Source: Bryobacterales bacterium
Lineage (GTDB): Bacteria; Acidobacteriota; Terriglobia; Bryobacterales; UBA6623
Direction: 5' to 3'
Length of the DNA stretch: 64,000 bases
NCBI GenBank assembly: GCA_026713545.1
Contig: JAPOOG010000013.1
Span: 1 to 64,000, forward strand
Below are positions 1 through 64,000 of the stretch, piece after piece (positions within the stretch are counted from its first letter, which is position 1; every line of letters starts with the position of its first letter). The notes under the pieces were generated by a model. That model was not told the origin of the DNA, did no database searches, and saw only the letters and a list, made by a program, of their open reading frames with translations. The position numbers and the translations under genes were made by a program.

Positions 1-120
1 CTGCGCGCCGCCAAGGCCCGCTCGCTTGCCGCGCTCGAGACATGCCTCGCCGATGCCCTCGCTGCTGTGACTCCGCACAACATTCAAGCTTGCTTCCGCC
101 ACTGCGGCTACGGACTATGA
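1..120 (+). mobile_element. IS630-family transposase, C-terminal end only (cut by the window edge)
   Basis: The frame is open from base 1 to a TGA at 118-120 and encodes 39 residues. It ends in PHNIQACFRHCGYGL, which resembles the end of IS630-type DDE transposases, where the last helix leads to a ...FRHCGY motif. Only this tail is visible, so the family call rests on one short motif. It runs toward the convergent apbE gene 17 bp away. The rest of the element, its catalytic DDE residues and its left inverted repeat lie outside the window. It could be intact or a remnant. Confidence 0.5.
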
Positions 121-136
121 AATCTTTGAAAATGCT

Positions 137-1195
137 CTAGCTCCGCCGAAAAGCTTCGAAAGCCTGAGTGACGCGCTCGGTGAAGCCGCCTTCTTCGCCC
201 CGGACAAGCAGCATCACGGCGAGGTCCTGAGCTGCGGCGAAGCGGAATGCTTCATCCTCGCCCATGACCATCAGCGCGGTCGCGTAGGCATCGGCCGTCA
301 TGCAGGAAACATGAATGACTGTCACTGATGCTAGGCGGTGGGTCACCGGGCGTGCCGAGCGGGGGTCGATCGTATGGGAATAACGGGCGCCGTCCTTCTC
401 GATGAAGTTGCGGTAGTCGCCGGAGGTGGCCATGGCGCCGTCATTGAGCCGGACAATCCCCTGCTGCGCTCGGCGGCCCAGGGTAGGTTGCTCGATGGCG
501 ATGCGCCAGGCATTACCGGTCGGGCCGTGCCCAGCGGTTCTCACTTCGCCTCCGACTTCGACCATGTGATTGCCGTAATCAATGGCGGCGAGCGTCTGCG
601 AGACGCGGTCAACGGCGTATCCCTTGGCTATCGCTGAAAGGTCCGCTTGCGTGGCCGGGTGGCTTTTTCGGGCGGTCGCAGGTGCTCCGATTTCGATCTT
701 CTCCCAGCCGACCGACTGTCGCAGTTTGGCCAATCGTGATTCGCTCGGCATGCGGTCGAGCTTAACGGGCCCAAAGCCCCAGGCGTCGACCAGCGGTCCC
801 ACGGTGATGTCAAACGCGCCCTCGGTGGCTTCGCTGATGCGCTGGGCTTCGCTCAAGACCTCGATCATATCTACTGAGAGCTGAAACGGCTCGGTTGTCC
901 GCTGGCGGTTGAATCGAGAAATCTCAGAGTCCTCCTGATAGGTCGACATTTTGGCGTTGACGTTGTCGAGTTCTCTTCGGATAGCCTGATCGATGCGCGA
1001 TTTCCCGGCGTCAGAAAGGTGCGGACTGACGACCTTCACCCGATAGGCCGTCCCCATGGTGGGGCCTTGAAACAGATACTCGGTCTCCACCGAGATCGGA
1101 GTGCTTGCGCATCCGACGAAAGCAGTGATGAGAAAACCGTTAACAGTCGCAAGCGCGAGGGTATGGCCACCAAGGAAAAAGCCGTGGCGCGGCAT
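137..1195 (-). CDS. apbE: FAD:protein FMN transferase (ApbE), lipoprotein
   Basis: This enzyme transfers FMN from FAD to threonine residues of periplasm-facing flavoproteins, here very probably NqrB and NqrC. The 352-residue protein opens with a hydrophobic segment and a lipobox ending at about Cys29 (AFVGC), so it should be anchored to the outer face of the inner membrane. Family motifs seen are TMGTAY after the anchor, STYQEDSEISRFN, DLSAIAKGYAVD, GGEVRTAG and the HTIDPRSARPV loop. TADAYATALMVMG near the C-terminus belongs to the Mg2+ site. It is the last gene of the minus-strand nqr cluster, 47 bp after nqrF, which fits its maturation role. Confidence 0.93.
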   Translation of the reverse strand: MPRHGFFLGGHTLALATVNGFLITAFVGCASTPISVETEYLFQGPTMGTAYRVKVVSPHLSDAGKSRIDQAIRRELDNVNAKMSTYQEDSEISRFNRQRTTEPFQLSVDMIEVLSEAQRISEATEGAFDITVGPLVDAWGFGPVKLDRMPSESRLAKLRQSVGWEKIEIGAPATARKSHPATQADLSAIAKGYAVDRVSQTLAAIDYGNHMVEVGGEVRTAGHGPTGNAWRIAIEQPTLGRRAQQGIVRLNDGAMATSGDYRNFIEKDGARYSHTIDPRSARPVTHRLASVTVIHVSCMTADAYATALMVMGEDEAFRFAAAQDLAVMLLVRGEEGGFTERVTQAFEAFRRS

Positions 1196-1242
1196 AGCGC
1201 CACCGTTCCAATTGGGGCTTTTCTCTGTGAAGCGTATGGAGG

Positions 1243-2469
1243 CTACCCTCCGAAGTCGTCCGACATGATATTTTCCGGTTCGACGCCCAGATCATCGAGC
1301 ATCTTGAAACAAGCCGACATCATCGGCGGTGGTCCGCACACGTAGTATTCGATGTCTTCCGGAGCCGGATGGGCTTTGAGGTAGTTGTCGTAGAGAACCT
1401 GATGAATGAATCCCACGTCGCCTGTCCAGTTGTCCTCGGGAAGCGGCTCCGACAGCGCCAGAAGCCACGTGAAATTGGGATGCTCGGCTTGGATCTTGTC
1501 GAAATGGTCGATGTAGAACGCTTCGCGCAGGCTGCGGGCTCCGTACCAGAAAGAGACTTTGCGGTCCGTGTGCAGGCGCTGGAACAGGTCGAAGATGTGT
1601 GAGCGCATCGGCGCCATGCCGGCGCCGCCGCCGATAAACACCATCTCGGCGTCGGTGTCCTTGGCGAAGAAGTCTCCGAACGGGCCGGAGATCGTGACTT
1701 CGTCGCCCGGCTTCAGGCTGAAGATGTACGACGACACCACGCCCGGCGGCGTTTCCTTGGGAGCGCGTGGCGGCGGCGTCGCTACCCGAACGTTGAGCAT
1801 GATGATGCCCTTCTCTTCCGGGAAGTTGGCCATCGAATACGCGCGATCGACGGACTCGTCAGTGCCCGCGGTCAGCTCCCACAGGTGATACTTGTCCCAG
1901 TCGGGCCGGAACTCCTGTTCGATGTCGAAGTCTCGATATAGAGTTGCATACGGGGGACAAGTGATCTGAATGTAGCCACCTGCCCGGAAGGGAACTGCTT
2001 CACCCGGGGGCAACGCCAGCACCAGTTCCTTGATGAAGGTCGCCACGTTGATGTTGGAACGTACTTTGCAGTTCCACTGCCGCACGCTGAAGACCTCGGG
2101 CGGTACGTGAATCTTGAGGTTCTGCTTGACTTTCACCTGACAGGACAGTCGGCAGCCTTGGCGCGCTTCTCCGCGTGTGACGTGGCTGGTTTCGGTGGGC
2201 AGCATCGCGCCACCACCCTCGTTGACCTCTACCTTGCAGACGCCGCAACTGCCTTTGCCGCCGCAGGCCGAGGGGATGAAGATCTTGTTGTTCGCGAGCG
2301 AGTTGAGGAGGCTGCCGCCCGTGGGGACCCGAATCGCTTTCGAAGCATCGTCGTTGATGATGATGCTCACTTCCCCGCCCGCCACAAGCTTGTTGCGGGC
2401 CGCCATCAACACTGCCACGAGCGTCAGGATGACGGCAGTGAACATGAACACGCCGAGCAGAACGGTCAT
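1243..2469 (-). CDS. nqrF: Na+-translocating NADH:quinone reductase subunit F
   Basis: NqrF is the NADH-oxidising entry subunit of Na+-NQR. The 408-residue protein has one N-terminal membrane helix, then a [2Fe-2S] ferredoxin domain with [15 protein letters not shown] and a later RLSCQV cysteine. An FAD-binding domain follows (RAYSMAN motif), then an NADH-binding domain containing [12 protein letters not shown] and YYVCGPPPM. Length and domain order match the family. It lies 29 bp downstream of nqrE on the same strand and is followed by apbE. The signature cysteines are all present, so it should be functional. Confidence 0.96.
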
Positions 2470-2498
2470 CTTCGATTCGTCAGCCCCAAGTTGACGTC

Positions 2499-3113
2499 CT
2501 ACAGTTGCACTCCGGCGAATGCCATGAAGCCGATAGCCATCAAACCGGTGACGATGAATGTCATCCCCAAACCTCGCAACCCGGCAGGCACGTTGCTGTA
2601 GCGCATCCTTTCTCGTATCGAAGCCAGCGAAATAACCGCCAGCGCCCAGCCAATACCCGAGCCGAGTCCGAAGACCGTGCTCTCGGCGAGCGTGTACTCA
2701 CGCTCGACCATGAAGAGCGAAGCACCGAGGATGGCGCAATTCACGGCAATCAGCGGCAGAAAGATGCCCAGGGCGTTGTAGAGAGCGGGGATGAAGCGGT
2801 CGAGGGTCATCTCAACGATTTGCACCATGGCGGCGATGGTCCCGATGCAGCACAGGAAGCGGAGGAACGAAAGGTCGTACTGTGCCAAGTCGGGCGAAAC
2901 CCAGGCCAGGGCGCCTTCTTGCAGCAGATAGCGGTAGATCAGATTGTTCATGGGGACGGTCAGCGTGAGCACGAAGATCACAGCGCCGCCCAGGCCGATG
3001 GCCGTATTGACCTTTTTCGAAACGGCCAGGAACGAGCACATGCCCAGGAAGAACGCCAACGCCATGTTCTCGACGAAGATGGCTTTCACGGCGAGCGAGA
3101 GGTGGTGCTCCAT
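2499..3113 (-). CDS. nqrE: Na+-translocating NADH:quinone reductase subunit E
   Basis: NqrE is a six-helix membrane subunit that, with NqrD, holds a buried iron-sulfur centre. The start [18 protein letters not shown] at 3113 matches the family's normal N-terminus. An upstream in-frame codon would overlap nqrD by 38 bp and add a non-conserved leader. The protein is 204 residues, the usual length. Conserved cysteines are in [11 protein letters not shown] and VNCAILGAS. It begins one base after the nqrD stop, so the two are tightly coupled. Confidence 0.96.
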
Positions 3114-3114
3114 C

Positions 3115-3741
3115 TCAGCCCTCCTCCTCGACTTGGTCCGGCTTGCAGGCACGCAGGCCCCAGATCAGGAACCCGATAATGAAGAACGCCCCTGCCGAAG
3201 TGACCATGATGCCGTTGGGGTAGTACCAGCCTCCCTCCGTCACGACCGGAAGCACCGTGTAACCGAGCAGCTTGCCGGCGCCGAACAATTCCCGAATCGC
3301 GCCAGTGATCAGCAGCACGATGCTGTAGCCGAAGCCGTTGCCCAAACCGTCCGCGATACTCAGTGCCGGTCTGTTTTGCATCGCGAAGGCCTCGGCCCGG
3401 CCCATGATGATGCAGTTGGTGATGATCAGCCCGACAAACACCGAGAGCTGCTTGCTGATCTCGAACAGATACGCTTTGAGGAATTGATCGGCGATGATCA
3501 CCAGCGAGGCGATGATCGTCAATTGCACGATGATGCGGATCGAACCGGGGATGAGATTCCGGATCAAGCTGACGGAAAGATTCGACAAGGTCAGCACGAA
3601 GATCACCGCGCCGCACATCACAATCGAGGTCTCGAGCTTCGTCGTGACGGCCAGCGCCGAACAGATGCCGAGCACCTGCAGCGCGATCGGGTTGTTCTCA
3701 AAGAGCGGATCGAGGACCGCCTTCTTTGCGGAGTTGGCCAT
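3115..3741 (-). CDS. nqrD: Na+-translocating NADH:quinone reductase subunit D
   Basis: NqrD is the paralogous partner of NqrE, with six predicted membrane helices in inverted topology. The 208-residue sequence shows [11 protein letters not shown] in the first helix and [14 protein letters not shown] in the middle helix; the two cysteines are the iron-sulfur ligands known for the family. It is followed without a gap by nqrE. Upstream, an unusual 225-bp non-coding spacer separates it from nqrC, although the operon is otherwise compact. Confidence 0.96.
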
Positions 3742-3966
3742 AAAAACTATCCTCTGTCCCTCATGATACTTGTCAGCGTCGGGAGAGCGGAGAGCTGGCT
3801 CGAGGTGTGATCAATCGTGATCGTCTGGACTCCTCGGAGGAAGCTGAGCTGCAAGGTGAAGCAGGAGCCGAAGGACCGCTTTTGTTTGATATGGGACAAG
3901 ATCTCGTGTGACAAAGCACTGGTATCGCTTGAGAAGGCGTCACGGGGTCTTGTTTGGAGGGCGGTC

Positions 3967-4749
3967 TTACCTTTCTGAACGCCCTTGGTGGTAGTTTTTG
4001 AGATAGGTTGCGAAGCCGTTCGCGCCCAGCCAGAAGCGGAGCATGTTTGTCACCCCGCGGCTCGTGATCGTTGCGCCGGCCAGTCCATCGACCTGATGGG
4101 GATCGGCCTCTGCCGGGCCGGCTTGACCCTTGATGACCTCAATGACAACCTCGCCGCTGTCATCGAACGCGATGCGTCCCGGCCAGAGGCCTTTCCAGCG
4201 GGGGTTGTCCACCTCCCCCCCGAGACCGGGCGTCTCGCCGTGTTGGTAATAGGTGAGGCCGCGAATCGTCTTCGCGTCCGCGTCGAGGGCCAGAAAACCG
4301 TACAGCGTCGACCATAGGCCGTACCCCTCGATCGGCAGAACTATCATCTCGACATCACCCTGCTCCCCCAGCACGTGATAGACGACGGCGTATTGGGGAA
4401 GCCGTTTGATCACCGCGGAGTTCGGGGGAGCTTCGCGGCTCAACGCCGGATCGCTCTTGGCTTTCTGCTGATCGTAAGCGTCAACATTGACGTCGGGGGC
4501 GGGCTCGCCGCTTTCCAGGTCGATTACCAAGCTGCTCACGTTCTTGAACAGCTTCTCGACATCCTCCGCACTCACGCCCCGGCTCGAGTCGATCAGCCCC
4601 GCCGCAAGCAACACGTTTCTTCGCTTGTCAAGGGTCGCGTTCGCGTCCTGGAGTTCAGACAGGGAAACGGCGGAAGTCGAGACCAGGATGGCGCACACGA
4701 CGCAAACTGCGCCCGCAAAAAAGATGGTGTACGCGACGCTATGCCGCAT
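3967..4749 (-). CDS. nqrC: Na+-translocating NADH:quinone reductase subunit C
   Basis: NqrC carries a covalent FMN and passes electrons from NqrF toward NqrB. The 260-residue protein has an N-terminal membrane anchor (about residues 7-29) and then a soluble FMN-binding domain. VDGLAGATITSRGV contains the conserved [SA]GATxTS motif, whose threonine receives FMN from ApbE. GLTYYQHGETPGLGGE is the other family hallmark. Its start overlaps the end of nqrB by 11 bp, suggesting translational coupling. Confidence 0.96.
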   Translation of the reverse strand: MRHSVAYTIFFAGAVCVVCAILVSTSAVSLSELQDANATLDKRRNVLLAAGLIDSSRGVSAEDVEKLFKNVSSLVIDLESGEPAPDVNVDAYDQQKAKSDPALSREAPPNSAVIKRLPQYAVVYHVLGEQGDVEMIVLPIEGYGLWSTLYGFLALDADAKTIRGLTYYQHGETPGLGGEVDNPRWKGLWPGRIAFDDSGEVVIEVIKGQAGPAEADPHQVDGLAGATITSRGVTNMLRFWLGANGFATYLKNYHQGRSER

Positions 4750-5962
4750 AACGCGCCCTCCTGCGTTTCACGTTGGCTTGCACGACGAAATGGTCGATCA
4801 ATGCGGCGAACAGATTCATGAACAGGATTGCAAGCATCATGCCTTCGGGATAGGCGGGGTTGACGACGCGAATCAGAATCGCCAGCACGCCGATCAGGAA
4901 TCCGTAGATGTAGCGGCCCGTCTCGGAGTGCGCGGCCGATACCGGGTCCGTCGCCATGAATACGGCTCCGAACGCCCAGCCGCCCAGAACGAAGTGCCAC
5001 TCGAAGGACACGTTCAACAACAGATTCGTTTCCGATCCGACGGCGTTCAGCAGGAGAGCCGCTGCGTACGAACCCACCGCAACGCCCAGCATGATGCGCC
5101 ATGACCCCACCCGCGAAACGATCAGCACCAGCGCCCCGAACAAACAGGCGGCCGTCGATGTTTCACCCATCGAGCCGGGAACAAAACCGAGAAACGCATC
5201 CCACCATTCGACTCCCTCGGCCAAGACCGCCTGCCCGGAGACAGCGGCTTCCGCAAGCCATGTGGCGCCGCTCAAACCGTCCACGCCGGTATCGGCGGCA
5301 ATCCATACTTGATCACCGGAGATCTGCGCCGGATAAGCAAAGAAGAGGAATACGCGGGCTGTAAGAGCCGGGTTGAGGATGTTCATCCCGGTGCCGCCGA
5401 AAATCTCCTTGCCGATGATCACGCCGAAGGCGATGCCGATCGCGACCTGCCAGAGCGGGATCGTCGGCGGGAGCACCAGCGGGAAGAGCATGCCCGTAAC
5501 CAGGAAGCCCTCGTTGATTTCGTGACGGCGGACAAGGGCGAACAGGGCTTCGCAGCCTCCCCCGACGGCAAAAGTAACGATCAGAACCGGCAGGTAGTAG
5601 AGCATGCCATGGACGATGCAGGCAACGACGTCCGTCGGGTCCCAGGCGCCGTAGCCAAGCCACTCGGCGACGCTCGTTTGCCACGTCTCCAGTGGCTGTG
5701 CGCCCTGGAAAATAGCAAGATGCGCCTGATAGCCGGTGTTGTACATCGCCATGAACACGCAGGCGAGCAAAGCGATGACGACCGTCATCATCATGCGCTT
5801 GACATCGAGGCCGTCGCGAACGTGCGATGCGCCCTTGGTGACCGTTCCGGGTGTGTACAGAAACGTGTCCGCCATCTCGTAGAGGGGGTATGCGAACTCC
5901 AGCTTTCCGCCCTTCCCGAAGTGCCGGGCTTGCGAGTCGAAGATAGATCGCAAGAACTTCAT
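4739..5962 (-). CDS. nqrB: Na+-translocating NADH:quinone reductase subunit B
   Basis: NqrB is the largest membrane subunit of NQR and carries covalent FMN, riboflavin and the quinone site. I chose the ATG at 5962 ([11 protein letters not shown]) because it overlaps the nqrA stop as ATGA and matches family N-termini; the longer frame adds 27 non-conserved residues inside nqrA. The protein is 407 residues with many membrane helices. DGLSGATWLAEA holds the threonine for covalent FMN. GGTGMNILNPALTARVF and MATDPVSAAHSETGRYIYG are conserved family segments. Confidence 0.95.
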   Translation of the reverse strand: MKFLRSIFDSQARHFGKGGKLEFAYPLYEMADTFLYTPGTVTKGASHVRDGLDVKRMMMTVVIALLACVFMAMYNTGYQAHLAIFQGAQPLETWQTSVAEWLGYGAWDPTDVVACIVHGMLYYLPVLIVTFAVGGGCEALFALVRRHEINEGFLVTGMLFPLVLPPTIPLWQVAIGIAFGVIIGKEIFGGTGMNILNPALTARVFLFFAYPAQISGDQVWIAADTGVDGLSGATWLAEAAVSGQAVLAEGVEWWDAFLGFVPGSMGETSTAACLFGALVLIVSRVGSWRIMLGVAVGSYAAALLLNAVGSETNLLLNVSFEWHFVLGGWAFGAVFMATDPVSAAHSETGRYIYGFLIGVLAILIRVVNPAYPEGMMLAILFMNLFAALIDHFVVQANVKRRRARYAA

Positions 5963-7332
5963 CAACCTTCCTTCTCGATGGTCGTCAGCACATTGCGCAG
6001 CAACGGCCCGTACTCGACCTTGCTCGGACAAACGAATGAACACAGCGCCAGATCTTCTTCCGCCAATTCCAGACAGCCCAGTTCTTCGGCCTTCTCGATA
6101 TCGCCAACCACCAGGGACCGCAGCAGAAACGTCGGCAGGAGGTCCAGCGGCATTATGCGCTCATACATGCCGATGGGAACCATCGCCCTGTCCGACCCGT
6201 TGCGTGACGTGGTGAAGTCAAACCGTTTCCCCGGCAGCAGTTTCGAAACGAAGGTGTTGACCGTCGAATACTTGTGCATCCCCGGGCTCAACCAACCAAG
6301 GAACTCCCGCTTGCGCCCCTCCGGCAGCACCGACACCTGATGGTCAAACCGCCCTAGATAACCGAAAATCGGGCCGGACGCCGACCGGCCCGAGAGCACC
6401 GATCCCGACACGACGCGGGTCTCTCCTTCGTGCAGCTCATTCGATGTCAAGTCATCGGTGGAAGCGCCCAATCGCGTGCGGAGCAACCGCGGCCGACGGG
6501 CTGCGGGTCCGGCCAAGCCAATCACGCGTTCGACATCCAAACGGCCGGTCGCGAAGAGTTTGCCAATGGCCGCGACATCCTGATAGTTGGCGTGCCAGAC
6601 AAGTTTGTTCCGGTCAACCGGGTCAAGACGATGGATGTGGAAACCGACGGTGCCGGAAGGATGCGGCCCGGCGAACCTTTCTTCGTGGAAGGGTGAATCC
6701 GAGGGGACCGGGACGCGGCTGTCCGCGCCCTTGCAAACGTACACGGGGCCGTCGGTCAGTCGCGCCAGCGCGCGCAGACCGCGCTCGAAATCGTCATGTC
6801 GGCTTTCGAGCACCGTATCGACGTCGGGCGCTAGTGGGTTGGTATCGACGGCCGTAACGAAGACCGATCGCGGTGTCTTGTCCGGATTGGCCACGCGGTT
6901 GAACGGCCGAGCGCGAATGGCGGTCCATAGCCCCGACTCGATCAAGAGATCCGCGACCTGCTCGCGGCTCAAAGCGCTGGGCGGCGTTCCCTGATAGGAG
7001 GAAAACTCGACACTGTCCGATCCGCCGGCCAGTTCCGATTGATCGAGTTGAATGACAACGGACTGCAAGGCGCGCCGCGCACCGCGGTTGATGGCGGTGA
7101 CTTTGCCGGATGCCGGCGACGTGTAACGCACGCGAGGCGTTTTCTTGTCTTCGAAAAGAATCTGACCCCGGCGGATGTCATCACCGGCCGCGACGTGCAT
7201 CGTCGGCTTCATGCCCACATGGTCATTGGCCATCAGAGCTACTCGGCTCGGCTGTGGCGCTGCTGCGATGACCTGCTCGGGCCGGCCGGAGATCGGTAGA
7301 TCCAGACCCTTTCTGGTTTTGTGAAGCCCCAT
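5962..7332 (-). CDS. nqrA: Na+-translocating NADH:quinone reductase subunit A
   Basis: NqrA is the peripheral cytoplasmic subunit of NQR and the first gene of the operon. The 456-residue protein begins [20 protein letters not shown], a typical family start, and keeps the middle motifs [14 protein letters not shown] and [19 protein letters not shown]. The C-terminal [16 protein letters not shown] region is also typical. The operon promoter should lie in the 430 bp upstream. Use of Na+-NQR as respiratory complex suggests a marine, saline or host-associated habitat (inference). Confidence 0.95.
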
Positions 7333-7763
7333 CGAACTTGTTAAGCCCGCTCTCCGTTCAGGGCGCCTCTTGAGACGTTACCGCCCTGGTGCTTTGCTCT
7401 TCAATAAAGGCATGCCTGTCCACGGTTCGGCCGCATCGGTCTGGAGATCCCACCTGTTCATATCGAACTGTTGACCCGCAAGGCCATCGGGACGGCACTT
7501 CCGAAAGGACGATACGCGGCCGGCTGGACCTTGGGGTCGATCACTCCGCAAATGTATCTGAGAAGGGGATTTCGGCTTGCCGCTTGACGTGTTTCGTGCC
7601 CCATCGTTGGGGTCTTCGCTTGCGCCTCTCGTTGGTGAAACGTCAGTCGATCGGCGTTTCCATTCCGCTGGGCGAAGCCGTGATTTTTATCTTAGCGCCT
7701 CCAACCGCCGAGGTGCCGGAAAGCCCCGGCCCTGCATTATAATTAGCGGCGGTAGGCCGAGCG
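7333..7763. other. Intergenic region between divergent nqrA and thiS (431 bp)
   Basis: No convincing gene is present. The stretch should contain the nqr promoter on the minus strand and the thiS promoter on the plus strand. A CTGAGA hexamer occurs near 7556, but there is no thi-box context for a TPP riboswitch. Confidence 0.5.
7738..7743 (+). promoter_or_regulatory. Candidate -10 box for thiS
   Basis: A perfect TATAAT lies 20 bp before the thiS start. No good -35 hexamer is seen 16-18 bp upstream. If used, transcription would begin very close to the start codon and give a nearly leaderless mRNA. Confidence 0.4.
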
Positions 7764-8009
7764 ATGCCCAGCGCTGAAAAAACCGAAGCTGTCGGGCAAG
7801 CCGAACACGTCGGTTTTCTGCTCAACGGCGAACCGCATCAGGTTCCCGAAGGCACGAGCATTGCCGACTTGCTCGAGGCACTCGGGTTGCCCTCCGATCG
7901 GGTCGCCGTTGAACTCGACCGCGAGATCGTACGACAACCTCGACGAGAGACGACGGTCATCAATCCGGGTGCTTCGATCGAAGTTGTCGAGTTCGTGGGC
8001 GGAGGCTAA
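7764..8009 (+). CDS. thiS: ThiS-family sulfur carrier protein
   Basis: The 81-residue protein is a beta-grasp (ubiquitin-like) sulfur carrier for thiazole synthesis: the C-terminal glycine is adenylated by ThiF and thiocarboxylated. Seen directly: FLLNGEPHQVPEGTSIADLLEALG, then RVAVELDREIV, and the diagnostic C-terminus VEFVGGG. About 15 residues precede the usual ThiS start, so translation might start internally. No thiG or thiF is adjacent, so the partner enzymes must be encoded elsewhere. A molybdopterin-type MoaD carrier is less likely because of the ThiS-like LD(R)EIV segment. Confidence 0.88.
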   Translation: MPSAEKTEAVGQAEHVGFLLNGEPHQVPEGTSIADLLEALGLPSDRVAVELDREIVRQPRRETTVINPGASIEVVEFVGGG

Positions 8010-8141
8010 TTTGCCCGTCTCAGGGCCCATCGCAGTTTGCTAAAGTTTGTGCTGTCGGTGGAGCCGAGTTGTCGTACAATTGCAGAGTCCCTGAACAGTG
8101 AAGCTGATTCTGCCTTCATGACGTGGTGGGGTGGTCGTTCC

Positions 8142-8654
8142 ATGCTCAAGCTTGAAAAATCCCGTTTGTCCAAACCCCAAGGCTACCCCGAGACGTTCGG
8201 TAGTCTGGAAGTTTCCGAGATCACCGGCGTCAGCCTGCGCCAGTTGCAGTGGTGGGACGAGCGAGGTGTCGTCAGCCCCGTGCAAAGAGGGCACAAGCGC
8301 ATGTACCGGTTCAATGAGGTGATCGAGATCGGGTTGATCACCGAGTTGCGCAAGAAGGGCATTTCCCTTCAGAAGATCCGCAAAGTGCTCCGGTTCCTGC
8401 ATAAGGAGCTGGGCAGGGGATTGTTCGATGCCGTGCAAAACGGGAACGAAATGCACTTGCTGACCGACGGCAGGAACATCTACCTCGAAGACAGCCATAA
8501 GAACATCGTTGACATTCTCAATAGTTCCAGGCAGCCGCTCATCTCTGTCTGTATCACCGATCAGGTTCGACGCTTGACGGCCGGTGAGGCCATCAAGAAG
8601 GTCCTGCGCTCGGAACATAAAACTGCCGCCGGCCGCAAGTCCCGAGCCTCCTGA
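8142..8654 (+). CDS. MerR-family transcriptional regulator
   Basis: The N-terminal winged-helix domain (about residues 15-80) contains EVSEITGVSLRQLQWWDERG followed by a wing with the MYRFNEVIEIGLITELRKKG stretch, which is the MerR signature. The effector part (about 85 residues) has no cysteine cluster like those of metal sensors, so the ligand is unknown. I chose MLKLEKSRL at 8142; an ATG at 8118 would add 8 residues and cannot be excluded. It follows thiS by about 130 bp on the same strand, and the link to thiamine is unproven. Confidence 0.8.
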   Translation: MLKLEKSRLSKPQGYPETFGSLEVSEITGVSLRQLQWWDERGVVSPVQRGHKRMYRFNEVIEIGLITELRKKGISLQKIRKVLRFLHKELGRGLFDAVQNGNEMHLLTDGRNIYLEDSHKNIVDILNSSRQPLISVCITDQVRRLTAGEAIKKVLRSEHKTAAGRKSRAS

Positions 8655-8732
8655 GGTCAACGCCCTTCAAACTCGGGCTTCCGCGACACTGCTGGAGGCA
8701 GGCCGCTCGTTGCGGCGCTTGAATGCGATCAG

Positions 8733-8865
8733 CTCCTCTCCCCACGTGGCGGGACGAAGTGCGTGAAAGGGCAGTCGGGACAAGTCCCGAGCCCCCGCGC
8801 CAGCAACACGTCCTTTGAGGTTTTTTTCTTGAATCACGAGTCACGAAACGCGAATCACGGCTTAT
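8733..8865. repeat. Family B intergenic repeat, copy 1 (degenerate)
   Basis: This copy has the CCCCACGTGGCGGGACGAAG head shared with family A and a tail of ATCACGAG/TCACGAAAC units ending in CACGGC. It lies between the convergent MerR gene and cysC. See the findings for the family description. Confidence 0.7.
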
Positions 8866-8919
8866 GCGCGGCGCGTAACGCCGCCTTGAACGCCTTCCGG
8901 GATGGTTTCCGGCAGGAGA

Positions 8920-9459
8920 TCAATCATCCGGCGCGATCAGCCGCAACTCCACCAGTTTTACCCAGACCTTCTCGGCGCTTTCTTGCGGCGTCTCGACGCT
9001 CGAATCGAACTTGACGGCGGGATGTAGCGGAGGCTCGTAGGGGTCCGACACACCCGTAAACTCCTTGATCTCCCCTGCGAGCGCCTTCTTGTACAGGCCC
9101 TTCACGTCCCGATCCACGAGGGTGGCGAGCGGACAGTGCGCATGCACCTCCACGAAGTGCTCGATCTTCGCCGCCACCTCGTCGCGCACTTCGCGATACG
9201 GTGAGATCGCCGCCGCGATCGCGACCACGCCGTTCCGAGAGAGCATCTCGCACACGAACCCGATCCGTCGGATATTCGTGTCGCGGTCCTCTTTGCTGAA
9301 CCCCAACCCCTTGGAAAGATTGGTCCGTATGACATCGCCGTCAAGGAGTTCCACGCGAGCGCCGTCCTCGCGGAGTCTCTTCTCGATAATTTCCGAAACC
9401 GTCGATTTTCCGGCGCCCGACAGTCCTGTAAACCAGAGAGTAAAACCTTTGTGAGTCAT
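8920..9459 (-). CDS. cysC: Adenylyl-sulfate kinase
   Basis: CysC phosphorylates APS to PAPS with ATP. The 179-residue protein opens with a P-loop, WFTGLSGAGKST, then DGDVIRTNLSKGLGFSKEDRD and the family's IRRIGFVCEMLSRNG and AISPYREVRDE segments. Length is typical for a stand-alone APS kinase. It is the last gene of a minus-strand cysH-sat-cysC operon, 37 bp after sat. Because the neighbouring reductase looks like an APS-using type, PAPS made here may serve sulfotransferases rather than assimilation. Confidence 0.95.
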   Translation of the reverse strand: MTHKGFTLWFTGLSGAGKSTVSEIIEKRLREDGARVELLDGDVIRTNLSKGLGFSKEDRDTNIRRIGFVCEMLSRNGVVAIAAAISPYREVRDEVAAKIEHFVEVHAHCPLATLVDRDVKGLYKKALAGEIKEFTGVSDPYEPPLHPAVKFDSSVETPQESAEKVWVKLVELRLIAPDD

Positions 9460-9496
9460 CTTTATTCAATAGCGCCTGAGGAAGTCGGCACGCAGC

Positions 9497-10753
9497 CTAT
9501 GCCCCTGTGTAAGCCTCGATCAGAATGTCGGCGATTTCGGGCCGAAGGATCCGCGGGTCGGGCCGCTTGCCGCTTTTGAGTTGTTCGCGTACCTGCGTTC
9601 CGCTGATCGCGTAGGGCTTCTTGTCAGGGTGGTTTTCCATCAGGTCGACCCGGCCGAGCGATTCATAGAAGGCCGCGAACCCGATCTTGCACGGGCGAAG
9701 GTGAAGCTCGCCCGCTAGGGAATCAAAGATCGCCTGGGCATCGAAGTCGCCCCAAATCGGACTGCGGTCCTCAAACGGTGCGTCGGCATGTTTGCGGCCG
9801 ATCACCAGATCCGAGAATCCGTGGTTCTGCCGGTAGACGGCGTGCATGACGGCCTCTTTGGGGCCTCCGTAGAACATCTTGATGTCGAGCGGGATGACCT
9901 CGAACACGTCGCTGATGTCGTAACCCGCCGCCGCCCACAGCGCCTCGTCCTTGTCCCCTTTGCCGAGCAAGCCGCGATCGTGCAGCGTGCGGTAGCAGCG
10001 CATACGCACTTCCGCGTTCACGTCGTCGCCCTTGAGAACCCCGACCAGAGGATTCAGCACGACTCCCGTGAAATGACCCTCTCGCGTGAGCCTTTCGACG
10101 CCCGCAACAAGCGCGTATTCATGGGCCCGGTGCAGCGGGTTGCGCGTCTGGAAGGCCAACGCTCGCTTCCACTTCCGCTGCCGAATCAACAGCCGCGTCA
10201 TCCGCGGACTTGACAGCGGCGCGCCCCACTTCGGACGCGCCTTCTGCGGGAGCACCCGCAGCGTCCCGCCCAACAGCCGCCTTCTCGGGTCCCCTTCCAC
10301 CATACGCCCGCCGGGATGGTCGAAACGCTCTGTTCCGTAGACGCCGTGGACGTGCTTCCGCTTGTCCCAATCGAAGACTTCGGTCTCGTCCAGGATGCCG
10401 ACCAGCTCGCCGTCTTCGTCTCGCAATGCGGTCGGTCCGCCCGCTGTGAGCGCATCGGCCTCGGCATCGCTGGCCGGCAAGGAGAGCGGAATGCCCCATG
10501 CATACGCCTTTCCCTGCGACAGGATCGCGGTTTCGTCAAGCACGCGCTGCCAGGCGCTCTCGCCCATCGGGCCTTCGAGAGGCGAAAGCGTCCCGTCCGC
10601 GATCCGGTGCACCGTCGACAAGTCGGCTCGGGACACTTCGACGGAGGGCAGCGGCGCTGCTTCCTCTTGCAACGCTTTTCGGCCGCTGAGCGGAACCGTG
10701 CGATCTACCGGCTCCGAAAGACCGCCGTGTACGGGAACGAGATCGTGGGACAT
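9497..10753 (-). CDS. sat: Sulfate adenylyltransferase (ATP sulfurylase)
   Basis: Sat makes APS from sulfate and ATP. This is the single-chain Sat form, not the CysDN heterodimer. The 418-residue protein has the N-terminal PUA-like domain and a catalytic domain with AFQTRNPLHRAHEYAL (the Q-x-R-N-P-x-H-x-x-H nucleotide motif) and GRKHADAPFED (GRDHAG-like). It ends with ISGTQVREQLKSGKRPDPRILRPEIADIL, typical of the family. It sits 44 bp after cysH and 37 bp before cysC. Confidence 0.95.
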   Translation of the reverse strand: MSHDLVPVHGGLSEPVDRTVPLSGRKALQEEAAPLPSVEVSRADLSTVHRIADGTLSPLEGPMGESAWQRVLDETAILSQGKAYAWGIPLSLPASDAEADALTAGGPTALRDEDGELVGILDETEVFDWDKRKHVHGVYGTERFDHPGGRMVEGDPRRRLLGGTLRVLPQKARPKWGAPLSSPRMTRLLIRQRKWKRALAFQTRNPLHRAHEYALVAGVERLTREGHFTGVVLNPLVGVLKGDDVNAEVRMRCYRTLHDRGLLGKGDKDEALWAAAGYDISDVFEVIPLDIKMFYGGPKEAVMHAVYRQNHGFSDLVIGRKHADAPFEDRSPIWGDFDAQAIFDSLAGELHLRPCKIGFAAFYESLGRVDLMENHPDKKPYAISGTQVREQLKSGKRPDPRILRPEIADILIEAYTGA

Positions 10754-10797
10754 GAGCTGCTGGTCTGCCTGGCTGGAAAAAGAGAAGCAGGCAGATC

Positions 10798-11625
10798 TCA
10801 GATCGACCCGCCGCCTCGTAACGCGGAAAAGAAAGGATACCGCGACTGGAGCGTGGCGGCTTGCGGCAATACTTCATGAAGCATCACGTCGAACTCGCGT
10901 TTCAGCTCGCCGCTGGGGCTGAGATGCAATCCGCATTCTTTGGTGGCGTCCGTTTCCCACCACCATCGCCCGGCCCGAGCGTCTTCCGAGCCCGTGGTTG
11001 CTCTCGTGCAGGGCGCGCAACCGATGCTGGTATATCCCTGATCGTAGAGTGAATGGTAGGGGACGTTGTGCCGCCGGATGTAAGCCCACACTTCTTCGTG
11101 GGTCCAGTCTGCCAGCGGACAAATCTTGGTGACGCCCTCGTGCTTCGCATCGAGCGATACCTTCTTGATGTCGCGCCGGGTCTCCGACTGCCCTCGCCGC
11201 AAGCCCACGACCCAGGCGTCGAGGTCCTCCAGCTTCCGCCGCAACGGCCTCACCTTGCGCACCTCGCAGCACATGCGCCGCTTGGCGAGGGAATCGCGGA
11301 ACAGATTGGGGCCGTGCCGCGAGACCATGCCGGCAACCTCGGAGGCGTCCGGGAAAATGACTTCGATCTCGATCCCGTATCTCTCGCGGACCTCGCCGAT
11401 GAGTGTCTGCGTCTCTTCCGAAAGCCGGCCGGTATCGATCGTGAAGACGGATACGTGTCCGCCGGTCAGCCGTGCCGCCATGTCGATGATGACCATGCCT
11501 TCCGCTTGAAAGCTCGTGCAGATCGCGAGGCGCGATCCAAACCCCGAGATGCCCCAGGCCAGCAGTTCTTCGGCAGTCGCATCCGAGCGCGGCGGAGTCA
11601 CGGGCCGTGCAAGAGATTTAATCAT
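10798..11625 (-). CDS. cysH: Adenylyl-sulfate reductase (assimilatory, Fe-S type)
   Basis: This enzyme reduces activated sulfate to sulfite. The 275-residue protein has the PP-loop fold with CTSFQAEGMVI and TIDTGRLSEET. Two cysteine pairs, CCEVRK in the middle and IGCAPCT later, form the four ligands of the [4Fe-4S] cluster that separates APS-type reductases from cluster-less PAPS reductases. The ECGLHL motif carries the catalytic cysteine near the C-terminus. It is the first gene of the cysH-sat-cysC operon. The co-encoded APS kinase leaves some doubt about substrate preference. Confidence 0.92.
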   Translation of the reverse strand: MIKSLARPVTPPRSDATAEELLAWGISGFGSRLAICTSFQAEGMVIIDMAARLTGGHVSVFTIDTGRLSEETQTLIGEVRERYGIEIEVIFPDASEVAGMVSRHGPNLFRDSLAKRRMCCEVRKVRPLRRKLEDLDAWVVGLRRGQSETRRDIKKVSLDAKHEGVTKICPLADWTHEEVWAYIRRHNVPYHSLYDQGYTSIGCAPCTRATTGSEDARAGRWWWETDATKECGLHLSPSGELKREFDVMLHEVLPQAATLQSRYPFFSALRGGGSI

Positions 11626-11630
11626 TAACC

Positions 11631-11659
11631 CTAATCCCTATCGATATACTGGAGATTAG
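11631..11659 (-). promoter_or_regulatory. Inverted repeat in the cysH leader
   Basis: On the plus strand CTAATCCC (11631-11638) and GGAGATTAG (11651-11659) form an imperfect inverted repeat around a central TATCGATA palindrome, just upstream of the cysH ATG. It could be an operator for a sulfur regulator or an RNA hairpin covering the start site. No regulator is assigned. Confidence 0.4.
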
Positions 11660-11701
11660 GATAGCATGCCTCTCTTCGGCTTGCAAGTCCGCGATGAACC
11701 C

Positions 11702-12223
11702 TCAAGCGGCGAGGGTGTCCGAGTGCCGCCGCTCGTGATCGAGGAGGAACTGCTTGCGCTCGAGTCCCCCGGCGTAACCGCTGAGCTTGCCGGACGCCCC
11801 GACAACCCGGTGACAGGGAATCAGCAAGGAGACGGGGTTGCGTCCGACGGCGGCGCCGACGGCTCTCGATGCGGAGGGGTTGCCGACCGCCCGGGCCAGG
11901 TCGCCGTAGCTGCAAGTGGCGCCCGCTGCCAGCCGCCGCAGTTCATTCCACACCGAGAGTTGAAACGGCGTGCCGCGCAAGTCGAGCGGGATGTCCGACC
12001 CGAAGTCGAGGTCGCCCGCAAAGTAGCAGTAGAGGAACCCTTCGGTTCGCAGCAGCCACGGGTTGCGGCGCGATCCGACGCGTCGGGAACGGGGAAAGCG
12101 GCGCTCCATGGCGTCCGCCTGTGGGTCGAAGTAAAGCGCCGTGAGCCCCTGCTCGCTCGCCAGCAGATGAATCTTGCCTAAAGGTGAGCGGATATTGGTG
12201 TAGTTCAGGATGTCTCCGGGCAC
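11702..12223 (-). CDS. ogt: Methylated-DNA-[protein]-cysteine S-methyltransferase
   Basis: This protein repairs O6-alkylguanine by suicide transfer of the alkyl group to its own cysteine. The 173-residue protein has a short N-terminal domain and the C-terminal domain with the active site LIPCHRVVGASGKLSGYAGG, preceded by CSYGDLARAVGNPSASRAVG. The start codon is GTG at 12223. It lacks an AdaA-type DNA-binding domain, so it is the Ogt/MGMT form. It converges with nothing and stands alone on the minus strand, upstream of cysH. Confidence 0.94.
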   Translation of the reverse strand: MPGDILNYTNIRSPLGKIHLLASEQGLTALYFDPQADAMERRFPRSRRVGSRRNPWLLRTEGFLYCYFAGDLDFGSDIPLDLRGTPFQLSVWNELRRLAAGATCSYGDLARAVGNPSASRAVGAAVGRNPVSLLIPCHRVVGASGKLSGYAGGLERKQFLLDHERRHSDTLAA

Positions 12224-12342
12224 GGTTCGCCTCTCCCAACAAGCCCCATCCTATCACCGTCTGCCTGCGGGGAAGCCTGCCAGCGGGTATCATGGCAAGC
12301 TACGTGGCCGCGTCAGACCGGACCTGACGCGAGGGGGTATCC

Positions 12343-13224
12343 ATGAATCGAAGACAGTTCGTACAGGCATCGGCCGCCCTGGCGAGCGTCGCCTGCGCCA
12401 CCGAAACCTCCACCTCCGAGGAATACAACCTGCGCTACGCGCCGCGGATCGGCTTTCTGAACGACCGGCCTGTCCCTCGCCAGCTTGAGATCTACGCCGA
12501 GCACGGATTTCGCGCCTTCGAGTACAACGGCCTGCCGCGGCACTCGCTGCAGGAGGCCGAGCAGTTCCGCGGAAAGATGGACGAGCTAGGGATGGAGATG
12601 GGTGTCTTCGTCGTCAACTCGGGTGGCTGGAAAGGCGACGCGCTCGTCGATACGGCTTTTCACGAAGGGTTTCTGAAAGACGTTCACAAGGCCCTCGAGT
12701 ATCACGGCATCATGCGCAACGGTTGGTCGACGGTGACGAGCGGCCTCGCCGTCTCGAACATCCCGCTCGAGCAGCAAACGAAGAATGTCATCGAGGGCCT
12801 CAAAAGGGCCGCCGACATCGTTTCGAAAACGGACCTGGTCCTCGTTCTTGAACCCTTGAATGTGCTGGTCAACCATGCCGGCTACTTCGTGGTGACGTCG
12901 GAGCACGCCGCGGAGATCATCGATGCCGTCGGCAGCCCGCAGGTGAAGATCCTGTTCGATATTTATCACCAGCAGATTTCCGAAGGGAATTTGATCGACA
13001 ACATCGAGAAACACTGGGAGCGCATTGCCTACTTCCAGGTCGGCGACGTGCCGGGGCGCAAGGAGCCCGGCACCGGCGAGATCAACTACCGCAACGTGTT
13101 CAAAGCCATTCACGACAAGGGCTACACGGGGCTGCTGGGCATGGAGCACGGGCTTTCGCAGCCGGGAATGTCCGGGCTGGAGAAGTGCTTTCGCGAATAC
13201 AAGCAAGCGGATACGTGGACCTAG
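12343..13224 (+). CDS. Tat-exported TIM-barrel isomerase-like protein (hydroxypyruvate isomerase/AP_endonuc_2 family)
   Basis: The 293-residue protein starts MNRRQFVQASAALASVAC, a twin-arginine signal that may end in a lipobox-like AC. The mature part is a xylose-isomerase-like TIM barrel: IGFLNDRPVPRQLEIYAEHG, LVLEPLNVLVNH, VKILFDIYHQQISEG (metal and substrate ligands Glu, Asp, His of the Hyi family) and FQVGDVPGRKEPGTGEINY. The last motif is characteristic of hydroxypyruvate isomerases. Export by Tat is unusual for this enzyme but common for sugar-isomerase-like proteins of Acidobacteria and Planctomycetes. The substrate is unknown. Confidence 0.82.
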   Translation: MNRRQFVQASAALASVACATETSTSEEYNLRYAPRIGFLNDRPVPRQLEIYAEHGFRAFEYNGLPRHSLQEAEQFRGKMDELGMEMGVFVVNSGGWKGDALVDTAFHEGFLKDVHKALEYHGIMRNGWSTVTSGLAVSNIPLEQQTKNVIEGLKRAADIVSKTDLVLVLEPLNVLVNHAGYFVVTSEHAAEIIDAVGSPQVKILFDIYHQQISEGNLIDNIEKHWERIAYFQVGDVPGRKEPGTGEINYRNVFKAIHDKGYTGLLGMEHGLSQPGMSGLEKCFREYKQADTWT

Positions 13225-13249
13225 AGACGGCGCCTCCCGCCGTGGATGC

Positions 13250-13295
13250 ACGCCCCCGCCAAGGGTTTTCACGAATCACGAGACACGGCCTTTCC
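13250..13295. repeat. Family B repeat, copy 2 (short)
   Basis: Only the GCCCCCGCCAAGGGTTTTCA head and the ACGAATCACGAGACACGGCC tail are present, between two plus-strand genes. Confidence 0.7.
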
Positions 13296-13350
13296 TCGCC
13301 CCGTGGTCTGCCAGTAGCGAAGGCGGAGCAATCCAAATTAAACTGTGACC

Positions 13351-14184
13351 ATGCAATTGACTCGACGCCAATGGTCTTACTTGATGTCCGTGGCCGCGCT
13401 GGCGCCGCGGTCCGCCCCCTCGCAGGAGATACCCGTGATTGACAACCCCAAAGGAAACTTCAAGTTCGTAAAGGGAAGCGGGCCGTATTCATCCGGAGCC
13501 GCCGCCCATGACGGCTACGAAGTGGTCCACGCCATTTTCAATCCTTTACCGGAACTTTGGGATGCGTTCGACATCATCGAAGGCCACCTGAAATCTCTGA
13601 ATAGGCCCCTGAACGCCTTGTGCGGCATGGAGTTGCGTATTCCCGAAGCGCTCTCGATCGAGGGCTTCAATGAGTTCAACCAGCCGTATATTGACCGCCT
13701 CAAGGCGTGGGGGACTCATGTGGATGGGCTGAATCCCGTGGCCCGCACGAACGTCGCGATCGCGGTCAACCCGGTGCCGGCGCCGTCGGTGTACGGTTTC
13801 TCGTACACCATTCCTTCGGACTACAAGCGCAAGACGTTCGTCATTGCGGGCGCCGGGGAGCTGCGCTCGAGCAAGCTGGCCGGATCGGAGATCGTCAGCC
13901 GCGGCGACACCTCGACCACGGGCATGCGGGCAAAGGCGAGGCAGGTGCTTTCGATCATGGACCGCCGTCTGGAAGCGTTGGGGCTGACGCATGCCGACAT
14001 CACGCAGTCGAATGTCTACACGGTGTTTGACATCGCGGAGTTGATGGAGTCGACGATCATGCCGGCGCTTCACGAAGCGGCCCGGCACGGTGTCCGCTGG
14101 CACTTCGCTCGGCCGCCGGTGATCGAGATCGACTACGAGATGGATATGCGCGGCGTGCGGAGCGAGATCACGCTGGCCGGTTAG
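13351..14184 (+). CDS. RidA/YjgF-like exported protein
   Basis: The 277-residue protein has a weak Tat-like leader (TRRQWSYLMSVAALAP). The C-terminal half resembles the RidA (YER057c/UK114) fold: after an FVIAGAGELRSS strand comes GMRAKARQVLSIMDRRLEALGL, THADITQSNVYTVFDIAEL and a final EIDYEMDMRGV strand. The N-terminal half may be a second, divergent copy of the fold. I chose the ATG at 13351; a GTG two codons upstream is possible. RidA proteins deaminate reactive imines, but the function here is not established. The stop codon TAG (14182-14184) is the first triplet of a family A repeat. Confidence 0.7.
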   Translation: MQLTRRQWSYLMSVAALAPRSAPSQEIPVIDNPKGNFKFVKGSGPYSSGAAAHDGYEVVHAIFNPLPELWDAFDIIEGHLKSLNRPLNALCGMELRIPEALSIEGFNEFNQPYIDRLKAWGTHVDGLNPVARTNVAIAVNPVPAPSVYGFSYTIPSDYKRKTFVIAGAGELRSSKLAGSEIVSRGDTSTTGMRAKARQVLSIMDRRLEALGLTHADITQSNVYTVFDIAELMESTIMPALHEAARHGVRWHFARPPVIEIDYEMDMRGVRSEITLAG

Positions 14185-14350
14185 CCTGTATTTCTCACCA
14201 CGAGGCGAGATGAAGTGCGTGAGAGGGCCGTCAGGACGAGGCGCGCGCAGGCGTACTTGACCGTACGTTGAGCACGGCAAGCAAGCGTTGCGAAGTCATG
14301 GCGGTCGTATTGCATGCTTCAGCCGTCGGGTGGTGAGACATGCAGGTTAG
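14182..14350. repeat. Family A inverted-repeat element, copy 1
   Basis: This copy runs from TAGCCTGTATTTCTCACCAC to GGTGGTGAGACATGCAGG..TAG, so the ends are imperfect inverted repeats. It lies between convergent genes and lacks the internal GCGCGC arm seen in copies 2-4. The left end supplies the stop codon of the RidA-like gene. Confidence 0.85.
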
Positions 14351-14361
14351 CGGCGGTCCGC

Positions 14362-14775
14362 TCACATCTGATAGAGCATCAGATAGATCGCCACGCCGGT
14401 GATCGAGACGTACATCCAGATCGGCCACGTCCAGCGGGCGATGCGGCGATGCTTGTCGAAGCGCTCCCGCCAGGCCTGGTAGAGGGTGATCAGCGCCAGC
14501 GGTACGATGGCAGCCGCCAGGATGATGTGCGAAATCAGGATCGCGAAATAAACCGGCCTTGCCCAGCCCTGCCTCGTGAAGGGCACGGAGCCGGCCTGGG
14601 AGTGGTAGATCAGGTAGCTCGTCAGGAAGACGCACGACGTGACGAATGCGCCCGTCATGGCAAGCCGGTGCCGTTGGACCTGCCCGCGGCGGATGAAGAG
14701 ATAGCCGGCGGTGAGCAGCAGCGTGCTGATCGAATTCAGGCAGGCGTTGACGGCGGGCAGATCGGTGATTTCCAT
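14362..14775 (-). CDS. DUF420 membrane protein (cytochrome oxidase-associated)
   Basis: The 137-residue protein has four predicted membrane helices. It starts MEITDLPAVNACLNSISTLLL and keeps DUF420 hallmarks: a histidine in VQRHRLAM, YLIYHSQAG, ILISHIILAA and KHRRIARWTWPIWMYVSITGVAIYLMLYQ. The conserved histidines suggest haem or copper handling. In other bacteria DUF420 genes lie beside cytochrome c oxidase genes (established knowledge); here no oxidase is adjacent. It is flanked on both sides by family A repeats. Confidence 0.9.
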   Translation of the reverse strand: MEITDLPAVNACLNSISTLLLTAGYLFIRRGQVQRHRLAMTGAFVTSCVFLTSYLIYHSQAGSVPFTRQGWARPVYFAILISHIILAAAIVPLALITLYQAWRERFDKHRRIARWTWPIWMYVSITGVAIYLMLYQM

Positions 14776-14806
14776 TGATGAGCCGTTGTTCCTGGAGCGT
14801 CTACCC

Positions 14807-14998
14807 TAGCCTGTATTTCTCACCACGAGGCGAGGTGAAGTGCGTGAGAGGGCCGTCAGCACGAGGCGCGCGCCGCTTGGCGCGCGCAGGCGTACTTGAC
14901 AGTACATCGAGCACGGCAAGCAAGCGTTGCGAAGGAAAAGCGAAGTCATGGCGGTCTTATCGCGTGCTTCGGCCGTCGGGTGGTGAGAAATTCAGGTC
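14807..14998. repeat. Family A inverted-repeat element, copy 2
   Basis: This full-length copy of about 190 bp holds GCGCGCCGCTTGGCGCGCGC as an internal hairpin and CTTGACAG flanked by GTAC. Its right end reads GGTGGTGAGAAATTCAGGTC. A base change there creates the TGA stop of the ABC permease at 14992-14994. Confidence 0.88.
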
Positions 14999-15858
14999 AG
15001 GCCTTCCGGGGATGATCGGCCGGTTTGGTAGTAGGCGGCCGCCAGAGTGAGCGCGCCAAAGACGAGCGTCACCGCCCAGCAGGTTTCGATGGACGGTCCG
15101 GGGACCTGAACCCCGGCCGGCGCGAGGTAGTGGCGGTAGGCGCTGATTCCGTACGTCAGCGGGTTGAACGACATGACCCCTTTCACCCAGCCGGCCGCGC
15201 CGTCGGCCGGGAAAACGGCTCCGGAAAGCATCCACATCGGCATCAGAACGATGTTCATGACCGAGTGAAATCCCTGCACGGAGTTGAGCCACCAGGCGAA
15301 GAAGAAACCCAGGCCCGTCAGCCCGAACGAAAGAACCAGCAGCACTCCCAGAATGGCGGGGATGCGCTCCGGCGATACGGAGATGCCCAGCAGCGGGGCC
15401 AGCGGCAGAAACAGCAGCCCTTGCAGCACGCCGATCGTCGTGGCGCCCGTCACCTTGCCCAGCACCAGCGCCCAGCGCGAGACCGGAGCCACCAGGACCG
15501 AGAGCAGAAAGCCCTCCCGGCGGTCTTCGATGATCGACATGTTCGAGAAGATGGCCGTGAACAGCACGACCAGGACAACGGTCCCGGGGTAGAAGAACTG
15601 GAGGTAATTTTCACTCCCGGCGGACGTCCTCAGGGATGTGCCGAAGCCCGAGCCGAGCAGCAGCCAGAACACCAGAGGAGTCGCCAATACTCCGATGACG
15701 CGGCTTCTTTGGCGGTAGAAGCTGCGGATCTCGCGCCACCAGAGCGTGCTCATGCTGAGCAGAAAGCTCGGCCGGGTCGCGGGCGCTCCGGTCGAAACGG
15801 CCGGCAGCGGGACCGTCGTGGCCGGATCGGGAAGCGCTTTGGAAGGCGGATGGGCCAT
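14992..15858 (-). CDS. ABC-2 type transporter permease (DrrB/NatB-like)
   Basis: The protein (288 residues from the ATG at 15858) is a six-helix ABC-2 permease. WWREIRSFYRQRSRVIGVLATPLVFWLLLG is the typical first helix region, and IEDRREGFLLSVLVAPVSRWALVLGK is the coupling region. SFNPLTYGISAYRHYL lies near the end. A TTG at 15888 overlaps the original stop of the ATPase gene as TTGA and may be the true coupled start. Partner: the ATPase upstream. The substrate is unknown; relatives export drugs, Na+ or lipids. Confidence 0.88.
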   Translation of the reverse strand: MAHPPSKALPDPATTVPLPAVSTGAPATRPSFLLSMSTLWWREIRSFYRQRSRVIGVLATPLVFWLLLGSGFGTSLRTSAGSENYLQFFYPGTVVLVVLFTAIFSNMSIIEDRREGFLLSVLVAPVSRWALVLGKVTGATTIGVLQGLLFLPLAPLLGISVSPERIPAILGVLLVLSFGLTGLGFFFAWWLNSVQGFHSVMNIVLMPMWMLSGAVFPADGAAGWVKGVMSFNPLTYGISAYRHYLAPAGVQVPGPSIETCWAVTLVFGALTLAAAYYQTGRSSPEGLT

Positions 15859-15884
15859 GCGGGACGGGCTTTGCTGCGTCTCCC

Positions 15885-16040
15885 TCAAGGCTCATTATGC
15901 CTGATCGCCGCGGCCTCACCCTCTCCGAAGCGGTGGCCGGTCACGCGGATGAAGAAGTCCTCCAGAGTCGGGTGGGAGACCGTGACGGAATCGATCTGCT
16001 CCGGCAGGGCCTGCATCAGCCGGGCGACGAGCTCGGCGCC
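15885..16040 (-). pseudogene. Severed C-terminal tail of the ABC ATPase
   Basis: In the same frame as the ATPase, directly after its TAA (16041-16043), translation continues GAELVARLMQALPEQIDSVT then SHPTLEDFFIRVTGHRFGEG to a TGA at 15885-15887. The PTLEDFF-IRVTG segment is the conserved end of DrrA/NatA-type ATPases. The original gene therefore ended here, overlapping the permease start as TTGA. A single base change could have made the internal TAA. Confidence 0.85.
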
Positions 16041-16856
16041 TTACGGGTGTTCGAAGCGGACGCTGCCGTTGACGATCGTCGGTTCGAGGTCGAACTGTTG
16101 CGAGATGTCGCTCGACAGTTTCTGGCTGTCCCGCGAACTCAGGATGACGACGATGTCGCCGCCGATCTGCTCCTTCAGCTCCCGGGGACTGCCCTCCGCG
16201 ACGAGCCGGCCCTGGTCGAGGATCGCCAATCGATCGCACTTGTCGGCCTCCTCGAGCAGGTGGGTCGTCAACAGCACCGTGATGCCTTCTTGCCGCCGCA
16301 GCAGTTGGATGTATTCCCAGAAGTCGAGCCGCGCTCCCGGGTCGACGCCCGTGCTGGGCTCGTCGAGAAACAGTAGTTCGGGCTGGTGGATCAAGCCCTT
16401 CGCCAGCTCGACACGCCTTTTCAGGCCGCCCGACAGGGTGTCGACGGCGTCGTTGCGGCGGTCTTCGATACTCAGAAGTTCAAGGAGCGAGTCGATGCGG
16501 TTTTTCAGCGCCTCGCCGCGCAATCCGTAGAGATGACCCTGGTGGATCAGGTTCTCCGAGGCGCTGAGCCTGCGGTCGAGGCTTTGGTTCTGGAACACGA
16601 CGCCGATGATCTTTCTGACCGCCAGAGGTTGCCGGGAAACGTCGAAGCCCGACACCCGGGCCGAGCCCTCCGCGGGTGTGAGCAGCGTGGACAGGATGCG
16701 AAACAGCGTCGTTTTGCCCCCGCCGTTCGGCCCCAGAAGACCGAAGATTTCGCCTTGCTCGACAGAGAAGCTGATCTTGTCGAGGGCGGTCCGGTCCCCG
16801 TAGCGGAAGACCAGGCTGCTGACTTCGACTGCGGGCGGAGCGGGCATCGCTTGCAT
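16041..16856 (-). CDS. ABC transporter ATP-binding protein, truncated by an in-frame stop
   Basis: The 271-residue product has Walker A GPNGGGKTT, signature LSGGLKRRVELAKGL, Walker B LLFLDEPSTGVDPGARLDFWEYI and the H-loop TTHLLEEAD, so the nucleotide-binding domain is complete. It stops at FEHP, about 52 residues short of the family's C-terminal domain, which is still encoded downstream in frame. The protein might still fold, but the loss of the C-terminal domain and of coupling to the permease makes this a probable recent pseudogene, or else a base-calling error. Confidence 0.85.
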   Translation of the reverse strand: MQAMPAPPAVEVSSLVFRYGDRTALDKISFSVEQGEIFGLLGPNGGGKTTLFRILSTLLTPAEGSARVSGFDVSRQPLAVRKIIGVVFQNQSLDRRLSASENLIHQGHLYGLRGEALKNRIDSLLELLSIEDRRNDAVDTLSGGLKRRVELAKGLIHQPELLFLDEPSTGVDPGARLDFWEYIQLLRRQEGITVLLTTHLLEEADKCDRLAILDQGRLVAEGSPRELKEQIGGDIVVILSSRDSQKLSSDISQQFDLEPTIVNGSVRFEHP

Positions 16857-16910
16857 TTCGCCACCCTAGCACAAGGGATCGGGTGTATCGCGGTCGGTGG
16901 TATCGGAGTT

Positions 16911-17110
16911 GAGCCTGCTTTTCCGCCACGCGGCGAGGCCAAGTGCGTGAGAGGGCCGTCAGGGTGAGCCGCGAACCGCCCGCGCCCGCAACACGGCCTT
17001 CACGCTCCCCCGGCCATCAGACATTTCCTTCTGGAGCGAACCAGGCCCCCGCCAGAGGTTTTCACGAATCACGAGACACGAGACACGAAACACGAAACAC
17101 GGCTTTTCGG
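16911..17110. repeat. Family B repeat, copy 3
   Basis: This copy has the GCGGCGAGGCCAAGTGCGTG head, AACACGGCC, TTCTGGAGCGAACCAGGCCC and then ACGAATC-ACGAGAC-ACGAGAC-ACGAAAC-ACGAAAC-ACGG, a run of five 7-bp units. It sits between the ABC genes and the SDR gene. Confidence 0.85.
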
Positions 17111-17139
17111 CTTTTCCGCCGCACGGCGGGAAAAGCCCA

Positions 17140-17892
17140 TCAATAGGTCGATCTTCCGCCGCTGACGTCGTAGGTTTGGCCGGTGACGAACGAGCAGTCG
17201 GGGCTGGCGAGGAAGTGCACGACGGCCGCCACTTCTTCGATCTTCCCGGTGCGGCGCCGGGGAATCCGGCTGGTCATGTAGTCGACTTGCTCGGGGGTGA
17301 GCTGTTCGAGGATTGGGGTGCGGATGACCGCCGGGGTGACGGCGTTGACACAGATATTGTTCTCGGCGACCTCTTTCCCGAGGGACTTGGTCAAGGCGAT
17401 CACCCCCGCCTTCGAAGCGGAGTAGGCCGACATGTTCGGGTTGCCGTCCTTGCCGGCGACCGAGGCGATATTGACGATGCGCCCGTAATCGCGGTCGCGC
17501 ATGTGTCCGATGACTGCCCGGCAGCACTGGAATACGCCGGTCAGATTGATGTCGATGACGCTTTGCCAATCTTCATCGCTCTGATCCCAGACCGGGGCCG
17601 CCTTGCCGGCGATGCCGGCGTTGTTGACGAGGATGTCGATGCCTCCCGTCTTCGCCAGGACCTGTTCGACCATGGCCTCGATCGAGGACGGGCTGGCGAC
17701 GTCGACGCTGACCGGGAATGCCTGCGAGCCTCCGCCGGCGAGCCGGCCGGCCGAAGCCTCGGCCGCCGCGGTGTTGCGGTCGGCGACCGCGACCCGCGCG
17801 CCGGCCCGCGCGAGGCGCGTGGCGATGCCTTCGCCGATGCCCTGAGCCGCGCCGGTGACGATCGCCGTCTGCCCCGCCAGGTCGAAGAACAT
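17140..17892 (-). CDS. SDR-family NAD(P)-dependent oxidoreductase
   Basis: This classical short-chain dehydrogenase has 250 residues. It has the cofactor motif TGAAQGIGEGIA, NNAGIAG, catalytic serine in IVNIASVAG and YSASKAG (Tyr and Lys of YxxxK). The ending VHFLASPDCSFVTGQTYDVSGG resembles sugar-acid dehydrogenases such as 2-keto-3-deoxy-L-fuconate dehydrogenase, but FabG-like use is also possible. Asp in AVADRNTAA suggests NAD rather than NADP. It directly follows rplI at the end of the ribosomal operon. Confidence 0.85.
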   Translation of the reverse strand: MFFDLAGQTAIVTGAAQGIGEGIATRLARAGARVAVADRNTAAAEASAGRLAGGGSQAFPVSVDVASPSSIEAMVEQVLAKTGGIDILVNNAGIAGKAAPVWDQSDEDWQSVIDINLTGVFQCCRAVIGHMRDRDYGRIVNIASVAGKDGNPNMSAYSASKAGVIALTKSLGKEVAENNICVNAVTPAVIRTPILEQLTPEQVDYMTSRIPRRRTGKIEEVAAVVHFLASPDCSFVTGQTYDVSGGRSTY

Positions 17893-18474
17893 CTATTCTT
17901 CTTTCGCTTCGGCGGCTGCTGCTGGAGCGGAGGTTTCTTCCGGCGGCGCCTCTTCCGCGGTTTCCGCCGCGGCCTCGGCCGCCTCGCCTTCTTCCGCCGC
18001 GGCTTCCTGGGGTTCCTCTTCCTCGCGTCCTTCTGCGAGCACGTTGACGGTCAACGCCACGTTGACGTCGCGGTGAAGGTGAACCGAGACGACATGCTCG
18101 CCCACCATGCGGATGGGCTTGCTGAGGGCGATCTTGTGGCGATCGATGGTGTACCCCTTGGTTTCGAGTTCGGCGGCGATATCGCGTGAGGTAACCGACC
18201 CGAAGAGCTGATCCGAATCCCCGGCGCGCGCCGTGATCTCGATCGTGAGCGCCTGCAGTTGCTCGGCCAGTTTGGAGGCGTCTCCGCGCAGGCGCGCCGC
18301 TTCCCGGTCGGCGGCGGCCCGCATCTCTTCGATCTGCTTTTTGTTCGCGGACGTGGCGGGCAGGGCCATCTCCTTGGGGAACAGGAAGTTGCGCGCATAG
18401 CCGTTGGCGACGCGAACCACGTCGCCCTTGCCGCCCAGCTTGCGGATTTCCTGCTTGAGGATGACTTCCATCAT
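17893..18474 (-). CDS. rplI: 50S ribosomal protein bL9 with a long acidic tail
   Basis: bL9 begins (M)[30 protein letters not shown], the family signature, and its two globular domains end around residue 150. About 43 more residues follow, almost only Glu, Ala and Pro ([20 protein letters not shown]), making the protein 193 residues instead of about 150. The start overlaps the rpsR stop (ATGA), and the second ATG at 18471 is equally possible. It ends immediately before the SDR gene. Confidence 0.96.
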
Positions 18475-18995
18475 GACGCGCCCTCGGTCTTTGCGGCCCC
18501 TTCCACGGGAGCCGGCCGGACTGCGGGGTACGGCCGGTCGCCCGCCCGCTCGGGACGCGGCCGCGCCGCGGGGCGTCCGCCAGAGACCGGCTTGGCCGGC
18601 CCGGCGAAGGGCAGCAGGGCGATATTGCGGGCGCGTTTGATCGCGCGCTTCAGCAGCCGCTGATGCCGGGCGCTGAGCCCGGTGTGACCGCGCGGCAGAA
18701 TCTTGCCGCGGTCGCCGACGAATTGGCGCAGCGTATCGGCATCCTTGTAGTTGATGTCGTCGATCTTGTTGACGCTGAAGTAGTCGACCTTGCGGCGCCG
18801 GAAGTAGCGGCGCCCGCCGGGCCCCCGAGAGCCGCCCCTTCCGCCGGGACCGCGGCCGCCCGGACCCCGCGAGGGAGGCCCGCTCGGACTCCGGGGCGCC
18901 TGAGAGGTCCCGCGCGATTCTTGCGGTTTCGTTTCGGTGGAAGCTGCCGCGCCGCCGGCTGACGGCGCTTGCGTGGTTGTTTCGTTTTCAGCCAT
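18471..18995 (-). CDS. rpsR: 30S ribosomal protein bS18 with long disordered extensions
   Basis: The bS18 core is [20 protein letters not shown], then [34 protein letters not shown], about 75 residues. It is preceded by about 80 residues rich in Gly, Pro, Arg, Ser and Thr, with [13 protein letters not shown]-type repeats, and followed by about 40 more low-complexity residues. Total length is 174, over twice normal. A Shine-Dalgarno AGGA lies between the family A element and the ATG. Confidence 0.95.
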
Positions 18996-19009
18996 GGTTT
19001 TTTCCTATT

Positions 19010-19193
19010 CTAGCCTGCATTTCTCACCACGAGGCGAGGTGAAGTGCGTGAGAGGGCCGTCAGGACGAGGCGCGCGCAGCTTGGCGCGCGCAGGTGTACT
19101 TGAAAGTACATCGAGCACGGCAAGCAAGCGCAACGAAGTCATGGCGGTCGTATCGCGTGCTCCGGCCGTCATGTGGTGAGAAATGCAGGCTAG
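19010..19193. repeat. Family A inverted-repeat element, copy 3 (best copy)
   Basis: The ends are perfect 21-bp inverted repeats (19010-19030 and 19173-19193) beginning CTAGCCTGCATTTCTCACCA. Inside are a GCGCGCGCAGCTTGGCGCGC hairpin and TGTACTTGAAAGTACA. The element fills the whole rpsF-rpsR gap. Its end supplies the rpsF stop codon, and it ends 14 bp before the rpsR start. Confidence 0.92.
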
Positions 19194-19651
19194 GAACTCG
19201 CCCCTTCCGGAGAGCCGGGGGCGGAAGCCGGGGCTTCGGGCGCTCCCGGAGTCGTGGCCGCGGGCCGCGGTTTCGGACGGGATTCGGCGGAAGGCGCCGT
19301 GGGCCGGTTGGCCGCCCGCATTTCACGCTTCTTCTTCAGCTTCGCAATCCGCTGCAGGTCTTCGTCGATTCGAACCGTCATGTATTTGATGACGGCGTCG
19401 GCGACTCCCAGGCGGCGCTCGATTTCTTTCGTGAGGCCGTGGTCCTGCTTCACCGAGTACTGCACCAGTACGTAATAGCCTTCGGTCTGATGCTGCACTT
19501 CGTAGGCCAGGCGGCGCTTGCCCCAGCGGTCGATTTTGTCGATCGTGCCGCCGCCCTCTTCGATGGCCTTGGTGAACTGCGCGATGGCGGCCTCGGTCTC
19601 TTCGTCGGCAAGGTTCGGTTTCAGAATAAAGATCAGTTCATAGATTCTCAT
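19190..19651 (-). CDS. rpsF: 30S ribosomal protein bS6 with an extended C-terminus
   Basis: bS6 binds 16S rRNA together with bS18. The N-terminal 100 residues show the family: MRIYELIFILKPNLADEETE, WGKRRLAYEVQHQTEGYYV and DAVIKYMTVRID. The remaining roughly 50 residues are a Pro/Ala/Arg-rich tail, for 153 residues in total. The start overlaps the pth stop as ATGA. The stop codon TAG (19190-19192) is part of the family A element. Confidence 0.96.
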   Translation of the reverse strand: MRIYELIFILKPNLADEETEAAIAQFTKAIEEGGGTIDKIDRWGKRRLAYEVQHQTEGYYVLVQYSVKQDHGLTKEIERRLGVADAVIKYMTVRIDEDLQRIAKLKKKREMRAANRPTAPSAESRPKPRPAATTPGAPEAPASAPGSPEGASS

Positions 19652-20313
19652 GCTTCCTCAGTGTCAACTCCCGGGGCGCGTCGGTTGTGCGCCGACATGG
19701 CCTGAGCGGCGCCCTCGGTTAGGATCAGACGAACGGCGTCCGCCGCGCGTCCGGTAAACTCGGCTACTTCCTCCAGTTCGTTACGGCGAAACGGCCGCAG
19801 CACGTAGGCCGCCCCGTCCGAGACGGGATGGCCGGGTTGAATGCCCATCCGAACCCGGATGAACTCGTCGGTGCCGACGGCCTCGATAATCGATTGGACC
19901 CCCTTGTGTCCGGCGGCGGAGCCCCGCTCGCGGATCCGGAGTTGCGTCCAGGGCAGCGCCAGTTCGTCATAGACCACCAGCAGGTCGCGTGGCTCCAGCG
20001 CATGGTTGCGCAGCAGCGCTTTGACCGGGCCGCCGCTGCGATTCATGTACGCAAGGGGTTTGGCCAGCAGAACCGCATGGCCGCCGAGTTCGCCGCGCCC
20101 GACGCGGGCCTCCGCTTCCCTCCATCCGAACCGAATGCCCTCCTGCTCGGCCAAACGGTCGAGTGTCAGGAACCCCAGGTTGTGCGGTGTCGTCTCGTAG
20201 CGGCTTCCGGGGTTGCCCAGCCCGACGATCAGGCGGGAGACGGGACCCGCCTTGCGCGGACTCGGACGCGCCGGTCCGGCGATACGCGACCACACTCGTC
20301 CTAGAGCGCTCAT
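19648..20313 (-). CDS. pth: Peptidyl-tRNA hydrolase
   Basis: Pth cleaves peptidyl-tRNA released from stalled ribosomes. It shows RLIVGLGNPGSRYETTPHNLGFLTLD (catalytic His in PHN), ARVGRGELGGHAVLLAKPLAYMNRSG and VVYDELALPWTQLRIRERGSAAGHKG with the catalytic Asp. An extra N-terminal leader of about 26 residues precedes the usual start, so a later start is possible. It overlaps rpsF by 4 bp in an operon with rplY upstream. Confidence 0.95.
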   Translation of the reverse strand: MSALGRVWSRIAGPARPSPRKAGPVSRLIVGLGNPGSRYETTPHNLGFLTLDRLAEQEGIRFGWREAEARVGRGELGGHAVLLAKPLAYMNRSGGPVKALLRNHALEPRDLLVVYDELALPWTQLRIRERGSAAGHKGVQSIIEAVGTDEFIRVRMGIQPGHPVSDGAAYVLRPFRRNELEEVAEFTGRAADAVRLILTEGAAQAMSAHNRRAPGVDTEEA

Positions 20314-20334
20314 AACAAGCAGCCATCGACGACC

Positions 20335-20985
20335 CTACTCCTCCGGGCCTTTCTCGTCGCCGGTCGGCTCGGCGGCTTCGCCTTCGACGATTTCTTCCTC
20401 GGTCTCGACTTCCTCCTCTACGACCTTCGGCGTCACGCAGTGCACCAGCAGCATCTCGGGTCGGCTGAGAAAGGAGTATTGGTCCGCTGTCGCCAGGTTC
20501 TCCACCCGGATGGATTCGCCCAGGGCCATGTTCGTCACGTCGATCTCGATTTTTTCCGGCACGTCCAGCGGCAGGGCGCGCACGGCGACCTCGCGGTTGA
20601 CGACTTCATCGTGTCCGCCCTGCTCGCGCGTGCCCCGCGACACGCCGATGATATGGATCGACACGTTGACCTCGACCGGCTGGCTCAGGTCGATGCGGCG
20701 CATGTCGACGTGCAGCAGGTGTCCCCGGACCGGATCGACTTGCCAGTCCGACGCCATGGCGGGGGCCGTCTCGCCGCCGCTGACATTGAGGTTCAGAATC
20801 TGGTTGTGGCCGGAGGGCGACTGTAGAAGCCGCGTGATTTCCTTGCCGTCCAGCGACACGGAGATGGAATCCTTCCCGAGGCCGTACAGGATGGCCGGCA
20901 CTTTGCCGGCCGCGCGCAAGCGGCGGGCGGCGTTCTTGCCTCGTTCCTGCCGAGGCTGCGCCGCCATGTCCAACTGCTGTTGCAT
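20335..20985 (-). CDS. rplY: 50S ribosomal protein bL25 (Ctc form)
   Basis: bL25 binds 5S rRNA. I chose the ATG at 20985 because a strong Shine-Dalgarno AAAGGAGAG lies 4 bp upstream and the sequence MQQQLDMAAQPRQERGKNAARRLRAAGKVPAILYG matches family starts. The longer frame starts inside prs. The 216-residue protein is the two-domain Ctc type, with VDPVRGHLLHVDMRRIDLSQPVEVNV in the second domain and an acidic tail (VVEEEVETEEEIVEGE). Confidence 0.95.
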   Translation of the reverse strand: MQQQLDMAAQPRQERGKNAARRLRAAGKVPAILYGLGKDSISVSLDGKEITRLLQSPSGHNQILNLNVSGGETAPAMASDWQVDPVRGHLLHVDMRRIDLSQPVEVNVSIHIIGVSRGTREQGGHDEVVNREVAVRALPLDVPEKIEIDVTNMALGESIRVENLATADQYSFLSRPEMLLVHCVTPKVVEEEVETEEEIVEGEAAEPTGDEKGPEE

Positions 20986-21067
20986 CGTTCTCTCCTTTGT
21001 CCGCCGGCGGCCGCCCGTCGAGTGCGGTCCGGTCTCGGGCGGCGCGGTCTGGCGCGCCGGCGGCTCT

Positions 21068-22012
21068 TCAGACAAATAGTCGACTGATGGAAGTCTCCTC
21101 GTGTATCGATTCGATCCCCTGCGCCAGCAGGGGCGCGACGCTCAATTGCTTGATGCGGCCGCACTCGCGCGCGCGCTGTTGCAGGGGGATCGAATCCCCG
21201 ACGACCAGCTCGGTCAGCGGCGAACGATCGATGTTGTCCAGCGCCGGACCTGACAGCACGGCGTGCGTGCAGCAGCCGTAAACGGCCGTTGCGCCGTAGT
21301 CGAGCAACGCTTGCGCCGCCTTCACCAACGTGCCCGCCGTGTCGACCATGTCATCCACGATCATACAGGTGCGGCCTTCGACGTCGCCGATCACGTGCAT
21401 TACTTCCGCTACGTTGGCCTGCTCGCGGCGCTTGTCGATGATCGCGAGTTGGGCGTCGAGGCGTTTGGCGAAGGCCCGCGCCCTCTCGACGCCGCCGGGG
21501 TCCGGCGACACGATGGTCGGGTTCTCGAGCTGCAGGGTCTTGATGTAGTCGACCATCACCGGCGCCGCGAATAGATGATCGACGGGGATATCGAAGAAGC
21601 CTTGGATCTGGGCCGCGTGCAGGTCCAGGCTCAGGACGCGGTGCGCCCCGGCGGTCACGATCAGGCTCGCAACGAGCTTCGCCGAGATCGGTACGCGCGG
21701 CTTGTCCTTGCGGTCCTGCCGGGCGTAGCCGTAGTAGGGCAGCACGGCGGTGATCCGCTTGGCCGAGGCTCGCCGCAGCGCATCCATCATCAGCAGCAGT
21801 TCCATCAGGTGATGTTCGACCGGCGTGCACGTCGACTGGACGACGAACACGTCGGCGCCCCGCACGTTCTCGTCGATCTGCAGCCAGATCTCGCCGTCGG
21901 AGAACTTCTTGATCGAGCACTTCGAGATGGGCACGTCCAGGTGGGCGCAGATGTCCTCCGCCAGCTTCGGGTTGGCCGAGCCCGAGAAAACCCTGAATCG
22001 TGTCTGATCCAT
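21068..22012 (-). CDS. prs: Ribose-phosphate pyrophosphokinase
   Basis: Prs makes PRPP from ribose 5-phosphate and ATP. It starts at [20 protein letters not shown] (22012) and has 314 residues, the usual length. Motifs are [63 protein letters not shown] (PRPP/Mg site) and [14 protein letters not shown], the PRPP loop. The frame is open far upstream into ispE, but that part is an antisense-like artefact. Neighbour order ispE-prs-rplY is widely conserved. Confidence 0.96.
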
Positions 22013-22065
22013 CGCTCTGAAATCGGCGCGCGCCCGGAAACCCTGCACTCCCCGAACGGCGCGGT

Positions 22066-22998
22066 TCAATCCCCCCAGACCGCTTGGCAAGCGCGGCGGC
22101 TCAACGAGGGCCCCGCCCAGACGCTCCCGGGAAACGCGCTCGACGTCTCCGCGGCTGCTTGAGCCCGTCCCCGGTCCGCGAACCATCCGAAGATCGCCGG
22201 CCCGCTGCCTGACAACATCGCCGCATCCGCCCCATTCCGCACAAGATGGTCCTTCCACAGCGCCAACTCGGGGCGCTGCCGGAAGATGACTTTCTCGAAA
22301 TCGTTTGCGAAAAGGTCTGGAGGGGCTTCTGCGAAACGGCGCGCTTCCTCTTGTTGATGCGGCGCGCCGATGCTTGCGTAGAAAGAATTTATGATATTCC
22401 GGGCCGCTTGCGGTGTCAATGCGGCGCTCCGGCTCTGGCTGAGCGCCGCGTAGGCTTGGGCGGTCGAAACCGGCTGCTCTGGCGCGAGCACGACCAGCCA
22501 CCGCCGCGGCGGTTCCGGCAGCGGATAAACCTCCTCGCCGCGCCCGACGCCCACGCAACGGCCGCCCACCAGGAAGAACGGTACGTCGCTGCCGAGTTCC
22601 GACGCCGCTTCGTATAAAACGGCCCGCGAAGGCCGCGGGCGGAGCATCTTGCCGAGAGCGAGCAGCACCGCCGCGGCGTCGCTCGAACCGCCGCCCAGCC
22701 CGGCCCCGGCCGGGATTCGCTTCTCGAGATCGATCTCGACCGCCCCTGGCCACTTCCCGGCCTCGAGCAATCGCCGCGCGGCGCGCGCGGCGAGATTGTC
22801 GTCTCCGGCCAGCTCCGGCCGGTTGCAGCTCAGCTCGATTCCGGACCGCGCCCGCGGCCGGTACGTGACCTTCAGGCGGTCGGCCAGGGCGATGGTCTGC
22901 AGGACCGTTCGCAGTTCGTGGAATCCGTCGGGACGCCGGTTGAGGACGCGCAGGGCCAGGTTGACCTTGGCCGGAGCGCGGCCCGTCAGCGTCGGCAT
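22066..22998 (-). CDS. ispE: 4-diphosphocytidyl-2-C-methyl-D-erythritol kinase
   Basis: IspE is the fourth step of the MEP isoprenoid pathway. This GHMP kinase has 310 residues. It shows [22 protein letters not shown] at the start, the ATP loop [17 protein letters not shown] and [33 protein letters not shown] is the third GHMP motif. It lies 3 bp after apt on the same strand. Confidence 0.96.
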
Positions 22999-23001
22999 CG
23001 C

Positions 23002-23559
23002 CTATTCGTCGTACTGCAGCAGCGTGTGGATCTTGTACCCGGGCAGCCTCGCCCGCCCGTTCAGGAAGTTCAGCTCGACGGCGAACGAGAGAGCGGCGAC
23101 TTCGCCCCCGAGCTTCTCGACGAGCCGGCAGGCCGCCGCCGCGGTGCCGCCCGTCGCCAGCAGATCGTCCACGACCAGCACCCGCTGGCCCGGCTGGATG
23201 GCGTCTTCGTGCGCCTCGACGCTGTCCTCTCCGTACTCCAGCGCGTAGCTCACGCTCACCGTCCCGGCCGGCAGCTTGTTCGGTTTGCGCACCGGGATGA
23301 ACCCGCAGCCCAGCCGGACCGCCATCGCCGGGCCGAACACGAACCCGCGGGCCTCGATCCCGAGAACGAGGTCGGGCCGCTCGTCGTGGTGCGGCGCGGT
23401 CATCTCATCGAGCAGCGTCGCCAGTCCGGCGGCGTCCTTGAGAAGCGTCGTGATGTCGTAGAACAGGATGCCGGGCTTGGGAAAATCGGGCACCTCGCGG
23501 ATCAGGCTCTTGAGACCCGCGATGCGGTCGGACGTGTTGCCGGGAACGATGGAAGACAT
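23002..23559 (-). CDS. apt: Adenine phosphoribosyltransferase
   Basis: Apt salvages adenine with PRPP, so it is functionally linked to prs two genes downstream. The protein has 185 residues. Its motifs are [37 protein letters not shown] and the PRPP-binding loop [18 protein letters not shown]. It lies between acyP (18 bp upstream) and ispE. Confidence 0.96.
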
Positions 23560-23577
23560 CCGTTGTGACCTTGCCTT

Positions 23578-23859
23578 TCAGTATGTGATGCGAAAGCCGC
23601 CGCCGCCGCAGTCAGGCGCCTCGGTTTCCTCGACGCGGTCGACTCTCGACCACCGGGGCCCCTCTGCGAGCAACGCTTTCAGCCTTTCGAGTCTATCGAG
23701 ATTTCCGCCGGCGCACACTTCCACCGTGCCGTCCGCCCGGTTCCGGACGTACCCGCTCAGCCCGAGGTCTTGCGCGGCGCGCGCGGCGAAGTAGCGGAAC
23801 CCGACTCCCTGCACGCGGCCGTGAACGAGGTATCGGCGCGTGTTGCGGGCAAGCTTCAT
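23578..23859 (-). CDS. acyP: Acylphosphatase
   Basis: This small enzyme of 93 residues hydrolyses acyl phosphates. The family core is complete: YLVHGRVQGVGFRYFAARAAQ with the catalytic Arg, and LSGYVRNRADGTVEVCAGG with the catalytic Asn. It heads the minus-strand operon, and the upstream 24 bp hold GGTGGGTAATATCTGCCCACC, a hairpin that may influence its transcription. Confidence 0.94.
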   Translation of the reverse strand: MKLARNTRRYLVHGRVQGVGFRYFAARAAQDLGLSGYVRNRADGTVEVCAGGNLDRLERLKALLAEGPRWSRVDRVEETEAPDCGGGGFRITY

Positions 23860-24013
23860 CGCGATGCCGAACGGAAGATACTACCTGTTTGCCGCGGCGG
23901 GTGGGTAATATCTGCCCACCGGCGAAATGCCGAGCCGGGCCGCTTTCTCCCTTGAAAACAACAGTTTAGCCGCCCATCGCCATGTTGGAACGCCGATTGC
24001 CCCTCGACAGGGC

Positions 24014-24169
24014 GTGACTCCGTTCGAACACCTTCTCCCCGTTGCGTTGGTTCTCCTCGCGTCGTTCCCTCTCGCGCTCCTCGCCGAGTGGGGCCTGCTG
24101 AGCGTCATCCTGCGGGCCATGACGCCGGACCCGCGCTCGGGGCGGAACGTACCGGACAGGTCACGGTGA
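24014..24169 (+). CDS. Possible small membrane protein (51 aa)
   Basis: From a GTG at 24014 the frame encodes TPFEHLLPVALVLLASFPLA followed by LLAEWGLLSVILRAM and a polar tail, so there would be one or two membrane helices. A strong stem-loop with a T-run follows 18 bp later in the same orientation. No Shine-Dalgarno is well placed and I recognise no family. It may be spurious. Confidence 0.3.
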   Translation: MTPFEHLLPVALVLLASFPLALLAEWGLLSVILRAMTPDPRSGRNVPDRSR

Positions 24170-24187
24170 CTCTTTCGCCGAGTCGTG

Positions 24188-24250
24188 AGCCCTTGCAGGG
24201 CCTTTAACCCGACGGACCACGGGAACGCCTCCTCCCTGCAAGGGCTTTTT
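24188..24250 (+). terminator. Stem-loop followed by T-run
   Basis: AGCCCTTGCAGGG (24188-24200) pairs perfectly with CCCTGCAAGGGCT (24234-24246), and TTTTT follows. The 33-nt loop is long for an intrinsic terminator. It lies downstream of the possible small membrane ORF and faces the minus-strand small gene, so it may separate convergent transcripts. Confidence 0.5.
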
Positions 24251-24328
24251 CCCCGCCCTGGGTGCCGCCGGGACCTGCTGGCGCGGCAGGCAAGCCGGCC
24301 AAATGCGGCCAAACCCGGCCAGGTGGAC

Positions 24329-24466
24329 CTACTTGCGCGCCTGGCGGCGCGGCTTCTTCCCCCGCGACTGCCGCAGTTTCTTGGGCTTGCGCTTCGGTTT
24401 CGAAATGTTGAAAGTCCCGCTGCCGAGATTCTCGGCGCTGTACAGCTTGTCGACGTTCTCCGCCAT
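24329..24466 (-). CDS. Small, strongly basic protein (45 aa), unrecognised
   Basis: An ATG at 24466 is preceded by GGGAGGAG, an excellent Shine-Dalgarno 4 bp away. The product is MAENVDKLYSAENLGSGTFN, then ISKPKRKPKKLRQSRGKKPR and RQARK, ending TAG at 24329-24331. The C-terminal half has about 13 Lys/Arg in 23 residues and no acidic residue, like nucleic-acid or ribosome-binding peptides such as Thx or SRA, although no family is recognised. It lies upstream of acyP on the same strand. Confidence 0.6.
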   Translation of the reverse strand: MAENVDKLYSAENLGSGTFNISKPKRKPKKLRQSRGKKPRRQARK

Positions 24467-24487
24467 CAACTCCTCCCAGCCGTTATT

Positions 24488-24682
24488 CTAGCCTGCCGCC
24501 GCGGGCCAGTGACGTGGCGAAGTCCGTGACAGCGCCGTCACGACAAGCCGCGAGCCCCCGCAACACGACATTTTCCCGTCGCTCCGGCGACACCAAGGAG
24601 AGCAACCCCAAGCCCGACCAGAGGGTTTTTCACGAGACACGAGACACGAAACACGGCTTTTTTCGAGACACGGAACACGGCC
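24488..24682. repeat. Family B repeat, copy 4
   Basis: It begins TAGCCTGCCGCC like family A and includes GTGGCGAAGTCCGTGACAGC and CAACACGACATTTTCCC. It ends with ACGAGAC-ACGAGAC-ACGAAAC-ACGGC units and a further ACGGAACACGGCC. Confidence 0.8.
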
Positions 24683-24728
24683 TTATGCGCCTATGCTATA
24701 AGCTGATTGAAGCTGCGAGGAGGTCCTG

Positions 24729-25230
24729 ATGGCGAGTGAAGGCGTCCGTCATGCTGTCTGGAACGGGCTTCTGGACGTGAATCGTCAGGCGCGCTACTAC
24801 GGGATTCAGTCCGGCCGCTACAACACGTGGAGCACACGGTTGACCGTGGTGTTCGCCATGGTCGGAAGCGCGGATGTGGCATCGGTTCTGGCCGCGGCCG
24901 ATCATCGAGTAAGCATGGCCCTGTCGTTGGTGATTGGGATACTTGCCGTGGTTGCCAGCGTGGGGGATTTCGCCAAGAAAGCGGCTGTTCTCCATACATA
25001 GCATTGGTATCGAGTGCGACTACTTGGCTGCGGAGTGGGAAGAGTTGTGGGCGGGAACCCACGGCGGAAAGCTTTCAGACAACGCTGCGCTCACGAGGAA
25101 TCAGGAATTGATGCGGCGCCTGATTTCCGCCACCAATCGAGCAGGCCAATCGGGTGTTCGGGAAAATCGCAAGGTCAACGAGAAGTGCTGGACCGAGGCC
25201 TGCGCGACGCTTGAGAACAAGTATGCATGA
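24729..25230 (+). pseudogene. Two-TM SLATT-like protein, split by a frameshift
   Basis: The first frame (24729-25001, Shine-Dalgarno AGGAGG) gives VRHAVWNGLLDVNRQARYYG, then two hydrophobic helices (about WSTRLTVVFAMVG...VASVLAA and SMALSLVIGILAVVASVGDF), and stops after AAVLHT. The +1 frame continues HSIGIECDYLAAEWEELWAG and a charged helix to TGA at 25228-25230. Together they give one protein of about 165 residues with two membrane helices and a cytosolic helical tail, the layout of SLATT-type effectors in bacterial conflict systems. The shift, near 24960-25000, could be mutation, error or programmed frameshifting. The family call is tentative. Confidence 0.6.
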
Positions 25231-25327
25231 TCCGGATGGGATCAAGGGCGGTGGATACCCGCCTCGTCCTCCGAGTCCGCCACCGCCAAAACCACCACCA
25301 CCGACGCCACCTCCCCCAAAGAAGTAG
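25223..25327 (+). CDS. Polyproline mini-ORF (34 aa) overlapping the two-TM gene
   Basis: The ATG at 25223 lies inside the last codons of the preceding frame, so stop and start overlap and translation may be coupled. The product is MHDPDGIKGGGYPPRPPSPP followed by PPKPPPPTPPPPKK: 18 prolines in 34 residues. No family is recognised. Its position directly behind the two-TM gene suggests a two-gene module. Confidence 0.5.
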   Translation: MHDPDGIKGGGYPPRPPSPPPPKPPPPTPPPPKK

Positions 25328-25466
25328 CATCATCACCGGCATTCAATAGCTTGCTGCGTAATCTCCGGTGCGTTGGGTCTTTACCACGGCCGCTCACTCG
25401 CGCTGCTCACGTTCCGGATGCATTTCCGTGCAGTCTCGCGCGATCGTCAGGCTAACCATTCCCACC

Positions 25467-25687
25467 GCGAACCGGCGGCCGGCAGACTTTCCCCAGGACG
25501 CAGGGGTGGAGGGCTCCCGTCGCGGAGGGCAGGTTGGCGGGCCGTCCGTGGAAGCTTTCGTAGGCCGGAATGGCGAAGGCGATGGCTTCTTTCGCGTCGC
25601 TGTCGATCCCGAGTTCGGCGGGCGTCCGAAGCTGCGCGGGCTCGAGCGCATCCCGCAACCGCCGCGCCGGCTCCGGGTTCCGGATGC
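25467..25687 (-). pseudogene. Duplicate of the anmK 3' end
   Basis: These 221 bp match 26277-26497 without gaps at about 93% identity. In the minus frame they encode RIRNPEPARRLRDALEPAQL, LGIDSDAKEAIAFAIPAYES and HPCVLGKVCRPPVRG, which is the C-terminus of AnmK. There is no start codon or N-terminal part. It marks an incomplete tandem duplication, with parD between the two copies. Confidence 0.9.
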
Positions 25688-25862
25688 GAGTGCTGGGCTC
25701 TTCCAGCGCGGTTCGTCTATGCCTGCATCAGTGAATTGCCCCTACAGGATTGCTCCGGACCGGTGAACCACTCCGGAACCCATCACGGACGGCTGCGGCA
25801 CTGGAATTCAGTATGAAAATATCCTGCCATGTTGGAAAATCATTTCCCTCGGGGGTTTCACG

Positions 25863-26219
25863 ATGGCGGCTTCCCATAAGCGAACATTCAGCCTGCCCGC
25901 TGAGCAGGCAAGGTATATCGATAACCTCGTCGCCTCCGGCTCCTATGCCACTTGCAGCGAAGTGATCCGCGCCGGCCTGCGCGCCTTGCAGGAACGCGAC
26001 GCCGCCGTGGATCGCTGGTTGCGCGATGAAGTCGTGCCGATTGCGGCCGCCATGCAGGCCGATCCCGGACGCGCGATCTCCGCCGGCCGGGTCTTTGCTG
26101 AAATCCGGGACCTTCACGCCGGGCGGCTGAAAAACCCTGAAAGCGATGCATTCGGAACCATCCACGGGAGCCTGGACGTCACGGAGGCGGAGCAAAAGGG
26201 AGCCGCTGGGGCGGAGTAA
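25863..26219 (+). CDS. parD: ParD-like ribbon-helix-helix antitoxin, orphan
   Basis: The first 80 or so residues are a ParD/CC2985-type antitoxin: KRTFSLPAEQARYIDNLVASGSYATCSEVIRAGLRALQERDAAVDRWLR. It then has DPGRAISAGRVFAEIRDLHAGRL, where ParD normally ends. About 30 further residues (NPESDAFGTIHGS...) look like read-through. A parE toxin should follow on the same strand, but the anmK 3' end begins 49 bp later, so the toxin is missing. Confidence 0.8.
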   Translation: MAASHKRTFSLPAEQARYIDNLVASGSYATCSEVIRAGLRALQERDAAVDRWLRDEVVPIAAAMQADPGRAISAGRVFAEIRDLHAGRLKNPESDAFGTIHGSLDVTEAEQKGAAGAE

Positions 26220-26267
26220 GGATAGCCCCTGGCGGGAAGAAGGCTCTTTTCGAAAAGTCGATTCCTT

Positions 26268-27425
26268 CTACCGGCCGCGAACCGGCGGCCGGCAGACCTT
26301 CCCCAGGACGCAGGGATGCCGGGCCCCCGTCGCGGAGGGCAGGTTGGCGGGCCGTCCGTGGAAGCTTTCGTAGGCCAGGATGGCGAAGGCGATGGCTTCT
26401 TTCGCGTCGCTGTCGATGCCGAGCTCGTCGGACGTCCGAAGCTGCGCGGGGTCGAGCGCTTCCCGCAGCCGCCGCGTCAGCTCCGGGTTCCGGATGCCGC
26501 CGCCGGAGGCAATGACCTCGTCGACCCTCATCTTCGGAGACACGAAGCGCTGGAGCGCCCCGGCGATCGTCTCGGCGGTGAAGGCGTTGGCGGTGGCCAT
26601 CGCGTCGGCGGGCGGGAGCGAGGCATCGAGGAACGGCTCGAGAAACGTTTCGCCGAACTTCTCGCGGCCGGTGCTCTTCGGCGGAGGTTGCCGGAAATAG
26701 CGGTCGCGGCCGAGTCGGTCGAGCAGCTCCCGGTCGACGTTGCCTTCGGCGGCGAGCCGGCCGCCGCGGTCGAACTTGCTTTTCCCCAGGGAGAAACGTT
26801 GCGCCAGGGCGTCCATGATCATGTTTCCCGGACCGGTGTCGAAGGCGATCACTTGCTCCGGCTCGCCGCCCGGCGGGATGGCCGTCACGTTGGCGATGCC
26901 GCCGATGTTCAGCGCCACCCGGCCGCGGCTGCGGTCGCGGAGCAGCAGGTAATCGACGTAGGGCACGAGCGGCGCGCCCTCCCCTCCCGCCGCCATGTCC
27001 GCGGGACGGAAGTCCGCCACCACCGGCGCTCCCGTCAGTTCGGCGATCAGCGCCGGCTCGCCGATCTGCAGCGTGCTCGCGACAGGCTGTCCGCCGGTCT
27101 CGCTTGCGGCCGGCTGGTGATAGACCGTCTGTCCGTGGGAGCCGATCAGTTCCAGCTCGGCGAGCGAGATGCCGGATTGCCGGCAGGCGTCGCGGACCGC
27201 TTGTCCGTACACCCGGCCCAGCAGGAAATGAACCTGGCTCAGGCGTCCGACGTGGGCCTCGGTGTTGGTGACCGAAAAGATCGCCTCTCGAACCGCCGGT
27301 TCGTAGGGGATCGAGTGGAAAGCACGCGGCTCGACGCTCTGCCGGAAGCCCTCCCCCTGGATTTCGACCAGCGCGGCGTCGATCCCGTCGACCGACGTGC
27401 CGCTCATGATTCCGGCTACCAGCAT
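26268..27425 (-). CDS. anmK: Anhydro-N-acetylmuramic acid kinase
   Basis: AnmK phosphorylates and opens 1,6-anhydroMurNAc during peptidoglycan recycling. The 385-residue protein has the phosphate-binding start VAGIMSGTSVDGIDAALVEI, ELIGSHGQTVYHQP, VALNIGGIANVTAIP and IAFDTGPGNMIMD, then VIASGGGIRNPEL near the end. Its last roughly 75 codons are duplicated 810 bp downstream at 25467-25687. It is monocistronic, with a family B repeat upstream. Confidence 0.95.
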   Translation of the reverse strand: MLVAGIMSGTSVDGIDAALVEIQGEGFRQSVEPRAFHSIPYEPAVREAIFSVTNTEAHVGRLSQVHFLLGRVYGQAVRDACRQSGISLAELELIGSHGQTVYHQPAASETGGQPVASTLQIGEPALIAELTGAPVVADFRPADMAAGGEGAPLVPYVDYLLLRDRSRGRVALNIGGIANVTAIPPGGEPEQVIAFDTGPGNMIMDALAQRFSLGKSKFDRGGRLAAEGNVDRELLDRLGRDRYFRQPPPKSTGREKFGETFLEPFLDASLPPADAMATANAFTAETIAGALQRFVSPKMRVDEVIASGGGIRNPELTRRLREALDPAQLRTSDELGIDSDAKEAIAFAILAYESFHGRPANLPSATGARHPCVLGKVCRPPVRGR

Positions 27426-27527
27426 CGGCTTTCTATACTGACCTGAAACATCCTCCTGATCAAGCGGCGTTGATACCGGCCCGGATGTTTTCAGCTTGAA
27501 TGATTCGCACGAGGGCGGAGGAAAAAC

Positions 27528-27755
27528 TAGCCGGAATGTCTCACCACGTGGCGAGGCGAAGTGCGTAAGACCGCCGTCAGGACAAGGCGCAAGCCGTCCG
27601 CAACACGGCCTGTAAGGTTTTTCACGAAATCACGAAACACGGCCTTTCCCGCCTTTACGCTTCAGCGCCCATCGGACATTTCACCTGGAGCGAACCAGGC
27701 CCCGCCAAAGGTTTTCACGAGACACGAAACACGGCATTTATGAATCACGGCTTTT
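27528..27755. repeat. Family B repeat, copy 5
   Basis: It begins TAGCCGGAATGTCTCACCAC, continues GTGGCGAGGCGAAGTGCGTA and has two ACGAAAC-type tails separated by TGGAGCGAACCAGGCC. It fills most of the 330-bp gap between anmK and mutS; the remaining 100 bp hold nothing recognisable apart from promoter sequence for anmK. Confidence 0.85.
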
Positions 27756-30368
27756 CTACTTCTTGCCGCCGAGTTTTTCTTGCCACTCGGCGAGCAGGCT
27801 GAGCGCTTCGATGGGGCGGAGTTCATCGATGTTCGTGTTGGCGATCGCTTCGCTGACGGCCCGCTCCGTTTCGTTGACGAACGAGACCTGCACCGGCGCG
27901 TCCGTCGGGTCGATCGAAAGCTCCTCGGACACGGTCTGTTCGCGCTGCTCGTGCATCCTCAGGACGGAACGCGCCCGCTCGACGACGGCGCCGGGAAGGC
28001 CCGCCAGCCGCGCCACCTCGATGCCGTAGCTGCGGTCGGCCTTGCCCGGCTCGACGCGCCGCAGGAACACGATGTTGTCACCCGCTTCCTTGACCGAGAC
28101 GTGCAGGTTCACGACGCCGCTCAACTGTTCGGCCAGTTCGGTGAGCTCGTGGTAGTGCGTGGCGAACAGCGTCTTGGCGTGTGTCCGGGCATGGATGTGC
28201 TCGACCACGGCCCAGGCGATGGCGAGTCCGTCGAAGGTGGCGGTGCCGCGCCCGATTTCATCGAGCAGGATCAGGCTCGAATCCGTCGCGGTGTTGAGGA
28301 TCTGCGCCGTCTCGGTCATCTCGACCATGAACGTCGAGCGGCCTCGCGCCAGGTTGTCGCTCGCGCCGATGCGGGTGAAGATGCGGTCGATGATGGGCAG
28401 CCGCGCGCCGGCGGCGGGAACGAACGAGCCGATCTGCGCCAGGATCGCCGTGAGCGCCGTCTGTCGCAGATACGTCGACTTGCCCCCCATGTTGGGGCCG
28501 GTGATGATCGCGATCAGATGTCCGTTCGGGTCGAGGTAGACGTCGTTCGAGACGAAGCGCTCGCCGCCCTGCTCGTCGGAAATCCGCTCGATGACCGGAT
28601 GCCGCCCGCCTGCGATCTGCAGCTCGCCGCCGGAGCTGAACTCGGGAGCCGCATAATCGTTTTCAGCGGCGGCTTGGGTCAATCCGCGCAGCACGTCGAG
28701 CTCGGCGACGGCCGTCGCCGTGGTTCGGATCCGCCGCGCCTCCCCGGCGAGCCATGACCTCAGCTCCTCGAACAGCGTTTTTTCGAGCGCCAGGATGTGT
28801 TCTTCGGCGTCCAGCACCTTGCTCTCGTACTCCTTGAGCTCGGGCGTCGTGAAGCGCTCGGCGTTCACCAGCGTCTGCTTGCGGTCGTAGTCGTCGGGCA
28901 CCGCGGCCAGATTCGCCTTCGAGACCTCGATGTAGAAACCGAAGACATTGTTGAAACGCACCTTGAGGGACGGGATGCCGGTCCGCTCGCGCTCCCGCGC
29001 TTCCATCCGGGCGATGGTGCCGCGGCCGTCCTTGCGCAGCGCGCGCAGCTCGTCGAGTTCGGCGTGGAAGCCTTCGCGGATCGTGCCGCCGTCCGCGAGA
29101 TGGGCCGGCGGCTCGTCGCTGAGCGTCGTCTCGATGCGCTCGCGGATGTCCGGCAGCTCGTCCATCTGTTCGTGAGTCCGGCGCATCCGGGCCGATTCGC
29201 ACTTCGCGATCCGCCGCCGCACCGCCGGCAGACAGGCCAGCGAACCGCCCAGCCCGACGATGTCGCGCGCGCTGGCCGAGCCGAGCGTGATCTTGGCCAA
29301 CAGCCGCTCGATATCGAGGACGGGCTTGAGTTCCTCCCCCAATTCGGTGCGGGTGATGACCTGGCCGTGCAGGTCGGCGACGCCGTCGCGGCGGGACTCG
29401 ATCTCGGCGCGGTCGATGGACGGCCGCAGCAGCCACTGCCGCAGCAGGCGCGCGCCCATCGGCGTCTGCGTCTTGTCGATCACCTGCAACAGCGTCGATT
29501 GCGCCGAGCCGCCGAACAACGGCTCGACCAGCTCGAGATTCCGCACCGTCACCGGATCGAGCGCCATCCAGTCCTGCTTGCCGTAGTAGGTCGGCGGATC
29601 GAGGTGCTGCAGCGCGCCGCGCTGCGTGTCGCGGACGTAGTGCAGCACCGCGCCGGCGGCGGCGATCGCGGCGGGACGGTCCGCGGCCCCTAGCCCGTCG
29701 AGGACGTGCAGCTTGAACTGGTCGCGCAACGTGCGCTCGGCGTAGGAGGCCTCGAAAATCCAGGGTTCGAGCTCCGTCCGCAGGTAGCCGTTGGAGGCCG
29801 TCACGGAGTCGGGTTCGTAGGAGAACAGCGGTCCCGCCGAAGGGAACAGCACCTCCTTGGCGCCGAGATGTCCCAGCGCGTCTTCGACGTCGCCGGCGTC
29901 CAGTTCCGTCATGCGGAACTCGCCCGTCGAGATATCGACGTAGGCGAGCCCGGTCGAGTCGCCTTTCTCGGCCACGGCGGCCAGGTAGTTGTTTTCCCCG
30001 GAGCGCAGCAGGCTCGTGTCGCTGGCCGTGCCGGGCGTCACGATGCGCGTCACCTCGCGGCGCACGAGCTTCCTGGCCTTGCCCGTATCTTCGACTTGAT
30101 CGCAGATCGCGACGCGATGGCCCTTGGCGATCAGCTTCGCGATGTAGCCGTCGGCCGAGTGGCACGGCACGCCGCACATCGGGACCGGCTCGCCCTTCTC
30201 CTTGTTGCGGGAGGTCAGCGTAATGCCGAGATCGCGCGAGGCGACGATCGCGTCGTTGTAGAACAGCTCGTAGAAATCACCGAGATGAAACAGCAGCAGG
30301 GCGTCGGGTACGTCGCTTTTGATCGAGTGGTACTGCCGCATCAGCGGCGTTTTGGCTTGCGAAGCCAT
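27756..30368 (-). CDS. mutS: DNA mismatch repair protein MutS
   Basis: The protein has 870 residues and all MutS domains. The mismatch-binding domain carries LLLFHLGDFYELFYNDA (the F-x-E motif: Phe and Glu in DFYELF), followed by connector, lever and clamp. The C-terminal ATPase shows Walker A TGPNMGGKSTYLRQ, LILLDEIGRGTATFDGLAIAWA and ATHYHEL. Length is typical. It recognises mismatches and recruits MutL, which is not in this window. Family B repeats flank both ends. Confidence 0.97.
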   Translation of the reverse strand: MASQAKTPLMRQYHSIKSDVPDALLLFHLGDFYELFYNDAIVASRDLGITLTSRNKEKGEPVPMCGVPCHSADGYIAKLIAKGHRVAICDQVEDTGKARKLVRREVTRIVTPGTASDTSLLRSGENNYLAAVAEKGDSTGLAYVDISTGEFRMTELDAGDVEDALGHLGAKEVLFPSAGPLFSYEPDSVTASNGYLRTELEPWIFEASYAERTLRDQFKLHVLDGLGAADRPAAIAAAGAVLHYVRDTQRGALQHLDPPTYYGKQDWMALDPVTVRNLELVEPLFGGSAQSTLLQVIDKTQTPMGARLLRQWLLRPSIDRAEIESRRDGVADLHGQVITRTELGEELKPVLDIERLLAKITLGSASARDIVGLGGSLACLPAVRRRIAKCESARMRRTHEQMDELPDIRERIETTLSDEPPAHLADGGTIREGFHAELDELRALRKDGRGTIARMEARERERTGIPSLKVRFNNVFGFYIEVSKANLAAVPDDYDRKQTLVNAERFTTPELKEYESKVLDAEEHILALEKTLFEELRSWLAGEARRIRTTATAVAELDVLRGLTQAAAENDYAAPEFSSGGELQIAGGRHPVIERISDEQGGERFVSNDVYLDPNGHLIAIITGPNMGGKSTYLRQTALTAILAQIGSFVPAAGARLPIIDRIFTRIGASDNLARGRSTFMVEMTETAQILNTATDSSLILLDEIGRGTATFDGLAIAWAVVEHIHARTHAKTLFATHYHELTELAEQLSGVVNLHVSVKEAGDNIVFLRRVEPGKADRSYGIEVARLAGLPGAVVERARSVLRMHEQREQTVSEELSIDPTDAPVQVSFVNETERAVSEAIANTNIDELRPIEALSLLAEWQEKLGGKK

Positions 30369-30421
30369 GACTCAACTCGGAATTATACCCAGCGGTCCTC
30401 TGACCGGAGCAAAGTGATCCC

Positions 30422-30604
30422 CAGCCTGCCTGTCTCCCCACGTTGCGAGGCGAAGTGCGTAAGAGAGCCGGCAACACGGCCTTCAAGGTTTTTCACGAGA
30501 CACGGCTTTTGCGGCCTTTACGATTCACCGGTCGTCCGACATTGCTATCTGGAGCGAACCAGGCCCCCGCCAAAGGTTTTCACGAATCACGAGACACGGC
30601 CTTT
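30422..30604. repeat. Family B repeat, copy 6
   Basis: It starts CAGCCTGCCTGTCTCCCCAC, lacks the GTCAGGACAAGGCGC part, and has two tails, TTTTTCACGAGACACGGC and TTTTCACGAATCACGAGACA. It lies between the vapC 3' end and the mutS start. Confidence 0.85.
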
Positions 30605-30634
30605 GTATGCAGGCGAGTCCCTCGCCCGCGGGCG

Positions 30635-31021
30635 CTACGCCGTCAGCGTACGGATGCCGTAGCGTGGAATGCGGGCGTCCCAGGTGACGAGGACCAGCCC
30701 TTCGGCCTGCGCTTGGGCAACCAGCAGCCGGTCGAACGGGTCCCGGTGATGCATCGGGAGAAGTCCCGCCTGCTCGGCGTGGTGAAACGTCAACGGCAGA
30801 TGAGTGAAGCCCCGTTCTTCAATCATCTCCGACAAATGGTCCGGGCCGGTCATTCGTCCCTTCGCCCGCTTCACTGCGATCTCCCATCCGGTAACGGCGC
30901 TGACGAAGATGTCGTTGCGCGGCTCCACGATGGCGGCGCGAGCGGCTTGCGACAGTCTCGAGACATCGCTCAGGCACCATACGAATACGTGCGTATCCAG
31001 CAACAGGCGCTGCATCCTCAA
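30635..31021 (-). CDS. vapC: VapC-family PIN-domain toxin
   Basis: The 128-residue protein is a PIN RNase. Acidic residues at the metal site are seen in LLLDTHVFVWCLSD, in SAVTGWEIAVKRAKGRM and in HHRDPFDRLLVAQAQAEGL. VTWDARIPRYGI completes the fold. Expected role: cleavage of tRNA or rRNA when released from the antitoxin. Its start overlaps the antitoxin stop by 4 bp, typical of such pairs. Confidence 0.93.
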   Translation of the reverse strand: MRMQRLLLDTHVFVWCLSDVSRLSQAARAAIVEPRNDIFVSAVTGWEIAVKRAKGRMTGPDHLSEMIEERGFTHLPLTFHHAEQAGLLPMHHRDPFDRLLVAQAQAEGLVLVTWDARIPRYGIRTLTA

Positions 31022-31269
31022 TCCTCGTCAGGAAAAATCTTCGACCTCTCGATCGCCTCGATGAGTTCTTCGTCTTCTTCGTCGAAGTCCGGGGGCATCC
31101 AGACCTGCCCTTCCAGCCCGCCTAGCTTCCGCTCTTCCACGCGTTCACGATAGGGTTCCAGCCGCAGATAAGGTTTGCCGGCCTTGCAGATCACGACCTC
31201 TTCGCCCCGGCAAGCCAGCTCGGCCAAACGGGAGAGCGTCGATTTCGCCTCGTGCATGTTCACCTTCAT
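31018..31269 (-). CDS. vapB: Phd/YefM-type (VapB) antitoxin
   Basis: The 83-residue protein starts MKVNMHEAKSTLSRLAELAC and has GEEVVICKAGKPYLRLEPY, the Phd/YefM DNA-binding fold. The acidic C-terminus (PPDFDEEDEELIEAIERSK) should wrap the toxin. AGGAGG precedes the ATG. It probably represses its own promoter through the repeats just upstream. Confidence 0.92.
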   Translation of the reverse strand: MKVNMHEAKSTLSRLAELACRGEEVVICKAGKPYLRLEPYRERVEERKLGGLEGQVWMPPDFDEEDEELIEAIERSKIFPDED

Positions 31270-31287
31270 CCATCGGCCTCCTGCTTT

Positions 31288-31317
31288 GCTATAGACTAAG
31301 TCTAGCTAAGTCTAGTA
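31288..31317 (-). promoter_or_regulatory. Operator repeats upstream of vapB
   Basis: The plus strand reads CTATAGACTAAGTCTAGCTA and then AGTCTAGTATGG: two CTAAGTCTAG units in tandem that are also partly palindromic around TAGACTTAG. The site lies 19-48 bp before the vapB start and is the natural place for autoregulation by the antitoxin complex. Confidence 0.6.
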
Positions 31318-31337
31318 TGGTCCCCGGCATCTGTCAA

Positions 31338-31519
31338 GACGCCGCCCCCGCTTCGGCAACACGGCCGTAAATGTTTTCCACGAATCACGAAACCCGGTTT
31401 TTCCCGTTCACCGGCCGTCAGCCCCTTCTTCTGGAGCGAACCAGGCCCCCGCCAAAGGTTTTCACGAAACACGAGACACGAGACACGAGACACGAATCAC
31501 GGCCTTTTCTGCAGGCTAC
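31338..31519. repeat. Family B repeat, copy 7
   Basis: It has the CAACACGGCC segment, TTCTGGAGCGAACCAGGCCC and a terminal run ACGAAAC-ACGAGAC-ACGAGAC-ACGAGAC-ACGAATC-ACGGCC. It ends 11 bp before the tRNA gene. The bases just before it, CCCGGCATCTGTCAA, also precede copy 8. Confidence 0.88.
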
Positions 31520-31530
31520 AATGAGGCTGC

Positions 31531-31607
31531 GGGCCTGTAGCTCAGTTGGATAGAGCGCCTGGCTTCGAACCAGTAGGTCGGGGGTTCGAGTCCCTCCAGG
31601 CCCGCCA
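31531..31607 (+). tRNA. tRNA-Arg (anticodon TCG)
   Basis: The 77-nt gene includes an encoded CCA. The acceptor stem GGGCCTG pairs with CAGGCCC; the D-arm is GCTC/GAGC; the anticodon loop CTTCGAA gives anticodon TCG for CGA codons; the T-arm is GGGGG-TTCGAGT-CCCTC. The lowest anticodon-stem pair is mismatched (C-T). Its 3' half is repeated at 44573, making it the probable integration target of the island that follows. Confidence 0.95.
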
Positions 31608-31668
31608 TTCCCAGTTGCGCACCCCTCTCCGGGGCGGCCGCCCGGATGCTATTGGCCGCCGCCGGCGC
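31563..31668 (+). repeat. Left direct repeat (att-like), tRNA-Arg 3' half plus flank
   Basis: These 106 bp start at the anticodon loop (CTTCGAACCAGTAGG) and run 61 bp past the CCA end. They match 44573-44678 with five mismatches and no gaps. Confidence 0.88.
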
Positions 31669-31907
31669 TGGTTCCGAGGTGGCAGGACGTTGGGGGGTAA
31701 GACCTGAAATCGGGCGGTTCAGTGGGTCGGCGGCGACGGAATTCTCCAAGCCGTCTTGCAGGGGTAGCGCGGCGCACGCAAGAACTCGGTCAAGGTTCAC
31801 CTTACGGAATCGATCTCTCATCTACCTTCCGGGATGAGTTCGGGCAGCGCCGGCTGCTGACGTAATGGATATTACGGACTATTGGCCTCAAACGTTGCTT
31901 TCCGCTT
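31669..31907. other. Non-coding stretch inside the left island end
   Basis: I see no gene, RNA or repeat here. It separates the tRNA end from the iclR stop codon. Confidence 0.4.
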
Positions 31908-32765
31908 TCAAGATGGCGACGCGCTTTTCCGCCTACTGGTTTCACCAGCCTCGTACGGGCGCGTGAGCAGAGAGGAGACGTTTGTGGTGAGCGGGCGATA
32001 TCCCGCGTGCACGGAGGCTCGAATCGCAGCTTCCTGGACAAGGCTGGCATAGTGCGGCCGGTTGTCCTCGGCCAGCACACTTGTGGGAGCACTCATGCTG
32101 ATGGCGGCGACTACTTGTCCCTTGTGATCGCGAATCGCAGCGGCGAGGCAACGCAACCCGCGTACCCCTTCCTCGTCGTCAAGGGCGTACCCTTGGTCGC
32201 GAATCGTCTCCAGTTCGCGACGCATGGCATCCAGAGATGTGATCGTCTTGTCGGTGTAGCGCTCGACCTCTTTGGAGAAAATGCGCTCCAGGTCTTCAGG
32301 GCTTCGGTAAGCCAGCATGACCTTGCCGAGAGCGGTAGCATGTACCGCCCGCCGCTCCCCTGTGTTGGCGAAGAGATACAAAGAGCTGGGATGACCGACG
32401 GTGTGGAGGTAAAGCACCGCGTCGTTGTCCCAGAGCCCAAGGTGGACCATGCCTTCGGTCTTCCCGGCGAGGTCCTGCATGACGGGAAATGAAGCACGAT
32501 ACACACGCGAATGCCGGAGAAAACCTGTGCCCACCCACAGCGCCTTGCCCGTCAGCCGGTAGCGCCTCGAGTCCCCGTCTTGCTCAACGAAGCCCGCCTC
32601 CATCAGGGTCGCAACCAATCGATGAGTCGATGTTTTGGGAGCGTCAAGGCTGGCGCTAATCTCGAAGAGGCCGAACTCGAAGGGCTCTCGCGCAAGTAGT
32701 TCGAGCACCGACAGACACTTTATTGTCGAAGCCATCGTTCCCCGCCGTTTCTCCGTTGGCTTCAT
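31908..32765 (-). CDS. IclR-family transcriptional regulator
   Basis: The protein (285 residues from the ATG at 32765, MKPTEKRRG) has an N-terminal winged helix, IKCLSVLELLAREPFEFGLF then ISASLDAPKTSTHRLVATLM. The C-terminal ligand domain includes MVHLGLWDNDAVLYLHTVG, AVHATALGKVMLAY, YALDDEEGVRGLRCLAAAI and VVAAISMSAPTSVL, all typical. It is transcribed away from the TonB receptor gene, and its likely operators lie in the shared 190-bp region. It probably senses a sugar-acid breakdown product and controls the island genes (inference). Confidence 0.92.
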   Translation of the reverse strand: MKPTEKRRGTMASTIKCLSVLELLAREPFEFGLFEISASLDAPKTSTHRLVATLMEAGFVEQDGDSRRYRLTGKALWVGTGFLRHSRVYRASFPVMQDLAGKTEGMVHLGLWDNDAVLYLHTVGHPSSLYLFANTGERRAVHATALGKVMLAYRSPEDLERIFSKEVERYTDKTITSLDAMRRELETIRDQGYALDDEEGVRGLRCLAAAIRDHKGQVVAAISMSAPTSVLAEDNRPHYASLVQEAAIRASVHAGYRPLTTNVSSLLTRPYEAGETSRRKSASPS

Positions 32766-32844
32766 GTTCTGACTCTTCGTCTCGATGCAGTGCCCCGAGT
32801 GCCTTGTCCACACACTCCTCCACTATACAACACGAAATCGGGAA

Positions 32845-32855
32845 CCGAATTTCGG
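32845..32855. promoter_or_regulatory. Palindrome in the iclR-TonB intergenic region
   Basis: CCGAATTTCGG matches its own reverse complement at 10 of 11 positions. It lies 80 bp upstream of the iclR start and may be an autoregulatory site. Confidence 0.45.
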
Positions 32856-32872
32856 AACTTCATCTCCATATA

Positions 32873-32902
32873 TTGACACATCGGCCTCATTTTGACTATA
32901 CT
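32873..32902 (+). promoter_or_regulatory. Sigma-70 promoter for the TonB receptor operon
   Basis: TTGACA (32873-32878), an 18-bp spacer and TATACT (32897-32902) lie 54 bp before the receptor ATG. The match is close to consensus and the surrounding AT content is higher than elsewhere in the window. Confidence 0.75.
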
Positions 32903-32925
32903 TTTCTAAAATTTGCGGTTTTCTA

Positions 32926-32940
32926 TTCCGCATTGTGGAA
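32926..32940. promoter_or_regulatory. Likely IclR operator downstream of the -10 box
   Basis: TTCCGCATTGTGGAA is a near-palindrome (12 of 15 positions) with TTCC/GGAA arms like known IclR-family boxes. It overlaps the early transcribed region, so binding would block transcription of the receptor operon. Confidence 0.55.
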
Positions 32941-32955
32941 CATGGGGGGGTTTTC

Positions 32956-35900
32956 ATGAAGCTAGTTGCTACTTTGCTTGCTGTTTTTGCAATGGCCCTG
33001 GCGCCTGCCAGACTCATGGCTCAGGGCACAACAACCATATCCGGAGTCGTCACGGATGCATCCGGAGGCTTGGTCGTAGGCGCCAATGTGATGGTGACTA
33101 ACGTTCTTACGAACGCCGAACGGTCGGCAACGACAAACGAGTCGGGCTTCTATACCGTAGGATCACTGCAGCCCGGCGAATATACGGTTGATGTTCAGGC
33201 GCCGGGCTTCCAAAGGTTCACTCAGTCCGGCGTTACCGTCGAAGTCGATCGCCGTATTCGGGTCGACGCGTCCCTCCAAGTGGGTCAAGTCACCGAGGTA
33301 GTCGAGGTCAGCGCTGAGGGCGTCACGGTCAACACCCAGGACGCCGTCATTAAAGAGGTGGTCGATCAAAGAAGAGTCGTCGACCTCCCGTTGAACGGCA
33401 GGTCTCCGCTGCAACTGATGTTGCTGGTGCCTGGTGTCCATGCCGTGGAGGGTTCCGGCAGCGCGGGCATTGGAACCTCGTTTACTCCTTCCGGCCAGCA
33501 ATTCATTTCATCCAGCGGCAGCCGGGGTAATGAAATCAACTTTGTCTTGGATGGTGGTTACAACCAGGATGACTATCGCAACCTGTCGAATGCCTTCCCC
33601 AACCCGGACTTCCTGCAAGAGTTCAGCCTGCAGACCAACAGCTTTAGCGCCGAACACGGTCGCTTCTCCGGAGGTGTGGCCAACGCGGTCACGAAGTCGG
33701 GCACGAACGAGTTCCATGGGACCCTGTTTGAGTTCATTCGCAACAACAAATTGAACGCCATTAATTTTTTCGCCCCCCAGGACGACGGGCTGAAACGAAA
33801 TCAATGGGGTGGAACGATCGGTGGGCCGGTCTTGCTTCCCAAGTACAATGGCCGCGACAGAACCTTCTTTTTCTTCGGATATCAGGGCACCAAGATCCGA
33901 CAACGTCCCACCACGTCCACGGCGATCGTTCCCACGGCTCAGCAAAGAACCGGAGACTTTAGTGACTTTTTCGACAGTCGAGGCAACTTGATCCAACTCC
34001 ACGATCCGGACACGCTCGTTCCCTATGCGAACAACATCATCCCTTCCAGCCGGATCGACCCGGTGGTCCCCAAAATGCTGGAGTGGATTCCGGTTGCGCA
34101 GGATCCGGACGGAACGACTCGTTTTCCGAGGCAGACCATTTTCGACGGGTACGAGATCCAGGCTCGCGTGGATCACAACATCAGCGATCGTGACCGTTTG
34201 TTTGTGCGCATCTTTCGCCATAAGAACACACGGCCGAATACCGGCGTCACAGGCAACATCTTGAGCTTCAGCACGGCTCAGCTCGACCGCTCTTTTAATG
34301 GCCGGATCCAGTACGAACGCACAGTGAGTCCGACCACACTGTTCACGAGTGGCTTTACCTTCAATCGCTCTTTTGGCCTACGGCAAGGGACAACGCCGTT
34401 CACCTTCCAGGACATCGGGGTCAACGCTCCCCCGGCCGGCGCCAGCGACGACATGAGGCTCGACGTGATCGGTTTCTTCCGGGTCATTCTTTTCGGCGAT
34501 ACGCCCCTGGTGCGCAATTCTTTTCAGTACCAGGCTTCGTTCGGCAAGATGATGGGAAGGCATAACCTGCGCATGGGTTTCGAAGCCAACCGGCGGCAGT
34601 TCAATATTCCCATTGTCAATGTCGGATTCCATGGGCTGTTTGATTTTAGCCGCGCTTTCACCGGCAGCCGTTTGAGCGATTTCGTTCTGGGCCGTCCGTC
34701 TCGATTCAACCAGTCAAGTGGTTTTCAGGTTGCATTGCGGTCGACCGACTGGATCGGCTGGGTCTCGGACGAAATCAAATTGAATCCGCGACTGACGATG
34801 ACCCTGGGCCTGCGATTCGAACCCTTCTTGACCTGGAAGGACACCTGGCGTCCTGAACTACCCCAGGTAGCGGCGTTCATCCCCGGCCAGCAGAGCCGGG
34901 TATTTCCAAACATCGGTGAAGGAATTAACTTCTTTGGCGATCCAGGGGTGTCCGACCGTTTAGTGCCCTCGGACTGGTCGAAATTCTCTCCGCGCTTTGG
35001 TCTGAGTTTTGATCCGTTCGGGGACGGGAGGATGGCGATTCGGGCCGGCTACGGCATTTTCCGAATGAACTACCCGGCTTCCAGCACCCAGAATATCGGT
35101 GCATCCATTCCGGCATTCAACGCAACGGTCAATATCGAAGATCCTGCGAGTTTTTCCGACCCGTTCCAAGGGCAGCCGCCACCGCCGTGGCCGGCCAAGA
35201 TCGTGCCGTTCGACAACGAATTCCGTGGCATTTTTCGGTCGCGTGTAGTCCAGAACACCATGGAACAGCCCTACACGCAACAGTGGAATCTCACGATCGA
35301 ACGACAACTGCCTGGCGATTGGCTGGGGGCGGTTTCTTATCAGGGTTCCAAAGGAACCAAACTGTTCGGCAATTACGAACCCAACTACGCCGCGTATATC
35401 CCCGGTGAGTCGACCAAGCGTAACATTCAACAGCGGCGCCTGTTCCCCCATCTTGGGCAGATTCAAGAGTGGTGTAGCTGCGGCTTCAGTCAGTATCATG
35501 CGTTGGTATTGAGTGGTTCCAAGCGCTTCTCGAGGAATTACAGTGTTTTGGCGTCCTACACCTTCTCGAAGCTGATGGATCACGGTTCTGCGACCGTGAG
35601 TTCGGGAGGCGGAGCGTTTTCCGATCCCAACGACTGGGCTCGAGACCGGGGTGTAGCGGACTTTCATCACAAACACGTCGCCAGCATTTCATATGTATGG
35701 GACTTGCCGCGGTTGAGCCGGCAAAACCCGGTCGTCCGAGCGGTCTTCGGAAACTGGCAGAACAACGGAATCGTGCGGCTGCAAAGCGGTGAGTTCGCCA
35801 GGGTAGCCAGCAGCTTCGCGAACTCACTGACGGGTATCGGCCGTGACCGAGCCGACGTGGTCGGAGAGTGGCGAATGTCGTCGGACAGGCCGCGGGGCGA

Positions 35901-36198
35901 GAAGATTCGGGAATGGTTTAACACGGCAGCATTTGTCCGCAATGCCGAGGGCACTTTCGGTACCTCCGGCCGGAACATACTCGAGACCCCGGGATTTGCC
36001 AACGTTGATTTCTCTTTGTTCAAGAACATTCCGATTCGAGAGAGTGTGCGAGTGCAGTTCCGATCGGAGTTCTTCAACATTCTTAACCGCGTCAATTTCA
36101 GCCGGCCGAACACGAATGTGGACTCCGGCGCCTTCGGCAGAATCACGAGCGCGCGGGCTCCGCGGATTATCCAGTTCGCCCTGAAGTTGATTTTCTAG
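32956..36198 (+). CDS. TonB-dependent receptor, acidobacterial Oar-like type
   Basis: I chose the ATG at 32956, preceded by a G7 Shine-Dalgarno tract; it begins with the signal peptide KLVATLLAVFAMALAPARLMAQ. The 1080-residue protein then has a carboxypeptidase-regulatory-like beta domain (TTTISGVVTDASGGLVVGAN, about residues 24-105) and a plug domain (VVDLPLNGRSPLQLMLLVPG, SSGSRGNEINFVLDGGYNQD). A long barrel follows, with FSGGVANAVTKSGTNEFHGTL, ending in FALKLIF with the terminal aromatic. Such receptors import large glycans or oligosaccharides. It heads the island's putative operon. Confidence 0.95.
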   Translation: MKLVATLLAVFAMALAPARLMAQGTTTISGVVTDASGGLVVGANVMVTNVLTNAERSATTNESGFYTVGSLQPGEYTVDVQAPGFQRFTQSGVTVEVDRRIRVDASLQVGQVTEVVEVSAEGVTVNTQDAVIKEVVDQRRVVDLPLNGRSPLQLMLLVPGVHAVEGSGSAGIGTSFTPSGQQFISSSGSRGNEINFVLDGGYNQDDYRNLSNAFPNPDFLQEFSLQTNSFSAEHGRFSGGVANAVTKSGTNEFHGTLFEFIRNNKLNAINFFAPQDDGLKRNQWGGTIGGPVLLPKYNGRDRTFFFFGYQGTKIRQRPTTSTAIVPTAQQRTGDFSDFFDSRGNLIQLHDPDTLVPYANNIIPSSRIDPVVPKMLEWIPVAQDPDGTTRFPRQTIFDGYEIQARVDHNISDRDRLFVRIFRHKNTRPNTGVTGNILSFSTAQLDRSFNGRIQYERTVSPTTLFTSGFTFNRSFGLRQGTTPFTFQDIGVNAPPAGASDDMRLDVIGFFRVILFGDTPLVRNSFQYQASFGKMMGRHNLRMGFEANRRQFNIPIVNVGFHGLFDFSRAFTGSRLSDFVLGRPSRFNQSSGFQVALRSTDWIGWVSDEIKLNPRLTMTLGLRFEPFLTWKDTWRPELPQVAAFIPGQQSRVFPNIGEGINFFGDPGVSDRLVPSDWSKFSPRFGLSFDPFGDGRMAIRAGYGIFRMNYPASSTQNIGASIPAFNATVNIEDPASFSDPFQGQPPPPWPAKIVPFDNEFRGIFRSRVVQNTMEQPYTQQWNLTIERQLPGDWLGAVSYQGSKGTKLFGNYEPNYAAYIPGESTKRNIQQRRLFPHLGQIQEWCSCGFSQYHALVLSGSKRFSRNYSVLASYTFSKLMDHGSATVSSGGGAFSDPNDWARDRGVADFHHKHVASISYVWDLPRLSRQNPVVRAVFGNWQNNGIVRLQSGEFARVASSFANSLTGIGRDRADVVGEWRMSSDRPRGEKIREWFNTAAFVRNAEGTFGTSGRNILETPGFANVDFSLFKNIPIRESVRVQFRSEFFNILNRVNFSRPNTNVDSGAFGRITSARAPRIIQFALKLIF

Positions 36199-36359
36199 AG
36201 GTCGGTCCAACCTGTGAACGGCGGCTTCGCAAACGAGGATGCCGCGGCCATTTCCGTTCGCTGCGACTTGCCTTAGGTTGTTGGCAGCTTGCTCTGGTGC
36301 TCCCTCAACCTGATGACTGGGTAGGCTTGACATGCGTCTGCGAGGAAAGTTGATCTGAG

Positions 36360-38273
36360 ATGAAGAGTCGGTTTCGCCCGACGAAGGGTATCGGAGTTGC
36401 AGCCTCAGTTCTGATGACAATCACGCCGGCTCTCGGCCAGGGCAACATTGATCCCCGGCCTGTGGGAGTTGCCGAGGTCCGACTCGCAAACCCGCTCTCG
36501 CCGCCGTCGTGGGCCTTGGCGGAGCGAGCCTTGATTCGCGCCAATGAAGAAGCGGTGAAGGCGTTTGCCGATAAGTACGTCCTGGCGAACGGCTACTTGC
36601 GTCATCAGCCGCATTGGGGCGGAAGCGACGGGCCCGACGACGTAATGGAGAACTTCTGGAACTGGCCGTTGCTCTACACGCTGGGAGGGAAGCCGGAGGT
36701 TCTCAGGCTGTACCGAAAGATTTGGGAAGGCCACATTCGTCAGTACAGCACCGAAGGCATGTTACGTCGCGAGTTTATAACGGCCTTTGACTGGGAGCAC
36801 AATTCGGAACACTACGGCGGATTCATCAACGAAGGCTTGGCGGATCCTACGGACCGCAAGTTCCAGCAGCGCGCAATCCGCTTTGCGGGGTTCTACACAG
36901 GAGAAGATGCAAGCGCCAGGAACTACGATCCCGTCCACAAGGTCATTCGCAGTGTATTGAACGGCAGCCGAGGCCCAAAGCTTGAAGCAGAAGCCGCCTA
37001 TTGGTACGACAAATCGGTTTCGCGGGAAGATTTCTTTGGTGCATGGACGAACGTCAAAGGGGACATTCCCATGAACCTTCACGCCACGAGCTTGGTGGCG
37101 AATGCTTACTTGTTGACAGGCGAACGCAAATACAAAGAATGGTTGATTGAATACGTTGGCGCGTGGGTTGACCGAACGAAGGCCAATGGCGGCAGGATTC
37201 CCGGCAACATCGGCCTGACGGGAAAAGTAGGCGAACACTGGGATGGCAAATGGTGGGCCGGCATCATGGGCTGGGACTGGCCCTTCGGCGGGTATCAGTT
37301 GATGGAACGGGGTCCCCGCCAAGCGGCGTTGAATGCTTTCCTGATCACGGGCGGAGACGATCGCTTTCTTGACACCCTCCGAGTGCAGATGGAGATCCTG
37401 CTCCGCAACCGCCTCAAGCACGGTAACGGCCATATGCTGCCACCCGACCGCTATAACGACGAGAAGGGCTGGTACAGCCCCATGTGGAGCGTGAACTACG
37501 CACGCGCGCTTGCCGACATCTACCTTCATTCATTCAAGACCGAAGATTGGGAAAAAATCGAAGAAACCGAAAGTCTCCCCTTCACGCACGACGAAGGAGC
37601 ACAAAAAAACGACTATTCCCACGAATATGAGTGGCTGGCCTATCTGAAAGGCCGGTATCCGGGGTACCCCGACCGAATTCTGCGCTTGAATTTGGAACGC
37701 ATCCGGCGCCACGTCAAGCGGGTCCGAGCGGACAGCTCCGATCCCGCAACGTGGCGTTCCGACCAGGCGCACGACTTTTTACCGCTGGGGATGGAAGGTT
37801 TGCTGCAGCTCATGATGGGGACGGCCACCCCTCACTGGGGCTCCGGCCTCACCTTCGGTGAACTGCGCTATTTCGACCCGCGGAATGGCAGAGCAGGAAT
37901 GCCCGAAGATGTCGCGGCGCTAGTGGAGAAGATCGAGCCTGATCATCTTGCCCTGGTTCTGGTCAATACCCACCAAACCGAGCCGCGGGAAGTCCTTGTG
38001 CAGGCAGGCGCATATGGCCAGCATACATTCACTCAAGTGAAGTTTCCGGAGACGGCAGCCGAACCGCCGCCGCTGGTTGACAACAAAGGGCGCATCGAGT
38101 CTTTCCGAACGGATCCAGGGCAAGCGGCGGAGGCGGTCGAAGTGAACCGTCATTTTTTCCGGGTGTTGCTGGAACCGGGCTGCGGTGGGCGACTGGAATT
38201 AGGGTTGCAGCGGCATGCCCGTCGGCCGAGTCTTGCATTTCCTTGGCATGGGGAGTCCGTGCCGCTCCGTTAG
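36360..38273 (+). CDS. Secreted protein of unknown function, alpha/alpha-toroid-like carbohydrate-active candidate
   Basis: The 637-residue protein has a weak signal peptide (about residues 9-26, GVAASVLMTITPALGQ) and GAGGAAAG-like SD GAGGAAAG upstream. The middle is Trp/His/Tyr-rich and looks helical: MENFWNWPLLYTLGGKPEVL, FITAFDWEHNSEHYGGFINE, DIPMNLHATSLVANAYLLTG, EHWDGKWWAGIMGWDWPFGG and WYSPMWSVNYARALADIYLH. Alternating helices with conserved His/Trp/Tyr suggest an (alpha/alpha) toroid as in polysaccharide lyases and some glycosidases; the end looks beta-rich. I do not recognise a family. Its place behind the receptor supports a glycan-degrading role (inference). Confidence 0.6.
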   Translation: MKSRFRPTKGIGVAASVLMTITPALGQGNIDPRPVGVAEVRLANPLSPPSWALAERALIRANEEAVKAFADKYVLANGYLRHQPHWGGSDGPDDVMENFWNWPLLYTLGGKPEVLRLYRKIWEGHIRQYSTEGMLRREFITAFDWEHNSEHYGGFINEGLADPTDRKFQQRAIRFAGFYTGEDASARNYDPVHKVIRSVLNGSRGPKLEAEAAYWYDKSVSREDFFGAWTNVKGDIPMNLHATSLVANAYLLTGERKYKEWLIEYVGAWVDRTKANGGRIPGNIGLTGKVGEHWDGKWWAGIMGWDWPFGGYQLMERGPRQAALNAFLITGGDDRFLDTLRVQMEILLRNRLKHGNGHMLPPDRYNDEKGWYSPMWSVNYARALADIYLHSFKTEDWEKIEETESLPFTHDEGAQKNDYSHEYEWLAYLKGRYPGYPDRILRLNLERIRRHVKRVRADSSDPATWRSDQAHDFLPLGMEGLLQLMMGTATPHWGSGLTFGELRYFDPRNGRAGMPEDVAALVEKIEPDHLALVLVNTHQTEPREVLVQAGAYGQHTFTQVKFPETAAEPPPLVDNKGRIESFRTDPGQAAEAVEVNRHFFRVLLEPGCGGRLELGLQRHARRPSLAFPWHGESVPLR

Positions 38274-38513
38274 CAGTCCGTGGTGAAACTCCGCGTAGCA
38301 CCGAGAGCGGCGAGGCGCCCGGCTGACAAGGCGCGACGAGGGAGCATATTGGACATCTTCGACCGAGGAGCAACGCAGTTCAGCCGGGATGCATCGCTGC
38401 TTGAATGCAGCGGGGGTTTTGCCACGGACTGTCAGGTCCTGGAGGGAATCTTGCAGAAGTCACGGAAACCACGACGTACTTGGTGGGAGGTTTTGAGGGC
38501 AACAAGCTTCTCG

Positions 38514-40400
38514 ATGCTGCGGATCGTCTCGTCAGCCATCCTGGCGTCGAGCGTGTTGTGGGGACAGACCCTGCCGGTCGCGGAGTCGATCCACTACGTC
38601 CGGCCCGGTGACAATCCACAGGCGGTGCTGGCCGCGGCGTCGCCGGGCGGCAAGCTCGTCTTCCTGCCGGGAATGCATGAGCATCCATTGCGCAGGCATC
38701 GGTCGCTGCTCTATGTGGACAAGCCGATCGACATCGAGTTGATGGAAGGCGCCGTTCTCAGGCTCGCTGACCATCAGAGCAAACTCGAGTATGAGCCGGA
38801 GCTGACCATCGATCACGGCGCGGTCAAGAAGCTCGACGACTTCTCTTTTGGCGGTCGCTACGACGGAGGAATCGGTCCCGTCATCTACACCATCCGGATC
38901 GACTGCGAGGGCGCCGGAGGACAGCCCGACACGTTCTCGTGGATCACCGGCTGGGGCCCGGGCGCCACACAGGGCGCCCCCACCGCGGGCGTCCCGATTA
39001 CCGGCGATTGGCAGCCGCTGAGCAACGGCGTTCAGATCAAGTTCGAATCACGCAGGGGACACAACGAGGGGAGCTTCTGGGCGCTCTCCTACGACGGCCC
39101 GGAGTCCTACGGCATCCGCATCGGGCACGGTCTGCAGGAGGACTATATCGAGGATGTCCGGATCTTCGGGCGTGGCGCGATTGACCTTAACCAGGACAAC
39201 AACGTGCAGCCCTCGGAGTTGGTGAAGGACATTTCCGCTTGTGTCCTCATCCACGGTCGTGTGCGCAACGTCTCGGTCGAACAGATCACGATGACCAACA
39301 CGATGCGGTCGGTGATGGTCTACGGCGAGCACACGGGCAAGTTCCTGCGCGGTGGAGACACCGAGGGAGGCGAATCCTTCGACGCGGAGAACATCGCGAT
39401 CGCCGGCACGCGCACGATCAACCCGAAGGGCCGAGGATATCTGCTGGGCCACCCCTCCCACCGCGGACGTCTCAGCAAGGTGCGCTGCAACTACAACTAC
39501 ATGGAGACCTTGGCGACTTCTCTGGAACCGAACTTCAACCTGAGCCAGTACGAAGTCATCGGCAACGTGATCAAGAGCGGGGGACGGGCGATCCATTGCT
39601 GGCGCAAATCGGTGAACGGGATTATCAAGAACAACGTCCGCATCGATGACACGACCGGCAAGGAAGTTGTGATGGTGAACTCCCCTGGAGCATGGGGGGA
39701 TCCCGAGAACCTCACCATTCGCGACAACCGCAACCACCTGAGCGACGCACTGGGGCGCTGGGCAAGCGTGACGGCTGGACTCGATAATCGCGCGCTCGGC
39801 GCTTTATCGGTGGTTGGCGGCGGTCGCAGCAACACGGCGCAAGCCGAACTCGCAACGATCGTAGGGGGTGAAGGCAACCGCGCGGACGGACGCGCAGCCA
39901 CAGTGACAGGCGGCGAGGGGAATGAAGCAAACGCGCCCTACTCACGTGTTCATGGTGCCGGCGCCATGAGTCTGCGGCCCGCGGAGGACGTGCTTGCCGG
40001 CGGGGCCTTCGGGAGTCCTGGCGACGCGCAGGCGAGCCGTCTCGTCGCTAAGGGCTTGACCACGGACAATGTTCCGCGTGTACTTTTACTGGCCGCTGGA
40101 GCACCGATCCGGCTCCCCGAGAACACGAGCCTGAGCTATCGCATTCTGGTCGTTGCGAGAGACGACAACGGCCGGCAGCAATCCGCCTTTGAAGCCCTTG
40201 GCTTGGCGCGTAGCGATGCCACGGGCGACATCGAGCTGTTCGGCAACCGGACTTCCGTCATCCACAAGAGCGATGCCGCCATAGACTTCGATGTCGTTGC
40301 CAACTCGCAAGGACGGGCCCTGGAGCTGCAGGCCACGGGGCTAGCGGATACCGGAATGCGCTGGGTCGCTCAGGTGGATCTGGTCGAGGTTCGATTCTAG
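38514..40400 (+). CDS. Secreted beta-helix protein with YadA-like repeats and a phage-tail-fibre-like C-terminus
   Basis: The signal peptide is MLRIVSSAILASSVLWGQ (start uncertain: the frame is open from a GTG at 38280). A pectate-lyase-like right-handed beta-helix follows (about residues 30-420; for example NTMRSVMVYGEHTGKFLRGG, CNYNYMETLATSLEPNFNLS, YEVIGNVIKSGGRAIHCWRK). Next come head-type repeats of YadA/tail-fibre kind: GALSVVGGGRSNTAQAELAT, IVGGEGNRADGRAATVTGGE. The last roughly 140 residues (VPRVLLLAAGAPIRLPENTS, YRILVVARDDNGRQQSAFEA, GMRWVAQVDLVEVRF) resemble the end domain of phage tail fibres. Trimerisation is likely. The stop TAG overlaps the next GTG. Confidence 0.72.
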   Translation: MLRIVSSAILASSVLWGQTLPVAESIHYVRPGDNPQAVLAAASPGGKLVFLPGMHEHPLRRHRSLLYVDKPIDIELMEGAVLRLADHQSKLEYEPELTIDHGAVKKLDDFSFGGRYDGGIGPVIYTIRIDCEGAGGQPDTFSWITGWGPGATQGAPTAGVPITGDWQPLSNGVQIKFESRRGHNEGSFWALSYDGPESYGIRIGHGLQEDYIEDVRIFGRGAIDLNQDNNVQPSELVKDISACVLIHGRVRNVSVEQITMTNTMRSVMVYGEHTGKFLRGGDTEGGESFDAENIAIAGTRTINPKGRGYLLGHPSHRGRLSKVRCNYNYMETLATSLEPNFNLSQYEVIGNVIKSGGRAIHCWRKSVNGIIKNNVRIDDTTGKEVVMVNSPGAWGDPENLTIRDNRNHLSDALGRWASVTAGLDNRALGALSVVGGGRSNTAQAELATIVGGEGNRADGRAATVTGGEGNEANAPYSRVHGAGAMSLRPAEDVLAGGAFGSPGDAQASRLVAKGLTTDNVPRVLLLAAGAPIRLPENTSLSYRILVVARDDNGRQQSAFEALGLARSDATGDIELFGNRTSVIHKSDAAIDFDVVANSQGRALELQATGLADTGMRWVAQVDLVEVRF

Positions 40401-40933
40401 TGGCCGAGGCCATCAGTCGGAGGGACTTTCTCAGCGCAACGGCCGGAGCCACTGCCCTGCGTGGCACGCTGGGCCGCCCCAACATCGTCATGATTCTGGC
40501 CGATGACATGGGTTTTTTCGATCTCGGCTGCTACGGCAGCGAAATCGCCACGCTGAACTTGGACCGGCTTGCGGAGGGGGGCCTGCGGTTTACGCAGTTC
40601 TACAATGCTGCCCGCTACGCCCCGACGCGGGCGGCCCTGCTCACGGGGCGATACAACCATCAGGCGGGCATTGGGCACATGGTCCAAGATCACGGACTCC
40701 CGGCCTGCCGGGGACGTCTGAGCGCGAGGGCCGTTACTACCGCCGGAGCTCTGTGCCCCGCAGGTTACCAGACGTTCGCGGCCGGCAAGTGGCGCGTCGG
40801 CTCGCTTCGGGGACACTGGCCGCTTGACCGTGGCTTTGACCGCTTCTACCGTTGTCCTCTCGATTCGGACAACGACGTCGTGATGGATATGCTTGAGCCG
40901 CACAGACGAGGCGAAATGACCGGAGATCTTTGA
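40400..40933 (+). pseudogene. Sulfatase N-terminal fragment without the catalytic cysteine
   Basis: The 177 residues start with a Tat-like leader (SRRDFLSATAGATAL) and RPNIVMILADDMGFFDLGCY, the metal-binding start of type I sulfatases. The nucleophile motif C-x-P-[ST]-R reads NAARYAPTRAALLTG, so the cysteine converted to formylglycine is replaced by Tyr. About two thirds of the enzyme is missing after GEMTGDL. It overlaps the upstream gene (TAGTG) and is followed by the SDR gene 5 bp later. It is probably a relic. Confidence 0.85.
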
Positions 40934-40938
40934 GCCTG

Positions 40939-41694
40939 ATGCTTGATTTAACAGGGAAGTCCGCATTGGTAACGGGCGGCGCCTCCGGCATTGGAGAAGC
41001 CATCGCTCGCACATTCGTTAGGCAGGGAGCACACGTTACCGTCGGCGACGTAAACGAAACACGCGCCCGCGCACTGGCCCGTGAACTGGATGCTTGCGGC
41101 CTGGCGTTGGATGTCACGGACTTCGAGTCCTTGAAGGCGGTGACAGCCCATGTGATTGAAGCAGCCGGAAAACTGGACATCCTGGTCAACTGTGCCGGTG
41201 TCATGCATGTTGGCAAGTTGCACGAGACGGCGCCCGGCGACTACGATCGCATCCAGGGGGTCAATGTCCGCGGCGTATATCTCGCGTGTCGTGCTGCGAT
41301 CGGCCCCATGCTCGAGCGTCGCTCTGGCAACATCATCAATATTGCATCTGTGGCGTCATTGGTCGCCGTGGAGCGACGTTTTGCCTATTGCGTCAGCAAG
41401 GGTGCGGTGCTTGAGATGACGCGTGCCATAGCAATCGATTATGCACGCGACGGGATTCGAGCTAACGCGATCTGTCCCGGTACCGTGGACACGCCGATGA
41501 TTCGTGGCTATCTGCGGAAATACTTCGCCCGCGACATCGAGGAGACCTTAGCACAGCTTCACGATCGCCAGCCGATCGGGCGCATGGGTGAGGCACGAGA
41601 GGTCGCCGCGCTCGCGGTCTTCCTGGCGGCCGATGAAAGCTCTTTCATGACAGGGGCCGCATTGCCCATCGACGGAGGCTGGACAGCCATGTGA
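40939..41694 (+). CDS. SDR-family oxidoreductase, probably sugar or sugar-acid dehydrogenase
   Basis: The protein has 251 residues from the ATG at 40939 (MLDLTGKSALVTGGASGIGE). It has NCAGVMHVG, catalytic Ser in IINIASVASL and YCVSKGA in the active site. Asp in TVGDVNETRA points to NAD. The end PIGRMGEAREVAALAVFLAADESSFMTG is typical. Relatives oxidise L-fucose, galactose or 2-keto-3-deoxy-fuconate. With the enolase-superfamily relic behind it, an oxidative (non-phosphorylating) sugar pathway is likely. Confidence 0.88.
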   Translation: MLDLTGKSALVTGGASGIGEAIARTFVRQGAHVTVGDVNETRARALARELDACGLALDVTDFESLKAVTAHVIEAAGKLDILVNCAGVMHVGKLHETAPGDYDRIQGVNVRGVYLACRAAIGPMLERRSGNIINIASVASLVAVERRFAYCVSKGAVLEMTRAIAIDYARDGIRANAICPGTVDTPMIRGYLRKYFARDIEETLAQLHDRQPIGRMGEAREVAALAVFLAADESSFMTGAALPIDGGWTAM

Positions 41695-41695
41695 G

Positions 41696-42397
41696 GATAC
41701 CGCGTCTGACTTCCGCCTCCTCAAGTTCGCTGTTGACGTTCCTACACCTTGTCCGACCGACGAGTACAATCGTAGCCTGGCGGCTCGCGAGATCGAATTC
41801 ATGGCCAGTTTGATCGGAGCCGCGCGTGAAGCTGTCGGTGGGGAGGTCGACTTGGCCGTGGATTGTCACTGGCACTACGCAGTGGAGGCCGCCACTCGGC
41901 TTTGCCGCGCCCTAGAGCCGCTGAAACTGTTGTGGATTGAGGACCCTGTCCCGGCCGATGACGCCGTGCGGACCGGTGAAGTCCAGCGTCGTGTGGCAAC
42001 CGCTATCGCGACCGGCGAGAACCACTACTTTCGGCGAGACTTTGATCTGCTACTCGATGCGGCACGCCTCCGAATCATTGCACCCGATCCGCAGAAGGTC
42101 GGCATTTGGAGCGCCAAGAGAATCGCTGACTTGGCGGACGCACGCTACGCTAACCTTGCATTGCACAACAGCAGCGGTCCGATTGGCACGGTGGCGTCGG
42201 CCCATCTTGCAGCGTCGATCCCGAATAGCCTAGCGCTGGAATGGCACGCCGCGTCCGTCCCCTTCTTCGACGATGTACTCAAGACCGGCCCGCTGATCGA
42301 GAAGGGGCGCATTGCGATGAACGACCGTCCCGGCTGGAGCGTGGAATTTTATGAAGAGGTAGCGAATCGCTATCGCGACCATGGATTCTTCGAATGA
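41696..42397 (+). pseudogene. Enolase-superfamily (mandelate racemase-like) sugar-acid dehydratase, C-terminal part
   Basis: An open frame begins right after the SDR stop without a start codon: DTASDFRLLKFAVDVPTPCP, EYNRSLAAREIEFMASLIGA, then VDLAVDCHWHYAVEAATRLC with the metal Asp and LLWIEDPVPADD with the metal Glu. IATGENHYF holds the third metal ligand, and the catalytic HNSSGPIG segment and LALEWHA follow. The N-terminal capping domain and the first barrel strands are missing. An ATG at 41801 could start a 198-residue product, but a working enzyme is unlikely. Confidence 0.85.
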
Positions 42398-43743
42398 GAT
42401 GGAATCGCCGTACCTTTCTCGCAGTTGCCGCCGCTCTTCCGCTGGCGCCGCGGAAGTCAGGTGTGCCGAACATCCTTTTTCTCATCTCCGACGACCACAG
42501 CGCCGTGGACCTGGGCTGCTACGGGGCCGGCGGTCTCGGCACTCCGCGGCTTGACCGTCTCGCCGCCGAGGGCATGCGCTTCACTCGCGCCTACGCCGCT
42601 GCGCCGCAGTGCAGTCCAAGTCGCTCCTCTTACTATTCCGGCTGTTCGCCGCACACGATCGGCACTTCCCGGCAGGCGTCTTTCTACCCGCCTCTCGAGA
42701 GCAGCATTCTGGAGCCGCTTGGCGAAGCCGGCTACTTCACCGCGGCCTTCGGAAAGGTCCACCAAGGCGAAGACTTCGAGAGGCGATTCGATCTCGTTGA
42801 CAAAGACATCGATGGCTTTGAGACTTTGTTCGAACGGCTCCCGGACGGCAAGCTCTTCTTTGCCCAAATCGGCTACAGTGACCCGCACCGGCCGTACCCG
42901 TCTCCGGCTGCCAACCCGCCAACCCCTCCCGAGAATGTTCCAGTCCCTGCCTTCCTGCCCGATACGTCCGATGTTCGACAGGACTTTGCTTCTTACTGGG
43001 ACGAGATCCGTCGCATGGATGTGAACGTCGGACGCGTACTGGACACTCTTGAAAAACGCGGCCTTGCCGATACCACTCTCGTTATCTTCACTGGAGACCA
43101 TGGGTTCCCGTTCCCGCGCGGCAAGGGGACGCTTTACGAAAGCGGTATTCGGGTTCCGCTGATCGTGCGTTGGCCTGCCTTCGTGCGCGCTGGCAAGTCA
43201 AGTGAAGCTCTGGTTTCCGGGGTCGACCTGGCCGCGACCTGCCTCCACGCTGCTGGTCTGCCTATCGAACCCAAGATGCAGGGTCAAAGCCTGCTACCGA
43301 TCCTGACTGGCGAGCGCGAGTCCGTCCGCGAGGCTGTTTTCACCGAGCGCAACTGGCACAACCACAGCGATCCGCAACGCGCTGTTGTCACCCAGCGCTT
43401 CAAGCTGATCTACAACGGCCGGCCCGAGCAACCTTACCGTCCGACGTCCGACATCGCCGCCTCGCCGAGTTGGCTTTCGTTTCTAGAGGAAGACATTCGT
43501 GGACGGCTGGAACCGAACATCCGTCGGCTCCTGGCGCCATCCCGCCCCTTCATCGAGTTCTATGACCTACTGTCCGACCCGAACGAGTTTCACAACCTCG
43601 CCGAAGATCCTGACTACGTTGCAGAACGGATCCGCCACGAGATGCTATTGAGCGACTGGATGCACGAGACACTCGACTATTTACCGCCCTTGTACTACGG
43701 CTATCCTGCACGTAAGCATCCCGGGCGCAGGCTGACCGTCTAG
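42394..43743 (+). CDS. Type I sulfatase, Tat- or Sec-exported
   Basis: The 449-residue protein has a leader RWNRRTFLAVAAALPLAP with twin arginines. NILFLISDDHSAVDLGCYGA gives the first metal ligands, and the nucleophile motif is intact: APQCSPSRSSYYSG (C-S-P-S-R, to be converted to formylglycine). IFTGDHGFPFPRGKGTLYESGIRVP supplies further metal and sulfate ligands. EFYDLLSDPNEFHNLAEDP is the usual ending. It removes sulfate esters from a glycan of unknown identity. The start overlaps the preceding frame by 4 bp (ATGA). Confidence 0.93.
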   Translation: MRWNRRTFLAVAAALPLAPRKSGVPNILFLISDDHSAVDLGCYGAGGLGTPRLDRLAAEGMRFTRAYAAAPQCSPSRSSYYSGCSPHTIGTSRQASFYPPLESSILEPLGEAGYFTAAFGKVHQGEDFERRFDLVDKDIDGFETLFERLPDGKLFFAQIGYSDPHRPYPSPAANPPTPPENVPVPAFLPDTSDVRQDFASYWDEIRRMDVNVGRVLDTLEKRGLADTTLVIFTGDHGFPFPRGKGTLYESGIRVPLIVRWPAFVRAGKSSEALVSGVDLAATCLHAAGLPIEPKMQGQSLLPILTGERESVREAVFTERNWHNHSDPQRAVVTQRFKLIYNGRPEQPYRPTSDIAASPSWLSFLEEDIRGRLEPNIRRLLAPSRPFIEFYDLLSDPNEFHNLAEDPDYVAERIRHEMLLSDWMHETLDYLPPLYYGYPARKHPGRRLTV

Positions 43744-43940
43744 AGAGCAACCGTAGCCGAAGTGCCTTGTTCTTGCCGCTTTATTGATGCGCACGTTGCG
43801 GAACTGCAGGCGCTGGTTGACAACCCCCCAGTTATAGGCCGCGACGGCCATGGCTTCTCGTTTGTTGTACTTGGCGGTCTCGCCCGGCTGGACAACAATC
43901 CGATCTGCTTCTTCTATCGATCACTCCAAGAGCGGTACTG
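43744..43940. other. Gene debris after the sulfatase
   Basis: On the minus strand an open stretch encodes IVVQPGETAKYNKREAMAVA and LQFRNVRI, which looks protein-like and could be the end of a broken secreted-protein gene (the LQFRNVRI ending recalls DUF1080). It has no start or clear extent, so no gene is called. Confidence 0.3.
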
Positions 43941-44330
43941 AAGGATCACCCGCTGGGGTCGCTGCGGGCGATGGCCGCTACCGCGCGGGAAGCGCTCTCG
44001 CCGTGCTTCCGCGAACTCTACGCCAGAACATGAAGACGTTCCCGAGAGGTCCCTAAACCAGCTATAGCTGGAAGCCGCTCCCGGCCCTGCTGGTGTGGTT
44101 GCTGTATTCGATCCTCAGCGGACAGCTGCTGATGGAGCAGTTTGAATATAACTTGCTGTTCGATGGTTTGTCGGCCTCTGGATGAATGAACAGGCATGGA
44201 ATCACGCCGTGTTCAGCAAGAACTGTGAGGGACTGTCCGCCGGAGACATGACAGCGAGTTTTCGCGGCGTTGGTCGAGCAGGCGCCCACGATGCTACTGC
44301 CCTCGGGCGAACATTTCACATGGATGGCAA
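43941..44330 (+). mobile_element. IS5-family transposase relic
   Basis: Several frames hold pieces of an IS5-type transposase: KDHPLGSLRAMAATAREALS and FRELYAR (43941-44029), LLYSILSGQLLMEQFEYNLL followed by a stop, MNEQAWNHAVFSKNCEGLSAGD, and LLPSGEHFT. They align in order with the N-terminal third of that family (LRALLLQ..YSIRSERQLMEQLEYNLLFRWFVGL, TKNRERLL). Stops, frameshifts and the absence of the DDE part show it is dead. Confidence 0.8.
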
Positions 44331-44572
44331 GCCTGTGCCAAAAAATGTGTCAAAAACCTGCTCCATTGGTCCCAAACGGGTTTCTTCGAGCGAAAGACAG
44401 GTTCCCCGAGTTGAACTATTGAGGTTCGCTCAGTACAGTGTAGGGGCGCACGGTGCTGCGCCCGCTCCATCGAGGCATTCGCTGTGTCCGATAACAACAC
44501 TATATTCTGCGGGTATCAATAAGGCAATGGAAACAAAGAAATTGATAGGATCCTGGTAGGCGCCTTTCATAA

Positions 44573-44678
44573 CTTCGAACCAGTAGGTCGGGGGTTCGAG
44601 TCCCTCCAGGCCCGCCATTCCCGGTTGCGCACCCCTCTACGGGTTGGCCGCCCGGATGCTATTGCCCGCCGCCGGCGC
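44573..44678 (+). repeat. Right direct repeat (att-like), tRNA-Arg 3' half plus flank
   Basis: This is a copy of 31563-31668. It starts exactly at the anticodon-loop sequence CTTCGAACCAG and lacks the 5' half of the tRNA, so it is not a tRNA gene. It marks the right end of the island. Confidence 0.88.
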
Positions 44679-45131
44679 GCAGAAACTCTCCCGGCAGAGC
44701 GAGAAGACTCGGCAAGCCTGACGGCTTGGGCGAGCGGCTCCCATCCCCAGGCCCCGCGAGACGGGTGTCCGGGGCCCTGCCTCAGGAGGGCCTCGTCGCA
44801 GCAAGGAGCCTGTCGGCGCAATGCGAGAGGCGCCTCTGGTGAGCCAGGTAGAACGTTCCCCTTCCAGCGGGAAAAGCTGGGAGGATGAACAAGACATTGG
44901 CGCTCAACGAGGATGTGCAGCAGGTACAGCCCCGCTCGATGGACGAGATCGAGCACCGCGCATCACGAATCACGGCTTTTCCAGCCTTGAGTACTGAAGC
45001 CCTTCAGTCTTGTTCTAGCCGCCCGCACCGGCTGACGACAGACCGTAGCCGCAGAGCGCGCCAGTCTTCCTCAACCCCGCCGGCCGTTGACCGTACTTCC
45101 ACCGCGGATGCGCTTCAGGAACGCTGCGGCC
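44679..45131. other. No recognisable gene
   Basis: A 104-codon plus-strand frame at 44885 has a fair Shine-Dalgarno (GGGAGG), but its product is not protein-like after about 30 residues. A short family B fragment (ATCACGAATCACGGC) occurs near 44964. Confidence 0.4.
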
Positions 45132-45560
45132 CTATGGCCTGTACTCGTCAACTTTCCAGACACCCCCACCTTGATGACTCGCCACAAAGTGATATCTGAC
45201 TCCATTGATGGAACCGCCCCGGTTGCTAATGCGGTTCCCAGCAGTAATGAAGCCAAAACGCCCCCGACCGTCGCTCAGGACCGTGAAGCGTTGCTTTGAA
45301 CTGCTACCTACACCGTAAACGTCGCAGCCTTCTCCAATCCCGTAGGTTTTCCCCTCCTCACACTCTCCTGGTCTGACGTCACCGCCGCCGCTGCCTCCTC
45401 CTCCGCCATCCGAGACGGAGACGCGCATGCCGGACGAGCAGTTGTTCCCGGTATCGGTCTCGCCCGATATCGAGTCGACGCAGGCGCCGTAGTAGTAAAC
45501 GCCGGCCTGCGACGGGGCGGTCAGGCGAATCGTCTCGACGCTGCGGGCGCCGGCGCCCGC
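45132..45560 (-). pseudogene. C-terminal remnant of a CARDB-type secreted protein
   Basis: One minus frame encodes SVETIRLTAPSQAGVYYYGA, then CVDSISGETDTGNNCSSGMR, typical of CARDB adhesion-like domains. A Gly/Ser linker and a Cys-containing end (YGIGEGCDVYGVGSSSKQRF, SINGVRYHFVASHQGGGVWK) follow, with a stop at 45132. The matching N-terminal domains are absent: upstream the frame is Arg-rich and not protein-like, while a neighbouring frame has other protein-like text (DLDDSIQALAAGDEAEAGTN). A frameshifted, truncated gene is the simplest reading. Confidence 0.6.
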
Positions 45561-45887
45561 CCTGCTCCAGGGGTTGCCGCGCCGACTCGTGGATGATCTG
45601 CTCGATAGCGTCCTGGTCGTCGCGTGACGGCCCCAGGCAGGGCCGTGCAGCGATCGCGCTACCCACCTCCTCCCCATCGAACTGATGGACCGCGCCGTAC
45701 ACCAAGTTGGTCCCGGCTTCCGCCTCGTCGCCGGCGGCCAACGCCTGGATCGAGTCGTCCAGGTCGCCCTCGCTGAACAGCAGGTCTTGGTCTCCGTGCC
45801 GCGTCGAGGAGTAGTCCCTCGACCATTCCGCCCGCTCCTGGTCGTCCGGCGCCGGGCCGCCCTTCCGTATCCGCCTGTGCGTCTGGC

Positions 45888-46069
45888 TCCCGGCATCTGT
45901 CAATTCGCCGCCCCCGCGCCAGCAGCACGGCCTGTAAGGTTTTTCATGAGTCACGAGACACGAAACACGGTCTTTACGGTTCACCGGCCTTCAGGTATTT
46001 CTTCTGGAGCGAAACAAGCCCCCGCCAGTATTTTTCACGAAACACGAGACACGCAACACGGCTTTTTGC
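45888..46069. repeat. Family B repeat, copy 8
   Basis: It starts CCCGGCATCTGTCAA like copy 7 and contains TTCTGGAGCGAAACAAGCCC and two ACGAGACACGAAACACGG-type tails. Confidence 0.85.
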
Positions 46070-46505
46070 TTTCCTGCCCTCTGTTCCCTTTTTTTGACGG
46101 CAAGCTGTTGCGCACAAGTGCAGAACGGGGGGACGGAGATGTGCACATGTCAGCGCACCGTCAACCGTTCTCGGTGGGTCTCACGACGAGCGCCTTTCGC
46201 TGGAAATCCTGCAAAAGTGCACAGCATCCCGTTTCTCCCAGGAAAATGCGCGAAGAGCAGCGTTCGCCGCGGCCAACGTAAATGGAATTCATGCTGAGCA
46301 AGCGAAACGTTCTGTGTTGCGTTGGCTGTGCAGGAAGAAGCCTCCCGCCCGGTCCTCCGGCCTTGTATATTGAATGCGGCTCCGGCGCTTGGCAGGGAAG
46401 CCTCGACGCGGGTTTTTCCTCCGCCCGTGCGCGGATCGTTCAAGCGGGGAACATCCGGGCCGCTGTCAACGCCGCTTGCTCAGGGGGATGTTTCAGGTCA
46501 GGGTG
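46070..46505. other. Leader region of the DUF1549/DUF1553 gene
   Basis: No gene is seen. A TATATT near 46366 could be a -10 box for the downstream gene. The gene's frame is open back to 46374, but the sequence there is not protein-like. Confidence 0.4.
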
Positions 46506-49500
46506 ATGGATTCCGCGAGAGCCTGCAATCATTGCCTGCCGGCGCAACTGCTGGTGATCGGCTTGTTGTGGTTGGGGGTCCTGCCTCCCGCGCACGCGCA
46601 GCAAGACCGGTCGTCCCCGTCAGGAGGCGGCGAACAGCACGCTCGGCGGATGGCTCAGGGGATGGAGCTGTTCAAGCGCGAAGTGCGGCCGCTGCTCAAC
46701 GAACGCTGCCTGGTCTGCCATGGCGGCGCACAGTCGCTGGGCGGCTTTGATCTCTCGAGCCGCGAGTCGCTGGTCAACAGCGGAAAACTGGGCGCGTCGG
46801 CCGACTCGAGTCGGCTGTTGAAGCTGATTCGGCACGAGCAGGAGCCTCACATGCCGTTTCAGCAGCCGAAGCTGCCCGAGCAGGCGATCGACGTCATCGC
46901 GCGCTGGATTGAACTCGGCGCGCCGTACGACAAGCCCTTGATCGACAAGCCCGCCAGCGGCCCACCGGCCGAAGTGACCGCGGCGGATCGGGAGTTCTGG
47001 TCTTTTCGGCCGCTCGCCCGCAGCGAGCCGCCGGCCGGCGATGAGAGCTGGTCTCGAACGCCCATCGACCGGTTCATCCTGCGGAAGCTCCATCAAAAAG
47101 GACTGACCCCGAATCCGGAAGCCGACCGCAGGACCCTGATTCGGCGGGCCTTTCTGGGCGTGCTGGGCCTTCCTCCCGATCCGGATGAGGTCGACGCGTT
47201 CGTCAGGGACCGGTCGCCCGGCGCCTACGAGAAGCTCATCGACCGTTTGCTCTCGTCGAAACATTTCGGCGAGCGCTGGGCTCGGCACTGGATCGACATC
47301 GCGCGCTTCGCCGAGAGCTACGGTTTCGAAAGAGACTACGAACGGCCCTATGCCTATCACTATCGCGACTTTCTCATCAAGGCTTTCAATCGCGACATGC
47401 CCTACGACCGGTTCGTGAGATGGCAATTGGCGGGAGACGAGTTGGCGCCGGACAACCCATTGGCATTGATGGCGACGGGGTTTCTGGGAGCGGGCGCCTT
47501 CCCGACGGAGATCACCGAGCACGAGTTCGAAACCGTACGCTACGACGAGCTGGACGACATGGTGAACACGACCGGCACGGCGATGCTGGGCCTGACCATC
47601 GGTTGCGCTCGTTGTCATGACCATAAATACGATCCCATCCCGACGCGGGACTACTACCGCCTAGCTTCGGTTTTCGGGCACACGATTCGCACGGAGATCG
47701 ATTACGACCCGGCGCCCGACGCCTCCCGGGCGGCGATGGAGCAATGGGAAGCCGAGCACCGGGAGCTGGTCGCCGCTCGCGGCGAATACGAGCAGCGGCG
47801 GCTGACGGAACCGTTTGAGCGGTGGCTGCAGAACCTCGACGGCCTGCCTTCCGAAGACCCCTGGCGCGTGCTGGACTTCACCGAGTATCAGTCGAAAGAG
47901 GGCGCGTCGCTGGAGAAGCTGGAGGACGGGTCGATCCTGGCGTCCGGCGAGCTTCCGGACCTTGACGAGTACACCTTCACAGCGGACGTGCAGGCCCGGG
48001 ACATCCGCGCGCTGCGTGTCGAGGCGCTCACGCACCCGTCGTTTCCCCGCAACGGCCCCGGTCGCTCGCGCGGCCGGTTCGTCATGACGAGTTTGAAAGC
48101 GACGGCGCGACCGCTCGCCGACCCGGATGCCGAACCCGTCAAGCTGAAGTTCGTTTCTACGTGGACCACAGACCCTGCGGACCCGGACGCGCCGCCGCCG
48201 CCGGCTGGATCCGGCGCGAACGTTGCCGACAGAGGTTGGAGACCGGGCGCGGAATCGGCCGGACGGGATCAGGCGGCCGCGTTCACGCTCGCCGAACCCG
48301 TCGGATTCGATGGCGGCACGAGGCTGACGATCAAGCTGAACTTCGGCAAACTCATCCAATGCAGCCTGGGACGGACCCGATTATCGATCTCCGGCAAGCC
48401 GAGGCCGCCGCTGCTTGTCGGCTCGGGTGTGCCGCAGCCGGTTGTCGAAGGCATGGACGTGGTCGGGCGTGAAGGCCCAAGCGGCCTCTCCGAGCCTCAG
48501 CGCGCGGCTCTACTGCGGTTCTTTGCACGCTCCGACGCCGGTTGGCGGCAACGGGACCGGGCGGTGCAGTCGCACCTTCCCGCACGGCCGATTCCGACGA
48601 AGACCAAGATCCAGATCACCTCCGAGGGCTATCCCATTCCCCGGCACAACTCGAATGGCAACGGCTACCCGCACTTCTACAAGCAGACGCACATTCTCAA
48701 GCGCGGAGACGTGAGCCAGAAGGAAGAGCCGGCGAATCCCGGTTTTCTCGGAGTGCTCATGCCCGAGGGCGGTGACGCGAAGTCTTGGTTTGTCGCCGCT
48801 CCCCGAGGATGGGAGCGTACGAGTTTCCGGCGAGCGTCCCTGGCGAATTGGATCACCGACGTGGACCGCGGCGCCGGCGTGCTGCTGGCCCGCGTTATTG
48901 TGAACCGGCTCTGGCATTACCATCTGGGCCGCGGAATCGTCGCCACGCCCAGTGATTTCGGACGACAGGGCGACCCGCCGTCCCATCCGGAGTTGCTCGA
49001 TTGGCTGGCGCGGGATCTCATCAACCACGGCTGGCGGCTCAAGCGGCTGCACAGGTTGATCATGACGAGCGCCGTATACCGGCAGAGCGCCGCCTACGAT
49101 GCGGAGAAGGCCGCGGCGGACGTGAACAACGTCTACCGCTGGCGCTGGACTCCGCGGCGTCTCGAGGCCGAGGCCATGCGCGACTCGCTGCTGACCGTCT
49201 CCGGCTTGCTCGACCGCACCATGTACGGCCCCGGGGCCATGCGTTCCGACATGCGCCGCCGCAGTGTCTACTTCTTTATCAAGCGCGCCGATCTGGTTCC
49301 GATCATGATGCTCTTTGACTGGCCGGAGCAACTGGTGGGCATCGGGCGGCGGCCGTCCACGACGATCGCACCTCAGGCTCTGATGTTTCTCAACAGCCCC
49401 CAGGCTCGACGCTACGCCGAGGGCCTTGCCCGGCGGCTGGATGGGTTCCAGGGGCGCCGCGCGGTTCAACAGGCTTACCGGATCGCATATGGAAGGACGG

Positions 49501-49652
49501 CGGACCCGGATGAACTTGAGGCTGCCGAGGCGTTTCTGGACCGGCAGAGCCGGTCCTACGCGAGTGAAGGGCGGCCGGACGCCTCGACTCTGGCCCTCAC
49601 GGATTACTGTCAGGCGCTGCTGGGTTTGAGCGAGTTCCTCTACATCCGCTGA
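46506..49652 (+). CDS. DUF1549/DUF1553 protein with planctomycete-type cytochrome c domain
   Basis: The 1048-residue secreted protein starts at MDSARACNHCLP with signal LLVIGLLWLGVLPPAHAQ; an ATG 18 bp upstream is possible. Residues 68-72 are a haem-binding CLVCH (PSCyt1 domain). DUF1549 follows (WSFRPLARSEPP, SSKHFGERWARHWIDIARFA, LTIGCARCHDHKYDPIPTRD with a second CxxCH), then a middle beta domain and DUF1553 (WITDVDRGAGVLLARVIVNR, DPPSHPELLDWLARDLI, RRRSVYFFIKRADLVPIMML). Such proteins always pair with a DUF1501 gene, as here. The biochemical function is unknown; an electron-transfer or glycan role has been proposed. Confidence 0.92.
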   Translation: MDSARACNHCLPAQLLVIGLLWLGVLPPAHAQQDRSSPSGGGEQHARRMAQGMELFKREVRPLLNERCLVCHGGAQSLGGFDLSSRESLVNSGKLGASADSSRLLKLIRHEQEPHMPFQQPKLPEQAIDVIARWIELGAPYDKPLIDKPASGPPAEVTAADREFWSFRPLARSEPPAGDESWSRTPIDRFILRKLHQKGLTPNPEADRRTLIRRAFLGVLGLPPDPDEVDAFVRDRSPGAYEKLIDRLLSSKHFGERWARHWIDIARFAESYGFERDYERPYAYHYRDFLIKAFNRDMPYDRFVRWQLAGDELAPDNPLALMATGFLGAGAFPTEITEHEFETVRYDELDDMVNTTGTAMLGLTIGCARCHDHKYDPIPTRDYYRLASVFGHTIRTEIDYDPAPDASRAAMEQWEAEHRELVAARGEYEQRRLTEPFERWLQNLDGLPSEDPWRVLDFTEYQSKEGASLEKLEDGSILASGELPDLDEYTFTADVQARDIRALRVEALTHPSFPRNGPGRSRGRFVMTSLKATARPLADPDAEPVKLKFVSTWTTDPADPDAPPPPAGSGANVADRGWRPGAESAGRDQAAAFTLAEPVGFDGGTRLTIKLNFGKLIQCSLGRTRLSISGKPRPPLLVGSGVPQPVVEGMDVVGREGPSGLSEPQRAALLRFFARSDAGWRQRDRAVQSHLPARPIPTKTKIQITSEGYPIPRHNSNGNGYPHFYKQTHILKRGDVSQKEEPANPGFLGVLMPEGGDAKSWFVAAPRGWERTSFRRASLANWITDVDRGAGVLLARVIVNRLWHYHLGRGIVATPSDFGRQGDPPSHPELLDWLARDLINHGWRLKRLHRLIMTSAVYRQSAAYDAEKAAADVNNVYRWRWTPRRLEAEAMRDSLLTVSGLLDRTMYGPGAMRSDMRRRSVYFFIKRADLVPIMMLFDWPEQLVGIGRRPSTTIAPQALMFLNSPQARRYAEGLARRLDGFQGRRAVQQAYRIAYGRTADPDELEAAEAFLDRQSRSYASEGRPDASTLALTDYCQALLGLSEFLYIR

Positions 49653-49713
49653 GAGGCTTTGATGATGCTTGATGCGCTTCGAACGCCGGCTGCTATGACA
49701 CAATAGGTTCGAC

Positions 49714-51183
49714 GTGAAACGGTCTCCGATTCAGCCTTTGTCCGCGGTTTTTTCCCGCCGCGCCATGCTGCAGCGGTGCGGGATGGGTGTGGGCATGCTC
49801 GGTTTGACGAGCCTTCTCCACGAGGAAGGCCTGATCGCCGCCGGGCCGGCCCCGGCCCGCGCTCTCGACCCGCTGGCGCCGCGGACCGCCCATTTCGCCC
49901 CCAAGGCCAAGAGCGTCATTTGGCTGTTCATCAACGGCGGCCCGAGTCACATCGACACCTGGGACCACCGCCCCGCGCTCGCCAGGCACCATGGTCAGGA
50001 ACTGGAGGGGTTCGACAAGTTTACCGGCTTCTTCTCGAGAGAGGTCGGCGCGCTGATGAAGTCCCCGTTCCGGTTCTCCCCGCGCGGCCAGAGCGGCAAG
50101 ATGGTGTCGGAAATCTTCCCGTACCTGGGTGAGCACGTCGATCGGATGGCCTTTATCCACTCCGGTCACTCCGATTCGAACAACCACTCGCCGGCCCTGT
50201 TCACGATCAACAGCGGCCAGATGCGCATGGGCTATCCCTGTCTCGGCTCCTGGGTGACCTACGGGCTGGGAAGCGAGAGCCGCAATCTGCCGGGTTTCGT
50301 CGTCATGTCGGACCCCAAGAACCGCGGGCTCCCCAAAGGCAGCGCCGCCAACTGGAGCGCGGGCTTCCTTCCGGGCGTCTACCAGGGGACGTGGCTGCGC
50401 CCCCAGGGCGAGCCGATCGAGAATCTCAAGCGGCCCGCCGTTCTCAACGACGACAGGCAGCGCGCGCAGCTCGACTTGATGGCGCGCCTCGGCGGCCGCG
50501 ACCTCGAGCGGAACCCCTACGAGGCGGAGTTGGCCGCGCGTATCGAGAGCTTCGAGCTGGCGTACCGCATGCAGACGGCGGCGCCGGAAGCGTTGGATGT
50601 CGATCGCGAGCCGCCTCGCATCCAGCAGATGTACGGATTGCATGAGAAGAATTGCGCCCACATGGCGCGCCAGTGTCTGATGGCGCGGCGGCTGGTCGAA
50701 CGCGGCGTGCGTTTCGTTCAGATCTACTCGGGCGGCATGGAGAACGCGCGCTCGTGGGACGGCCACCACGACATTCACGGCAACCACACACAGTTCGCGG
50801 GCGAGACCGATCAACCGATGGCGGCGTTGCTGACCGACCTGGAACAGCGCGGTTTGCTGGACGAGACGCTGGTGATTTGGGGCGGCGAGTTCGGCCGCCT
50901 GCCGCTTTCCCAGATCGGCGGCGCCAAGCCGGGCCGCGACCATAACCCCCACTGCTTTACGACGTGGATGGCGGGCGGCGGCATCAAAGGCGGCGTGTCC
51001 TACGGCGAGTCGGACGAATTGGGCCATCGGGCGGCGGTCGACAAAGTCTCGGTCAACGACTTTCACGCCACGATTCTCCACCTGCTGGGGCTCGACCACG
51101 AGCGCCTGACCTACAAGTACAACGGCCGGCAGTTTCGACTCACGGACGTAGCGGGCCGGGTTCTGCACGAGATCATCGCTTAG
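49714..51183 (+). CDS. DUF1501 family protein, Tat-exported
   Basis: The 489-residue protein starts at a GTG (49714) with a Tat-type leader FSRRAMLQRCGMGVGMLGLT. It belongs to an alkaline-phosphatase-like/sulfatase-like fold: SVIWLFINGGPSHIDTWDHR, MAFIHSGHSDSNNHSPALF, RFVQIYSGGMENARSWDGHH, LVIWGGEFGRLP and GRDHNPHCFTTWMAGGGIKG, with the conserved metal-type His and Asp residues. It lies 61 bp after the DUF1549/1553 gene, the standard genetic pairing. Substrate unknown. Confidence 0.93.
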   Translation: MKRSPIQPLSAVFSRRAMLQRCGMGVGMLGLTSLLHEEGLIAAGPAPARALDPLAPRTAHFAPKAKSVIWLFINGGPSHIDTWDHRPALARHHGQELEGFDKFTGFFSREVGALMKSPFRFSPRGQSGKMVSEIFPYLGEHVDRMAFIHSGHSDSNNHSPALFTINSGQMRMGYPCLGSWVTYGLGSESRNLPGFVVMSDPKNRGLPKGSAANWSAGFLPGVYQGTWLRPQGEPIENLKRPAVLNDDRQRAQLDLMARLGGRDLERNPYEAELAARIESFELAYRMQTAAPEALDVDREPPRIQQMYGLHEKNCAHMARQCLMARRLVERGVRFVQIYSGGMENARSWDGHHDIHGNHTQFAGETDQPMAALLTDLEQRGLLDETLVIWGGEFGRLPLSQIGGAKPGRDHNPHCFTTWMAGGGIKGGVSYGESDELGHRAAVDKVSVNDFHATILHLLGLDHERLTYKYNGRQFRLTDVAGRVLHEIIA

Positions 51184-51417
51184 CAAGATCAGCTCTCGCC
51201 GCCCGCCCTCCGAGTTGCCTGGCTGGAGCTTGGCCCGGCGGTCTGCTCATCGATGGATTCGACCCGGATGGAGTTTCATTGCGTCCCCGGCGGTCTTCGA
51301 AAGAGTGTGTCGGTTCATGCCGAGCCGGTCTGCTGAAACGGAAGAAATCGGGTCGAGCCGGACAGCGCTTGCATGCCGCTGGTTTCCGTTAGAATCAGCG
51401 GGCTACAGGGAGAGTCT

Positions 51418-52350
51418 GTGAAGAAGAATCTTGGGCCGCTGATCGGGTTGGCGGCGGTTTACCTGCTGTTTTGCCTGTGGGCGGGAGAGCCGTTCTACTC
51501 GAACTTCAACCGGGTCACGGTGTTGACGCAGAGCGTGATCGTGACGGCGGGCGCGCTGGGGGTGACGCTGATCATCATCTCGGGCGGGATCGACTTGAGC
51601 GCCGGATCGGTGATTGCGCTGTCTACGGTGGTGATCGCGAAGCTGCTCGAAGCGGGCTGGTCTCCGCTTGCGGCGGCGGGCGCGGGGATCCTGATCGGCG
51701 GGGCGTGCGGAGCGGCGAACGGCTTGCTGATCACGCGCTTGAAACTGGTCCCGTTCATCATCACGCTGGGAACGCTGTTGGTGTTTCGAGGGACGGCGAC
51801 GGGGTTGGCGGACGAGCAGAAGATCGACGCGCCGATCACATGGCTGAACACGATGCTGGCGAAGTTTCCCGAGCCGGCCTGGCTGATCGTGGCGCCGGGA
51901 GTCTGGGCTACGCTGCTGCTTGCCGTCGTCGTGGCGCTGCTGCTCCGCAACACCGTGCTGGGACGGCATATCTTCGCGATCGGGTCGAATGAAAACACTG
52001 CGCGGCTGTGCGGGATTCGCGTGGAACGCGTGAAGCTGGCGCTGTACTCGCTGGCCGGGACGCTGATCGGTTTCGCGGGGTTGATGCAGTTCAGCCGGCT
52101 GACCGTAGGCGATCCGACAGCGGCGAAGGGGATGGAGCTGGACATCATCGCTGCGGTCGTGATCGGCGGCGGAAGCTTGAGCGGCGGAGAGGGGAGTGTG
52201 ACAGGATCGGTTGCGGGGGCGATGTTGATGGCGGTCATCCGCAACGGGCTGAGCATGAAGGGCGTTCCGAACTGGGTCCAGGATGTGTTGACGGGGTCGA
52301 TCATCGTGGCGGCGGTAACGATGGACCGGCTGCGGCATCGTGCCGGCTGA
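51418..52350 (+). CDS. Ribose-type ABC transporter permease (RbsC-like), orphan
   Basis: The 310-residue protein starts at GTG 51418 behind AGGGAGAG. It has eight or more membrane helices and the BPD_transp_2 signatures ISGGIDLSAGSVIALSTVVI, GANGLLITRLKLVPFIITLG-like ANGLLITRLKLVPFIITLGT, IFAIGSNENTARLCGIRVER, VKLALYSLAGTLIGFAG and IIAAVVIGGGSLSGGEGSVT. It would import ribose, a related sugar or autoinducer-2. No ATPase or binding-protein gene is adjacent, which is unusual, so partners must be encoded elsewhere. Confidence 0.9.
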   Translation: MKKNLGPLIGLAAVYLLFCLWAGEPFYSNFNRVTVLTQSVIVTAGALGVTLIIISGGIDLSAGSVIALSTVVIAKLLEAGWSPLAAAGAGILIGGACGAANGLLITRLKLVPFIITLGTLLVFRGTATGLADEQKIDAPITWLNTMLAKFPEPAWLIVAPGVWATLLLAVVVALLLRNTVLGRHIFAIGSNENTARLCGIRVERVKLALYSLAGTLIGFAGLMQFSRLTVGDPTAAKGMELDIIAAVVIGGGSLSGGEGSVTGSVAGAMLMAVIRNGLSMKGVPNWVQDVLTGSIIVAAVTMDRLRHRAG

Positions 52351-52506
52351 TACGAATCGCAGGGTCCGTCGGGTGGGTAGATGGGCGTCTGCAGGGCCGA
52401 CCGGGCCCCTCGGCTCACTCCGGTCCCGACGCAATGTTTCCCTCTTGCTGAAATCGCGGGATACTGAAAGTATCGCTTTATTGGGGGTCGGCCCCCGGTT
52501 GTTTCC

Positions 52507-53517
52507 ATGGACGGTTGGCGTTCTCAGATCTTCGTTGTCTTCTCGCTGATGTCGGTCGTCCTCGTGGCGGGGACACTGGGCTTTCAGGCTGTGGAAGGCT
52601 GGTCGTTGTTTGACAGCTTCTATATGACGCTGGTCACTCTGACGACCGTCGGCTACGAAGAGATACACCCCTTGACTTTTCGCGGCCGCGTTTTTGCCTC
52701 GTTTCTAATGCTGGCCGGGGTGACGACGATCTTGGCGTCCATCACGATTTTGGGCGATATGATGCTGAAGCTCGAGTTGGGGGACGCCTTCGGGCGGCGG
52801 AGGAGGAGGATCATGCTCAAGAAGCTCTCCGATCACTACATTGTTTGCGGGGCGGGGCGGGTTGGCCGGAGCGTCGTGCGAGAGCTGAAGCGGAACGAAG
52901 CCAACGTGCTGCTCATCGAGTCGGACCCGGAGCGCGCGAAGTGGGGCACGGATCAGGATGTGCCGACGCTGGTTGCGGATGCCACGCAGGACTCGACGTT
53001 GCGGACCGCTCAAATCGAGACGGCGAACGGACTCGTTGCCGCTGTGGACTCCGACGCGCAGAACGTGTACGTGACGCTGTCGGCCAGGGTGCTGAACCCG
53101 AACCTGTTGGTCGCGTCGCGAGCAAGCAGTCGGGATGCGGCGGATCGGCTGCGGCGGGCGGGAGCGAATACGGTGTTCACGCCCTATACGTTCATCGGAC
53201 ATCGGCTGGCGCAATCGATGCTGCGGCCTCATGCACTGAGCTTCCTCGATGTAGCGTCCGCATTCGGGAACTCGACCGATCTGGACATCGAGGTTGAAGA
53301 GGTACGGGTTCCCGAAACGAGTCGCATGGTTTCCCTGACGCTCGATGAATCGCGCATCAATTCGGATCTGGGGGTGATCGTGCTGGCCGCCAGGAAGCCG
53401 GACGGAGAGATGCAATTCAATCCCGCTGGAGATACGCGGATCGAAGCCGGCGGCGTGTTCATCATGATGGGCGAGCGGTCGAACTTGAAGAAACTGGAAG
53501 AGATTCTGGAGAGCTGA
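52507..53517 (+). CDS. Potassium channel with TrkA (RCK) domains
   Basis: The 336-residue protein has two membrane helices around a pore loop, TLVTLTTVGYEEIHPLTFRG, then a Rossmann RCK_N domain (HYIVCGAGRVGRSVVRELKR, LLIESDPERA) and a C-terminal TrkA_C domain (IEAGGVFIMMGERSNLKKLE). This is the MthK/Kch layout. The selectivity filter reads TVGYEE instead of TVGYGD, so the second filter glycine is replaced by Glu. It starts a run of tightly spaced plus-strand genes with nnrD and tsaE. Confidence 0.92.
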   Translation: MDGWRSQIFVVFSLMSVVLVAGTLGFQAVEGWSLFDSFYMTLVTLTTVGYEEIHPLTFRGRVFASFLMLAGVTTILASITILGDMMLKLELGDAFGRRRRRIMLKKLSDHYIVCGAGRVGRSVVRELKRNEANVLLIESDPERAKWGTDQDVPTLVADATQDSTLRTAQIETANGLVAAVDSDAQNVYVTLSARVLNPNLLVASRASSRDAADRLRRAGANTVFTPYTFIGHRLAQSMLRPHALSFLDVASAFGNSTDLDIEVEEVRVPETSRMVSLTLDESRINSDLGVIVLAARKPDGEMQFNPAGDTRIEAGGVFIMMGERSNLKKLEEILES

Positions 53518-53518
53518 G

Positions 53519-55084
53519 TTGCAGCGCATATTGACGGCAGCGCAGATGCGGGAAGCGGACCGCGTCACGATTGAGGAGCGGGGCGTGCCGGGGCTCGTGC
53601 TCATGGAGAATGCCGGAGGCCGCTTGTATGAGCTGCTGGCGCGGTGTTTTTCTCCGTTGAGCGAGCAACACATCGTCGTGCTTTGCGGCAAGGGCAACAA
53701 CGCCGGAGACGGCTTTGTGGTGGCGCGTCAAATTGCAACGCGGGTCGGCGCGGAGCGTTTGGAGGTTGTGCTGCTGGTGAATCCGGCGGAGTTGAAAGGA
53801 GACGCGGCGGCGAACTATCGGGCCCTGCGAGGGGTGGGCGTGGAGCCGAGATTTGCCCCGGATGCCGCCGCTTGGCGCGAGATTCTACCTCGCCTCACGC
53901 CGGCCACGCTTGTGATCGATGCATTGCTGGGAACGGGATTGCGCGGGCCGGCAAAAAGTCTCTTCGCGGAAGTCATCGCCGACCTCAACAGTGGCTTTCC
54001 GCACGCGAAGGTCGTGGCTGTGGACATCCCGTCGGGTATGCCTTCGGATACGGGTGAGCCTATCGGGCCGGCTATGCGCGCCGACCACACAGTGACCTTT
54101 ACCGCCCCGAAGGTGAGCCAGGTGTTTCCGCCGAATTGCGAGCACATGGGCGATCTTGCCGTGGCCCCGATCGGGACGGCGAACGCAGTGCTCGATGCTT
54201 TGGAGGGTCCGTTGCTGGCGCTCGTCGAGGCGTCGGACGTTGGCGCGCTGTTTGCGCCGCGCGAGAAGTCTTCTCACAAGGGCAGCTATGGGCATGTTCT
54301 CGTGATCGGTGGGTCGAAGCCGAAGCCGGGAGCGGCGATGATGGCGGGGACGGCGGCTTTGCGAGCGGGAGCCGGCCTGGTGACCGTAGCGACGGCGGCG
54401 AGCGCCGCGCCGGCGATCGTGAGCGACAGGCCGGAGTTGATGACGCTGCCGATCGCGGAGTTGGAAGATGGTTCGATGGGCGAGTCGGCGTTCAGAGAGA
54501 GTTGGTTTGAGGACAAGACGGTCGCCGCTATCGGACCGGGGCTGGGGACGAGCGAGGAGAACCGCAGGCTGGTGGGCCGTGTCGTTCGCGAGGCGAATAT
54601 GCCGCTTGTCGTGGATGCGGATGGGCTGACGGCTCTGGCGGGCATCGTGGACTGGCGGGCGGCGAGTGGATTGGTCGTGTTGACGCCGCATCCAGGTGAG
54701 ATGGCGCGGCTGACGGGACTTACCAGCGCCGAAGTTCAGGGAAGGCGTGTTGAGGTGGCACGGTTGCTTGCCACCCAAAAGAAGGTCTACGTGGTGTTGA
54801 AAGGCTTTCGGACTCTGATTGCTTCGCCCGACGGCGGCGTACTGGTGAATCCGACGGGCACGCCGGCGCTGGCCAAAGGGGGCTCGGGGGACGTGCTCAC
54901 GGGGATGGTTGCCGGTTTGCTTGCGCAATTCCCGGCGCAACGGCCGGAGGTGGTGATCGCGGCAGCGGTGTATCTGCATGGGCTGGCGGCTGAGTTGGCG
55001 GTCGAAGAGGGCGGCGAGCAGACCTTGGCCGCAACGGATCTGTTGGACTACTTGCCGCGGGCGATTCGACGGGTAAGCTCCTGA
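53519..55084 (+). CDS. nnrD: Bifunctional NAD(P)H-hydrate epimerase/dehydratase
   Basis: This enzyme repairs hydrated NAD(P)H. The N-terminal YjeF_N epimerase domain (about residues 1-220) has VLMENAGGRLYELL, VLCGKGNNAGDGFVVARQI and VVAVDIPSGMPSDTGEP. The C-terminal kinase-like dehydratase domain has GSYGHVLVIGGSKPKPGAAM, AIGPGLGTS, PLVVDADGLTAL, VLTPHPGEMARL and PALAKGGSGDVLTGMVAGLL. The start is TTG with GGAGAG upstream; it follows the channel gene directly and its stop overlaps the tsaE start. Length is 521 residues, normal for the fusion. Confidence 0.94.
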   Translation: MQRILTAAQMREADRVTIEERGVPGLVLMENAGGRLYELLARCFSPLSEQHIVVLCGKGNNAGDGFVVARQIATRVGAERLEVVLLVNPAELKGDAAANYRALRGVGVEPRFAPDAAAWREILPRLTPATLVIDALLGTGLRGPAKSLFAEVIADLNSGFPHAKVVAVDIPSGMPSDTGEPIGPAMRADHTVTFTAPKVSQVFPPNCEHMGDLAVAPIGTANAVLDALEGPLLALVEASDVGALFAPREKSSHKGSYGHVLVIGGSKPKPGAAMMAGTAALRAGAGLVTVATAASAAPAIVSDRPELMTLPIAELEDGSMGESAFRESWFEDKTVAAIGPGLGTSEENRRLVGRVVREANMPLVVDADGLTALAGIVDWRAASGLVVLTPHPGEMARLTGLTSAEVQGRRVEVARLLATQKKVYVVLKGFRTLIASPDGGVLVNPTGTPALAKGGSGDVLTGMVAGLLAQFPAQRPEVVIAAAVYLHGLAAELAVEEGGEQTLAATDLLDYLPRAIRRVSS

Positions 55085-55518
55085 TGCAGCGGCATTGGCG
55101 GACCTCTTCGCCGCGAGAGACGATGCTGGTGGGGGGCGCAATCGCCGGGGAATTGAAACCGCCTCAGTGGATTCTCCTGGTCGGGGATCTAGGCGCAGGG
55201 AAGACGACGTTCGCGAAAGGCCTGATCGGCGGTTTGGGGAGCGCGCCGGCGGATGAGGTGTTGAGTCCGACGTTTTCGTTGATTCATGAGTACGACGGGC
55301 CGCCGAAGGTGTATCACATCGACTTGTACCGGCTGGATCGCGTACCGGAACTGGAGACGCTGGGGCTGGATGACATCTGGGATGAACCGGCCGTGGTGTT
55401 GATCGAGTGGGGCGAGAAGTTCGCCGATCAATTTCCGGGCGAAGTGATGAGGATCGAGATTCGGGATTTAGGAGGAGATGAGCGCGAAGTCGTGATCCGG
55501 AACGAAGTCAACGCTTGA
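55084..55518 (+). CDS. tsaE: tRNA threonylcarbamoyladenosine biosynthesis protein TsaE
   Basis: TsaE is the ATPase partner of TsaB/TsaD in making t6A37 on tRNAs. The protein has 144 residues. Walker A is LVGDLGAGKTTFAKGLIGGL, followed by SPTFSLIHEYDG, VYHIDLYRLD and IEWGEKFADQFP. The ATG sits in the nnrD stop (TGATG), a common conserved pairing (nnrD-tsaE). The 3' end overlaps the convergent TonB-like gene by 11 bp. Confidence 0.95.
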   Translation: MQRHWRTSSPRETMLVGGAIAGELKPPQWILLVGDLGAGKTTFAKGLIGGLGSAPADEVLSPTFSLIHEYDGPPKVYHIDLYRLDRVPELETLGLDDIWDEPAVVLIEWGEKFADQFPGEVMRIEIRDLGGDEREVVIRNEVNA

Positions 55519-57061
55519 GGTTGTAGCGAAAGACGAACTGGAGGCTGATGTTCTCTCCTCGGAAGTCGGTCGGCAGAGGCGGCAGCGGGTTGGAAGCGCT
55601 GATGCCGGCGACGGCGGCGCGGTCGAGAGAACCGATCCCTGACGAGTTGGCGATGACGAGCTTTGCAATCGTGCCGTTGGGTGCGATGCGGAGTTGGATG
55701 GCGACGGCGCCGCGGTTCATGCCGCGGCGGGCGCTCTCGGGAATCACGGCGAACCAGTTCCGCCGTACGGTAGAAAGCACCTGCAGCAGGTAGGGGCGGA
55801 AATCGACGCCCATCGGGTCGCTGAGCAGCTCGAGATTGCTGCCGGCGTTGCCGGGTGAGGGTGGAAGGTAGCCGCTGAGTCCGCCCGTCCCGAACCCGTC
55901 TCCGACTGCCTGCTTGGCCCCGCGGCCGCTTCTGAGGTTGCCGATGGCGCCCTGCACGATTTGGCCCGGGCGGGCGTTGAAGGCGAGGCTGCCGAGCTGG
56001 GCGGGTCCGGCGCGCCCCGGAGAACCGGTTCGGGCTTCTTCCAACGTGAGCTTGGGCCGCTGGTTCGATCGAGAGGGCCGCTTCGGCATCGGCAACTCGG
56101 ATGGGCGGCCGAGGCGGCGGTCGGGATGCAACTCGCCGGGGAAGGGACTGCGGGCCGCGATGAGCGGTGGAGCGGGATCGGGTGCGCTTTGCTCCGGCGG
56201 CGGCTCGGGCTCGGTTTCTTCGGGTTGTTCGGCCTGGGCTGGAGTGGGCTCGGATTCCTCTTCGGGTTCGGGTTGCGGGTTGGGCGGCGCCGGAACGATC
56301 TCTTCCGGGCTCTCCATCACCGGCACGGGAAGCTCGTCCTTGCCTTCGAACTCCACGCTGACCGGCCCTTCGTTGGGTTCGAGCTGCGTCAGTTCCAGCA
56401 GGAAGTCCTCCGGAGGCGAGAGGAGGGTGAAATTCGGGGCTTCGAGGTCCAAGGGCCGCTGCTCGAGGGGCAACATGGTTGGCTGCAGAAGCAGGGATGC
56501 AACCAGGAAGGCGTGGACGAGGAGCGAAAGCGCCATGGGCTTTCGTTTTCCCGCCAGCGAAAGACTCTCGTCCCAATGGACCTCGAGGACGAGTTCGGGC
56601 TCATCTTCAGGAACTGCCGTCCCGGGCAACCCGGCCTCCGTCTCGGATGCTTCGGGAGCAGCTTCGGTCTCATGGGGCGCAGCTTCGGCTTCCTCCGGCG
56701 GGCTGTCCACGGGGTCGTTCGGAAGGCCTTCAGCGGGCGCTTCATTCAGCGCCAACGGGGTTCCGCGAGCCGGCTGGTAGTCCTCGATAAGGAGGCGCAG
56801 GTCGGGTTGATCGTCGCTTGGTAGCGCTGGCGCGTGGGAGGGAGCCGCCTCGTGAAAGTCTCTCCACCAATCGTCGCGGTGACGGGAGTAGTCCTGAATC
56901 AGCAGGCGGAGATGGCGCGCGGGCGCGCCGTTCGTTGCCCTTCTTACAGGCTCTTGATCGGACCGGGGTAGTGATGCAAACCGAGTCAGCCACTGCCGGG
57001 CTCGGGAGCCGTAGTCATCGAGCAGTAGCCGTAGATCCGGTTCCGTCTCCGGTCGACTCAC
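55508..57061 (-). CDS. TonB-family energy transducer with a triple N-terminal repeat
   Basis: The 517-residue protein has a cytoplasmic N-terminus with three copies of a short motif, DLRLLLDDY (residues 9-17), HLRLLIQDY (50-58) and DLRLLIEDY (87-95). One membrane helix follows near 176-195 (MALSLLVHAFLVASLLL), then a long Pro/Glu-rich periplasmic spacer (PNPQPEPEEESEPTPAQAEQ). The C-terminal TonB domain is RPYLLQVLSTVRRNWFAVIP, AVAIQLRIAPNGTIAKLVIA, GSLDRAAVAGISASNPLPPL. The GTG start overlaps the Gfo/Idh stop (GTGA). It could energise a TonB receptor; ExbB/ExbD are not nearby. Confidence 0.88.
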   Translation of the reverse strand: MSRPETEPDLRLLLDDYGSRARQWLTRFASLPRSDQEPVRRATNGAPARHLRLLIQDYSRHRDDWWRDFHEAAPSHAPALPSDDQPDLRLLIEDYQPARGTPLALNEAPAEGLPNDPVDSPPEEAEAAPHETEAAPEASETEAGLPGTAVPEDEPELVLEVHWDESLSLAGKRKPMALSLLVHAFLVASLLLQPTMLPLEQRPLDLEAPNFTLLSPPEDFLLELTQLEPNEGPVSVEFEGKDELPVPVMESPEEIVPAPPNPQPEPEEESEPTPAQAEQPEETEPEPPPEQSAPDPAPPLIAARSPFPGELHPDRRLGRPSELPMPKRPSRSNQRPKLTLEEARTGSPGRAGPAQLGSLAFNARPGQIVQGAIGNLRSGRGAKQAVGDGFGTGGLSGYLPPSPGNAGSNLELLSDPMGVDFRPYLLQVLSTVRRNWFAVIPESARRGMNRGAVAIQLRIAPNGTIAKLVIANSSGIGSLDRAAVAGISASNPLPPLPTDFRGENISLQFVFRYNLKR

Positions 57062-58035
57062 GTGTCGGGCGTCGCCATTGTGGCCGCGACAACGCGGGAA
57101 TGGCGCTCCATCTCCTCTATTATTCTAAGCCCCGCTTCAAGTACCGCCCGGCCGTCCTTGCCGCTGATCCGTGGGTGCTTGCGGGTGGCGATGCAATCGA
57201 GGAACGCTGCGGCCTGGCGCGACAGAGGCTCGCCCTTCTCGGCTTCGAGCTTGCGGTATGTCAACTGAAAAGCCGCATCGACACCGGAGAGGTAACCGTC
57301 TTGGCGTGTGTAATCGATCGATACGTACTGACGGGGTTGGAAGAAGCGCAGTTTCCGAATCTTCTCGGTAGAGACGCGGCTGGCAGTGAGATTTGCCACA
57401 CAACCGTTTGCAAAGATCAATCGGACACTGGCGATGTCGGCTTTCGAAGAAAGGACCGGGATGCCGGTGGCTTCGAAGCGGTCGAGCGGGCTGCCGACCA
57501 GGTCGAGAACGATATCGAGGTCGTGGATCATCAGGTCGAGGACCACGTCGACATCGAGGCTGCGCGGCGAAAAGATGCTCATCCGGTGAATCTCGAAGAA
57601 GAGCGGCAGGTTGGCGACATCTCTTATGACCTCGACGATCGGATTGAATCTCTCGAGGTGACCGATCTGGAGGATGCATCCGTTCTCTTCGGCTGCGCGG
57701 ATCAACCGATCAGCGGAGTCGAGATCCGGTGCGATCGGCTTTTCGACAAGCAGGTCGATTCCGGTGTTGAGGAGCTCGACACCGACTTGGGCATGGTGCT
57801 GTGTGGGAACGGCGATGACGGCTGCCTGGACACGGCCCGCGAGTTCGGCGGCGTTCCCGAGCGCCTCGCAATCGTATTGGCGGGCGATGGTTCGGGCGCG
57901 GTCGAGATCGTGGTCGACGACGGCGACGAGATGGGCTGCGGGCAGGTTGCTCAGCACGCGGGCGTGCTGCTTTCCAAAGGCGCCGACGCCTACGACGGCG
58001 ACTCGGGTTGGGTCGGTGGCAGGGCTTTGCTGCAT
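57058..58035 (-). CDS. Gfo/Idh/MocA family oxidoreductase
   Basis: The 325-residue protein starts at MQQSPATDPTRVAVVGVGAF (58035); the frame's longer start lies in a family A repeat. It has a Rossmann domain, VGVGAFGKQHARVL, then AVIAVPTQHHAQVG and LLVEKPIAPDLDSADRLI (the EKP motif with catalytic Lys), and GHLERFNPIVEVIRDV. The C-terminal beta domain follows. It probably oxidises or epimerises a nucleotide sugar or sugar phosphate. The neighbouring lipid A genes suggest an envelope role, although the A4 repeat lies between. Confidence 0.9.
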   Translation of the reverse strand: MQQSPATDPTRVAVVGVGAFGKQHARVLSNLPAAHLVAVVDHDLDRARTIARQYDCEALGNAAELAGRVQAAVIAVPTQHHAQVGVELLNTGIDLLVEKPIAPDLDSADRLIRAAEENGCILQIGHLERFNPIVEVIRDVANLPLFFEIHRMSIFSPRSLDVDVVLDLMIHDLDIVLDLVGSPLDRFEATGIPVLSSKADIASVRLIFANGCVANLTASRVSTEKIRKLRFFQPRQYVSIDYTRQDGYLSGVDAAFQLTYRKLEAEKGEPLSRQAAAFLDCIATRKHPRISGKDGRAVLEAGLRIIEEMERHSRVVAATMATPDT

Positions 58036-58073
58036 GCTCGCGCCGTCAGCCCTTTCCAGGAGCTCAGAGGCCT

Positions 58074-58255
58074 GGCCTGCATTTCTCACCCAGTGGTGAG
58101 GCGAAGTGCGTGAGAGGGCCGCCAGGACAAGGCGCGAGCCGCTTGGCGCGCGCAGGTGTACTTGAGAGTACATCGAGCACGCCAAGCAAGCGCAACGAAG
58201 TCATGGCGATCGTATCGCGTGCTTCAGCCGTCAGGTGGTGAGCAATGCAGGCTAA
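58074..58255. repeat. Family A inverted-repeat element, copy 4
   Basis: It starts CCTGCATTTCTCACCCAGTG, has the CGCTTGGCGCGCGCAGGTGT arm and GTACTTGAGAGTAC, and ends GTGGTGAGCAATGCAGGCTA. The right end supplies the lpxI stop codon (TAG on the minus strand, 58252-58254). Confidence 0.9.
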
Positions 58256-59052
58256 TATCCTAGCACCGCGATGTCGGCCTGATTGGCGGACTGGAGAGCT
58301 TCTTCCATGTCGAGAAAAAGGGTCTTGCCGGCTTCGACGGCCAGGGCGGTGGCTTTGGCTTCGCGCATTTTCAGGAACGTAGTCAGACCGATGACGGGGA
58401 CATCGAAACGCATGTCCTGATTGGGTTTTGCCATCTTGATGATGGTGAGCGGGCGGCCGTTGCTGAGGCCGCCGGCGCGGGTGATGACGTCATTGGTGCC
58501 CTCCATGGCCTCGACGGCGACGCAGGCGCGTTCGCAGATGGCGACGGTTTGGCCGATGTCGTAGCTTACCAGGGCGCGGGCGACTTCCCTTCCGTATTCG
58601 ATGTCCGCCCATTCGTCAGCGGTAGGTGACCGCGACGACAGGCAACCCTCTTTTACGAGGAAAGGCTCCAGAAACCGCGTCGAATCGATCAGGTGGATGT
58701 CTTCGTCTTCCAGGAAGCCGGCGACGGCGCCGAGCAGCGAGTCGGTGTTTTTGCGTGGCAGCGAAGCGAGTAGCTTCAGCAGTTTCCAGTCGGGACGGAT
58801 CGACGAGTAGATCCGGGCATGACGAACGCGGCCTGCCATGACGGCTTCGGTGATTCCTTCGTTTTGGAAGGCGCGGACGAGCTTGGTCAGTTCGCCGAGG
58901 GAAACCCAGTGACAGCGATTGACTTGCTCTTCGAGTTCCGGGTCGGCCTCTCCTTTGATCGCTACGGCGATGACTTCGTGCCCTTGCTGGCGCGCCGAGG
59001 AAGCGACCAGCATCGGAAACCGGCCTCCTCCGGCGATCAGACCGAGCTTCAT
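58252..59052 (-). CDS. lpxI: UDP-2,3-diacylglucosamine diphosphatase LpxI
   Basis: LpxI hydrolyses UDP-2,3-diacylglucosamine to lipid X in lipid A synthesis and replaces LpxH in many bacteria. I start at MKLGLIAGGGRFPMLVASSA (59052), where ATGA overlaps the lpxA stop. It has 266 residues. Family motifs are AVAIKGEADPEL, HWVSLGELTKLV, EAVMAGRVRHARIYSS, LKLLASLPRKNTDSLLGAVA and CVAVEAMEGTNDVITRAG with the metal-site Asp and Glu. The stop codon is provided by a family A repeat. Confidence 0.93.
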   Translation of the reverse strand: MKLGLIAGGGRFPMLVASSARQQGHEVIAVAIKGEADPELEEQVNRCHWVSLGELTKLVRAFQNEGITEAVMAGRVRHARIYSSIRPDWKLLKLLASLPRKNTDSLLGAVAGFLEDEDIHLIDSTRFLEPFLVKEGCLSSRSPTADEWADIEYGREVARALVSYDIGQTVAICERACVAVEAMEGTNDVITRAGGLSNGRPLTIIKMAKPNQDMRFDVPVIGLTTFLKMREAKATALAVEAGKTLFLDMEEALQSANQADIAVLGY

Positions 59053-59825
59053 TTGATGACGCCCCGTTTGGACGAGGTGATGAAATCGAGTAATTGTTGG
59101 AGCGTCTCGTCCATCTCTTCTTCGCCACGGATCTTCTCGAGAGCCTGATCGGTGTTCAGATTTGACTTGGTCAGTCGCCGGAAGGCCTTGTGAAGCCGCT
59201 GAATGGACTCCTTGGGAAAGCCGCGGCGTTCCAGGCCGACCTTGTTGACCCCGAAGACTCGCGCGCTGCGGTCGGAGACGACCAGAGAGAACGGCATGAC
59301 GTCTTGCGTGATGACACTGTAGCCACCGATATAGCAATGCGCGCCGACGCGGCAGAACTGATGGACGCCGCTGTGGGCGCCGACGACGGCCCAGTTTTCG
59401 ACGGTGACGTGCCCGCCGAGGGTGGCGCTGTGGGCGAGGATGGCGTGGGAGCCGACATGGCAATCGTGGGCGACGTGCGCGTAGGCCTGAAGCAGGTTGT
59501 CGTCGCCGAGCGAGGTGAGCCTGCCGCCGCCCTCTGTTCCGCGGTGGATAGTGACGAATTCCCGGACGAGATTGCGGTGACCGATGTGTGTTCCGGTTCT
59601 CTCGCCGTGATACTTGAGGTCTTGTGGAGCGATGCCGACGGTGGAATAGGGCGAGAAGGTGTTGTCCTCGCCGATGGTGATGGGGCCTTCGACGTAGACG
59701 TGGGCAAGGAGCCTGGTGCGGGCCCCGATTTCGACGTCAGGGCCGATGACGCAGAACGGGCCGATGTCCGCTGTTTCGTGGACGCGCGATGCCGGATCGA
59801 CGACTGCCGTGGGGTGTACCGCCAT
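59049..59825 (-). CDS. lpxA: Acyl-ACP--UDP-N-acetylglucosamine O-acyltransferase
   Basis: LpxA is the first lipid A enzyme. The 258-residue protein is a left-handed beta-helix of hexapeptide repeats (VHPTAVVDPASRVHETADIG, PFCVIGPDVEIGARTRLLAH), with the catalytic His in QAYAHVAHDCHVGSHA and the acyl-pocket region HSGVHQFCRVGAHCYIGG. The C-terminal helical part includes GVNKVGLERRGFPKESIQRL. It lies between fabZ (11 bp upstream) and lpxI. Confidence 0.96.
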   Translation of the reverse strand: MAVHPTAVVDPASRVHETADIGPFCVIGPDVEIGARTRLLAHVYVEGPITIGEDNTFSPYSTVGIAPQDLKYHGERTGTHIGHRNLVREFVTIHRGTEGGGRLTSLGDDNLLQAYAHVAHDCHVGSHAILAHSATLGGHVTVENWAVVGAHSGVHQFCRVGAHCYIGGYSVITQDVMPFSLVVSDRSARVFGVNKVGLERRGFPKESIQRLHKAFRRLTKSNLNTDQALEKIRGEEEMDETLQQLLDFITSSKRGVIK

Positions 59826-59836
59826 GGCGGGCTCCG

Positions 59837-60337
59837 CTAAGACACCTGGTCTTCTTCATTGGAGGCGGAACCTGCGTCGGTCGGTCGTGCGGTGGTGGTC
59901 TTGTCCGCAACGTGACACATCAGCACGGCGTCCGCTACCGGTTTGTCGTCGACCAGGGCGCGGGCACTTACCTTCCAGACGTTACCCTTGCGCTTGAGGA
60001 CTCCGAGCTCGATCCGGAGTTGGTCGCCGGGCAGAACGGGTTTTCGGAAGCGGGCTTTCTCGATGGCCGAGAAGAGAACGACCTTGTCCGCGAAGTTCTC
60101 GCCGCGCTGCGGCCCGCAGGTCAGCAGCAGAACGGCCCCGACCTGCGCCATGGATTCGATGATGAGGACGCCCGGCATGACCGGCAGTTCTGGAAAATGG
60201 CCCTGGAAGAACGGCTCGTTGGCGGTGACGTTCTTGATACCGACAATCCGGTCTTCCCCCATCTCTTCGATGCGGTCGACAAGCAGGAACGGATATCGGT
60301 GGGGCAGCACCGAAAGGATGTGATTGATGTCGTGCAT
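59837..60337 (-). CDS. fabZ: 3-hydroxyacyl-ACP dehydratase FabZ
   Basis: FabZ dehydrates beta-hydroxyacyl-ACP in fatty acid synthesis and competes with LpxA for substrate, which is why the genes cluster. From the ATG at 60337 the protein begins MHDINHILSVLPHRYPFLLV (166 residues); a TTG further upstream would add 16 residues. The hot-dog core has FFQGHFPELPVMPGVLIIES with catalytic His and Glu, and IEKARFRKPVLPGDQLRIEL. Confidence 0.95.
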   Translation of the reverse strand: MHDINHILSVLPHRYPFLLVDRIEEMGEDRIVGIKNVTANEPFFQGHFPELPVMPGVLIIESMAQVGAVLLLTCGPQRGENFADKVVLFSAIEKARFRKPVLPGDQLRIELGVLKRKGNVWKVSARALVDDKPVADAVLMCHVADKTTTARPTDAGSASNEEDQVS

Positions 60338-60454
60338 GGGAGCGAACCAGCGGGCCGCAGGCGGCGGTCGTTTCGTGTTCGCCAAGCGGGGGGTGGGGAG
60401 AGAGCAGGCTCATTGTACCAGAGGCTCAGCGCGATACCATGGAACGATCAGCCT

Positions 60455-61594
60455 ATGGATCCCCTGCTTGCATACACCACCGAAAAGGTTCCCGAGATCA
60501 CGGATTGGATCGAGCAACTCGTCAAGATTGAGTCTCCTTCGAGCGACCCGGCGGCGGTGAATCGGGCCGTCGAGTTCGTGGCTGACCGTCTTGCGGGCGA
60601 GGCGGAAGTGGTGCGCCATCGCGCGAATGGCTTCGGCGATCATTTGCGGTTGGAGTTCCCGTTGCCGGGCCGACGCAATGAGGCGCAAGTGCTGGGAATC
60701 GGGCACCTGGATACGGTGTATCCGGTCGGGACGCTCGCGAGTATGCCGTTCAAGAGGACGCAGGGACGGTTGTGGGGGCCGGGCGTGTTCGACATGAAGT
60801 CGGGCGTGACATACTTCGTCTTCGCCGCCCGTGCTTTGCGTGATTTGGACATCCCGGTGCGCCGCCGCTTCGTGGTGCAACTGAACTCGGATGAGGAGAT
60901 CGGCAGCCCCAGTTCTCGTCGCTACACGGAGCGGGAAGCGAAGAAGAGCGTGGCGGCGCTGATTGCCGAACCGAGCGCGGGTCCCGAGGGGAATGTGAAA
61001 ACGGCGCGAAAAGGCGGAGGCGGATTTCGGATTGGCGTGCGAGGGATCGCGGCCCACGCGGGTCTCGATTTCGCGGCCGGCGCAAGCGCGATTGTGGAGT
61101 TGGCGCGACAGATCGAGAGAGTCGCCGAGTGGACGGATCTCGCAAAGGGAATCACGATCAACCCCGGGCTGATCAGGGGAGGAACGGCGACCAACACGGT
61201 TGCTGAAGAGGCTTGGGCTGAGGTTGACGTGCGTGTTCCGAGGAAGTCGGATGCGCGGCGGCTGGAGCGAAAGTTCGCCTCTCTGAAGTCGTTCGATCGG
61301 CGGACGCAAGTGAGCGTCGAGGGCAATCTGCGGCGGCCGCCGATGGAGCGGAATCGGGCCATTCTCGGAATCTATCGCCTGGCGCGGAAGCTGTCGCGCG
61401 AGTTGGGTGTGGAGTTGGGCGAGGCGCAGGTGGGCGGTGGGTCGGACGGAAACTTTACGGCTGCATTGGGCTTGCCGACCTTGGATGGGATCGGCGCGGT
61501 CGGCGAGCGGCCGCATTCACCCGGCGAGTGCATCTACGTCGACCGCATCGCAGATCGCGTGGCGTTGATCGCCAAAGTGATCGCGGCGTTATAG
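60455..61594 (+). CDS. M20-family metallopeptidase (carboxypeptidase G2-like)
   Basis: The 379-residue protein starts MDPLLAYTTEKVPEITDWIE at 60455. The two-zinc motifs are GIGHLDTVYPVG (His, Asp), WGPGVFDMKSGV (bridging Asp) and LNSDEEIGSPSS (catalytic and metal Glu); IAEPSAGPEGNV and GGGSDGNFTAALGLPTLDG complete the site. It has a dimerisation domain (IGVRGIAAHAGLDFAAGASA). No signal peptide is visible. Relatives cleave glutamate or amino-acyl conjugates. Confidence 0.93.
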   Translation: MDPLLAYTTEKVPEITDWIEQLVKIESPSSDPAAVNRAVEFVADRLAGEAEVVRHRANGFGDHLRLEFPLPGRRNEAQVLGIGHLDTVYPVGTLASMPFKRTQGRLWGPGVFDMKSGVTYFVFAARALRDLDIPVRRRFVVQLNSDEEIGSPSSRRYTEREAKKSVAALIAEPSAGPEGNVKTARKGGGGFRIGVRGIAAHAGLDFAAGASAIVELARQIERVAEWTDLAKGITINPGLIRGGTATNTVAEEAWAEVDVRVPRKSDARRLERKFASLKSFDRRTQVSVEGNLRRPPMERNRAILGIYRLARKLSRELGVELGEAQVGGGSDGNFTAALGLPTLDGIGAVGERPHSPGECIYVDRIADRVALIAKVIAAL

Positions 61595-61615
61595 CTGTTG
61601 AGTTTGAGACGGCTC

Positions 61616-62455
61616 CTATCGCTCGGCGGCAATCGAGGCGGGAATGCCGACTTGGTACGACGGGTAGTACAGCTCGATCCCCAATTTCTCGCGGATGGCG
61701 CTGCCGTCGACACGGCGGTCGGCGCGGCGGGGTTCGTCGACTTCGTCGGAGGTGACGGATTTCGGCATCGGCAGATTCATGTGGCGGGCGCAGAAAGCAG
61801 CGATTACCCGCGATGTGCAGGGTTCCTCGTCGGCAACGGGGTAAGCGCCGGTGATGTTGGAGGAGAGTGCCTCGATCGCGTGCCGGGCGACATCGTCGCG
61901 ATGGATGCGCGAGACGAAGTTGTCCCCGCGTCCGACGAGCTTGTAGCGGCCTTCCGAGAGGGCTCGATGGACGCCGCGGCCGGGGCCGTAGATGGCGGCT
62001 GGCCTCAGCATCAGCGACGGCCAAGGTCCTTGCGCAACGGCTTCTTCGGCTTCGACACGGAGATGCTGGCGGCGGGTTTCCGGCGCGGCAGGGGTTTGTT
62101 CGTCAACCTCGCGGGTGGATCCGTAGACGCCGGTTGTCGAAAGGTAGACGACGCGGGAGGACACATCGCCGAGAATCTCGACGATCCGCGGCGTCGGGTC
62201 GAACAGGTTGCCGTCGGCCTTGAGCGTTGGGACGGAAAGCAGAACGCGGACCTTGGGCGGCACCAGCTTGATCCATTTATTGTCGGCGTGGGTTTCTGTC
62301 AGGTCGAGGCGTAGAACCGTTGCCCCTAGGGTCTCGATTTCGCGAAGGCCTGCGGGATTGCGGGTGGTTGCGTAGACTTTGGTTCCCTCTTTGAGCAGGC
62401 GGCGGGCTACTTCCGAGCCCGTGTAGCCGCAGCCGAAAATGAGGACTGGCTTCAT
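61616..62455 (-). CDS. NAD-dependent epimerase/dehydratase family protein (YeeZ-like)
   Basis: The protein has 279 residues from the ATG at 62455: MKPVLIFGCGYTGSEVARRL, an extended-SDR cofactor motif (GCGYTG). It has VVYLSTTGVYGSTREVDEQT, where YxxxK is not conserved as such, then MLRPAAIYGPGRG and SRIHRDDVARHAIEAL. The end is PRRADRRVDGSAIREKLGIE, typical of YeeZ-type proteins. The catalytic tyrosine context looks atypical, so the reaction is uncertain. It converges with the M20 gene and is divergent from the TPP gene. Confidence 0.85.
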   Translation of the reverse strand: MKPVLIFGCGYTGSEVARRLLKEGTKVYATTRNPAGLREIETLGATVLRLDLTETHADNKWIKLVPPKVRVLLSVPTLKADGNLFDPTPRIVEILGDVSSRVVYLSTTGVYGSTREVDEQTPAAPETRRQHLRVEAEEAVAQGPWPSLMLRPAAIYGPGRGVHRALSEGRYKLVGRGDNFVSRIHRDDVARHAIEALSSNITGAYPVADEEPCTSRVIAAFCARHMNLPMPKSVTSDEVDEPRRADRRVDGSAIREKLGIELYYPSYQVGIPASIAAER

Positions 62456-62532
62456 GACGGTTGCGCCACGGCAAGCGAAACCGCAGCGCGATGATAATCT
62501 TGTCTGCAAGCTAAGGATACCGGGAGGACGGC

Positions 62533-64000
62533 GTGACAGCGGTGGAATGGTTTGTCCGGGATTTGCAGAAGCGGGGCGTCGAGTGGGTGGCGACGCTGTG
62601 CGGACACGGGCTCGACCCTTTCGATCAGGCCTGCCGGAAGCACGGGCTTCGGCTCGTGGATGTGCGCAACGAGCAGTCGGCGGGATACATGGCCGAAGCA
62701 CACGGGCGGTTGACGAAGCGGCCCGGTGTGGTGGCGGTGTCGAGTGCGGTGGCCCATGCCAATGCCATGACGGGCGTCGTCGATGCCTTTCTCGATGGCG
62801 CACCGTTGCTTCTGTTGACGGGCTCGGCGGCTTTGCGGACATCGGGCCTGGGACACTTCCAGGACATCGATCAGGTGGCGCTCGCGCAGTCCGCGACGCG
62901 GTATGCACGTTTGATTGATCGTCCGGACCGTACGCTTCAGATTCTCGACGAAGCCTGGCGTGCCGCGTCGGGCGTAAAACCGGGCCCGGTGCACCTCACG
63001 TTTCCGATGGACATGCAGCGGACGGAGGTTTCCGAGCGACGCATGCTTCCCGCAACGCGAGAGCCGGCAGCCGAGGAAGCGGCGGGCGGGCAATGGGAGC
63101 GCGCCGTGACTGTGCTCGGCAGGGCTGAGCAACCGTTGATTGTGGCGGGATCGGGACTTTACTACGGTGGCGAGGCCGAGGCCGTTTGCGCGTTCTCCAG
63201 GGAGTTTTCGGTTCCTCTGGCTGTCTCGATTTGGGACCGCGGAGTGGTTGACGAACCGTTGGAGGCTTTCGTCGGTGTGGTGGGCGCGGCGACGGGCGGT
63301 CCGGTGATTCTTCCTGGGGCGGATTGCATCCTGATGGCGGGCGCCGAGCCGGACTATCGGGTCGGGTATCTGCACACAGGTGCGATTCGGGACGATGCGG
63401 AGGTTGTGCGAATCGACCGCGGCTGGAGGGAGTTTACCGAGGCCTATCGCAAAAACGGCGGGAAGCGGCACTTGGGCTGGCTCAGTGAGGCCCGACGGCG
63501 CCGCGCGGTCTACCAGGAGCGCGTAAAGAAGAAGGGCGAGAAGCAAGCAGGGGGTGCGTTGCATGCGCTGCATGTCGTCAAGGCTGTGAAAAAGACTCTG
63601 CCTGACGACGGACTGCTGCTGCTCGACGGAGGCAGCATCGGGCAGTGGTTCCATCAGTTGCTACCGGACCGCTATCCGGGCCATTGGCTAACGTGCGGGC
63701 GCAGCGGAGTCGTCGGATGGGGGCTCGGCGGAGCCATGGGGGCTCAGGCTACTTATCCGGACCGGCCGCTGGTGCTGGTCTCGGGCGATGGAGCATTTAC
63801 GTTTACGGTTGCGGAACTGGAGTGCGCCGCGCGTCAGGGTTTGGGGTTTGTGGCGATCGTTGCGGACGATGAAGCTTGGGGGATCACCGAGCAAGGCCAC
63901 CTGCAGCAGTTCGGCGAGGCGATTACGAGTAAGCTGGGCCCGATTGATTTCGCCGGGTTGGCAGAATCCCTGGGAGCGCGTGGGCTGCGGGCGAAGAGCG
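62533..64000 (+). CDS. Thiamine-diphosphate-dependent enzyme, acetolactate synthase-like (cut by window end)
   Basis: The frame starts at GTG 62533 with GGGAGG upstream and runs off the right edge after about 489 codons. TPP-enzyme N-domain: VRNEQSAGYMAEAHGRLTKR with the catalytic Glu, then GLGHFQDIDQVALAQSATRY. The central domain is PLIVAGSGLYYGG. The TPP-binding domain is WGLGGAMGAQATYPDRPLVL, then SGDGAFTFTVAELECAARQG. The Asn that normally ends the GDG motif is replaced: VADDEAWG. It is probably an ALS-like decarboxylase/ligase of unknown substrate, with a divergent epimerase gene upstream. Confidence 0.85.
   Translation, partial: MTAVEWFVRDLQKRGVEWVATLCGHGLDPFDQACRKHGLRLVDVRNEQSAGYMAEAHGRLTKRPGVVAVSSAVAHANAMTGVVDAFLDGAPLLLLTGSAALRTSGLGHFQDIDQVALAQSATRYARLIDRPDRTLQILDEAWRAASGVKPGPVHLTFPMDMQRTEVSERRMLPATREPAAEEAAGGQWERAVTVLGRAEQPLIVAGSGLYYGGEAEAVCAFSREFSVPLAVSIWDRGVVDEPLEAFVGVVGAATGGPVILPGADCILMAGAEPDYRVGYLHTGAIRDDAEVVRIDRGWREFTEAYRKNGGKRHLGWLSEARRRRAVYQERVKKKGEKQAGGALHALHVVKAVKKTLPDDGLLLLDGGSIGQWFHQLLPDRYPGHWLTCGRSGVVGWGLGGAMGAQATYPDRPLVLVSGDGAFTFTVAELECAARQGLGFVAIVADDEAWGITEQGHLQQFGEAITSKLGPIDFAGLAESLGARGLRAKS

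Follow-up and report, generated by a model that had tools for sequence, protein, structure and literature searches.

An uncatalogued family of predicted toroid proteins from bacteria and archaea as a candidate for trimming acidic sugar fragments

The gene and its island

The window, i.e., the whole stretch of 64,000 nucleotides analysed from a Bryobacterales genome, carries a gene for a 637-aa protein that begins 161 bp past the end of an Oar-type TonB-dependent receptor gene (Table 1), in keeping with the position given by the original prediction. The reading frame is gene-like in its codon-position GC content (0.62/0.44/0.68), and homologues are present at two further loci, the nearest found being L009 in another Bryobacterales genome (78 % identity) and the second L010 (59 % identity). 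Comparison with the L009 homologue yields a dN of 0.147 and a dS of about 3.4, which is near saturation and points to strong purifying selection on the protein. Codon-position GC, the two homologues and the relation of dN to dS together argue that this is not a chance reading frame. The leader of the protein, MKSRFRPTKGIGVAASVLMTITPALGQG, is signal-peptide-like. Of the motifs quoted when the protein was first described, KWWAGIMGWDWPFGG is exact; the other reads FDWEHNSEHYGG and not WDWEHNSEHYGG, its first W being replaced by F.

Table 1. Features in and around the gene (window coordinates)
Feature	Position	Strand	Remarks
IclR-family regulator, divergent	31908..32813	-	KdgR 3.3e-52 (below model cut-off); BhcR better, 1.4e-54
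Oar-type TonB-dependent receptor	32935..36198	+	CarboxypepD_reg and OMP_b-brl_4; upstream partner; 86 % in L009
Family gene, 637 aa	36360..38273	+	ATG start; leader, predicted (alpha/alpha) toroid, C-terminal beta domain
Signal-peptide-like leader, residues about 1-27	36360..36440	+	Hydrophobicity screen; model pLDDT <50 at residues 1-35
Helical toroid domain (predicted), residues about 50-499	36507..37856	+	AlphaFold2 model; holds most invariant polar/aromatic residues
C-terminal beta domain (predicted), residues about 502-618	37863..38213	+	AlphaFold2 model
Downstream partner, 706 aa, no family match	38280..40400	+	Beta-helix-like by reading; 72 % homologue directly downstream in L009
Truncated S1 sulfatase remnant	40400-40933	+	Pfam positions 1-128 of 301; Y-A-P-T-R, Cys replaced
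Enolase-superfamily sugar-acid dehydratase, C-terminal half (gene remnant)	41801..42397	+	No N-terminal part found upstream
S1-type sulfatase	42394..43743	+	C-S-P-S-R motif

The order TonB receptor, family gene, 706-aa gene is kept in L009 (86, 78 and 72 % identity, respectively), where a KdgD-type aldolase gene follows about 6 kb downstream. Between the receptor gene and the homologue, L009 contains adjacent ORFs without a Pfam match (L009:7273-9103), which may represent one broken gene that is absent from the window. The 706-aa protein has no match in Pfam or PHROGs; there is a weak resemblance to a cyanophage tail fibre in its C-terminal third (residues 485-700) and, with an AlphaFold2 pLDDT of 32, it is beta-helix-like only by sequence reading. 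Further downstream, the first sulfatase frame is very likely inactive, since it is truncated and the Cys of its C-x-P-x-R motif is replaced, and no N-terminal part of the dehydratase was found upstream of 41801. The two remnants suggest that the island in the window has partly decayed.

A widespread family with a predicted toroid fold

The protein has no Pfam match at E values up to 1 and none among the NCBIfam or PHROGs models, nor was anything significant found among PDB sequences, either with the protein itself or with a profile of 32 family members. These 32 relatives are equally without a significant match in Pfam and NCBIfam, and the Pfam lyase models did not significantly match either the window protein or its relatives. 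No family relatives were found in phage records and viral contigs, and no description of the family in the literature, where several of the searches were aimed at narrower topics. Novelty at the family level is therefore supported relative to Pfam, NCBIfam, PHROGs and PDB sequences, for which the earlier statement that the protein fits no family holds.

Members are present in Acidobacteriota, haloarchaea, Actinomycetota, Chloroflexota, Gemmatimonadota and alphaproteobacteria, including Anaerolineae and Longimicrobiales. A phylum-wide draw recovered the family in 10 of 297 genomes (own genome included), and among close relatives it occurs in 21 of 31 genomes with one to eight matches each. In haloarchaea, alphaproteobacteria and actinobacteria it is also carried by plasmids (17), as a “hypothetical protein” wherever annotated; WP_012945796.1 is one of the haloarchaeal members. 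The genome of the window encodes four further paralogues, on contigs C113, C9, C5 and C168, in differing neighbourhoods; two of the four have a sulfatase within 8 kb (L046 and L047). A maximum-likelihood tree groups the window protein with the L009 and L010 proteins in a clade with full support, well separated from the other acidobacterial paralogues, and the haloarchaeal members form one clade. A genome of the same genus (G297) has four copies, which apparently correspond to the other four paralogues; the window copy has no counterpart there and thus looks accessory. Read from its leader, the window protein is a real, exported member of a widely spread, uncatalogued family.

An AlphaFold2 model built on five sequences (pTM 0.74, mean pLDDT 65.6) places helices at residues 50-499 and strands at 502-618, in line with the helical core and beta-rich end first described. 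Several loops (86-90, 135-150, 201-237 and 293-316) have a pLDDT below 50, and many of the invariant residues are located there. The best Foldseek matches are GH76 (E 7e-5) and GH127 (5e-4), followed by AGE epimerases and GH88, in a range that extends to about 1e-2, and VIA aligns the model with LanC, GH47, AGE, GH88 and GH76 toroids at Z scores of 13-14. Z scores of this size occur widely among helical toroids and therefore speak for the fold class and not for a family. No GH154 or PL entries figure in the VIA listing, an absence that carries no weight as evidence. Model and searches together point with moderate confidence to a six-hairpin (alpha/alpha) toroid, probably followed by a C-terminal beta domain, which bears out the toroid-plus-beta layout of the original prediction.

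The prominence of AGE-fold entries in both structural searches raises the question of whether the family might consist of epimerases or isomerases of sugars or sugar acids, akin to AGE or cellobiose 2-epimerase toroids. A cytoplasmic place of action, as seems to apply in haloarchaea (see below), would be compatible with this role. However, the window protein has an extra C-terminal beta domain and the family is exported in Gram-negatives, both of which are unusual for AGE enzymes, and we consider an epimerase very improbable.

Known enzyme families were also compared by local hhalign profile alignment, in which six unrelated families served as controls (P 0.27-0.82). GH127 (PF07944) gave a weak, collinear match over 304 columns (P 6e-4, probability 29 %), and the GH127/GH146 beta-L-arabinofuranosidases share with the window protein a toroid followed by beta domains and a similar overall length. 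GH127 enzymes use a cysteine nucleophile, and in GH127/GH146 the catalytic and zinc-binding cysteines lie in the catalytic domain, whereas the only cysteine of the window protein, C608, is in the beta domain. Despite the profile match, GH127 is excluded as the family because the toroid has no cysteines; the genome of the window also has no PF07944 match. The GH76 alpha-1,6-mannanases (PF03663), the best Foldseek match to the toroid, have in common with the family, by sequence alone, an Asp-Asp pair, catalytic and in the toroid cleft in GH76 and invariant here (D93-D94). However, the GH76 profile, made from three sequences only, shows no similarity to the family (P 0.2), PF03663 does not match the window protein over its cut-off, and the matched GH76 catalytic domains are about 340 aa long and have no C-terminal beta domain.

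The GH88/GH105 unsaturated uronyl hydrolases (PF07470) combine a toroid fold (VIA Z 13) with a role in uronate breakdown. Their profile match to the family is weak (P 0.011), the window protein has an extra beta domain, and PF07470 does not match it; one of the 32 members reaches an E value of 0.079, below membership. The GH154/DUF2264 beta-D-glucuronate dehydratases (PF10022; PDB 9o4u, 9nwf and 8oi4) were considered because of the uronate context; they process uronates in a role for which no backbone need be cut. BcGDH, initially filed under GH154, turned out to be a glucuronate dehydratase (PMC12269599), and DUF2264 was confirmed here to correspond to this family. The enzyme is about 400 aa long, compared with 637 aa for the window protein, and although GH154/DUF2264 occurs in Acidobacteriota, it was not found in the genome of the window. 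It is rejected as the family on account of this absence and of the missing profile match (no Pfam match; hhalign P 0.31 over 25 columns).

Neighbourhoods and place of action of the relatives

The family is strongly linked to uronate catabolism by its gene neighbourhoods. In 12 of the 12 annotated haloarchaeal plasmid loci, at least one pectin/uronate gene lies near the family gene. Counted by annotation text, these classes (pectate lyase, GH28, GH4, enolase-superfamily/mannonate dehydratase, KdgD-type aldolase and glucuronate isomerase) account for 37 of 204 haloarchaeal neighbours versus 2 of 175 background genes from 35-kb stretches elsewhere on six of these plasmids (Fisher P 7e-9, a value that overstates independence as the 12 loci are related). 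IclR regulators, enolase-superfamily dehydratases and SDR proteins recur both among the relatives and in the window, and KdgD-like aldolases among the relatives and in L009. In Asticcacaulis, kdgD, dgoD and genes for a small cupin and a TonB receptor are found close to the family gene.

A Pfam tally of the neighbours of the acidobacterial paralogues gave no consistent partner, and most of them have no clear carbohydrate neighbourhood, which speaks against the explanation favoured below. The same observation would fit a protein whose toroid is dead and which serves in binding or structure, or an enzyme with a non-carbohydrate substrate, and LanC-type proteins are also toroids that match at similar Z scores. 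Yet 35 residues are invariant over 48 members from bacteria and archaea, many of them polar residues of the predicted core domain, and the haloarchaeal members have uronate neighbourhoods, so that this explanation appears distinctly improbable.

A simple hydrophobicity screen detects leaders in most acidobacterial members and in Asticcacaulis, and none in haloarchaeal, actinobacterial and Anaerolineae members. The genes of the leaderless members are accompanied by genes for transporters and for cytoplasmic sugar-acid catabolism, and the leaderless proteins probably act in the cytoplasm on imported fragments. Substrates that have to be imported are small, which makes oligosaccharides likelier than polymer backbones.

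This bears directly on the proposal that the window protein is a secreted endo-acting enzyme and the prime candidate for cutting the backbone of the island polysaccharide. The leader, the site between TonB receptor and sulfatase genes and the toroid-plus-beta layout all agree with it. Mainly because so many relatives seem to work in the cytoplasm, however, we have shifted away from this function. Moreover, pectate lyases and GH28 enzymes in the haloarchaeal clusters are the likelier depolymerases, and the adjacent 706-aa protein is an equally plausible backbone-cleaving candidate in the window. The claim to prime candidacy is thus not sustained and backbone cleavage is rather improbable, whereas the more general suggestion of a carbohydrate enzyme gains from the neighbourhoods of the relatives.

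A possible exo-acting enzyme on uronic-acid oligosaccharides

Among the invariant residues, the polar and aromatic ones that lie in the toroid include W51, D93, D94, D144, H147, E150, Y179, N188, Y189, D235, N239, Y265, W269, W298, W305 and R341. The many acids among them favour hydrolysis. The invariant Tyr, His, Asn and Arg residues leave room for a lyase or dehydratase (Y179, Y189, Y265, H147, N188, N239 and R341), which would form a terminal unsaturated uronate for removal by GH88/GH105, as with GH154/DUF2264; the active-site set of BcGDH comprises E74, R78, N176, N177, W178, Y229, R285 and Y289. The uronate neighbourhoods of the relatives agree with such a reaction, GH88-type genes are present in the genome of the window and in five of the eight plasmids tested, and a dehydratase working in this way has been documented (PMC12269599). 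However, the family shows no profile similarity to DUF2264/GH154 and no GH88/GH105 gene adjoins a family gene in the annotated loci. In view of the invariant acids, which suit hydrolysis better, the lyase or dehydratase is unlikely, and an exo-acting enzyme on uronic-acid oligosaccharides is more likely to be a hydrolase.

The explanation we favour, and to which we give a little less than an even chance, is that the protein is a periplasmic toroid-plus-beta enzyme that exo-hydrolyses uronic-acid oligosaccharides. Short oligosaccharides containing uronic acids would enter via the neighbouring TonB receptor. In the periplasm, exo-hydrolysis would most likely free either the terminal uronic acid or its neighbouring sugar, with acid/base catalysis by invariant toroid acids and His, for which D93, D94, D144, H147, E150 and D235 are candidates. 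The freed sugar acids would then pass into an aldonate/uronate pathway (dehydratase, KdgD-type aldolase).

By extension, it is possible, if somewhat doubtful, that the whole family is a new carbohydrate-active one which removes uronic acids from oligosaccharides in bacteria and archaea, and which in haloarchaea links the action of pectate lyase/polygalacturonase to the sugar-acid pathway. Given its predicted toroid, a shape found in sugar-cutting enzymes, and the pectin and sugar-acid genes beside its relatives, the window protein is a good candidate for a novel enzyme by which acidic sugar fragments are trimmed. If this is true, an enzyme family without a Pfam, NCBIfam or PDB entry recurs in a single acidobacterial family, whose genomes hold one to eight copies, and also on pectin-degrading plasmids of haloarchaea. 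Its assignment would explain many of the “hypothetical proteins” in sugar-acid clusters and would directly test how haloarchaea complete the breakdown of pectin.
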